A stretch of DNA of 34,348 nt from Pseudobdellovibrionaceae bacterium (GTDB lineage Bacteria > Bdellovibrionota > Bdellovibrionia > Bdellovibrionales > UBA1609), in contig JAAOIK010000026.1 in NCBI GenBank assembly GCA_015163855.1, positions 1 to 34,348 of the forward strand, given 5' to 3'. Below, piece after piece: positions 1-34,348 of this stretch. The notes beneath the pieces were generated by a model. The model was not told the origin of the DNA. It did no database searches and saw only the letters and a program-made list of their open reading frames with translations. A program made the translations under genes and the position numbers. Numbering within the stretch: position 1 is the stretch's first letter; every line of letters starts with the position of its first letter.

Positions 1-50
1 CTGGCTGTAAACTGAGTGTGAAAAGAGAGGCCTTGTTTTTCTTCTAACAT
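1..50 (-). CDS. Possible 5' end of a leftward gene (partial)
   Basis: On the minus strand an ATG at 50-48 opens a frame that stays open to the window edge (begins MLEEKQGLSF). A GAG about eight bases upstream could serve as a weak ribosome binding site. The frame also extends upstream of the ATG without a stop for about 19 codons. Only 16 codons are visible, so neither family nor reality can be judged. It is included because the first 278 bases have no other gene and the orientation would make this a divergent promoter region with the rightward gene at 279. Confidence 0.3.
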   Translation of the reverse strand, partial: MLEEKQGLSFHTQFTA

Positions 51-128
51 AATTATCTCATTGTACAGTTGCCAAAGTGCGTTTTTATAAGGTTAAGGGC
101 AACCCAGCGCTTTTAACGCTAAGCACCA

Positions 129-158
129 TTGTATAGCTTTTGGGCAAAAAAGTATAAC
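129..158 (+). promoter_or_regulatory. Candidate sigma-70-type promoter for the gene at 279
   Basis: A TTGTAT (129-134) and a TATAAC (153-158) are separated by 18 bases. The -10 box matches consensus at five of six positions and the -35 box mainly in TTG. Transcription would start near 165 and give a leader of about 114 bases that contains the hairpin at 202-239. This is a match by eye only; AT-rich DNA gives many such matches. Confidence 0.35.
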
Positions 159-201
159 AGAAAGTAATTTTTATAAAATAAAGTCGGTTTTATGGAAATT
201 T

Positions 202-246
202 ATGGCTCTACTGGCTCACCGAAAGCGTGAGAGGGTCATTTTTTTA
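202..246 (+). terminator. Hairpin plus U-tract in the leader of the prepilin-like gene (terminator or attenuator)
   Basis: Bases 202-209 (ATGGCTCT) can pair with 232-239 (AGGGTCAT) using G-T wobbles. Inside, CTCAC at 215-219 pairs with GTGAG at 227-231, with a GAAA loop that can be closed by C220-G225. Seven T residues follow from 239. This has the form of an intrinsic terminator on the plus strand. No rightward gene is visible before it, so it would end a short leader transcript or act as an attenuator for the gene starting at 279. No known riboswitch core was recognised. Confidence 0.5.
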
Positions 247-278
247 TTATTTTTGGTATTTTGGTCGATAGATTTACT

Positions 279-1130
279 ATGAAAGGGGTTTTAAACACTA
301 GAGGTCAGGCCACAATAGAGGCAGTTTTAATGCTGGTTTTGGGTGTGTCCATGGTTTTGGGTTTAATGGCGGGTTTTAATAAGCAATTTGAGAGGTTTAC
401 AGAACTTTACTTTGGCGAGTACTTTGCCTGCTTAATCGAAAATGGACAGCTCCCTTATTTACAATACGAAACTAAGGATGAGTGTGGAAAAATACTGGTT
501 TCTTTTTCTTCACTCAGCGGAAAGGACAAGGATAATTCCACAAACAATAATTCAAAAGGCTCTTCGTCTTCGTCGAAAGAGGGCTCTAAAAAATCGGGCT
601 CCTTGGCGGGCAGAATAAGGCCCACGCAAGGAATAAACGAAAGTGGCTTGTCTAAGAACGCTAACCGTTTTTCTGTAAAAAGAGGAGGCTCGTCGGGGTC
701 GGCGGCGACTAAAAATGGAGGCGGGGAAAAAAAGGCTAATGATGCCGAGGGTGGTGGTTACGGAGGGCAACAGGTTGGCACTTATGGTAAGTTATCTGGT
801 GGGAATGATGGAGGGGTGCAAATTATTAAAATTAAGCGAAGAGCTAAGGGCAAGGACCGAGGGTCTTCTTACGGTTTGTATAAAGACCCAGGGGACAAAA
901 AAAATGCCTCAAAAATTGCCGTGAAAAAACCAGAGCAGGGCAACGCTAATAAAGCAAGCACGCGTTTAAAAATAGAACGAACCATAGCTAAAGTAAAAGA
1001 AAAAAAAGAAGAGAAGTTTTCATTGAATTTTTCTAGCATTATGCGATTTTTAATTATTGCAGCCTTGATAATTATCATCATTATTGTTATTGGTGGGCAA
1101 CTGTTAAGTATTAGTAAATCTTTCGAGTAG
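279..1130 (+). CDS. TadE/Flp-type prepilin-like membrane protein with long Ser/Gly/Lys linker and C-terminal TM
   Basis: The 283-residue product begins MKGVLNTRG|QATIEA. A short basic leader, then Gly9, then Glu at +5 before a hydrophobic helix (about residues 12-31), is the pattern of class III (Flp/TadE-like) prepilins processed by a prepilin peptidase. Residues ~80-240 are low-complexity and rich in Ser, Gly, Lys and Asn. A second, Ile-rich helix lies at about 254-275. Two Cys (51 and 69) follow the first helix. ATG 279 is preferred over an in-frame TTG at 261 because it gives a normal prepilin leader; neither has a clear ribosome binding site. The stop is three bases before nadE. A second C-terminal TM is unusual for a pilin, so an envelope-anchored pseudopilin-like or scaffold role is only a guess. 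The coding DNA looks more GC-rich than its neighbours because of the linker. Confidence 0.75.
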   Translation: MKGVLNTRGQATIEAVLMLVLGVSMVLGLMAGFNKQFERFTELYFGEYFACLIENGQLPYLQYETKDECGKILVSFSSLSGKDKDNSTNNNSKGSSSSSKEGSKKSGSLAGRIRPTQGINESGLSKNANRFSVKRGGSSGSAATKNGGGEKKANDAEGGGYGGQQVGTYGKLSGGNDGGVQIIKIKRRAKGKDRGSSYGLYKDPGDKKNASKIAVKKPEQGNANKASTRLKIERTIAKVKEKKEEKFSLNFSSIMRFLIIAALIIIIIIVIGGQLLSISKSFE

Positions 1131-1133
1131 TTT

Positions 1134-2882
1134 ATGAAAATTGCATTAGTTCAGTTTCAGTCTTCTTTGGCCAGCCCCATAAAGAATGCGCAAAGGCATT
1201 TGAGTTTTATTAATCAAGCTCAAGAGAAAAATGCAGACTTAGTTGTGTTTCCAGAGCTGTCGCTATTTTCTTATCCCGTGTATGACTTACCAGAAAATAA
1301 AAAAATTATTGAAGAGCAAAAACTAGCTTTAAACTTTCTTTCTCAAAATTTACCTTCGGACATATCGGTACTGGTTGGAGGTTTGTCTTTAAATAAAGAA
1401 CAAGGAAAAAATTTTTTTAACTCGGCCTTTCTTTTATCCAAAGAAGAAGAAACAAAAATTATTTCTAAAAAGTTAATTCCCAGTTACGATATTTTTGATG
1501 AGTATAGGCATATTGAACCCGCCAAGCAGAGTAATTGCAATTCAGAATTTAGTATTAAATCGACCAATTTTTTGTTGCACATTTGTGAAGACTCGTGGTT
1601 TGGCTTAGATAGCTTTTATAAAAAATCTTTGCATTCTGTTTCTTCAGATTTTGTAATGACAAAAAAAAATATCGACTATGTTATAAATATGAGCGCCTCT
1701 CCTTTTTTTCAAGGAAAAGAGCGCAGCCGCTTAAACATGGCAAAAAATGTAACCTCTGTCTTTGGCGCTCACTTATTATATGTAAACGCTGTAGGAGCAA
1801 GCGATGAAATGATTTTTGACGGACGAAGCTTTGTGTATGAAGGCCGAAAGAAAAAGATACTGTTACAGTCGCCCTCTTTTAAAGAAAACCTTTTAATGCT
1901 AGATACCAAGCTTGTTCAAAAACAAGACGAAGGCAACGGTGAAAATAAAAATACAAGCGCGAAACCTGAGGATAACAAAACAAATGAAGGCTCGCACTTA
2001 GATATTATACGAAAAGCTTTGTGCTTTGGCTTGTCTGAGTTTGTTAAGCAATCTGGTTTTAAAAAAATTCACCTTGGTTTAAGTGGGGGGGTAGACTCTG
2101 CAGTAGTAGCTTGCCTAGCTGTAGAGGCTTTGGGAAAAGACAATGTAAAAGCATTTAGTTTGCCAAGTGCTTTTAGCTCGCCCTTAAGCTTTAACTTAGC
2201 CTTAGAGCAAACCAAATTATTAAATATTACTTTAAAAAATATATCTATAGAATCAATGTTTCAAAACTGTAAAGAAAATATTAATACAGAACTAAAGATA
2301 TCTGATTTTTCTGTTATTCACGAAAACCTTCAAGCAAGGTTACGAAGTATAATTTTAATGGCGTATTCGCAAAAAGAAAAAAGTTTGCTGCTAAACACTA
2401 GTAATAAAAGTGAAATAGCCACAGGCTATAGCACTTTGTATGGCGATTTATCTGGAGCGCTGTGCCCCATAGGGGATTTACTTAAAACAGAAGTTTACGC
2501 CTTGGCAGAACATTATTGTAAAAAAAATCAGCTACCCAAGGCGGTTATTCAAAGGCCTCCCACAGCAGAATTAAGAAAAGACCAGTTAGACCAAGATAGC
2601 TTACCTAAATATGAAGTTTTAGATTTTGTAATTTTGAAAGCCTTAAATATTGGCAGTAGTTTTGTTTTGAATGAAAAACTTAACCAAACCTTTCAGGATT
2701 ATGTTAAAAGTAATTATTCAAAAAAAGAATTAGAATTAGCAGAAGAGTTTTGCTATAAAAAAATGTTTCAAAGCGAATTTAAAAGATTTCAATCTCCTCC
2801 CATTTTAAAAGTTTCTGAAAAATCTTTTGGTCAAGGGCGAAAAATGCCCATAGCCAATCATCATTTGTATAGTAAAAATTAG
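1134..2882 (+). CDS. nadE: Glutamine-dependent NAD+ synthetase
   Basis: The 582-residue protein makes NAD+ from deamido-NAD+, using ammonia released from glutamine. The N-terminal nitrilase-fold amidase (~1-260) shows the Glu-Lys-Cys triad: Glu41 in PELSLFSYP, Lys112 in the KKLIPSYDIFDE segment and Cys151 in HICEDSWF. A Lys/Asn-rich linker (~262-286) leads to the synthetase domain with its ATP P-loop SGGVDS at 317-322. Length fits the two-domain, glutamine-using class. The start is three bases after the upstream stop, so co-transcription with the prepilin-like gene is likely. The gene ends only 11 bases from the convergent exonuclease gene, with no obvious terminator between them. Confidence 0.96.
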   Translation: MKIALVQFQSSLASPIKNAQRHLSFINQAQEKNADLVVFPELSLFSYPVYDLPENKKIIEEQKLALNFLSQNLPSDISVLVGGLSLNKEQGKNFFNSAFLLSKEEETKIISKKLIPSYDIFDEYRHIEPAKQSNCNSEFSIKSTNFLLHICEDSWFGLDSFYKKSLHSVSSDFVMTKKNIDYVINMSASPFFQGKERSRLNMAKNVTSVFGAHLLYVNAVGASDEMIFDGRSFVYEGRKKKILLQSPSFKENLLMLDTKLVQKQDEGNGENKNTSAKPEDNKTNEGSHLDIIRKALCFGLSEFVKQSGFKKIHLGLSGGVDSAVVACLAVEALGKDNVKAFSLPSAFSSPLSFNLALEQTKLLNITLKNISIESMFQNCKENINTELKISDFSVIHENLQARLRSIILMAYSQKEKSLLLNTSNKSEIATGYSTLYGDLSGALCPIGDLLKTEVYALAEHYCKKNQLPKAVIQRPPTAELRKDQLDQDSLPKYEVLDFVILKALNIGSSFVLNEKLNQTFQDYVKSNYSKKELELAEEFCYKKMFQSEFKRFQSPPILKVSEKSFGQGRKMPIANHHLYSKN

Positions 2883-2893
2883 TTTAAAAAAAT

Positions 2894-3520
2894 TTAGACA
2901 TCAAACAGCGAAGTTTGCTTATCTTCTTCTTTAAGTTGTGCAAAGTAAAAATGTTTTCCAGAAAGAGAGATTAAATTTTCAGAGGGAGGTAAGCTAGGGC
3001 CTCCAGTTACCTTTTTTACTAAATTCATAAAAACTTCTGCACAATACTTAGCATCATCTTCGGCTCGGTGAAAAACTTCACTTTGAATATTAAAATGTTG
3101 TACTAAAGTTCCTAATTTATAATTAGGTAAGCCAGGTACGATTTTTTTTGCCATTCCATAAGTATCAACCACTAAAGAGTTGGGGGCTTGCATTTTACAT
3201 CGCTTAAAATTGGTTTGCAGAAATTGAAAATCAAAGGTCGCGTTATGAGCCACCATTATAAAATCCTGACAAAATTGAGTTAAAGCCTCTAAAGTGTTTT
3301 GTATAAGAGGCTTGCCTTTAACCATGTCGTTAGTAATACCATTAATTTTAGTAGCCATAGCGGGGATAGCTTGTTCGGGGTCTACTAATGTAGAAAAAAC
3401 GCTGTCTACTTGGCCATTAATATACTTTACAGCACCCACTTCAATAATTTTATCCAGCTCGGGATAAAGTCCTGTGGTTTCTAAGTCAAAGGCAATAAAA
3501 TTTAGATTAGAAGCATTCAT
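2894..3520 (-). CDS. DnaQ-like 3'-5' exonuclease (DEDDh) with C-terminal clamp-binding motif
   Basis: The 208-residue protein has the DEDDh exonuclease motifs: Asp12 and Glu14 in FDLETTG, Asp97 in AHNATFDF, and His151/Asp156 in HRAEDDAKY. It resembles the proofreading epsilon subunit of DNA polymerase III and the related stand-alone exonucleases. The core ends near residue 170. A short linker (GGPSLPP) leads to a C-terminus reading QTSLFDV, in which QTSLF (202-206) fits the beta-clamp-binding consensus. The long alpha-binding tail of E. coli epsilon seems absent. It lies last in the leftward block, 47 bases after the PHP-like gene. It could be epsilon itself or an accessory repair exonuclease, so no symbol is assigned. 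Confidence 0.9.
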   Translation of the reverse strand: MNASNLNFIAFDLETTGLYPELDKIIEVGAVKYINGQVDSVFSTLVDPEQAIPAMATKINGITNDMVKGKPLIQNTLEALTQFCQDFIMVAHNATFDFQFLQTNFKRCKMQAPNSLVVDTYGMAKKIVPGLPNYKLGTLVQHFNIQSEVFHRAEDDAKYCAEVFMNLVKKVTGGPSLPPSENLISLSGKHFYFAQLKEEDKQTSLFDV

Positions 3521-3567
3521 GCTAATTACGCTATAATATTTTTTTTATTTTTAAAAGCTATTTTTTA

Positions 3568-4590
3568 TCAATTAATAAAAAAAGGATTGCTAATAATCCA
3601 GGGTGTCCAGTAAGTCCTAAATGGCCTTGGAAGAGGGGGCATAAGCTCTACAAGTATTTTATACACGCCCTTTTGGCTTATGGGTATATAAGCCTCTAGC
3701 TTAGAGTAAGTTAAAAATAATTTTTGATTTTTATAGATTTTTACTTGGTAGGGAAATTTAGGCTTTTCGGGAAGGTGGATATATAGAGAGATATTTTTGG
3801 CGCCAGAAAGGCTGGCTTTGCCACCAATGGGCTTTATTATTGTTTTTTTTGATTTTTTGATTTGCAAAAAGCTACAAAAATTTTTTGTAGTTCCTAAAAA
3901 ATCAAAGCCCACAAAGCTTTGTGCATTTTTAATAGCTTGGTTAAGTGTTTTGGTGTCTTTATTAGTTTTGCCAGTAAGTTCAGATGTGGTTAGCACATAG
4001 TTTTTTACTAAATGAAAAACTTGACTATATGATGGAATTTGAAACCGAGAAAGAAAGTTATTACTTTTGATATTAAAGCTGGCAAGTGTGGCAAATTTTG
4101 ACTTTAAAAAAGAAGATTGTTTAGAAATACTATTAGAATGTTGCAGTAAATACAAAAAGGCTGTTTCGGGAGCAAAAGGATAGGTCAACAATGTCCAAAA
4201 AATGTGTAATTTATTATAATGAAATTTATCACTCCATATTTGATTAAGGTCGACAACACTTGTAATTTTTTGTGTTTGAGAAAAAGGAATAAATAAAGTT
4301 TGGTCACGATAAAAATTTAATGACCTCTTTTTTAAAGAGGTTAGATTTTTATCTGGCGTTAGCAATACAAAATCAATACCGTTATTAGCAATTGCTTTAA
4401 AAAGGCTAGGTTTTTTTAAATGTTTTTTGTCAACATTATACAAGCCTTTGTAGGTGTAAAAAAAGGCACACTGTCTTCGAGGGTATAGCAAATCATTTTT
4501 ACTGTGAAACAATAACCAAAACACCAGAAAAGAGTATAGACTTACTAAGAAAAAACTAATTAACAGTATTTTATTTTTTAAAACTAGCAT
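3568..4590 (-). CDS. Membrane-anchored, degenerate PHP-family (CehA-like) protein
   Basis: The 340-residue protein has one N-terminal membrane segment (about 7-28), so most of it probably faces the periplasm. Three regions resemble the layout of CehA-type PHP phosphoesterases as I know them. NGIDFVLLTPDKN (70-82) sits where that family has a GLDFV-TDHN motif. A segment near 215-240 (LNQAIKNAQSFVGFDF) looks like the family's late domain boundary. The end, WIISNPFFIN, resembles the family's terminal W-SNPIY motif after a beta-sandwich domain. The metal-binding HxH and TDH residues are not present, so hydrolase activity is doubtful. It follows the rodZ-like gene with an 11-base gap. The family assignment rests on pattern memory and needs a profile search. 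Confidence 0.6.
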   Translation of the reverse strand: MLVLKNKILLISFFLVSLYSFLVFWLLFHSKNDLLYPRRQCAFFYTYKGLYNVDKKHLKKPSLFKAIANNGIDFVLLTPDKNLTSLKKRSLNFYRDQTLFIPFSQTQKITSVVDLNQIWSDKFHYNKLHIFWTLLTYPFAPETAFLYLLQHSNSISKQSSFLKSKFATLASFNIKSNNFLSRFQIPSYSQVFHLVKNYVLTTSELTGKTNKDTKTLNQAIKNAQSFVGFDFLGTTKNFCSFLQIKKSKKTIIKPIGGKASLSGAKNISLYIHLPEKPKFPYQVKIYKNQKLFLTYSKLEAYIPISQKGVYKILVELMPPLPRPFRTYWTPWIISNPFFIN

Positions 4591-4601
4591 CTTTCATAAA
4601 A

Positions 4602-5054
4602 TTATAAAGTAAAAGAATGGCGCAAGCTGTAAGAAACCACCCGAGTTGGTTTTTGATAAGACTGATTGCTGTAGTTTTTAACTAAAATTTTTAATTGCCA
4701 AATAAGCGCAAAAAATAGCAACAAAACAAAGATAATAATTAAATGAGTATTTTTTTTATAAAATACTTTTTGAATTTCTTGAGTTTCTGAATGTGTATGT
4801 GGAGTGGTGTTTTGAAAAAGTTGAGGAGATTCTTTTTCTAATTGTGCCAATATTTTTTTAGAATCTAATTTTAAAAAGTCGGAATATATTGTTGTAAAGT
4901 TTTTTAAAACAGTACTGTGATTAAAGGTTTTAATATTTCCCTGTTCCAAGGCCTCTAAATATTTTATTTGAATTTTTGTAGAGGCACTAACATCTTGCAA
5001 GCTATATTGATAGTGTAGCCTAGCCTCTTTTAAAATTTGTCCAGTAACTTTCAT
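4602..5054 (-). CDS. rodZ: RodZ-like membrane protein with N-terminal HTH, short form
   Basis: From ATG 5054 the product has 150 residues. The first ~70 (TGQILKEARLHYQYSLQDVS and on to YLEALEQGN) form the RodZ-type helix-turn-helix, which in RodZ binds MreB rather than DNA. A single membrane helix follows at about 104-126, and only about 24 residues lie beyond it. Typical RodZ has a longer periplasmic tail with a beta domain, absent here. The start lies eight bases after the pilF stop; an in-frame TTG at 5063 would overlap that stop region and is less likely. The order ndk, pilF, rodZ matches the ndk-(rlmN)-pilF-rodZ-ispG neighbourhood known in gammaproteobacteria, which supports the call. 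Confidence 0.72.
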   Translation of the reverse strand: MKVTGQILKEARLHYQYSLQDVSASTKIQIKYLEALEQGNIKTFNHSTVLKNFTTIYSDFLKLDSKKILAQLEKESPQLFQNTTPHTHSETQEIQKVFYKKNTHLIIIFVLLLFFALIWQLKILVKNYSNQSYQKPTRVVSYSLRHSFTL

Positions 5055-5064
5055 AATTAACAAA

Positions 5065-5808
5065 TCAATAGTTTTTTTTAGGATTTAAAAACTTTTTAAT
5101 TTTTCCTGTAATATTTGTATTTTTAATAGTAAGTTTTTTAAAAATTGCAAAAGCCTTAATGTATTCTTTTAACTTATAATGGTTGCGTGCCTGCATAAAA
5201 ATATTAGTTGTTGTTTTGTGTTGTGGGCAAAGAGAAAAGCTTTTTAAAAGTTGTTCGTTAGATTGGTAGTATTTTTTTCTTTTATGCAGTATTTGTGCAA
5301 GCTGTAAGTTGGCGGGGCAAAAATTGCGGCTTAAACTTAAAGACTTATTAACAAGTTTGTGGGCGGCAGAAAAATTTTTGATCTTTGCTTTAATAAGACT
5401 TAAGTAAAAGTAAGTTTTGTATTGATAGGGGTAGGTTAGATCGTTTAAGTTGTTCTTTAATAATCGAAATGCAGAGCTGTAGTGCTTAGCTTTTACTAAG
5501 GCATAGGCTAAATTATTTTTATATTCTGTTTGCTTAGGCTTTAAAGCAATAGCTTTTTTAAAATGAACGATAGAGCGGTTGTATTTTTTTAAAGCAAAAT
5601 AAGAAAGGCCCAAATAATTTTGTACGCGAGCATTTTTTTTATCAAGCTGTTCGGCCTGTAATAGACGATTTAAAGCAGAAGGATAATTATTTTGTTGTAA
5701 AAAAGAAACTCCAATTTTTTCGTACAGGGCGGCTTTTTTTGCAGATAATTTAGAACTAAGAGAATTGCAAGAGCTAATAAAGAATAATAAAACAATAATT
5801 TTTATCAT
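5065..5808 (-). CDS. pilF: PilF/PilW-like TPR lipoprotein (pilotin candidate)
   Basis: From ATG 5808 the product has 247 residues: a short lipoprotein signal (MIKIIVLLFFISSC, lipid Cys14) and about six consecutive TPR units from ~30 to ~235. This is the architecture of PilF of Pseudomonas, the outer-membrane pilotin that helps PilQ multimerise. A pilMNOPQ operon 9 kb away supplies the partner. An in-frame TTG at 5844 would add 12 polar residues ahead of the signal and would sit inside the likely promoter, so it is rejected. The gene is followed directly by the rodZ-like gene. The TPR and lipoprotein calls are firm; the pilotin role is inferred from domain layout and neighbours. Confidence 0.78.
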   Translation of the reverse strand: MIKIIVLLFFISSCNSLSSKLSAKKAALYEKIGVSFLQQNNYPSALNRLLQAEQLDKKNARVQNYLGLSYFALKKYNRSIVHFKKAIALKPKQTEYKNNLAYALVKAKHYSSAFRLLKNNLNDLTYPYQYKTYFYLSLIKAKIKNFSAAHKLVNKSLSLSRNFCPANLQLAQILHKRKKYYQSNEQLLKSFSLCPQHKTTTNIFMQARNHYKLKEYIKAFAIFKKLTIKNTNITGKIKKFLNPKKNY

Positions 5809-5814
5809 AGCTTT

Positions 5815-5844
5815 ATTATGACGCGATAAGCTTCTTAATGGCAA
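5815..5844 (-). promoter_or_regulatory. Candidate promoter of pilF, possibly giving a leaderless transcript
   Basis: On the minus strand TTGCCA (5844-5839) and CATAAT (5820-5815) each match consensus at five of six positions and are 18 bases apart. Six bases (AAAGCT) separate the -10 box from the ATG at 5808, so transcription would start at or next to the A of the start codon. The promoter lies just after the ndk terminator, which fits a new transcription unit. Confidence 0.5.
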
Positions 5845-5848
5845 GGTA

Positions 5849-5872
5849 AAAAGCCTAGTTAATTAGGCTTTT
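5849..5872 (-). terminator. Intrinsic terminator after ndk
   Basis: AAAAGCCTA (5849-5857) is an exact inverted repeat of TAGGCTTTT (5864-5872), with a six-base loop. In the leftward direction the stem ends in a run of T, as an intrinsic terminator requires. It lies 26 bases beyond the ndk stop and would end the mdh-sucC-sucD-ndk transcript. Confidence 0.75.
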
Positions 5873-5898
5873 AAAAAAAAGGAGTGTCGCTTTTTATC

Positions 5899-6339
5899 TT
5901 AGTATAAAAACTTTAGTGTGTTTTCTCTGTGCTCTTGTTTAAAAAAGAAGTCCACTTCTCTTTTAGCACTATCTAAGCTGTCGCTTCCGTGCACGGCGTT
6001 TTCTCCCAAGCTGTCTCCGTATAAAGCGCGCAAAGTGTCGGGCTTAGCCTCTTTAGGGTTGGTAGCGCCCATAATTTCACGATTAAGGCTTACGGCATTT
6101 TCTCCGTGCAGGGCCATTAAAACCACAGGGCCCGAGGCCATAAAATCCACAAGTTCTCCAAAAAAAGGTCGCTCTTTGTGTTCGGCATAAAATGCTTCAC
6201 ATATGGATTTAGATAATAATACTTTTTTTATAGCCGCTACTTGTAAATGTTTTTTTTCAAAATGACTAATGATATCGCCAATAACATTTTTTTTCACAGC
6301 GTTGGGTTTGATAATGGATAGGGTTAGTTCTTTGCTCAT
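5899..6339 (-). CDS. ndk: Nucleoside diphosphate kinase
   Basis: The 146-residue enzyme transfers the gamma phosphate of NTPs to NDPs through a phosphohistidine. The catalytic His117 lies in NAVHGSDS, and the N-terminus [10 protein letters not shown] is the family signature. Length is normal (about 140). It is the last gene of the leftward mdh-sucC-sucD-ndk cluster, 24 bases after sucD, with a good AAGGAG ribosome binding site. Linkage to succinyl-CoA synthetase makes sense because both enzymes handle nucleoside triphosphates. Confidence 0.97.
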
Positions 6340-6363
6340 TTTTTCTCCTTGGTTATTTTGGTT

Positions 6364-7239
6364 TTATTTTTTTTCTAATACAGCTTTTAAAGTTTCTCCA
6401 AGCTTTGATGGATTTTTTTCAATAATGCAGCCGGCCTCTTGTAGTGCATTGTACTTATCTTCGGCACTACCTGCAGAGCCACTAACAATAGCCCCGGCAT
6501 GACCCATTCTTTTTCCTTTTGGTGCAGTAGCACCAGCAATAAATGCTACCACTGGTTTTTTAAAATGGGCTTTAATATATTCCGCAGCGTCTTCTTCGGC
6601 ACTGCCTCCAATCTCGCCAATTAAAATAACAGCGTCTGTATCAGGGTCTTGGTTAAACATTTTTAAAATGTCTACAAAATTGGTTCCGTTAATGGGGTCA
6701 CCTCCAATACCAACACAAGAGCTTTGCCCTAGGTTTAAAGAGGTAAGTTGCCATACGGCTTCGTAAGTTAAAGTTCCCGAGCGAGACAGCACGCCCACTC
6801 TACCTTTTTTATGAATGTACCCAGGCATAATACCAATTTTACATTCATCGGGAGTAATAACACCAGGGCAGTTAGGCCCAATCAATCGACTGTTAGAATT
6901 TTTTAAAAGTTGTTTTACTTTTAGCATGTCTAACACAGGTATGCCTTCTGTTATGCAAATAATTAATTCTATTTTAGCATCAATGGCCTCGGCAATAGCA
7001 TCGGCAGCAAAGGCGGGGGGAACATAAATTACAGAAGCTGTGGCTTGAGTAGCTTTTACCGCTTCTTTAACGGTATTAAAAACGGGAAGTTGTAGGTGAG
7101 TGCTACCCCCTTTTCCAGGAGTTACTCCTCCCACCATATGTGTTCCGTAAAGGGCGGCTTGCTCGGAGTGAAAAGTGCCTTGGGCCCCAGTAAAACCTTG
7201 GCAAAGTACTTTGGTATCTTTATTAATTAAAATAGACAT
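6364..7239 (-). CDS. sucD: Succinyl-CoA synthetase alpha subunit
   Basis: The 291-residue subunit binds CoA and carries the phosphohistidine of the TCA-cycle enzyme that couples succinyl-CoA cleavage to NTP formation. The N-terminal CoA-binding Rossmann region includes [12 protein letters not shown], the PNCPGVI segment is at ~122-128, and the active His247 lies in [10 protein letters not shown]. Length is typical. It starts 12 bases after sucC with an AAGGGG site and works as a complex with SucC. Confidence 0.97.
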
Positions 7240-7251
7240 ATTTCCCCTTTT

Positions 7252-8409
7252 TTATGTAGCGGCTATTATTTTTTGTGCAGCTTGGTCCAAACTATCGGCT
7301 GTAATGATATTTAAATCGCTGTTAGCTAAAAGGTCCTTGCCTTTTTTAGCATTAGTTCCTTCTAGGCGAACCACTAAGGGAATGGTTAATCCCACTTCTT
7401 TGGAAGCGGCAATAACTCCTTCGGCAATAATGTCGCATTTCATTATTCCTCCAAAAATATTAACTAAAATTCCTTTTACCTGACTGTCTTGTAAAATAAT
7501 TTTAAAAGCTTCTGTAACTTTTTCTTTAGTAGCGCTACCTCCCACATCTAAAAAATTAGCGGGTAGCGAGCCTTGAGTTTTTATAATATCCATAGTGGCC
7601 ATGGCTAGGCCTGCGCCATTAACTAAGCAGCCAATTGAGCCATCGAGTTTAATAAAAGAAAGGTCAAATTTTTTAGCTCTTGTTTCTGAGGGGTCTTCTT
7701 CGGTAAGGTCGCGGTAAGCTTCTGTATTGGGGTGACGATATAAGGAGTTATCTTCAATGCTAATTTTTGCATCTAAAGGAATAACTTGTTGATCTTTGGT
7801 TAGCACTAAAGGATTAATTTCTAGCATTTCACAATCTTCTTCTAAAAAGGCTTTGTATAGTTTTATAAAAATAATACTCGCTCTTATGGCAGCTTTACTT
7901 TTAAAACCTAAAAGAAAAGCTAAGTCTCTTGCTTGAAAATCTAATAAGCCCACTAAAGGATCAATAGATATGTTAAAAATTTTTTCTGGAGTATTTTCTG
8001 CCACATCTTCAATGTCCATTCCACCCTCGGGGCTGGCCATCAATGTAATACAATCTTTGGCTCGGTCTACTAACAGGGCTACATAAAATTCAGATTCAAT
8101 TGCGCAGCCCTCTTCGATAATAATTTTATTAACAATTTTTCCCTTAGGCCCTGTTTGTTTAGTAACTAAATTCATTTTTAAAATATCATTAGCGTGTTGG
8201 GTAACTTCTGCTAAATTTTTTGCTAACTTTACTCCGCCGCCTTGCCCCCTTCCTCCTGCATGAATTTGTGCTTTAATTACCCAAACTTTTCCACCAAGTT
8301 CTTGCGCTAAAGCTTCTGCTTTGTCTGCTGTGGTGCAAAGTTTATTTTTTAGTGTGGGGATGTGGTATTTTTGTAAAAGCTCTTTAGCTTGGTATTCATG
8401 TAAATTCAT
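7252..8409 (-). CDS. sucC: Succinyl-CoA synthetase beta subunit (ADP/GDP-forming)
   Basis: The 385-residue protein has the N-terminal ATP-grasp domain (NLHEYQAKELL start, then KAQIHAGGRGQGGGVKL) and the C-terminal ligase domain with GCLVNGAGLAMATMD and NIFGGIMKCD. It binds the nucleotide and succinate and pairs with SucD. Length matches the family (about 388). It lies 31 bases after mdh with an AAGGAT ribosome binding site. Confidence 0.97.
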   Translation of the reverse strand: MNLHEYQAKELLQKYHIPTLKNKLCTTADKAEALAQELGGKVWVIKAQIHAGGRGQGGGVKLAKNLAEVTQHANDILKMNLVTKQTGPKGKIVNKIIIEEGCAIESEFYVALLVDRAKDCITLMASPEGGMDIEDVAENTPEKIFNISIDPLVGLLDFQARDLAFLLGFKSKAAIRASIIFIKLYKAFLEEDCEMLEINPLVLTKDQQVIPLDAKISIEDNSLYRHPNTEAYRDLTEEDPSETRAKKFDLSFIKLDGSIGCLVNGAGLAMATMDIIKTQGSLPANFLDVGGSATKEKVTEAFKIILQDSQVKGILVNIFGGIMKCDIIAEGVIAASKEVGLTIPLVVRLEGTNAKKGKDLLANSDLNIITADSLDQAAQKIIAAT

Positions 8410-8440
8410 TATTAAATATCCTTCTTTAAATTATTTTTTA

Positions 8441-9388
8441 TTAATAATCCATATTTTTTAAAGTGCTTACTAAATCTTGTACTGCAGTTACAGAGCTGTC
8501 TAGTTGAGATTGTTCTTTGGGGCTTAGCTTTAACTCTACTACTTTTTCTAAACCCGAACCGCCCAGTTGGCAAAGCACACCTAGAAATAAATTTTTTACT
8601 CCATACTCTCCTTGTAAAAAGGCAGCGCAAGGTAAGACTCTGTGTTGATTTTTTAAAATAGCTGTGGCCATTTGTACAGCGCTGGCAGCGGGAGCGTAGT
8701 AGGCCGACCCGGTTTTTAAAAGACCAACAATCTCGGCGCCTCCTTTTCGAGTTCTTTCAATAATAGATTCAATTTTTTCTTCGGAAAGAAAAGAAGATAG
8801 TGGTGCTCCTCCAATAGAGCAGTGGTTAGGCATTGGAACCATTGTATCGCCGTGTCCTCCCAAAACAAAAGCGTGCACATCTTCTACACTAACATTGGCG
8901 GCTTCTGCAATAAATGCTTTAAAGCGTGCGCTGTCTAAAATACCCGCCATACCAATAACTCTTTCTGGGGGAAAGCCTAAAGTTTCTTTAGCAACAAAAG
9001 CCATGGCATCTAAGGGGTTGCTTACTACTATCACTATGGAATTTGGGGCCTGTTCTTTTATACCTTGGCAAACGATTTTCATAATACTGGCATTGGTTTT
9101 TAAAAGATCGTCTCGGCTCATTCCTGGCTTTCTAGCCATTCCCGCAGTAATGATAATTACATCGGAGTTTGCAATGTCGGAATATTTAGAAGTTCCTTGT
9201 ATGTCACTGTTAAAATTCATAACCGGCGCCGCCTCGGCGAGGTCTAAAGCTTTTCCTTTTGCGCTACCTTCATTAATATCTAAAAGTACTATGTCGGCTA
9301 ATTCTTGCGAAGCCGCCCAGTGTGCGCAGGTAGCACCTACAAAACCAGACCCGATGATAGATAGTTTTTTTCTTTTGTGCGCAGCCAT
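8441..9388 (-). CDS. mdh: Malate dehydrogenase (LDH-like type)
   Basis: The 315-residue enzyme interconverts malate and oxaloacetate with NAD. The Rossmann motif GSGFVG is at 13-18. The substrate Arg residues lie in ARKPGMSRDD (Arg86, Arg92), a further Arg is at 155, and the catalytic His179 lies in GGHGDTMVP. The overall form is that of the LDH-like malate dehydrogenases common in deltaproteobacteria and Firmicutes rather than the E. coli type. Arg86 rather than Gln at the specificity loop supports malate over lactate. It is the first gene of the leftward operon and has a clear AAGGAT site. Confidence 0.95.
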   Translation of the reverse strand: MAAHKRKKLSIIGSGFVGATCAHWAASQELADIVLLDINEGSAKGKALDLAEAAPVMNFNSDIQGTSKYSDIANSDVIIITAGMARKPGMSRDDLLKTNASIMKIVCQGIKEQAPNSIVIVVSNPLDAMAFVAKETLGFPPERVIGMAGILDSARFKAFIAEAANVSVEDVHAFVLGGHGDTMVPMPNHCSIGGAPLSSFLSEEKIESIIERTRKGGAEIVGLLKTGSAYYAPAASAVQMATAILKNQHRVLPCAAFLQGEYGVKNLFLGVLCQLGGSGLEKVVELKLSPKEQSQLDSSVTAVQDLVSTLKNMDY

Positions 9389-9435
9389 TAGTTATCCTTG
9401 TTGTTGAAGTTTATTTTAAGCGTAAAGTCTATTTG

Positions 9436-9463
9436 TTTATAGCAAAAGTGTTTCAATGTGCAA
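9436..9463 (-). promoter_or_regulatory. Candidate promoter of the mdh-sucC-sucD-ndk operon
   Basis: In the leftward direction TTGCAC (9463-9458) and TATAAA (9441-9436) are 16 bases apart, giving a start near 9429 and a leader of about 40 bases with the mdh ribosome binding site. It lies in the 172-base divergent gap between mdh and the secreted-protein gene. Confidence 0.45.
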
Positions 9464-9560
9464 TAAGAAAGAATAGTTTTAGCCTAGGCAGGCTTGTGTT
9501 TTTACCCCCCTTTTAAGACACTTTACTTAGACAAAGAAATAGTAAAGGGGAGAGGTACTT

Positions 9561-10244
9561 ATGAAAATATTTGTAGTTTTAGCACTAATGTGTGTTTGTT
9601 ATGGAGCATGGGCTCAAGATGGTTTTCAAAAAGAAAGAGAGTCTATTTATCACCAGTCACCAGCTAATGACCAAGCCAATCCTGCCGCCCTATCTTTAGA
9701 GCCTGTGGAAGAAAGCAAACCCTTTCTACAAAAAAACATTTTGCAAAACACTTATGGCCATTTGTCTATTACGGATTTTCAAGATACTTACCGAATGGGA
9801 TTGGGTTTTGACATGATGGGTAAGTCGGGACTAGCGGGCGTGTCTTTACACTTGGTATTAACGCAAAGCTTAAGTGTAACAGGTGGCTTTGGCGTGGCAG
9901 GAGGTTTTTCGTCTACTTTTGTAGAGGCAAAGCAAGTTATTAGACAATATAAAAAAGTATTAGCCTATTGGGGATTGGGTTTAGCACAATGGGCTTCGGC
10001 ATCGGGAGCGGTGGGAGATGCGTTTAACCCTGGGTTTTTAAGAGGAAAATTTTTAAAACCAGGAGAGGCTCAAACGGGAAAATTTCAACATTATTTAGTG
10101 TCTAGCTCTTTGGGTTTTAAATATTTACAAACTTCAGGATATTTAAAGGGAAGTAGTTTTTATATGGAGCTAGCACCCTTATTTGACCTAAACTCACGGG
10201 CCTTAGCCCCTAGTGCAGGCTTTGGGGTAGCGTTTTATTTTTAA
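9561..10244 (+). CDS. Exported outer-membrane barrel-like protein, unknown function
   Basis: The 227-residue product has a clear signal peptide (MKIFVVLALMCVCYGAWA, likely cut before Gln19). It is followed by alternating hydrophobic/polar stretches and Gly-rich turns, and ends in an aromatic residue (GVAFYF), as outer-membrane beta-barrels do. I do not recognise a named family. The ribosome binding site GGGGAGAGG is strong, so translation is probably efficient. It is a single gene, divergent from mdh and convergent with the acyl-CoA dehydrogenase. The barrel call is inferred from pattern only; a periplasmic beta-rich protein is possible. Confidence 0.7.
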   Translation: MKIFVVLALMCVCYGAWAQDGFQKERESIYHQSPANDQANPAALSLEPVEESKPFLQKNILQNTYGHLSITDFQDTYRMGLGFDMMGKSGLAGVSLHLVLTQSLSVTGGFGVAGGFSSTFVEAKQVIRQYKKVLAYWGLGLAQWASASGAVGDAFNPGFLRGKFLKPGEAQTGKFQHYLVSSSLGFKYLQTSGYLKGSSFYMELAPLFDLNSRALAPSAGFGVAFYF

Positions 10245-10273
10245 CAAAGCTCAAATTAACTTTTAACAAAGCT
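10239..10273. repeat. Short direct repeat at the convergent gene ends
   Basis: TTTTAACAAAGCT occurs exactly at 10239-10251 and 10261-10273, spaced 22 bases apart. The first copy contains the stop codon of the barrel-like gene. It may be a local duplication and has no evident terminator structure. Confidence 0.45.
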
Positions 10274-10280
10274 AAAACTT

Positions 10281-11429
10281 TTAACTGAGTTCAAACTTAG
10301 CAATAGTTTGTCTTTGCATATTAGAGGTGCCTTCGTAGATTTGTCCTATTTTGACATCTCTATAAAAGCGTTCCACAGGGTATTCTTTAGAAAAACCGTT
10401 ACCTCCAAATAAATTAATAGTCATGGAGCAAATTTTTTCTGCAAACTCTGAAGACACTAATTTTGCAGTGGCGGCAGCTTGAATAAAGTCTTGTTTGTTT
10501 TCTTTTAATCGAGCGGCATTGTAAACAGCGAGTCTAATTAGGTCTAATTGTACTCGCATATCTGCTAATTGAAACTGGACGGCTTGAAATTGAGACAAAC
10601 TTTTACCAAACTGTTCGCGCTCTTTAATGTACTGTTTAGAGGCGTCGTAAGCACCTTGGGCAATACCTAACATTTGTGCGGCAATACCTATGCGGCCTTC
10701 GTTAAGTGTTTCTATGGCTACTTTGTATCCTTTTCCCACAGCTCCTAAAACATTTTTTTTAGAAATTTTGCAGTTTTCTAAAATCAGCTCACAAGTGGAA
10801 CTTGCGCGAATACCTAACTTGTTTTCTTTTTTTCCAATACTAAAGCCTTCGCAATCTTTATCTACAATAAAGGCTGTAATTCCTTTATAACCAGCCTTTG
10901 GATCAACAGTTGCGAAAACTAAAAAAACAGAAGCGTATTCTGCATTAGTAATCCACATTTTTTGACCAGTTAAATGGTAAAAGTCACCTTGCTCTACGGC
11001 TTTGGTTTGCAGGGCAAAGGCGTCAGACCCGCTACCGGTTTCACTTAAAGCGTAGGCTCCAATTTTATTTTCTGCCAGTAATGGTAGATATTGTTTTTTT
11101 TGTTCTTCACTAGCCCAGTTGTTAAAGGCATTAGACACTAAGGTGTTTTGCACATCCACCATTACGCTAACCGAGGCATCCACTCGAGCCAATTCTTCAA
11201 TGGCCAAACAGGTGTTCATAAAACTAATGCCCACCCCTCCGTATTGTTCGGGAATTTCCATGCTCATTAAACCCATTTCAAATAATTTAGGAAGTAATTT
11301 ACGATCCATTTCACTGTCTTCATCCATTTTGGCAGACAAGGGTTTTATTTCCTTTTCTGCAAATTGACGCACAGCTAATTGAAAGCTTTCTTCCTCTTCT
11401 GATAATTGAGTTAGTGCAACAGATTTCAT
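10281..11429 (-). CDS. Acyl-CoA dehydrogenase (short/medium-chain type)
   Basis: The 382-residue flavoprotein introduces the alpha-beta double bond of acyl-CoA in fatty-acid or branched-chain acid breakdown and passes electrons to ETF. It shows the family signatures YALSETGSGSDA (FAD/substrate site) and QMWITNAEYA-like KMWITN. It ends with IYEGTSNMQRQ, where Glu366 is the likely catalytic base. Length is typical of butyryl-CoA dehydrogenase-type enzymes. The exact chain-length preference cannot be read from the sequence. It is a single gene with an AAAGGG ribosome binding site and no neighbouring beta-oxidation genes in the window. Confidence 0.93.
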   Translation of the reverse strand: MKSVALTQLSEEEESFQLAVRQFAEKEIKPLSAKMDEDSEMDRKLLPKLFEMGLMSMEIPEQYGGVGISFMNTCLAIEELARVDASVSVMVDVQNTLVSNAFNNWASEEQKKQYLPLLAENKIGAYALSETGSGSDAFALQTKAVEQGDFYHLTGQKMWITNAEYASVFLVFATVDPKAGYKGITAFIVDKDCEGFSIGKKENKLGIRASSTCELILENCKISKKNVLGAVGKGYKVAIETLNEGRIGIAAQMLGIAQGAYDASKQYIKEREQFGKSLSQFQAVQFQLADMRVQLDLIRLAVYNAARLKENKQDFIQAAATAKLVSSEFAEKICSMTINLFGGNGFSKEYPVERFYRDVKIGQIYEGTSNMQRQTIAKFELS

Positions 11430-11466
11430 TTTTTCCCTTTAAAGTTGAGTTTTGTCTTCTTTATTG

Positions 11467-11493
11467 AGTATAAGTAATATAGACTTAAGTCAA
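11467..11493 (-). promoter_or_regulatory. Candidate acyl-CoA dehydrogenase promoter overlapping a GACTTAAGTC palindrome
   Basis: Leftward TTGACT (11493-11488) and TATACT (11472-11467) are 15 bases apart, slightly short but close to consensus. The perfect 10-base palindrome GACTTAAGTC at 11482-11491 overlaps the -35 box and sits midway in the divergent gap with the M50 gene. It could be an operator, but a 10-base palindrome alone is weak evidence. Confidence 0.35.
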
Positions 11494-11516
11494 AATCAAG
11501 GTGTTGGAGGTTGTAG

Positions 11517-12188
11517 TTGGATCAAATCATGGAATATTTAGCAAAAGTGGCTTTGTACTTTGTGCCCTTTCTGTTGGCTTTATCTTTCCACGAATACGCG
11601 CATGCTTGGATGGCAAAACGCAAGGGAGACACCACTGCCGAGTTTTTAGGGCGTTTAAGCTTAAACCCTACGGTTCATATGGATATTTTGGGAACAGTGA
11701 TTTTGCCTTTAGTAGCCATTTTTTTTTCGGGACCATTTTTTGGTTGGGCCAAGCCAGTTCCTGTAAATCCTAGAAACTTTAAAGATCCAGTTAAAGATAT
11801 GTTTTGGGTGGCTTTGGCGGGGCCGGTGTCTAATTTTATTCTAGCTTTTTTAGCTTTAATCATTTTAGTAATTACAGCTCTTGTGTTTACTGTTTTTTTA
11901 CAAGATTCAGCGTCACTGTTTTCTGCAATTAAAGAATTTTTTAATATTTTTATTTTAATTAATTTATTTTTAGGCGTATTTAATTTACTGCCTATTCACC
12001 CTTTGGACGGGGGTAAAATTTTAGCTCGATTTTTACCTTTTCGATGGAATGCATTTTTAGAAAAAAATCAAATGATGTTTAATTTAATTTTAATATATTT
12101 ATTTATTACAGGAGGTTTGCGAGTATTGGCGATTCCTGTATATTGGATGTATAATCAAATGATGGGATTGGTAGTATTATTTATTTAA
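11517..12188 (+). CDS. Site-2 protease family (M50) membrane metallopeptidase
   Basis: The 223-residue polytopic protein has the zinc motif HEYAH (His25, Glu26, His29) in its first helix and a second motif HPLDGG with Asp164, the third metal ligand of S2P/M50 enzymes. These cleave substrates within the membrane, often in signalling. The TTG at 11517 is chosen as start because GGAGG sits six bases before it; the ATG at 11529 would be 18 bases away. M50 genes of this short YwhC/YdeL-like kind often precede scpA, as here (31-base gap). No PDZ domain is present, so it is not a classical RseP. Confidence 0.9.
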   Translation: MDQIMEYLAKVALYFVPFLLALSFHEYAHAWMAKRKGDTTAEFLGRLSLNPTVHMDILGTVILPLVAIFFSGPFFGWAKPVPVNPRNFKDPVKDMFWVALAGPVSNFILAFLALIILVITALVFTVFLQDSASLFSAIKEFFNIFILINLFLGVFNLLPIHPLDGGKILARFLPFRWNAFLEKNQMMFNLILIYLFITGGLRVLAIPVYWMYNQMMGLVVLFI

Positions 12189-12219
12189 TAGCTAGCCTAG
12201 TGGTAAAAAAGGATCAAAA

Positions 12220-12993
12220 ATGAGTGTAAGAATACAATTAAAGCAATTTGAAGGACCTTTAGATGTTTTGCTGTATTTAATCAGAAAACACGAAATGAAT
12301 ATTATGGACATTAATATTCATGAAATTACTTCGCAATACTTAGCATATATTCAAAGAATGAAAGAGTTAAATTTAGATTTAGCTGGAGATTTTATTTCTA
12401 TGGCGGCAAGTTTAATTCAAATTAAATCTAAAATGATATTGCCAAGAGAAGAACTAGAAGAAGAGGAAGAGCTAGAAGACCCTCGACAAAATTTAGTAAA
12501 ACAGCTGCTAGAATATGAAAAATATAAAAAAGCAGCCTCTGGCTTGTATGTTAATACCTTGTTGGGGCGAGACACTTGGCTGCGGGGAAATAGAGAAAAA
12601 AAAGAAGAGCTTCCAGAGGCGGTTTTAATTGTAAAAGATTTGGCCCCTTTAACACTAGGGCAAATTTATTTTAATAAAATAAAAAACATAAAAAAACAAA
12701 TTTATAAAGTAACCGCTCCCTTACAAGGAGTGTCTGATCGTATTCGTGCATTGCTAGAGATATTTAGCAAGGGTACAAACTTTTTATTTTCTAAGCTATT
12801 GCAAGGTCAGTCGAAAATAGAAAAAAGAAACTCAGGGTTGATTAGTTTTTTATCCATACTAGAAATGGTTAAATTAGGGGCCGTTTCTGCTTCGCAAGAG
12901 GTGAGTTCTGGCGAAATTTATTTAACGCATAAAAAAACATTAGATGCTGAATTTTTATCTAAGCTAGAGGGAAGCATTTCTTCTGCTAATTAA
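12220..12993 (+). CDS. scpA: Segregation and condensation protein A
   Basis: The 257-residue kleisin links the SMC dimer heads in the bacterial condensin. The N-terminus (RIQLKQFEGPLDVLLYLIRKH) is the family hallmark. An acidic stretch EELEEEEELEDP (~85-95) marks the linker before the middle region, and a C-terminal winged-helix segment follows. Length is typical. An AAGGA site precedes the ATG. scpB follows at 25 bases. No smc gene lies in the window. Confidence 0.95.
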   Translation: MSVRIQLKQFEGPLDVLLYLIRKHEMNIMDINIHEITSQYLAYIQRMKELNLDLAGDFISMAASLIQIKSKMILPREELEEEEELEDPRQNLVKQLLEYEKYKKAASGLYVNTLLGRDTWLRGNREKKEELPEAVLIVKDLAPLTLGQIYFNKIKNIKKQIYKVTAPLQGVSDRIRALLEIFSKGTNFLFSKLLQGQSKIEKRNSGLISFLSILEMVKLGAVSASQEVSSGEIYLTHKKTLDAEFLSKLEGSISSAN

Positions 12994-13018
12994 ATCAAGA
13001 AGTTAAAAAGAGGTTGTT

Positions 13019-13789
13019 ATGTTAAACGAGCAAGAAAAAGTTAGTAATAAAAAACATTTAGAAATGAACAAAAGCACACTCTCTATTTTAGAGTCTTTAC
13101 TTTTTGCTTCAGAAAAACCCTTAAGTGTTAACTCCATTAAATTAGCATTAGAAGAAAAATTTTCCTTAGCCTCTGCAGAAATTAAAAAATACTTAAGTGC
13201 TTTACAGAAAGAATATGAAAAACAAGATCGAGGCATTGAGTTGGTAGAAATAAATAATGCTTATCAATTACGAACTAAACCAGAAAACAAAGATTTTGTA
13301 CAAGCTTTAGTAAGAGCAAAAAGTTTTCGACTATCTCCGGTATCTTTAGAGGCGCTTTCTATTATTGCCTATAAACAACCATGTATTAAATCGGTTGTTG
13401 ATGAAGTGCGGGGAACAGACTCTAGTCATTTAGTTAGAGCTTTAATGGACAGAGGTTTGGTTAAATTTTGTGGAAAAAGCGAACTGCCAGGAAAGCCAAT
13501 GCTGTACGCTACTACCGATAAATTTTTAGAAGTTTTTGGTTTAAATAAGGTGTCTGACCTGCCAAGCCTTTCCGAGGTGGAAGAGCTTTTGCCACAAGAT
13601 GTGTTAGAAACTAAAAAAACCGACCCACTAAGTGCAATCACAGAGAGTTTAATAGAAGAACAAAGTTGCAACGATATTCAAGACCAAGAGGAATTAAATA
13701 AATTAGCAGAAAGATTGTCTGGCATCGAAGTTGTTCCCGAAGCTTTGAAAAAAAAGAAAGAAGAAGAGCCTGCTTCTACAGAAGCGTAA
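13019..13789 (+). CDS. scpB: Segregation and condensation protein B
   Basis: The 256-residue partner of ScpA has two winged helices (about 20-190), with LESLLFASEKPL near the start and the strongly conserved SPVSLEALSIIAYKQP plus EVRGTDSSHLVRAL. An extended acidic C-terminal tail (~190-256) is less conserved, ending in a Lys/Glu-rich run. An AGAGG site precedes ATG 13019. It acts with ScpA in chromosome compaction and segregation. Confidence 0.95.
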   Translation: MLNEQEKVSNKKHLEMNKSTLSILESLLFASEKPLSVNSIKLALEEKFSLASAEIKKYLSALQKEYEKQDRGIELVEINNAYQLRTKPENKDFVQALVRAKSFRLSPVSLEALSIIAYKQPCIKSVVDEVRGTDSSHLVRALMDRGLVKFCGKSELPGKPMLYATTDKFLEVFGLNKVSDLPSLSEVEELLPQDVLETKKTDPLSAITESLIEEQSCNDIQDQEELNKLAERLSGIEVVPEALKKKKEEEPASTEA

Positions 13790-13798
13790 TTTGTTTTT

Positions 13799-14662
13799 AT
13801 GTTGTGGTTTATTATTCAAGTATTGCCTAAAAAATGCGTAAGTTTTTTTGTTGGGTATTTTTGCAGCTTAAATATACCATTGCTGTCTAAGTGGGCCACC
13901 TTTGTTTTTTATAAAAAATATAAAATTGATTTATCTATAGCAGAAGAACAAAGCATTAAGGCGTATTTTAATATCACCAGTTTGTTTACTAGAAAGTTGC
14001 AAGAAAAAGCTAGACCTATTGCAAAAGATGCTTTTTGGGTTCACCCTGCCGATGCACGGTTATTTTCTTCTGGGCAATTAAAAAATCACCAAATTTTTCA
14101 AGCTAAGTCTTTTTTTTACGATTTAAAAAGTTTTTTAGCTTTAGATTATTTAAGCCCTAAAATTCAAGAAAAATATTTATTAGAAAGCACTTTCGCCAAT
14201 GCTCAGTACTTAGACTACTACCTTTGTCCTACAGACTATCATAGAGTTCATAGCCCTGTTAGCGGTGAAATTTTAGCTTATTGTTATGTGCCAGGGGCCT
14301 ATTGGCCAGTAAATGCCTGCTCACGAACTAGAGTAAAAAATCTATTTTCTAAAAACGAAAGGTTAATTTTTTACATAAAAACTACAAAAGGAATGGTTAG
14401 CCTAACAATGGTGGGAGCTTTGTGTGTTGGTAAAATTTATAACAGCATTAGCGGTGATTTTGTTAATAAATCTATTTTTAAAAAAGGCAAGGCTACCCCG
14501 GTTTTTAAAGATAATGTAAGGCATTTTATTAAGCAAGGTGATGAGTTAGGAGTTTTTTATATGGGAAGCACAGTTATTTGTTTGCTAGAGCCTTCTTGCA
14601 GCTTTAAAAAGGTATTTACGCAGGGGCAACAAACAAAAATGGGAAGTGCAGCTCTACTTTAG
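13799..14662 (+). CDS. psd: Phosphatidylserine decarboxylase proenzyme
   Basis: The 287-residue membrane-associated enzyme converts phosphatidylserine to phosphatidylethanolamine. Family signatures are SLFTRKLQEKARPI (61-74), HPADARL (82-88), DYHRVHSPVSGE (146-157) with two conserved His, and MGSTV (255-259), matching the LGST self-cleavage site. Ser257 should become the pyruvoyl group, splitting the protein into a ~256-residue beta and a ~31-residue alpha chain. The Asp of the Asp-His-Ser processing triad would be Asp85. The start follows scpB by nine bases, without a strong ribosome binding site, and may be translationally coupled. Confidence 0.92.
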   Translation: MLWFIIQVLPKKCVSFFVGYFCSLNIPLLSKWATFVFYKKYKIDLSIAEEQSIKAYFNITSLFTRKLQEKARPIAKDAFWVHPADARLFSSGQLKNHQIFQAKSFFYDLKSFLALDYLSPKIQEKYLLESTFANAQYLDYYLCPTDYHRVHSPVSGEILAYCYVPGAYWPVNACSRTRVKNLFSKNERLIFYIKTTKGMVSLTMVGALCVGKIYNSISGDFVNKSIFKKGKATPVFKDNVRHFIKQGDELGVFYMGSTVICLLEPSCSFKKVFTQGQQTKMGSAALL

Positions 14663-14716
14663 GTAAGTTTTTACAAAAGCAGTTAATAAATACTAGAATA
14701 CTAGGTATTTTAATAT

Positions 14717-15718
14717 ATGTTTTTGAAGAAAAAAAAATTGGTTTTAGATATAGGGGCCAACACTGTAAAAGCTGCTGTTTTTTTAAGCACCAGCAAGTCT
14801 GCCAAGTTGCTAGACTATTCTAGTGTTTCTATCAAACAAGCAGGCTCTGTTGCAAACGCTATTTCTGTGGCTAAAAATAAATTATCGTTTAAATTTAAAA
14901 AGGCCAATGTTGCTGTGGGCGGGCGCGAAGTTTTTATTCAACACATTACAGTAGAAAAATTTCCTGAAGCACAGTGGGGCCAACAGTTAGTCGCAGAGGC
15001 AGAGGCTTATGTGCCTTACGAAGCAGAAATGGCAAATATTAATTATGTTTATTTAGGCTCATCCATAAATACAAATAAAAATGAATTTTTATTAATTGCA
15101 ACACCTAAGCAGTTAATCGCACAAATACAACAAGACTGTTTAGAGGCAGGCTTACGGTGTGAAAATGTGGAGCCATCAAGCATATCTTTAGTTAACGGCT
15201 TTGAATATAATTACGGAATTTTGCAAAATCAAAATATTGCTATATTAGAATTTGGAGAAGAAAGAAGCACTTTTGTTGGAATGTTAAATGGAAGAATTTA
15301 TTTTGTAAAAAACATCGAATTTGGTTTATCTAATTACGACCAAGCTTTGTCTAGGCAATTAAGTTTGTCTATTGCCGAAGCAGAAAGTTTAAGAAAAAAT
15401 TTTTGTCTTAACAAAGAGGTGCCAGAAGGAACTAAAGAAATAGTTCGTTCCTTACACGGCAATTTGCGCTCAGAGCTAGAAACAGCAATGGAGTTTATTA
15501 AAGGGGTTTTGTCAAAAGAGCCACCTACTAATTTATTTTTAACAGGGGAAGGAATAGCTTTGCCAAATTTGTTACAAGAAATTTCAGAAATTGTTCCTTG
15601 CGAGATTATTAATATTTTTTTAAATACAAAGTATGATGAACAAAAGATAGAAAAATCAAGATTAGAAGAAATTAATTCTACAGGTGTTACCATAGCAGGA
15701 TTAGGAAGTAACCACTAA
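14717..15718 (+). CDS. pilM: Type IV pilus assembly ATPase-fold protein PilM
   Basis: The 333-residue cytoplasmic, actin-like protein starts KKLVLDIGANTVKAAVF (phosphate-1 motif) and contains AILEFGEERSTFVGML (phosphate-2-like) and FLTGEGIALPNL (adenosine motif). PilM binds the cytoplasmic N-terminus of PilN and links the inner-membrane alignment complex to the pilus motor. It opens a five-gene pilMNOPQ run with very short gaps. The 54 bases before it are AT-rich and may hold a promoter, but none is convincing. Confidence 0.94.
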   Translation: MFLKKKKLVLDIGANTVKAAVFLSTSKSAKLLDYSSVSIKQAGSVANAISVAKNKLSFKFKKANVAVGGREVFIQHITVEKFPEAQWGQQLVAEAEAYVPYEAEMANINYVYLGSSINTNKNEFLLIATPKQLIAQIQQDCLEAGLRCENVEPSSISLVNGFEYNYGILQNQNIAILEFGEERSTFVGMLNGRIYFVKNIEFGLSNYDQALSRQLSLSIAEAESLRKNFCLNKEVPEGTKEIVRSLHGNLRSELETAMEFIKGVLSKEPPTNLFLTGEGIALPNLLQEISEIVPCEIINIFLNTKYDEQKIEKSRLEEINSTGVTIAGLGSNH

Positions 15719-15724
15719 GCACAT

Positions 15725-16315
15725 ATGATAAAAATAGATTTACAACAAGGGGTAGTTCAAGAAAAAGGAGATTTTCGCGAAGAAGGCACGGAAACAAGTG
15801 AGCTTATAAAGGCAGTTGGCTTTGGAGCTTTAAAAGTATTTTTTTTTGTTATCTTTTTTTTAGGGGTCTACACCTATGAACAAAGAGAGTTAGATGCATT
15901 AAATGTAATTTTAGCAGAAAAAGAAAATATGGAAAGAGTAATGCAACAAAAAATTATTAAAAAAAAATTATTAGTTAAAAAGTTAAAAAAAACTAAGTCA
16001 GATTATATCGATGTAGAAAAAAAAGTATATATGCTTAAAGATATTGCAAAGCTTAGGCTTATGTTTATAAAGGCAATGGCCACTTTAAATGGATTTCGTG
16101 AAGAAAATTTATGGTTTAGAAGTGTGGATTACAACCAAGGTTTATTGACCATTCACGGATACACACTTAGTAAAAAAATTTTTGATCAATTTTTACAAAA
16201 CATTCGAGTTAGAGAAAAAAGCTTTGCAGGATTATTAGTAAAGGAAACGAAGTCAGAGAAACAAAAAGGTATAAGTGTTCGATCCTTTTATTTGGAAATA
16301 AATTTATTGAATTAG
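15725..16315 (+). CDS. pilN: Type IV pilus alignment protein PilN
   Basis: The 196-residue bitopic protein has a cytoplasmic N-terminus starting MIKIDLQQG, where family members carry the PilM-binding INLLP-type motif; here it is diverged. One membrane helix lies at about 31-49. A Lys-rich coiled coil (~52-105) and a compact ferredoxin-like periplasmic domain follow. It starts six bases after pilM. Identity rests on position between pilM and the pilO-like gene plus this layout. Confidence 0.88.
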   Translation: MIKIDLQQGVVQEKGDFREEGTETSELIKAVGFGALKVFFFVIFFLGVYTYEQRELDALNVILAEKENMERVMQQKIIKKKLLVKKLKKTKSDYIDVEKKVYMLKDIAKLRLMFIKAMATLNGFREENLWFRSVDYNQGLLTIHGYTLSKKIFDQFLQNIRVREKSFAGLLVKETKSEKQKGISVRSFYLEINLLN

Positions 16316-16324
16316 GAAAATGGC

Positions 16325-16891
16325 ATGGACATAAATTTTAGTATATTTCGTTCTATTCAGATAGGTGTGTTGCTGGCCGTTGTTTATTATGTCAGTTATT
16401 TTAACAACGGAGATGGCGTTAAAGAAAAAACTAATAAAGTGGTATTTAATGTTTTAAAAAAACGACAAGAATTAAAGAAGGTGATATTGGAAGAAAAGGA
16501 ATTAACAAAGGTTTCAAAGCTGTTTGATTATCATGCCATACGGGCGCCGAAGGTTTTACACCTTTTAAAAACTTATTCTGAAAGCAGCGACCTTTCTTCT
16601 TTTATATCTCGACAGGCTCAGCAGCTAGACTTGAGTATCTTATTATTGGGAAGAGTTGTGGTGTCTAAAGAGAAGGAGTGGGAAGTAAAAGAAATTCAAA
16701 CCTCTTTGCAAGGTAGTTATCACAAGCTTATGAAGTTTATTGCGAATATTCAAAATGAAGAAAAATTAGTTATTATTAAAAAAAGTACACTGCAGATTGT
16801 GGGGGGAGGATCTTCTTTTGGCGTCGAAGATGTTTTACAAGCCAGTTTGTCAGTAAAGTTATATAAATTTGCCAAACGAAGAGAAGAATAA
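16325..16891 (+). CDS. pilO: Type IV pilus alignment protein PilO
   Basis: The 188-residue protein has a short cytoplasmic N-terminus, one membrane helix (~9-27), a coiled-coil region with many Lys/Glu (~33-65) and a periplasmic alpha/beta domain containing SLQGSYHKLMKFIANIQNEEKL, the part best conserved in PilO. It pairs with PilN and contacts PilP. An AGGA site lies nine bases before the ATG. Confidence 0.87.
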   Translation: MDINFSIFRSIQIGVLLAVVYYVSYFNNGDGVKEKTNKVVFNVLKKRQELKKVILEEKELTKVSKLFDYHAIRAPKVLHLLKTYSESSDLSSFISRQAQQLDLSILLLGRVVVSKEKEWEVKEIQTSLQGSYHKLMKFIANIQNEEKLVIIKKSTLQIVGGGSSFGVEDVLQASLSVKLYKFAKRREE

Positions 16892-16907
16892 GTTGAATGG
16901 GATAATT

Positions 16908-17504
16908 ATGAAAACCGTTTTATTAGCCTGCTTTAGTATATCGTTTTTGTTCGCAAGTGAATTAATGGCAAATAATTCGCAGCAACGCTTTATAGAAGCA
17001 GTAAAAAGTTTAAATGGAAACTTAAGTCGTTATAACGATGACTCAACAAATTTAAGCCCATTTAAAGAAAGCGAGCTTTTAAAAAGTAAACAGAAAAAAG
17101 GCTTGAAGAAATTTTTAGATGACCCGTTACGAAGTGCTAATGTAGAAGATTATAAACTTAAAGGCTTAATGTGGAAAACAAACATACCAAAGGCAATTGT
17201 TAAAGATACGCTTGGTAAAATGCATATTTTAAAAGTAGGAGATTATCTTGGGGTTAATCAAGGGCAAATTATCCACATTCGAGAGGGAGAAGTAGTAGTT
17301 TTAGAACTGAAAGAAGGCGGGGGCGATGATGGTCCGACATATAGTACCAAGGTGCTAACTTTTTCTGAACCGCAGTTGAATGGCAAAGAAAAAAACAAAC
17401 AGATAGGGCAGGGAAAGCAGGCAGAACAGGCGGAACAGGAAGAACAGGAAGAACAGGCAGAGCAGGAACGGCAGGCAGAGCAGACAGGCAGAAAAAACAG
17501 ATAA
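16908..17504 (+). CDS. pilP: Type IV pilus protein PilP with Gln/Glu repeat tail
   Basis: From ATG 16908 the product has 198 residues. It starts with an export signal (MKTVLLACFSISFLFASELMA) and no obvious lipobox, although PilP is usually a lipoprotein. The beta-sandwich domain (~75-145) includes LKGLMWKTNIPKAIVKD and LKVGDYLGVNQGQI, typical of PilP, which bridges PilNO and the PilQ secretin. The C-terminus (172-192) is seven tripeptides of the type (A/E)(E/R)Q, then TGRKNR. An in-frame TTG at 16869 overlaps pilO and lacks support. GGGA lies seven bases before the ATG. Confidence 0.88.
   Translation: MKTVLLACFSISFLFASELMANNSQQRFIEAVKSLNGNLSRYNDDSTNLSPFKESELLKSKQKKGLKKFLDDPLRSANVEDYKLKGLMWKTNIPKAIVKDTLGKMHILKVGDYLGVNQGQIIHIREGEVVVLELKEGGGDDGPTYSTKVLTFSEPQLNGKEKNKQIGQGKQAEQAEQEEQEEQAEQERQAEQTGRKNR
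17421..17483 (+). repeat. Seven 9-base tandem units in the pilP 3' end
   Basis: Units of the form G(C/A)(A/G)GAACAG, such as GCAGAACAG and GAAGAACAG, repeat seven times without interruption. Each unit encodes one tripeptide in the pilP frame, so gain or loss of a unit would not shift the frame. Units three and four are identical. Confidence 0.85.
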
Positions 17505-17542
17505 TTAATAAGCAGGTATAAAAATGAAACACGGGAGAGAAG

Positions 17543-19633
17543 ATGTTACAAATTTGCGCTAAATTTATATTACTAGGAATGATGTTATTTGCTTCTTCCT
17601 GTTCTTTATTTCAAAAAACTAAAACAAGGCAGGCAGTATCTGTAAATGATTTATTACAAGAAGATATAGAAAATTCTAGTAAAGCATCAATAGGTAGTGC
17701 AAATTCTTTTGAAGATGTTGATAACGGGGAATTAAGTTTAGAAGACGATTCGGTAGCTGAGGGAAATACCTCTACTTCACAAGATGGTGACGAATTAAGT
17801 TTAGAAGACGATTTGGTAGCTGAGGGAAACACTTCTGCATCACAAGGCAATGACGAGTTAAGTTTAGAAGACGATTTTAAAACGCAAGAAGAAGAACGCA
17901 CAACAAAGGCCCCCGTGGCTAGCTTTGATGCCAAAGAAGAAGAAAATATTAAAGAACACACTTCTTTAAAAACAACGGATTTGCAAGGTATTACCTACAA
18001 GCAAGAAGGAAACTTAGAAATAGTATCTATCAAAGGCGAGGGAAAAATTGATTATGTCACGCGCATTAACAAAAAAAATAATCAGCTTATTGTGCAAATT
18101 AAAAATGCAATATTGCCGGAAAAACTAAAAAGACCTTATTTTATGAAAGATTTTACAGGGGGCTCTGTTGTTGCTGTAAATTCCTATCAAAATTCTCCAG
18201 CAGATACAGCTAATATTGTATTGCAGTTACGCAATGGAGTAAAATTAAAGCCGCAAATTATTAACATAGGTTCCATGTTAGAGATTCGCTATCCATTAAG
18301 GGCAACACAAATAGCACAAAACAAAAATACTATTAAAGGGAAGCTTGGCTCTTCTCCAGACCAGAAAAAAGGGACATTGGTGGATTTTTTCTTAGGGGGA
18401 GGAAGTTATTATGGACACTCTATCTCTTTACAGTTTGAAGACATACCCGTCCGACAGGTTGTTGCATATATTGCTACAGAGGTTGGAGCTAATATTTTAG
18501 TAGACGATACAGTTAATGGAAAAATTTCTTTAAAGTTAAGAAATATTCCGTGGGACCAAGCTTTAGCTTTAGTTTTAAAATCTAAAGGCTTGGGGTATAT
18601 ACAAGAAAAGGGAGGAGTTCTTCGTATTTCTAGTTTAGAAAATTTAAAAAAAGAAGAAGAAGCTTTAGTGGCTATTATTAAGTCAAAACAAAGCTTAACG
18701 CCATTGTCTGTAAAAGTTTTGCCAATCTCCTTTGCTAAGGCCTCTGAGTTAGCGGCTAAGCTTAAGGTATTTTTAACTCCTAAAAGAGGAAAGCTTTCTT
18801 CGGATACAAGAAGTAACACTTTGATTGCTACAGATGTTCCAGAGGTGTTGAAAAAAATTACCTTGTTAGTTAAAAATCTAGATCGTGCTCCTAAACAAGT
18901 TTCTATTGAAGCTAAATTTATTGAAGCTAACCAATCTTTTTCTAAAAACTTAGGGGTGAACTGGAGTTTTTCGGGAGGAAGGGTAGATATTAATGGCCTT
19001 CAAGGGGCAAACGGCCCTATTTCTGTGGGTTTAGGTTCGGGAGGAATTCGCCCTGTTCCGCCAAGTAGTTTGCGAGGTCTTGCAGGTTCTGTTGGTTTAA
19101 CTTTAGGTAGTTTTAAATTTTTAGGAGATTTATCCAGCATTTTAGCCATCGCGGAACAAGACCAAGTAGTTAAGGTAATTTCTACTCCTACGGTGGTGGT
19201 TTTGGATAAACAAAAAGCAAGTATTACTAACAAAGGAGAAAACTTATCCATATCGCGTACCGAACAAGACGGCACGATTACAGAAAGCGTTACAAGAACA
19301 CCTATCAAATTACAATTAGATGTTTCGCCACAAATTGCTGCAGACGGAAGTATTTTATTAGATGTTAATATTTTGCGCGAGTTTGCAGGCGGTGCCATCA
19401 GTACGGGAAATAACGCTAAGCCTATTAACTCTCGTTCGGTAAAATCCAAAGTGCTTATTAAAAACGGCGACACCTTGGTTATTGGAGGAATTTTTCAAAA
19501 AGACACATCTAAAGGAAATTCGGGAGTTCCTTTTTTAAGCAAGTTACCTTTTTTTGGATGGATGTTTAAATACCAATCAGAAGAAGAATCTAAAAATGAA
19601 TTAATGGTATTTTTAACGCCAAAAATTTTATAA
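17543..19633 (+). CDS. pilQ: Type IV pilus secretin PilQ, lipoprotein-type with acidic repeats
   Basis: The 696-residue outer-membrane secretin forms the pilus exit channel. The N-terminus reads MLQICAKFILLGMMLFASSC, a lipobox with Cys20. Residues 63-111 hold an acidic ELSLEDD repeat. One AMIN domain (~147-255) is followed by the STN domain (~290-365, with FEDIPVRQVVAYIATEVGANI), a secretin N1-type domain (~385-455) and the secretin core, ending with LVIGGIFQKD, the conserved VPFLSKLPFFGWMFK signature and the terminal NELMVFLTPKIL. A GGGAGAG site precedes the ATG. A lipid anchor on PilQ itself is unusual in pilus secretins. Confidence 0.95.
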   Translation: MLQICAKFILLGMMLFASSCSLFQKTKTRQAVSVNDLLQEDIENSSKASIGSANSFEDVDNGELSLEDDSVAEGNTSTSQDGDELSLEDDLVAEGNTSASQGNDELSLEDDFKTQEEERTTKAPVASFDAKEEENIKEHTSLKTTDLQGITYKQEGNLEIVSIKGEGKIDYVTRINKKNNQLIVQIKNAILPEKLKRPYFMKDFTGGSVVAVNSYQNSPADTANIVLQLRNGVKLKPQIINIGSMLEIRYPLRATQIAQNKNTIKGKLGSSPDQKKGTLVDFFLGGGSYYGHSISLQFEDIPVRQVVAYIATEVGANILVDDTVNGKISLKLRNIPWDQALALVLKSKGLGYIQEKGGVLRISSLENLKKEEEALVAIIKSKQSLTPLSVKVLPISFAKASELAAKLKVFLTPKRGKLSSDTRSNTLIATDVPEVLKKITLLVKNLDRAPKQVSIEAKFIEANQSFSKNLGVNWSFSGGRVDINGLQGANGPISVGLGSGGIRPVPPSSLRGLAGSVGLTLGSFKFLGDLSSILAIAEQDQVVKVISTPTVVVLDKQKASITNKGENLSISRTEQDGTITESVTRTPIKLQLDVSPQIAADGSILLDVNILREFAGGAISTGNNAKPINSRSVKSKVLIKNGDTLVIGGIFQKDTSKGNSGVPFLSKLPFFGWMFKYQSEEESKNELMVFLTPKIL
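17729..17875 (+). repeat. 63-base in-frame tandem repeat in pilQ
   Basis: A 63-base unit (21 codons beginning ELSLEDD(S/L)VAEGNTS) occurs twice, at 17729-17791 and 17792-17854. A third partial copy covers ELSLEDD (17855-17875). The copies are near identical at the DNA level, which suggests recent duplication. Confidence 0.85.
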
Positions 19634-19641
19634 CAGCAAGC

Positions 19642-20388
19642 TTAGTGTAAAGTATAAATAGCGCTGCTGTGCCCTTCTAAAGGAGGAGGGTTGCCATTAA
19701 GGTGATCGATGGCGTAATCTGCAAGAGGCTTTTCCTGTTTTTCTAAAATTTCTAAAGCCAACTTTATTTCTTTAGTATTTTTGTTAGTTAACTCTTGTGC
19801 ATAGTACTGTAAAAGCGTTTGCAAATAACAAACATAGGTACTTTTAAAAGAACACACCTCTAAGTCATAAGTTTGTAATGTTTTTATGTTGGTATTGTCG
19901 TCTATTGCAGTTAGCTTTCCTAATTTTTTAAAATCGACAAATAAGCAAGAGGTTCTTCCGTAATACTTTAGTAAGTTCAATTTTGGGCTTGCAATAAAAA
20001 ACAAAGGAAGGTTAATTTGCTGAGCTAAATAGTGGTATAAAAAAGCCAAAGGTAAAAAGCTAGCACTTCTTTGTAAAATCATGCTAGACAGCAATAAATC
20101 TTTTTCTTGAGGCGAGTTTTCTTTAGTAGTGTTTAAGTTAAAAGATAATTCGTTAAAAAAGTAATCACTTAGTAAGTGCAATTTATCCACTTCGCTTAAG
20201 TGCTCGCACAAATCTTGCAAAGTGCTAACCCATTGTTTAAGCAGGGCTAAAGATTGAGAAGTTAAATTTTGATTAATCAGTATCGAACTTAGCTGCGCTA
20301 AAGAGGGTAAAATGGCCTGAGGCGAATCTTCATTAATTTTATGTATATATAGTAAAAATTGCTGCTGTGGTGATGTTTTTATGTTCAA
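19642..20388 (-). CDS. SirB1/transglutaminase-like family protein (tentative)
   Basis: The 248-residue soluble protein is mostly helical. The segment SSMILQRSASFLPLAFLYHYLAQQINLPLFFIASP (~106-140) resembles the central part of SirB1-type transglutaminase-like proteins (consensus with R-G-P-SLA, then G-P and a P-HF loop), and a later Leu-rich helical half might pack like TPRs. The characteristic Gly and His residues are poorly kept, so activity cannot be claimed. It ends eight bases from the pilQ stop and is transcribed toward it. An AAGAGG site precedes the ATG. Function unknown. Confidence 0.55.
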   Translation of the reverse strand: MNIKTSPQQQFLLYIHKINEDSPQAILPSLAQLSSILINQNLTSQSLALLKQWVSTLQDLCEHLSEVDKLHLLSDYFFNELSFNLNTTKENSPQEKDLLLSSMILQRSASFLPLAFLYHYLAQQINLPLFFIASPKLNLLKYYGRTSCLFVDFKKLGKLTAIDDNTNIKTLQTYDLEVCSFKSTYVCYLQTLLQYYAQELTNKNTKEIKLALEILEKQEKPLADYAIDHLNGNPPPLEGHSSAIYTLH

Positions 20389-20561
20389 GTGTTTACCTCT
20401 TAGTTAAGCTATAATAAAAGTCATGACTTTATTCTGCTTTCTTAATAAGGTATTTACATAGTTAGTGCAAGAAAATCTCTTTTCCAGAGTGTAAGGAGAG
20501 TGCAGGGAGATAAAGTAACTCGGCGCACTATAGTGCTGTAATAAAATTATAGGTGTTAATT
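20389..20561. promoter_or_regulatory. Divergent regulatory region with two perfect palindromes
   Basis: This 173-base gap separates the SirB1-like gene from the phosphatase-like gene. It holds AAAGTCATGACTTT (20417-20430, 14-base palindrome) and GCACTATAGTGC (20525-20536, 12-base palindrome). A consensus TATAAT at 20410-20415 reads rightward, and leftward TATTAT-like boxes overlap the same bases, so the first palindrome lies against divergent -10/-35 elements. The second lies about 25 bases before ATG 20562 and could form a hairpin or bind a dimeric regulator. Confidence 0.45.
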
Positions 20562-21419
20562 ATGTCCAACGAAGATAGTTTTTTACAAGATAAATTGGTG
20601 GCTTTAGAGCAAGCCTTAAAGGAAGAAAAAACACAAGTGTTGCTTTTAAAAAAAGCTTTGTTGGTGGCGAATAAAAGTATTCAAAAAAGCACAGCCAAAA
20701 TGCAAAGCGATTTATTTTTATTACAAACTATGCAAAAGGTGTTAATTCCTGACGAGTGGGATTATTTATCAGGCTTTAAAATTAGTGCCAAATATAATTC
20801 TGGTGAATTGGGAGGAGATTATTACGATATTTTTGGCTCGAAAGCCAGTAAGATATTTAATGTTTGGATGTCGCACTCCTCTTCGCTATCATTATCCGCT
20901 TTATTAAGTGCAATAGTTTTACAATTAAGCGCAGCGCAAGGCATTGAAGTAAAACTATTTTTATCTCAGTTGTATGAAGAAATTACTAGGGTGTTAGAAG
21001 AGCAACATTTTTTTGATTTTTTTTATGCCTCCTTAGAGCGCAACACACTGCAATTGTCTTTTGTAGCCCAGGGAAATATGCTGTGTTTTCATTGTAGAGA
21101 GGGGGAGCTTACCTCTTTAGTTCGCTGTAAAGATCCAGTTTCTTTATTTACCGCTATTAGTGACATACAAACTATTAAACTATTGCCCAAAGATCGCCTT
21201 GTATTTTGTACTCCAGGCATTACTTTAGAAAAAAATAATAAAAAAGAAGTTTTTGGTTCACAAAGAATCATAGATATTATACATAAAAACTTAGATACAC
21301 ATGCTTTACGAAATGAAATTTTTTCTTCTATTAAAAATTTTACAAATACAAATGAGTTTCGGCACGATCACTCCGTAATTGTATTAGATGTTAAGGCCAA
21401 GGCATTAAGGTTGGTTTAA
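20562..21419 (+). CDS. PPM/SpoIIE-type (RsbU-like) phosphatase homologue, probably inactive
   Basis: From ATG 20562 the product has 285 residues: a coiled coil (~10-50), then an RsbU-like linker and domain beginning QTMQKVLIP (55-63) and [10 protein letters not shown] (81-90). These regions match PP2C-like phosphatases that act on anti-sigma-factor antagonists. The other metal motifs are altered: the GDVSGHG region reads VWMSHSSS (101-108), TDG reads TPG (217-219), and the final DD reads HDHS (268-271). A GTG at 20553 is in frame but AGGTG fits ATG 20562. hutU starts 23 bases downstream, probably co-transcribed. It may have become a regulatory or scaffold protein. Confidence 0.78.
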
Positions 21420-21442
21420 ATAAAACAAGTAGGTCTATAATT

Positions 21443-23089
21443 ATGAAACCACGCACATTAAAATCACCAACAGGAAGCCAGTTACATTGTAAGTCATGGA
21501 TTCAAGAGGCGGCTTACCGAATGATACAAAACAACTTAGACCCCGAGGTAGCAGAAAACCCCGAGGAATTAATTGTCTATGGAGGTTTGGGAAAGGCTGC
21601 GCGTAATTGGGAAGCTTTAGAAAAAATTTTAGAAGCATTAAGGCAATTAGAAAATGACGAAAGTTTATTAATTCAGTCGGGTAAGCCTGTGGGCGTTATT
21701 AAAACACACACAAATGCCCCCAGGGTTTTAATTGCCAATTCTAATTTAGTGCCTAAGTGGGCTACTTGGAAACACTTTGACGAGTTGGATAAAAAATCTT
21801 TAATGATGTATGGTCAAATGACTGCAGGGTCTTGGATTTATATTGGCTCGCAGGGGATTGTGCAAGGAACTTACGAAACTTTTGTAGAATTGGGCCGTAA
21901 ACATTTTAATTCTAATTTAAAAAATAAAATTATTGTAACCGCAGGCTTAGGAGGAATGGGAGGAGCCCAACCTTTAGCAGGAGTATTTGCTGGAGCTTGT
22001 GTGCTAGCTATCGAAGCCGACGCGCATAGAATTCAAAAACGACTAGAAACTAAATATATTGACGAGGTGGTAGAAGATTTAAACGAAGCCATTGCAAAAA
22101 TAAAAGCTTATGCCAGTAAGGGTGAGGCCAAGTCTATTGCTTATTGCGGAAACATGGCCGAAGTGTTGCCTTTATTAATTAAGCACAATTTTATACCCGA
22201 TATTTTAACCGACCAAACCTCCGCCCACGACCCATTAAGAGGTTATATTCCTGCAGGTTATACTATTGAAGAAGCAAATCGTTTGCGAAATAATCAGCCC
22301 GAACAATATTTAAAAAAATCTCGCGCAAGTATTGCTACTCATGTAAAAGCCATGCTAGAAATGAAAAAAAAGGGAAGCATTGTTTTTGACTACGGAAATA
22401 ATATTCGCGCAGTGGCTAAAGAAGAGGGCGTGAAAGAGGCTTTTCAAATTCCTGGATTTGTTCCCGAATATATTCGTCCGTTATTTTGCTTAGGAAGTGG
22501 TCCGTTTCGTTGGGTGGCTTTGTCGGGAGACCCCCAAGACATTAAAGTTACCGACGATGCCTTGCGAGAATTATTTCCTCACAAAAAAGCCTTAATGAAT
22601 TGGCTAGACATGGCAGAAAAAAGAATTGCCTTTCAAGGTTTGCCTGCACGCATTTGCTGGCTAGAGTATGGAGAGCGAGCTTTGGCGGGATTAAAGTTTA
22701 ACGAACTAGTAGCTAGTAAAAAATTAAAAGCACCCATTGTTATTGGGCGCGACCATTTAGATTGCGGTTCGGTAGCCTCCCCCAACAGAGAAACAGAAAA
22801 CATGAAAGATGGTTCTGACGCTGTGGCCGACTGGCCTTTGTTAAATCTATTAAGCAATACCGCCTGCGGTGCTTCGTGGGTTAGTTTTCATCATGGAGGA
22901 GGAGTAGGAATGGGCTATAGCTTACACGCAGGACAAGTTATTGTGGCCGACGGAACTCCAGAAGCAGCAGAAAGATTACAAAGAGTATTAACCGCCGACC
23001 CAGCTACGGGTTTGTTTCGACACGCCGATGCTGGTTATGCACAGGCTCAAGAAGCTTGCAAAAAACACAAGTTACAAAGTTTTTTTTAA
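21443..23089 (+). CDS. hutU: Urocanate hydratase
   Basis: The 548-residue NAD-dependent enzyme converts urocanate to imidazolonepropionate in histidine breakdown. Signatures are [16 protein letters not shown] (NAD binding), [13 protein letters not shown] with the active-site Cys, and the long conserved block [16 protein letters not shown] through [11 protein letters not shown]. Length is typical (about 555). hutI follows after three bases, so the two steps are coupled. hutH and the downstream formiminoglutamate genes are not in the window. Confidence 0.97.
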
Positions 23090-23092
23090 ATT

Positions 23093-24523
23093 ATGAGTTT
23101 TACATTATTTTATAATATTTCTGAATTACTAAGTTTAAAAGAGGTGTCTGAAAAACAGGGGCGCCATATTACATCAAAAGATTTTGTAATTACCAAAAAG
23201 GCTGCCATTATTTCTTACAAAGGAAAAATTGTTTGGGTAGGAAAATATGCTGCAGTTAAACCGCGCTTAATCAAACAATTAATGCAAATTAATAAAATTA
23301 CGCAAACTTTACAAAGGCATTCGCTAAGCCAAGCTTTTATTATGCCTGCTTTTGTGGAATGCCATACCCATTTATTATTTGCAGGTAATCGCGCCTCCGA
23401 GTTTAATTTACGGCAAAAGGGAATGTCTTATTCTGACATTACTAAAAAAGGGGGAGGAATTTTATCCACCGTTAAGGCAACGCGAAAGTTATCTTTATTA
23501 GAGCTTAAGCGTATGGCACAAAAAAGAGCCGAAGTTTTTTTATCTCAAGGAGTAACTAGTTTAGAAGCAAAAAGCGGATACGGTTTAAACTTATCTAGCG
23601 AAATAAAAATGTTAGAAGCCATTAAATCTATTAAAAAATTAAATACTAAAGCAACGCTTTTAGCCTTACACACTTTGCCTAAGGAGTTTTCTTCTAAAGA
23701 TAAATATTTTCAATGGGTAATAAATCAAGTTCTTCCCAAAGCAGTAAAAAAACAAGTAGTGGATAGGGTAGATATTTTTGTAGAGCAAATGGCTTTTAAC
23801 AAAAAGCATATGACGGCTTTATTTAAACAGGCTAGCGATTATAATTTGGGTTTAACTGTACATTCAGACCAATTAAGCCCTCAAGGAACTTCTTGTTTGG
23901 CCTCCCAGCAAGGGGCGTCTTCGGTGGACCATGTTAACTTTGTTAGCGATTCAGAAATTAAACAGTTGTCTAAAGCTAATGTTAGCAATGTGTTTTTGCC
24001 AGGAGCAGATTTTTACTTAAAAATGCCATACCCTCAGGCGCGTAAATTTTTAGATGCAGGGGCTAGGGTGGCCTTGGCCACAGACTACAACCCAGGCACT
24101 TGCCCTTGTAATAATATCGAATTTATCGGGCTATTGGCTCGTTTAGAAATGAATATGACCATCGAAGAGGTGGTTGCAGCCTACACCGTTTCTGCAGCTT
24201 ATGCTTTAGGTATGCAAAATACAGTGGGCTCTTTGCAGGTGGGAAAGCAGGCCGATTTTATCAGCTTAAATAAACCTTACGATGAGTTATTTTATTCTAG
24301 CACCCTAAAAAACCCAGTGGTAAAGTCGGTTTATCGATTAGGTAGGTTGGTTGCATCTAATGGGCAAGTAGTAGTAGAGTATGCATTGCTATTAATGATT
24401 TCGGTAATACTAGCCATGACGCTAGTAAATATGACAGTAAGTAGAAATCCAGACAGCCCAGGCTTTATTATAAAAAAATGGGGAGACATTTTAAAAGTGA
24501 TTGGCGAGGACACACAAAAGTAA
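23093..24523 (+). CDS. hutI: Imidazolonepropionase with prepilin-like C-terminal tail
   Basis: Residues 1 to ~420 are a full imidazolonepropionase of the amidohydrolase fold. It shows HTH (His91, His93) in FVECHTHLLFAG, SGYGL (161-165), His192, His257 in TVHSDQLS and Asp331 in ATDYNPGT, the metal and catalytic set. The product is formiminoglutamate. The enzyme normally ends soon after a phrase like VKSVYRLG, at ~405-415 residues. Here the frame continues to 476 with SNG|QVVVEYALLL, a hydrophobic helix, and a tail ending KWGDILKVIGED. Gly424 followed by Glu at +5 and Tyr is the Flp-type prepilin cleavage pattern. In-frame GTG 24317 or TTG 24347 could start a separate 68- or 58-residue protein. 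The enzyme call is firm; the meaning of the tail is open. Confidence 0.92.
   Translation: MSFTLFYNISELLSLKEVSEKQGRHITSKDFVITKKAAIISYKGKIVWVGKYAAVKPRLIKQLMQINKITQTLQRHSLSQAFIMPAFVECHTHLLFAGNRASEFNLRQKGMSYSDITKKGGGILSTVKATRKLSLLELKRMAQKRAEVFLSQGVTSLEAKSGYGLNLSSEIKMLEAIKSIKKLNTKATLLALHTLPKEFSSKDKYFQWVINQVLPKAVKKQVVDRVDIFVEQMAFNKKHMTALFKQASDYNLGLTVHSDQLSPQGTSCLASQQGASSVDHVNFVSDSEIKQLSKANVSNVFLPGADFYLKMPYPQARKFLDAGARVALATDYNPGTCPCNNIEFIGLLARLEMNMTIEEVVAAYTVSAAYALGMQNTVGSLQVGKQADFISLNKPYDELFYSSTLKNPVVKSVYRLGRLVASNGQVVVEYALLLMISVILAMTLVNMTVSRNPDSPGFIIKKWGDILKVIGEDTQK
24347..24523 (+). CDS. Possible nested small Flp/TadE-like prepilin in the 3' end of hutI
   Basis: If translated from TTG 24347, the product would be a 58-residue protein with a six-residue leader (MVASNG), then QVVVEYALLL, one membrane helix and a polar tail. 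An AGG at 24340-24342 is only four bases before the TTG, a short spacing. The alternative GTG 24317 would give a basic 16-residue leader typical of class III prepilins but has no ribosome binding site. It is listed separately because the tail does not belong to imidazolonepropionase. It is equally possible that only the long fusion is made. Confidence 0.35.
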   Translation: MVASNGQVVVEYALLLMISVILAMTLVNMTVSRNPDSPGFIIKKWGDILKVIGEDTQK

Positions 24524-24551
24524 GTAACCAAAAAGGATACGCAAAATTACT

Positions 24552-25778
24552 ATGCTCAACACAAAAAAAAATTTAGCTATTATTTTCTTTATTGTACTTA
24601 TCGATATTATTGGCTTTGGTATTATTATACCGCTACTTCCTTACTTGGTAAGTTCTTTAGGAAAAAATGCTTTTGCCATTGGTATATTAATGGCCATTTA
24701 TCCTTTTATGCAATTTCTTTTTTCTCCCGTATGGGGAAAGCTTAGTGATAAATATGGAAGAAGGCCTTTTTTATTATTAAGTTTACTTGGTTCTATTTTA
24801 GCTCATACTTTGTTTGCTTTTTCCTCCACCTACACTTTTTTATTTATTGCGCGCGCTTTGGCTGGTTTTTTCGGAGCAAGCATTTCTTCTGCCACGGCTT
24901 ATGTTGCAGATATTTCTAAACCCGAAGACAGAACTAAAAGAATGGGGTTTATTGGTGCAGCTTTTGGATTAGGTTTTGTTTTAGGCCCAGCTTTGGGAGG
25001 AGCATTTGGAGTTTTAGGGCAACATTTAGGACAAGCCCCTCCTTTTGGACAACAGTTTGCTGCCTTAATGGCAGGGGTTATTTGCCTATTTAATTTTATT
25101 TTTGCCTTCTTCTTTTTAGAGGAAAGTTTGGTGAATTTAAAAAAGACAGAAAAATTTCGCATTAAAGATATATGGCATAACACAAAACTATTAGTGATTA
25201 TAGATGCTTTAAAGTTACCCATTATAGGAAAGTTTTTAATTATGGGTTGGTTATTTTCTTTAGCAATGGTTCATATGGAAGTGTCTTTATTTTTATTAAT
25301 GAAAGAACGATTTGATTGGAGCTTGTTACAATCTAGCCTGGGGTTTGCATACATAGGCTTAATTATGGCCATTTCTCAAGGGGGTTTAGTTCGTGTGTTG
25401 GCGTCTAGGTGGGGCGAAAGAAAATTATTATTTATTGGTTTAGTTTGCTCTGGTTTGGCTTTGTCAGGAATTGCTCTTTCCTATTCGGTAGGGCCATTGG
25501 TATTTTTTATTACCCTGCTGGGCTTTGCCTATAGTTTTTTTCAGCCCGCATTTAATGGTAGTTTAAGTTTATTAAGTAAAAAGTCCGAACAAGGAGAAAG
25601 AATGGGCTTATCGCAAAGTATAAGTTCTCTTGGTCGCATTGTTGGTTCCGTACTAGCGGGTTGGTTGTATTCTAAGTATGGAATGGAAAGCCCCTTTTTA
25701 ATTGGAACTTTGTATACTTTTATTGCTATATATATTTATAAAAGCATTTACCTTCATTTACCAGGAAAAAAACAGTGA
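24552..25778 (+). CDS. MFS efflux transporter (TetA/DHA1-like)
   Basis: The 408-residue protein has about 12 membrane helices. FGIIIPLLPYLVSSLG in helix 1 and the loop GKLSDKYGRRPFLLL (major facilitator motif A, ~59-73) place it with drug:proton antiporters related to TetA. GFGLGFVLGPALGG-like residues in helix 5 match the antiporter motif C region. The substrate cannot be predicted. The nearest ribosome binding site (AAGGAT) is about 14 bases before the ATG, rather far. The stop overlaps the valS start by four bases. Confidence 0.88.
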   Translation: MLNTKKNLAIIFFIVLIDIIGFGIIIPLLPYLVSSLGKNAFAIGILMAIYPFMQFLFSPVWGKLSDKYGRRPFLLLSLLGSILAHTLFAFSSTYTFLFIARALAGFFGASISSATAYVADISKPEDRTKRMGFIGAAFGLGFVLGPALGGAFGVLGQHLGQAPPFGQQFAALMAGVICLFNFIFAFFFLEESLVNLKKTEKFRIKDIWHNTKLLVIIDALKLPIIGKFLIMGWLFSLAMVHMEVSLFLLMKERFDWSLLQSSLGFAYIGLIMAISQGGLVRVLASRWGERKLLFIGLVCSGLALSGIALSYSVGPLVFFITLLGFAYSFFQPAFNGSLSLLSKKSEQGERMGLSQSISSLGRIVGSVLAGWLYSKYGMESPFLIGTLYTFIAIYIYKSIYLHLPGKKQ

Positions 25779-28486
25779 AAGCCTTGCAGGACCGCTATCA
25801 ACCCGAAGAAGTAGAGTCAGCTATTTATAAAAAGTGGTTAGATGCCAATTGTTTTAAAGCAGAAGAGCAATCAGAAAAGCCACCCTTTAGTGTTATTTTA
25901 CCACCTCCTAATGTTACAGGTTTCTTACATTTAGGGCACGCCTTAGACCAAAGCATTCAAGATATTTTTGTTAGATGGCGAAGAATGCAGGGTTACAATG
26001 TTTTGTGGTTACCTGCAACCGATCACGCAGGTATTGCTACACAATCTGTTGTAGAAAAAGAATTAAAGAAAAAAAATATTACTAGACAATCTTTAGGAAA
26101 AGAAAAGTTTTTACAAGAAGTGTGGTCATGGAAAAAACAATACGGGCATCGTATTGTAGACCAAATGAAGTCTTTAGGGCACTCGTGTGATTGGAGCCGG
26201 TTAAAATTTACTTTAGATCCCGATGTTTCTAGGGCTGTAAAAAAAGTATTTGTACAGCTATATAACAAAGGGCTTATTTATAAAGGTTTGCGTTTAGTAA
26301 ACTGGAGCCCAAAGTTAGGGTCTGCCGTTTCTGATTTAGAGGTGGAGCACAAAGAAGTTTCGTCTTCTTTATGGTATATTCGTTACGACTTTGTTGATGA
26401 TCAAATAACAGTAAACCAAAATGAAAACTATTTGGTGGTAGCTACCACTCGACCAGAAACTTTATTGGGCGATACCGCAGTGGCCGTGCACCCCAAAGAT
26501 GAAAGGTATAAAAAGGTAATTGGAAAAACCGTAAAGGTGCCTTTTGTAAATCGAGAAATTACTATTATTGCAGATTCAGAAGTGGATAAAGAATTTGGAA
26601 CTGGTGCGGTTAAATTAACTCCTGCTCATGATTTTAATGATTACGAAATGGGCAAAAAGCACAAATTAGAATTTATCAATATTTTAAATCAAGATGGAAC
26701 TTTAAATAAAAATGCAGGCCCCTATAAAAACTTAAGTGTTTTTCAGGCAAGAGAAAAACTTTTAAAAGATTTAAAAGAAAAAAATCTTTTCATTAAAGAA
26801 GAGCCACATAAACATTCTGTGGGTCATTGTTCTAGGTCGGGCTGCGTGATCGAACCTTTTTTATCTAACCAATGGTTTTTAAAAACCAAAGACCTTGCCG
26901 TGCAGGCGCGACGCGCGGTAGAAACAGAAACCACAAAGTTTGAACCAGAGACATGGTCTAAAACCTATTTGCATTGGTTAGAAATTATTCAAGATTGGTG
27001 TATTTCTAGGCAGTTGTGGTGGGGGCACTCCATTCCTGCGTGGAACTGTTTAGATTGTTTAAAGATAACCGTTAGTGAGGGCGACTTACAAAGCTGTTCG
27101 CATTGTAAAAGCGAAAACATTAAACCCGACACCGATGTTTTAGACACTTGGTTTAGCTCGGCACTATGGCCTTTTAGCACTTTGGGTTGGCCCGAAGAAA
27201 CAGAGCTACAAAAAACTTTTTACCCCACAAGCCTTTTAGTTACAGGCCACGATATTATATTTTTTTGGGTCGCAAGAATGATGATGATGGGTTTAGAATT
27301 TAAAAAAGATGTTCCTTTTAGAACTATATTTGTTCACGGATTAGTTCGTGATGCCAAAGGGGTAAAAATGTCTAAATCTTTAGGCAATTCTATCGACCCT
27401 GTGGATTTAATTAAACAATCCGGAGCAGACGCTTTACGATTTACTTTGGCCTCTCAAGTAATGGCAGGAAAAGATTTAAAATTTTCTATGGGAAGATTTG
27501 AAGGTTATCGTAACTTCATGAATAAAGTTTGGAACGGAGCAAGGTTCTTGCTTTCTTTTGAACAAAAGTTATTAGAGCCCGTGTCTTCTGATTTTATTAA
27601 AGACAACAAAAATTATTTTTCTGCACAAGACAAGTGGTTATTGCAAAAGTTAAAAAGCACTATTGTAGAAGTAAATAAGGCTTTAGAAAATTATCACATT
27701 GCAGAGGCTGCTTTAAGCATTTACCAATTCACATGGAACTATTTTTGCGACTGGTATTTAGAAATGAATAAAGCGGTGTTATACAACTCTTCGGGCGAAA
27801 AAACAAAAGAAGCTAAGGCTAGTTACTTTGTTGCAAGGTATGTGTTTAAAAATATTTTAAAGTTAATGCACCCATTTACACCATTTATTACCGAAGAGTT
27901 ATTTTCTTATTTTAAAAACAAAGACGACAATTCATTTATAATGCTAGAGCACTTTCCAAGTTTAAAGTCAGAAGAAAAATTATTAAGCTTGGGCGATTCT
28001 GTTTTAGAAAAAGAAATTGATTTTATGAAGCTAGTAGTAACAGCGATACGGAATATTCGCGGCGAAAATAGAATTAAAGCTTCAGAAAAAATTACCGTGT
28101 ATTTGTCTCCCAAAGAAGATTATGCCCAAAAAGTGTTGTCTAAATATGTGGATTTAATTTGCAGTTTGTCGGGAGCAAAAGAATGTTTTGTTCAAAACCC
28201 AAAGTCTTTAGAAAAATCTGCAGTAACGCCAGTCAGCTTTGAAAACACTTCGGTAAATGTGGTTATTCCTCTCGAAGGTTTGGTAGATTTTTCCGAAGAG
28301 TTAAAGCGTTTAACTAAACAAAAAGATAAACTGCATTTAGAAATAAAAACTTTATCATCAAGACTAGAGGATAAAAACTTTATTAAAAACGCTCCTCAAA
28401 AAGTAGTTGAAGAAAACAAAAAATCTTTAAAATCTATGAAAGAGCAGGCAAAAACTTTAGAAGCTAGTGCCAAACGATTTCAATAA
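25775..28486 (+). CDS. valS: Valyl-tRNA synthetase
   Basis: The 903-residue class I enzyme charges tRNA-Val. PPPNVTGFLHLGHALD gives the HIGH motif as HLGH (52-55), and KMSKS is at 531-535. An editing (CP1) domain with TTRPETLLGDTAVAVHP lies between them. A CxxC...CxxC pair in WNCLDCLK and SCSHCKSE (~427-447) suggests a zinc knuckle. The anticodon-binding region and a C-terminal coiled coil (~840-900) complete it. The start is GTG, overlapping the MFS stop (GTGA), with AGGA eight bases before it, so translational coupling is likely. Confidence 0.97.
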   Translation: MKALQDRYQPEEVESAIYKKWLDANCFKAEEQSEKPPFSVILPPPNVTGFLHLGHALDQSIQDIFVRWRRMQGYNVLWLPATDHAGIATQSVVEKELKKKNITRQSLGKEKFLQEVWSWKKQYGHRIVDQMKSLGHSCDWSRLKFTLDPDVSRAVKKVFVQLYNKGLIYKGLRLVNWSPKLGSAVSDLEVEHKEVSSSLWYIRYDFVDDQITVNQNENYLVVATTRPETLLGDTAVAVHPKDERYKKVIGKTVKVPFVNREITIIADSEVDKEFGTGAVKLTPAHDFNDYEMGKKHKLEFINILNQDGTLNKNAGPYKNLSVFQAREKLLKDLKEKNLFIKEEPHKHSVGHCSRSGCVIEPFLSNQWFLKTKDLAVQARRAVETETTKFEPETWSKTYLHWLEIIQDWCISRQLWWGHSIPAWNCLDCLKITVSEGDLQSCSHCKSENIKPDTDVLDTWFSSALWPFSTLGWPEETELQKTFYPTSLLVTGHDIIFFWVARMMMMGLEFKKDVPFRTIFVHGLVRDAKGVKMSKSLGNSIDPVDLIKQSGADALRFTLASQVMAGKDLKFSMGRFEGYRNFMNKVWNGARFLLSFEQKLLEPVSSDFIKDNKNYFSAQDKWLLQKLKSTIVEVNKALENYHIAEAALSIYQFTWNYFCDWYLEMNKAVLYNSSGEKTKEAKASYFVARYVFKNILKLMHPFTPFITEELFSYFKNKDDNSFIMLEHFPSLKSEEKLLSLGDSVLEKEIDFMKLVVTAIRNIRGENRIKASEKITVYLSPKEDYAQKVLSKYVDLICSLSGAKECFVQNPKSLEKSAVTPVSFENTSVNVVIPLEGLVDFSEELKRLTKQKDKLHLEIKTLSSRLEDKNFIKNAPQKVVEENKKSLKSMKEQAKTLEASAKRFQ

Positions 28487-28492
28487 CTATTG

Positions 28493-29464
28493 TTAGTCAG
28501 TTTGCTTTTGGTACAACCCAATTGCTTTTAATCGCTGCATTAAAAAGTCGCCAGCCGAAATATCTTCAGGGTTATTTGCTTCTTTTTTGCAAGAAGGCAG
28601 GCAAGATAAAATACTACTTGGCTTAGGGTGCATAAAAAAAGGAATAGAATAGCGACTAGTATTTTTTTCTGTTTGAGGGTTAACCACTCTGTGCGTAGTA
28701 GCGGGAAGTTTATTGTTGGTAATCCTGGCCATCATGTCGCCCACATTTAAAATTAAATCATTGGGAGAACTTTCTACCTTAAGCCACTGGTTAGTTTTCT
28801 TATCTAAAATTTCTAATCCCGATGCAGAGGCTACGGCAAGTAATGTAATAAAATTAATATCTTCGTGGGCTCCGGCGCGCACGGCATTTTTTTCTATATT
28901 ATCAGCAATAGGGGGGTAGTGTAGTAGGCGTAAAATGGAGTTACCATTTTGAACTAAGTTATCAAAGTAGCGTTCGTCTACCTCCAAAGGCTTAGATAAG
29001 GCGCGCAGTAAAATTTGCCCAATATTTTCTAACATGGAGTAAATTTTTGTAAACACAATTTTAAAGTCGGCAAGCTGCTTTTCGTTGGGCCAAATATTTT
29101 CAGGGTATAAAATATGTTTACTCTCTGTCATATACATTTGTCCGACATGCCAAAATTCTTTTAAATCTGCAATAGAGCTATCTTTAGCGTGTTCTATGCC
29201 CACGGGAGTGTAGCCTCTAAGCCCACCTTTTTGGGGATAAATGTATTGTTTTTTTTCTTCTTCGGAAAGAGCAAAAAATTTTTCTAGTACTTTATATCCC
29301 GCCAATAATAAATCTACAGGAACGGAGTGATTTTTAATAATAACAAAACCCGCATCTTGCAAACCTTCAAATAGCTCTTCAGAAAATTTTTGTTTTTCTT
29401 CGGCAGACCCTAATAAGTAAGAGTGTAAACTTAGCTCTTTTATATTTGCATTCATGTTTGGCAT
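28493..29464 (-). CDS. 2-Oxoglutarate/Fe(II) oxygenase, isopenicillin-N-synthase family
   Basis: The 323-residue non-heme iron oxygenase has an N-terminal DIOX_N region (IKELSLHSYLLGS, then GFVIIKNHSVP). In the C-terminal double-stranded beta-helix the iron ligands are His200, Asp202 (AHEDINFITLL) and His258 (ATTHRVVN), followed by Arg271-x-Ser273, the 2-oxoglutarate carboxylate anchor. Substrate is unknown; relatives act on small metabolites, including ethylene-forming and plant-hormone-type oxygenases. Two ATGs (29464, 29455) are possible, with no ribosome binding site to decide. It ends six bases from valS and is divergent from the RNase R gene. Confidence 0.9.
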   Translation of the reverse strand: MPNMNANIKELSLHSYLLGSAEEKQKFSEELFEGLQDAGFVIIKNHSVPVDLLLAGYKVLEKFFALSEEEKKQYIYPQKGGLRGYTPVGIEHAKDSSIADLKEFWHVGQMYMTESKHILYPENIWPNEKQLADFKIVFTKIYSMLENIGQILLRALSKPLEVDERYFDNLVQNGNSILRLLHYPPIADNIEKNAVRAGAHEDINFITLLAVASASGLEILDKKTNQWLKVESSPNDLILNVGDMMARITNNKLPATTHRVVNPQTEKNTSRYSIPFFMHPKPSSILSCLPSCKKEANNPEDISAGDFLMQRLKAIGLYQKQTD

Positions 29465-29527
29465 TGTAATTCGATTTTTTTATTCGTCAAGGCGTGAATG
29501 GTGGCCCTTTAGGCCCTTAAATAGAGT

Positions 29528-29555
29528 TTGCCCCGCTGTAGTAATGAGGTATATT
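29528..29555 (+). promoter_or_regulatory. Candidate promoter of the RNase R gene
   Basis: TTGCCC (29528-29533) and TATATT (29550-29555) are 16 bases apart. Transcription would begin near 29562, 12 bases before ATG 29574, leaving just enough leader for the AGG-containing ribosome binding site. This supports the short start of the gene. Confidence 0.45.
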
Positions 29556-29573
29556 AAGTACTTACAGGTATTT

Positions 29574-31691
29574 ATGAAAAAAAAGCAAAAACTACAGTTT
29601 AAATCTAAAAGCACCAGTAGCGAAAAAAAGAAAAAAAAAGCAAATAAAGATTTTTCTTTTGCCGCAGGTGGAAAAAAGCAAAAAAGCACTAAAAAAACCC
29701 CTTTTTCGCCATTTTTTTCTAAGTTTAAAAATAAAGGTCAAAAAACTACAGAAGCAGGGGCTTCCTCTAATAGAGTTTTAGGGAAAGTAAAAAGACATCC
29801 CGATGGCTTTGGTTTTTTAATTCCCTTAGATGGCTTTAAGGAAGATTTATATATTTCTAAGCAAGATATGTTGGGAGTTATGACAGGCGACAAGGTAGAG
29901 GTGAGTGTTAAAGCTAGAGGGGACAGGTATTCTGGAGTTAAGCTTAATATGGTAGAGAGGTCTCAACAAAAAGTAGCAGGAGTGATACATAAAGTTTCTG
30001 ATACCGAGGGTATTATTAATGATGCGGGTAATTGGGGTTCTAGATTGCGAGTGTTTTGGCCCGAAAATCAAAGCGTAGAAGATAGGTCTTGGGTTTTGGC
30101 CAGCGTTACCTCTTACCCTGGTGATGTGGAGGGTTTTCAAGCGCAGTTAGATTTAGCTTTGCCGGGCAATGCTAACGATCCTATTTATGATATTAAAAAA
30201 GTTATTCACGAAAACTCTATTCCGCATGTTTTTTCACAAAATATTTTAAACCAGTTAAAAGAGTTTGAAAGCTATACCATAGACCCCAAACAATTTACGG
30301 ATCGCCACAATTTAGAAAAAGATTTATTTGTAACCATCGATGGAAAAACCGCAAAAGATTTTGATGATGCTATTTGTGTAAGCAAAAACCCTAAAGGTTT
30401 TTGTTTGCAAGTGGCCATTGCAGATGTCAGCCATTATGTAAAAGTAGACACAGCCTTAGACGACGAAGCTTTATTAAGAGGAAATAGTTCTTATTTTCCA
30501 GGCCATGTAGTGCCGATGTTGCCCGCAAAATTAAGCGACGACTTATGTTCATTAAAACCCAATGTTCACCGGCTAGCTGTAGTTTTAAAAATATTTATAG
30601 ACGAAGCGGGAAGTGTGCAAAATTATGAATTTCAAGAGGCTGTAATAAAAAGTCATGCGCGTTTAACTTATGGACAAGTACAATCTTTAATTGATAACGA
30701 CTTTCAAGATATAGATAAAGAACACCCTTCCCTTGTAGTTAATATGTTAAAACAAGCTTATCAATTAGCTCAAATTTTATTAGAGGAAAGAAGAAAAAAA
30801 GGCTTTTTAGATTTAGACATTCCCGAAGTAGAAGTTTTAGTTAACGAAAAGGGCGGGGTCGAAGATTTAGTTTATTCGCAACGACTATTTGCCCACCGTT
30901 TAATAGAAGAATTTATGTTAATGGCCAATATTACTACGGCGCATTTTTTATCTAGCAAAAATATTGAAAGTTTATACCGTGTTCACGAACAACCCAGCGA
31001 AGAAGCTATTACACAATTATCATTAATGTTTAATTCTGTGGGCCTTTTTGAAAAATTATCTCCTCAAAATATATCTAAAAAAGTAGGGGGCATGTTGCAT
31101 GGGTTAGAAGATGCTAATTTGCGTAAATCTTTATTTATTGCCGTTTTAAGAAGTTTAAAGCAAGCGCGATATGAAACTAATAATGTCGGACACTTTGGCT
31201 TGTCCTTTTCTGAGTATGTACATTTTACTTCTCCCATTAGGCGTTATCCCGATTTAATTATTCACCGATTAATTAAAAAATTTTCGTCTATTAATAATAA
31301 AAACATTGTAATTTCTAAAGAAAAATTAAACGCAGTGGCTGCCTCGTGCAGCGCCACCGAGCAAAGGTCGGTAAAGGCCGAGCGAAGAATTATTTCTATT
31401 AAAAAAGCACGCTATATGCAAAAGCATTTGGGTGAAGCGTTCGAGGGGCATATTGCTTCGGTTACTAAATTTGGAGTTTTTGTTGCCCTTAAAGAGGTGG
31501 CAGTAGAAGCTCTTCTGTCTTTAAAAGAACTAGGTAACGAAGCTTTCGAGCTAGACAGCATGGGTTTATTTGTTATTGGTCGGCGTAGTAAAAAGATATA
31601 TAAAGTGGGTGATCCACTAACTGTGCAAGTGGCTTCTGTGGATGTGGATAAAGGTTTTATTGATTTAGTAATTTATAAAGAAGAAAAATAA
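29574..31691 (+). CDS. rnr: Ribonuclease R
   Basis: From ATG 29574 the product has 705 residues. It is a processive 3'-5' exoribonuclease that degrades structured RNA. A very Lys/Ser-rich extension covers about 1-60. An OB cold-shock-like domain (GKVKRHPDGFGFLIPLDG) and a second CSD follow. The RNB catalytic domain has Asp256, Asp262, Asp264 and Asp265 in IDGKTAKDFDDAI, and the HFTSPIRRYPDLIIHR signature. An S1 domain ends the protein (GHIASVTKFGVFVAL). The frame is open back to 29454, but that start would overlap the divergent oxygenase gene and the promoter, and the added residues look non-coding. The ubiB-like gene starts directly at the stop. Confidence 0.94.
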   Translation: MKKKQKLQFKSKSTSSEKKKKKANKDFSFAAGGKKQKSTKKTPFSPFFSKFKNKGQKTTEAGASSNRVLGKVKRHPDGFGFLIPLDGFKEDLYISKQDMLGVMTGDKVEVSVKARGDRYSGVKLNMVERSQQKVAGVIHKVSDTEGIINDAGNWGSRLRVFWPENQSVEDRSWVLASVTSYPGDVEGFQAQLDLALPGNANDPIYDIKKVIHENSIPHVFSQNILNQLKEFESYTIDPKQFTDRHNLEKDLFVTIDGKTAKDFDDAICVSKNPKGFCLQVAIADVSHYVKVDTALDDEALLRGNSSYFPGHVVPMLPAKLSDDLCSLKPNVHRLAVVLKIFIDEAGSVQNYEFQEAVIKSHARLTYGQVQSLIDNDFQDIDKEHPSLVVNMLKQAYQLAQILLEERRKKGFLDLDIPEVEVLVNEKGGVEDLVYSQRLFAHRLIEEFMLMANITTAHFLSSKNIESLYRVHEQPSEEAITQLSLMFNSVGLFEKLSPQNISKKVGGMLHGLEDANLRKSLFIAVLRSLKQARYETNNVGHFGLSFSEYVHFTSPIRRYPDLIIHRLIKKFSSINNKNIVISKEKLNAVAASCSATEQRSVKAERRIISIKKARYMQKHLGEAFEGHIASVTKFGVFVALKEVAVEALLSLKELGNEAFELDSMGLFVIGRRSKKIYKVGDPLTVQVASVDVDKGFIDLVIYKEEK

Positions 31692-33239
31692 ATGTTTGAA
31701 AACAAAATTTTTAAAACTTTAGGTAATATTTCTCGCGTCAGTAGTATTTTAAAAACATTTTCTAGCTATGGTTTTCAAGAATTTATATTAAAGCTAGGTT
31801 TATCTAAGCTAGTGCCCAATGTGGTTTTTTCCCATGCCTATAAAAAATTGTCTGCACAAAAGCGATTACGAATGTGCTTTGAAAAGCTGGGCCCTACCTT
31901 TGTAAAGTTGGGGCAAATTTTAGCTCACCGTACCGACTTACTTCCGTTAGATTTTTGCAAAGAACTAGCTGTTTTACACAACCAAGTCGAAGTTTTAGAT
32001 TTTAAAACTATGGAGGCGGTATTAATTCAGCACTATGGAAAAGAATATTTAAAATCCTTTAAAAGTTTTTCTACCACTCCTGTGGGGTCTGGAAGTATTG
32101 CTCAAACTTATAAGGCGTGCTTGTTAGATGGTTCCGATGTTGTGGTTAAATTGCAAAAGCCAGAAATAAGAGAAACCATTAAAGAAGATATTGCCATTTT
32201 ACAAACTTTAGCGGGGCTTATAGAAAAGTATATTCCTGAATTTAAAATGTACCAACCTAAACGCTTGGTAGAAGAATTTTCTAAACAGCTAGAGTTAGAA
32301 ATGGACTTTGTGGTAGAGGCAAATAACACGCAAAAACTGCATGCTTTTTTTCAAGGCGACGCTACGGTAAAAATTCCACAAGTGTACAGAGAGGAAAGTT
32401 CGGCCCAAATTTTAATTTTAGAAGAAATTAAAGGGGTTAGTTTTTCAGAAATAAATACTTTAAGCCACTCCGAAGAACAGTTAACAGAAATTTTAGATAA
32501 AACTTTAAAAGCATATTTAAAAATGCTTTTTCAAAGAGGCCTTTATCATGCCGACTTGCATTCGGGAAACCTTTTTTATACCAGCGATAACAAGGTGGCC
32601 TTTATTGATTTTGGGCAAGTGGGTCGTTTAAATAAAAGAGAGCAAATGAGCATTTCGCATATGCTAACGGCTTTGTCCGAAGAAGATTACGAAAGATTTG
32701 CCATGGAGTATTTAGATTTAAGCCATTCTGGAGAGGTGTCTTTAGAAAGTTTTAGTTCGGCCTTGCAAAATTTAATTGACCCTTATTACGGGTTAAATTT
32801 AAAGGGAGTAAAGCTTGGACAGGTATTTATGGAAACGGCAAACTTGGCCTTTCAACATAAAATAAAAATTCCCATATACTTAATGATTTTTTTTAAGTCT
32901 ATATTAAGTTTAGAGGGTACGGGCCGTAGCTTGTCAGGAAATTTTAATTTTATAAAATCGGCCCAAGAATTTGCCGATCAATTTATTAAAGAGGGGCACG
33001 AGCAGGATTACTGGAAGGCCTCCTTAGATTTTGTGTTGCGCGACTTAAACCATTTATTTTTTTCAAGCCCAAGGCAGCTCCGCTCGTGGTTTAGGCAGGT
33101 GGGTGACCCCAATTATAAATGGAAAGTAGATATACAAAATTTAAACACAGTGGCCCATGCCCTTAATCGACTAGCCTTATTTGTGCTATTGGGACTGATT
33201 TTTATAGGCTTAGTTATAGGTCTTGTTCACTGGTATTAA
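31692..33239 (+). CDS. UbiB/AarF (ABC1) family atypical kinase
   Basis: The 515-residue membrane-associated protein is of the ABC1/UbiB family that supports ubiquinone or related lipid biosynthesis. The family KxGQ motif appears as FVKLGQILAHR (Lys72-Gln75). SGSIAQTYKA (~134-143) fills the place of the Ala-rich nucleotide loop, and VVVKLQKP holds the kinase Lys. HADLHSGN (286-293) and DFGQ (306-309) are the catalytic and metal loops. A C-terminal membrane helix (~491-512) closes it. The ATG immediately follows the RNase R stop. Whether its lipid partner is ubiquinone or menaquinone cannot be told. Confidence 0.92.
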   Translation: MFENKIFKTLGNISRVSSILKTFSSYGFQEFILKLGLSKLVPNVVFSHAYKKLSAQKRLRMCFEKLGPTFVKLGQILAHRTDLLPLDFCKELAVLHNQVEVLDFKTMEAVLIQHYGKEYLKSFKSFSTTPVGSGSIAQTYKACLLDGSDVVVKLQKPEIRETIKEDIAILQTLAGLIEKYIPEFKMYQPKRLVEEFSKQLELEMDFVVEANNTQKLHAFFQGDATVKIPQVYREESSAQILILEEIKGVSFSEINTLSHSEEQLTEILDKTLKAYLKMLFQRGLYHADLHSGNLFYTSDNKVAFIDFGQVGRLNKREQMSISHMLTALSEEDYERFAMEYLDLSHSGEVSLESFSSALQNLIDPYYGLNLKGVKLGQVFMETANLAFQHKIKIPIYLMIFFKSILSLEGTGRSLSGNFNFIKSAQEFADQFIKEGHEQDYWKASLDFVLRDLNHLFFSSPRQLRSWFRQVGDPNYKWKVDIQNLNTVAHALNRLALFVLLGLIFIGLVIGLVHWY

Positions 33240-33363
33240 AATTGTAAACTTTATACAAACATTTATTTTTTTTACAAAATTAAGCGCTATTACTCTATAT
33301 TTTCTTTTTCCCTCTTTTTTTGTGTTATATTTTTTCAGTTAATCAAAAAACAAAGGGCTGTTT

Positions 33364-34348
33364 ATGAACTTTTTACGCATGGCTATTTTTTCTTTCACAC
33401 TATTTGCAGCTACAGCCCCTATTCAGGCTATGGATGTTAAAACCGCAGGCGGATATTTAAGCGTTAAAGTTATTTTACCTTCAAACAGCAAAACGCTTCC
33501 TGCTAAAATAAAAAAAATGATTAATCATTTAAATGCAGTTGTTCCCCAACAGGTGGCTGCGGTATTAGGCAACAAGCTAGTTTTAAATTTTAAAAATCTT
33601 CCAGACAGCGCTAAGCGTTTCAATATTAAATGCCCTGCCGAATTAATAAAAGAAGAATTACGCTCCACAGGGGCGGATGAAGAAATAAACGACTCTCAGT
33701 CTAGCTATTTTAATACAGGCTTCGAAAACCTTATCTTCCCTAAAAAAAATGTAACAGAACAATATGTTAAAGTTCCCGGGCTTAATCAAAATTGGAATAA
33801 TCCAAAAAAGCTTTCTTTAGGCCTTTTTTGGATTCACAAAGGCTTTTTAAAAAATCCAAGCGCCAAGCTTCGGCCTTGTTATAAATCAGGCAACTATACT
33901 TCTAAAACCGATTATTTAGAGGCGTTAATATTAAGAAACATTGCTAGGGTGTGGAATCGTAATGTTAAATTACAGTCGGGTTTTTTAGCCAGCTTACAAA
34001 GAGAACGCCAATTTTCTGATTCTTCGTTATTTTCTCACTTAGACAATTGGGGCTCTAGCACTAACGCAAACACTAGCAAAAATATTTGGGGAGGAGATAA
34101 GTTAAAACTAATTGCTCCCGCTATGCGAATTTCCGCTCTTCAAAATTTTAGCCTAGAAGATAGCTTTAGTATTTATTTCGAAAAATTTTTAAACGATAAA
34201 AATTTTTCTTGTAAAAAACCGGCCATGCACATGTACTTTCAAAAAATTATGAACTTCTCTCCCTTTGGAATTAAAGAATGTCATAATTTAAATACAAAAA
34301 TATACGGTGACTTTTTAAATAAAACAGTTTTCGATCTAAACCCTAATA
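33364..34348 (+). CDS. Exported protein of unknown function (3' end outside window)
   Basis: A frame from ATG 33364 stays open to the window end (328 complete codons). The start MNFLRMAIFSFTLFAATAPIQA is a signal peptide, likely cut after Ala22. AAGGG lies about seven bases before the ATG. The visible part is mixed alpha/beta with several Cys (in IKCPAEL, LRPCYKS, SCKKP and KECHNL) that could form disulfides in the periplasm. Phrases such as LGLFWIHKGFLKNP and DYLEALILRNIARVW hint at a globular enzyme-like domain, but no family is recognised and no metal motif is clear. The 124-base gap before it is AT-rich with no convincing promoter or terminator. Confidence 0.8.
   Translation, partial: MNFLRMAIFSFTLFAATAPIQAMDVKTAGGYLSVKVILPSNSKTLPAKIKKMINHLNAVVPQQVAAVLGNKLVLNFKNLPDSAKRFNIKCPAELIKEELRSTGADEEINDSQSSYFNTGFENLIFPKKNVTEQYVKVPGLNQNWNNPKKLSLGLFWIHKGFLKNPSAKLRPCYKSGNYTSKTDYLEALILRNIARVWNRNVKLQSGFLASLQRERQFSDSSLFSHLDNWGSSTNANTSKNIWGGDKLKLIAPAMRISALQNFSLEDSFSIYFEKFLNDKNFSCKKPAMHMYFQKIMNFSPFGIKECHNLNTKIYGDFLNKTVFDLNPN

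Follow-up and report, generated by a model that had tools for sequence, protein, structure and literature searches.

The window analysed here, a stretch of DNA of 34,348 nucleotides, carries a real, conserved and lineage-specific fusion of two known genes, in which hutI, the gene of imidazolonepropionase, reads in frame into that of a small type IVb pilin which is very probably Flp4. Its novelty lies in the architecture rather than in a new family; our literature search turned up no report of a HutI-pilin fusion, nor any publication about the genome of TC_Bin3, the sister genome that shares it. The first-pass annotation of this DNA had proposed a real enzyme-pilin fusion, and this proposal is now supported by: 1) a reading frame conserved in two species; 2) two halves that are both intact and under purifying selection; and 3) the presence of two prepilin peptidase genes.

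The fused reading frame and its HutI half

The fused ORF (23093-24523, + strand) starts with ATG and translates without a break into 476 residues. In a profile search, the hutI model TIGR01224 matched residues 36-415 with 344.4 bits vs. a curated cut-off of 298.15, and the HutI C-termini of relatives align at the equivalents of residues ~415-424; the 52 residues beyond Gly424 (425-476) form an extra part that ordinary HutI does not have, as the first-pass annotation had held in reporting ~52 extra codons after a complete enzyme domain. Alignment with 2bb0, the solved structure of B. subtilis HutI, revealed that the fused protein keeps the metal-ligand and substrate motifs HTH, KSGYGL, the H of ALHTLP and the H of VHSDQ, together with the DH of SSVDHV and the D of ATDYNPG, the active residues among them being those general to the family. 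The HutI half is intact and is predicted to have imidazolonepropionase activity. As no stop codon separates the HutI and pilin parts, ribosomes translating hutI must continue into the pilin, and HutI and Flp4 are probably made as one chain. The parts of the frame and the adjoining gene are, in window coordinates:

21443..23089, + strand: hutU (urocanate hydratase), the next pathway gene, 3 bp upstream of hutI (Urocanase N, Rossmann-like and C domains)
23093..24346, + strand: HutI (imidazolonepropionase) domain, residues 1-418 (TIGR01224; 2bb0 alignment)
24347..24364, + strand: junction residues 419-424 (LVASNG), shared by the HutI end and the pilin leader (relatives' HutI C-termini and pilin N-termini aligned)
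24347..24349, + strand: TTG codon 419, candidate internal in-frame start (TTG in both species; SD-like match at very short spacing)
24362..24367, + strand: predicted prepilin peptidase site Gly424/Gln425 (G-Q invariant in 21 family members)
24365..24520, + strand: predicted mature Flp4-type pilin, residues 425-476 (homology to stand-alone flp4 genes; helices in models)
24521..24523, + strand: stop codon of the fused ORF

Upstream of hutU, at a distance of <2 kb, window 14717-19633 holds PilM-, PilN-, PilO-, PilP- and PilQ-type genes of a type IVa pilus, with PilO falling just under its cut-off.

Identity of the pilin tail

The tail signal reads RLVASNG, the predicted cut point, and then QVVVEYALLL, with G424 followed by E429 (+5) and Y430 (+6). 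This is the type IVb (Flp) prepilin pattern of GXXXXEY and a hydrophobic stretch; in structure models, a membrane helix spans residues 423-448, followed by a loop and a C-terminal helix at 457-471. The class III prepilin pattern pointed out in the first-pass annotation (Gly424 at -1, Glu429 at +5, Tyr430 at +6) is now joined by homology to a family, since the tail matches stand-alone genes with E-values down to 1.9e-17 in single-genome searches and at 30-56% identity. Among 21 aligned sequences, eight pilin columns are invariant (G, Q, E, Y, L, L, W, D), including Gly -1, Gln +1, Glu +5 and Tyr +6, and both fused copies retain all eight; with such an aligned stand-alone family behind it, the match of the tail is beyond chance. 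Among the curated pilin models, the Pfam model Class_IIIsignal scored 14.3-14.7 bits on the tail, under its cut-off of 23.7. However, most stand-alone relatives likewise fall under the Pfam pilin cut-offs, and Flp_Fap at cut-off gave no match in the six genomes searched, Bdellovibrio among them, which argues that the curated models are insensitive here. Naming the tail by these models was dropped, as the scores were too weak, and a fold search with a pilin model gave no usable match.

To place the tail among named pilins, we relied on the two genomes of 3,782,950 bp (G071) and 2,657,893 bp (G042), which by their lengths we take to be those of Bdellovibrio bacteriovorus HD100 and B. exovorus JSS, respectively. 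In HD100, flp4 is bd4000, an unannotated ORF between bd2719 and bd2720, and in JSS it is a11q_1811 (PMC5430801). Bdellovibrio flp4 lies outside the Tad locus and encodes a type IVb pilin; its expression falls in the attack phase and did not respond to FliA, and its deletion abolishes predation (PMC5430801). We interpolated gene numbers between pilin matches taken as flp1 and flp3, which placed a11q_1811 at 1842.3 kb in JSS, where the hutI-linked pilin starts at 1843.2 kb, and bd2719/2720 at about 2651 kb in HD100, where the hutI-linked pilin lies at 2641.4 kb; no other pilin match was found near either expected position. Given this agreement, the fused tail is very probably Flp4, an identity of flp4 that is positional. 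One loose end is that bd2719 has been called an RHS element (PMC3818213), and we saw none beside the hutI-linked pilin of HD100. The two fused tails are 50-57% identical to the HD100 pilin over ~50 residues.

A second copy of Flp4 was not found in the fused genome, where the remaining pilin-like matches are weak, lying within the Tad locus and at window 282-365. Two further proteins of class III or class III-like kind came to our attention. Beside TadV, L067 8586-8843 encodes a small one with an Flp4-like layout (GQAVVESILL ... KPWKKIDNVI), possibly a paralogue. Window 261-1130 encodes a protein of 289 aa whose start is class III-like (RGQATIEAVLMLVLG), whose middle is long and of low complexity, and which has a C-terminal membrane helix. 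No Pfam family could be assigned to it; ORFs of similar size and with the same type of start occur in G009 (L071 5536-6411) and G071.

Distribution, selection and probable origin of the fusion

A query of 59 genomes with the whole fused protein returned HutI-only matches (residues ~4-420) and matches to separate small ORFs (~420-474), the latter mostly shortly downstream of hutI on the same strand. Across Bdellovibrionales the pilin has a gene of its own, about 60-100 codons long, and gene maps of relatives usually run from hutI through a gene of ~150 aa to the small pilin, followed in many cases by an acyltransferase and an FGGY kinase. Scanning of named GTDB genomes yielded 52 loci, nearly all titled Bdellovibrionales, Bdellovibrionaceae or similar, with the pilin as a separate ORF at every locus but one, the exception being TC_Bin3 with its HutI-pilin fusion; this genome and the sister genome G001 are one and the same, present in both surveys. 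When hutI and the pilin are on one strand, 529-1770 bp lie between them at the GTDB loci. We also observed flp4 and hutI on opposite strands in two genomes (L102 3926-4180, L116 2014-2265), so the pair can be rearranged. The middle gene is exemplified by:

L160 9593-10057, L048 5069-5536 and L111 3517-3981: conserved gene of ~150 aa between hutI and flp4 in most relatives, with no convincing Pfam family

A search with one query did not find this gene in the two fused genomes, and it was not found in five other relatives tested.

HutI matches are present in 35 of the 47 family genomes, and only two of the 47, both of the window's genus, are fused, the other 45 (33 with a HutI match) being unfused. 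In the first-pass annotation, a tail encoded separately in relatives was regarded as a possible sign of an assembly error; the tail is indeed a separate gene in relatives, but this does not refute the fusion, since both genomes of the genus covered here, each a different species, agree in having it. Both are drafts of ~50 contigs, as would suit a misassembly or chimera that joined a separate hutI and flp4. We nevertheless consider such a slip very improbable because the two species, at 75% protein identity over residues 1-475 and with no stops, have the same junction, frame and neighbours on separate contigs.

Between the two species, identity is 77% in HutI and 65% in the tail, and dN/dS is about 0.12 and 0.22-0.26, respectively, in a comparison whose synonymous sites are nearly saturated. 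When neutral evolution was roughly simulated at the four-fold divergence observed, the tail was left with ~13% identity and acquired a stop in 98.5% of runs, vs. the 65% identity and absence of stops observed. Both the tail and the HutI half are under purifying selection. These values bear on the idea that the tail is a leftover, with Flp4 function lost and the tail only anchoring HutI or being tolerated. While the loss of the flp4 start codon along with its own leader, as well as faster evolution than HutI, would fit that idea, the low dN/dS, the lack of stops and the retention of all family-invariant residues speak against it, as does the fact that reduced relatives without hutI still keep flp4, pointing to a lasting need for the pilin; in our judgement it is improbable. 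Four hutI-less relatives (G002, G014, G015, G020) also lack hutH yet retain flp4, which indicates that flp4 is retained on its own account. In both fused genomes hutH is present, and hutU adjoins the fused hutI; with hutU and hutH kept alongside hutI, and hutH lost where hutI is lost, hutI appears to be retained where its pathway is. Both halves of the fusion therefore seem to be in use. HutI-less relatives with genomes of 1.5-2 Mb (loci L038, L040, L041, L042, L043) carry flp4 alone, mostly beside other genes.

As to origin, the simplest and most likely history is that the genus ancestor, with an original order of hutI, the ~150-aa gene and flp4, underwent one deletion, at least ~0.5 kb long, that removed the hutI stop, the middle gene and the flp4 start. 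As judged by comparison with relatives, such an in-frame join would have cost little, leaving the HutI domain entire and Flp4 short of its start and a few leader residues. In the fused genome, a different contig carries the FGGY kinase that many relatives have after flp4.

Proposed processing of the fused chain

We lean, with some reserve, towards a hutI-flp4 fusion by deletion whose chain would be cut after Gly424 by a prepilin peptidase, with or without additional pilin started at TTG 24347. Owing to its class III signal, the chain would be anchored by its end in the inner membrane, with HutI on the cytoplasmic side. The genome harbors two A24 prepilin peptidase genes, one PilD-type with the A24 N-terminal domain (G000:C9) and one TadV-type inside the Tad locus (G000:C21); either enzyme, with its active site on the cytoplasmic side, could cut after Gly424, giving a ~46 kDa HutI ending in RLVASNG and a mature Flp4 of 52 residues for pilus assembly. 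Bdellovibrio, by comparison, has Flp4 and no TadV (PMC5430801). Prepilin leaders are cytoplasmic, are cut there by the peptidases and vary in length (PMC10191384), and a cytoplasmic enzyme can therefore in principle serve as leader. Against cleavage counts the implied leader of 424 residues, the distance of the motif from the initiator Met in the fused frame, compared with 5-20 residues in the usual Flp pilins (PMC5430801). The cut site lies a few residues past the HutI end, and the main doubt on cleavage is that the folded domain may get in the way of the peptidase; AlphaFold modelled precisely the junction of the fusion poorly (pLDDT ~50 for residues 400-430), and the model consequently says little on peptidase access. 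Whether the locus encodes a natural polyprotein, with the peptidase freeing a working cytosolic enzyme as the 'leader' of a predation pilin and one translation product serving both, is in our view evenly balanced.

Extra Flp4 might also come from an internal start, which would be compatible with the peptidase route. Of the two internal starts suggested in the first-pass annotation, we set GTG 24317 aside as a general start, since the sister species has CCA there, and TTG 24347 stands as a candidate, the only one before the motif that is conserved in both species. An unlikely but more substantial alternative to cleavage is that the chain stays uncut, HutI working with a pilin-derived membrane tail, and that functional Flp4 is made separately from TTG 24347 with the leader MVASNG. 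Only this start would bring the motif to six residues from the initiator Met, in a leader that resembles the MNKRG of the HD100 pilin. Among start-like codons, TTG 24347 falls within the top 12% and 7% for SD-like pairing upstream, but the best register leaves a spacing of 0, and TTG is often used for Leu here (110 of the 574 Leu codons counted). In a synonymous-constraint scan, the 13-codon window richest in conserved synonymous sites begins at codon 418, a signal that is not significant scan-wide (p about 0.4). The uncut-chain reading would also leave unexplained the fate of a pilin tail on every HutI molecule. Immediately ahead of the pilin part, a promoter scan of the + strand gave nothing convincing.

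If the favoured cleavage after Gly424 takes place, a prepilin peptidase would handle as leader a folded ~46 kDa enzyme, far beyond the usual 5-20 residues of Flp pilins, and a metabolic enzyme would be a by-product of pilin maturation. The fusion would link the predation pilin of Bdellovibrio to a pair of catabolic genes in a lineage whose genome, at 1.24 Mb, is strongly reduced, and flp4, unannotated in HD100, emerges as a persistent gene of Bdellovibrionales that outlasts hutI in other reduced relatives.

Compared with known systems, the fused ORF resembles HutI (TIGR01224; 2bb0) in its entire catalytic domain, its metal-ligand motifs and the adjoining hutU, and differs from the HutI of all relatives compared, except that of the sister species, in its pilin tail. 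With Bdellovibrio Flp4 it has in common the GQxVVEYxLL signal, the C-terminal part and the hutI neighbourhood; however, Flp4 there is encoded separately, downstream of the ~150-aa gene, in about 60-80 codons that include a short leader of its own, whereas here it is the C-terminus of HutI. The Flp1-, TadE- and TadF-type prepilins of Tad pili share Gly -1, Glu +5, Tyr +6 (in Flp) and a hydrophobic helix, and the fusion genome has a Tad locus with TadV; in contrast to these prepilins, the fused pilin lies outside the Tad locus, and an enzyme of 424 residues takes the place of the short leader.
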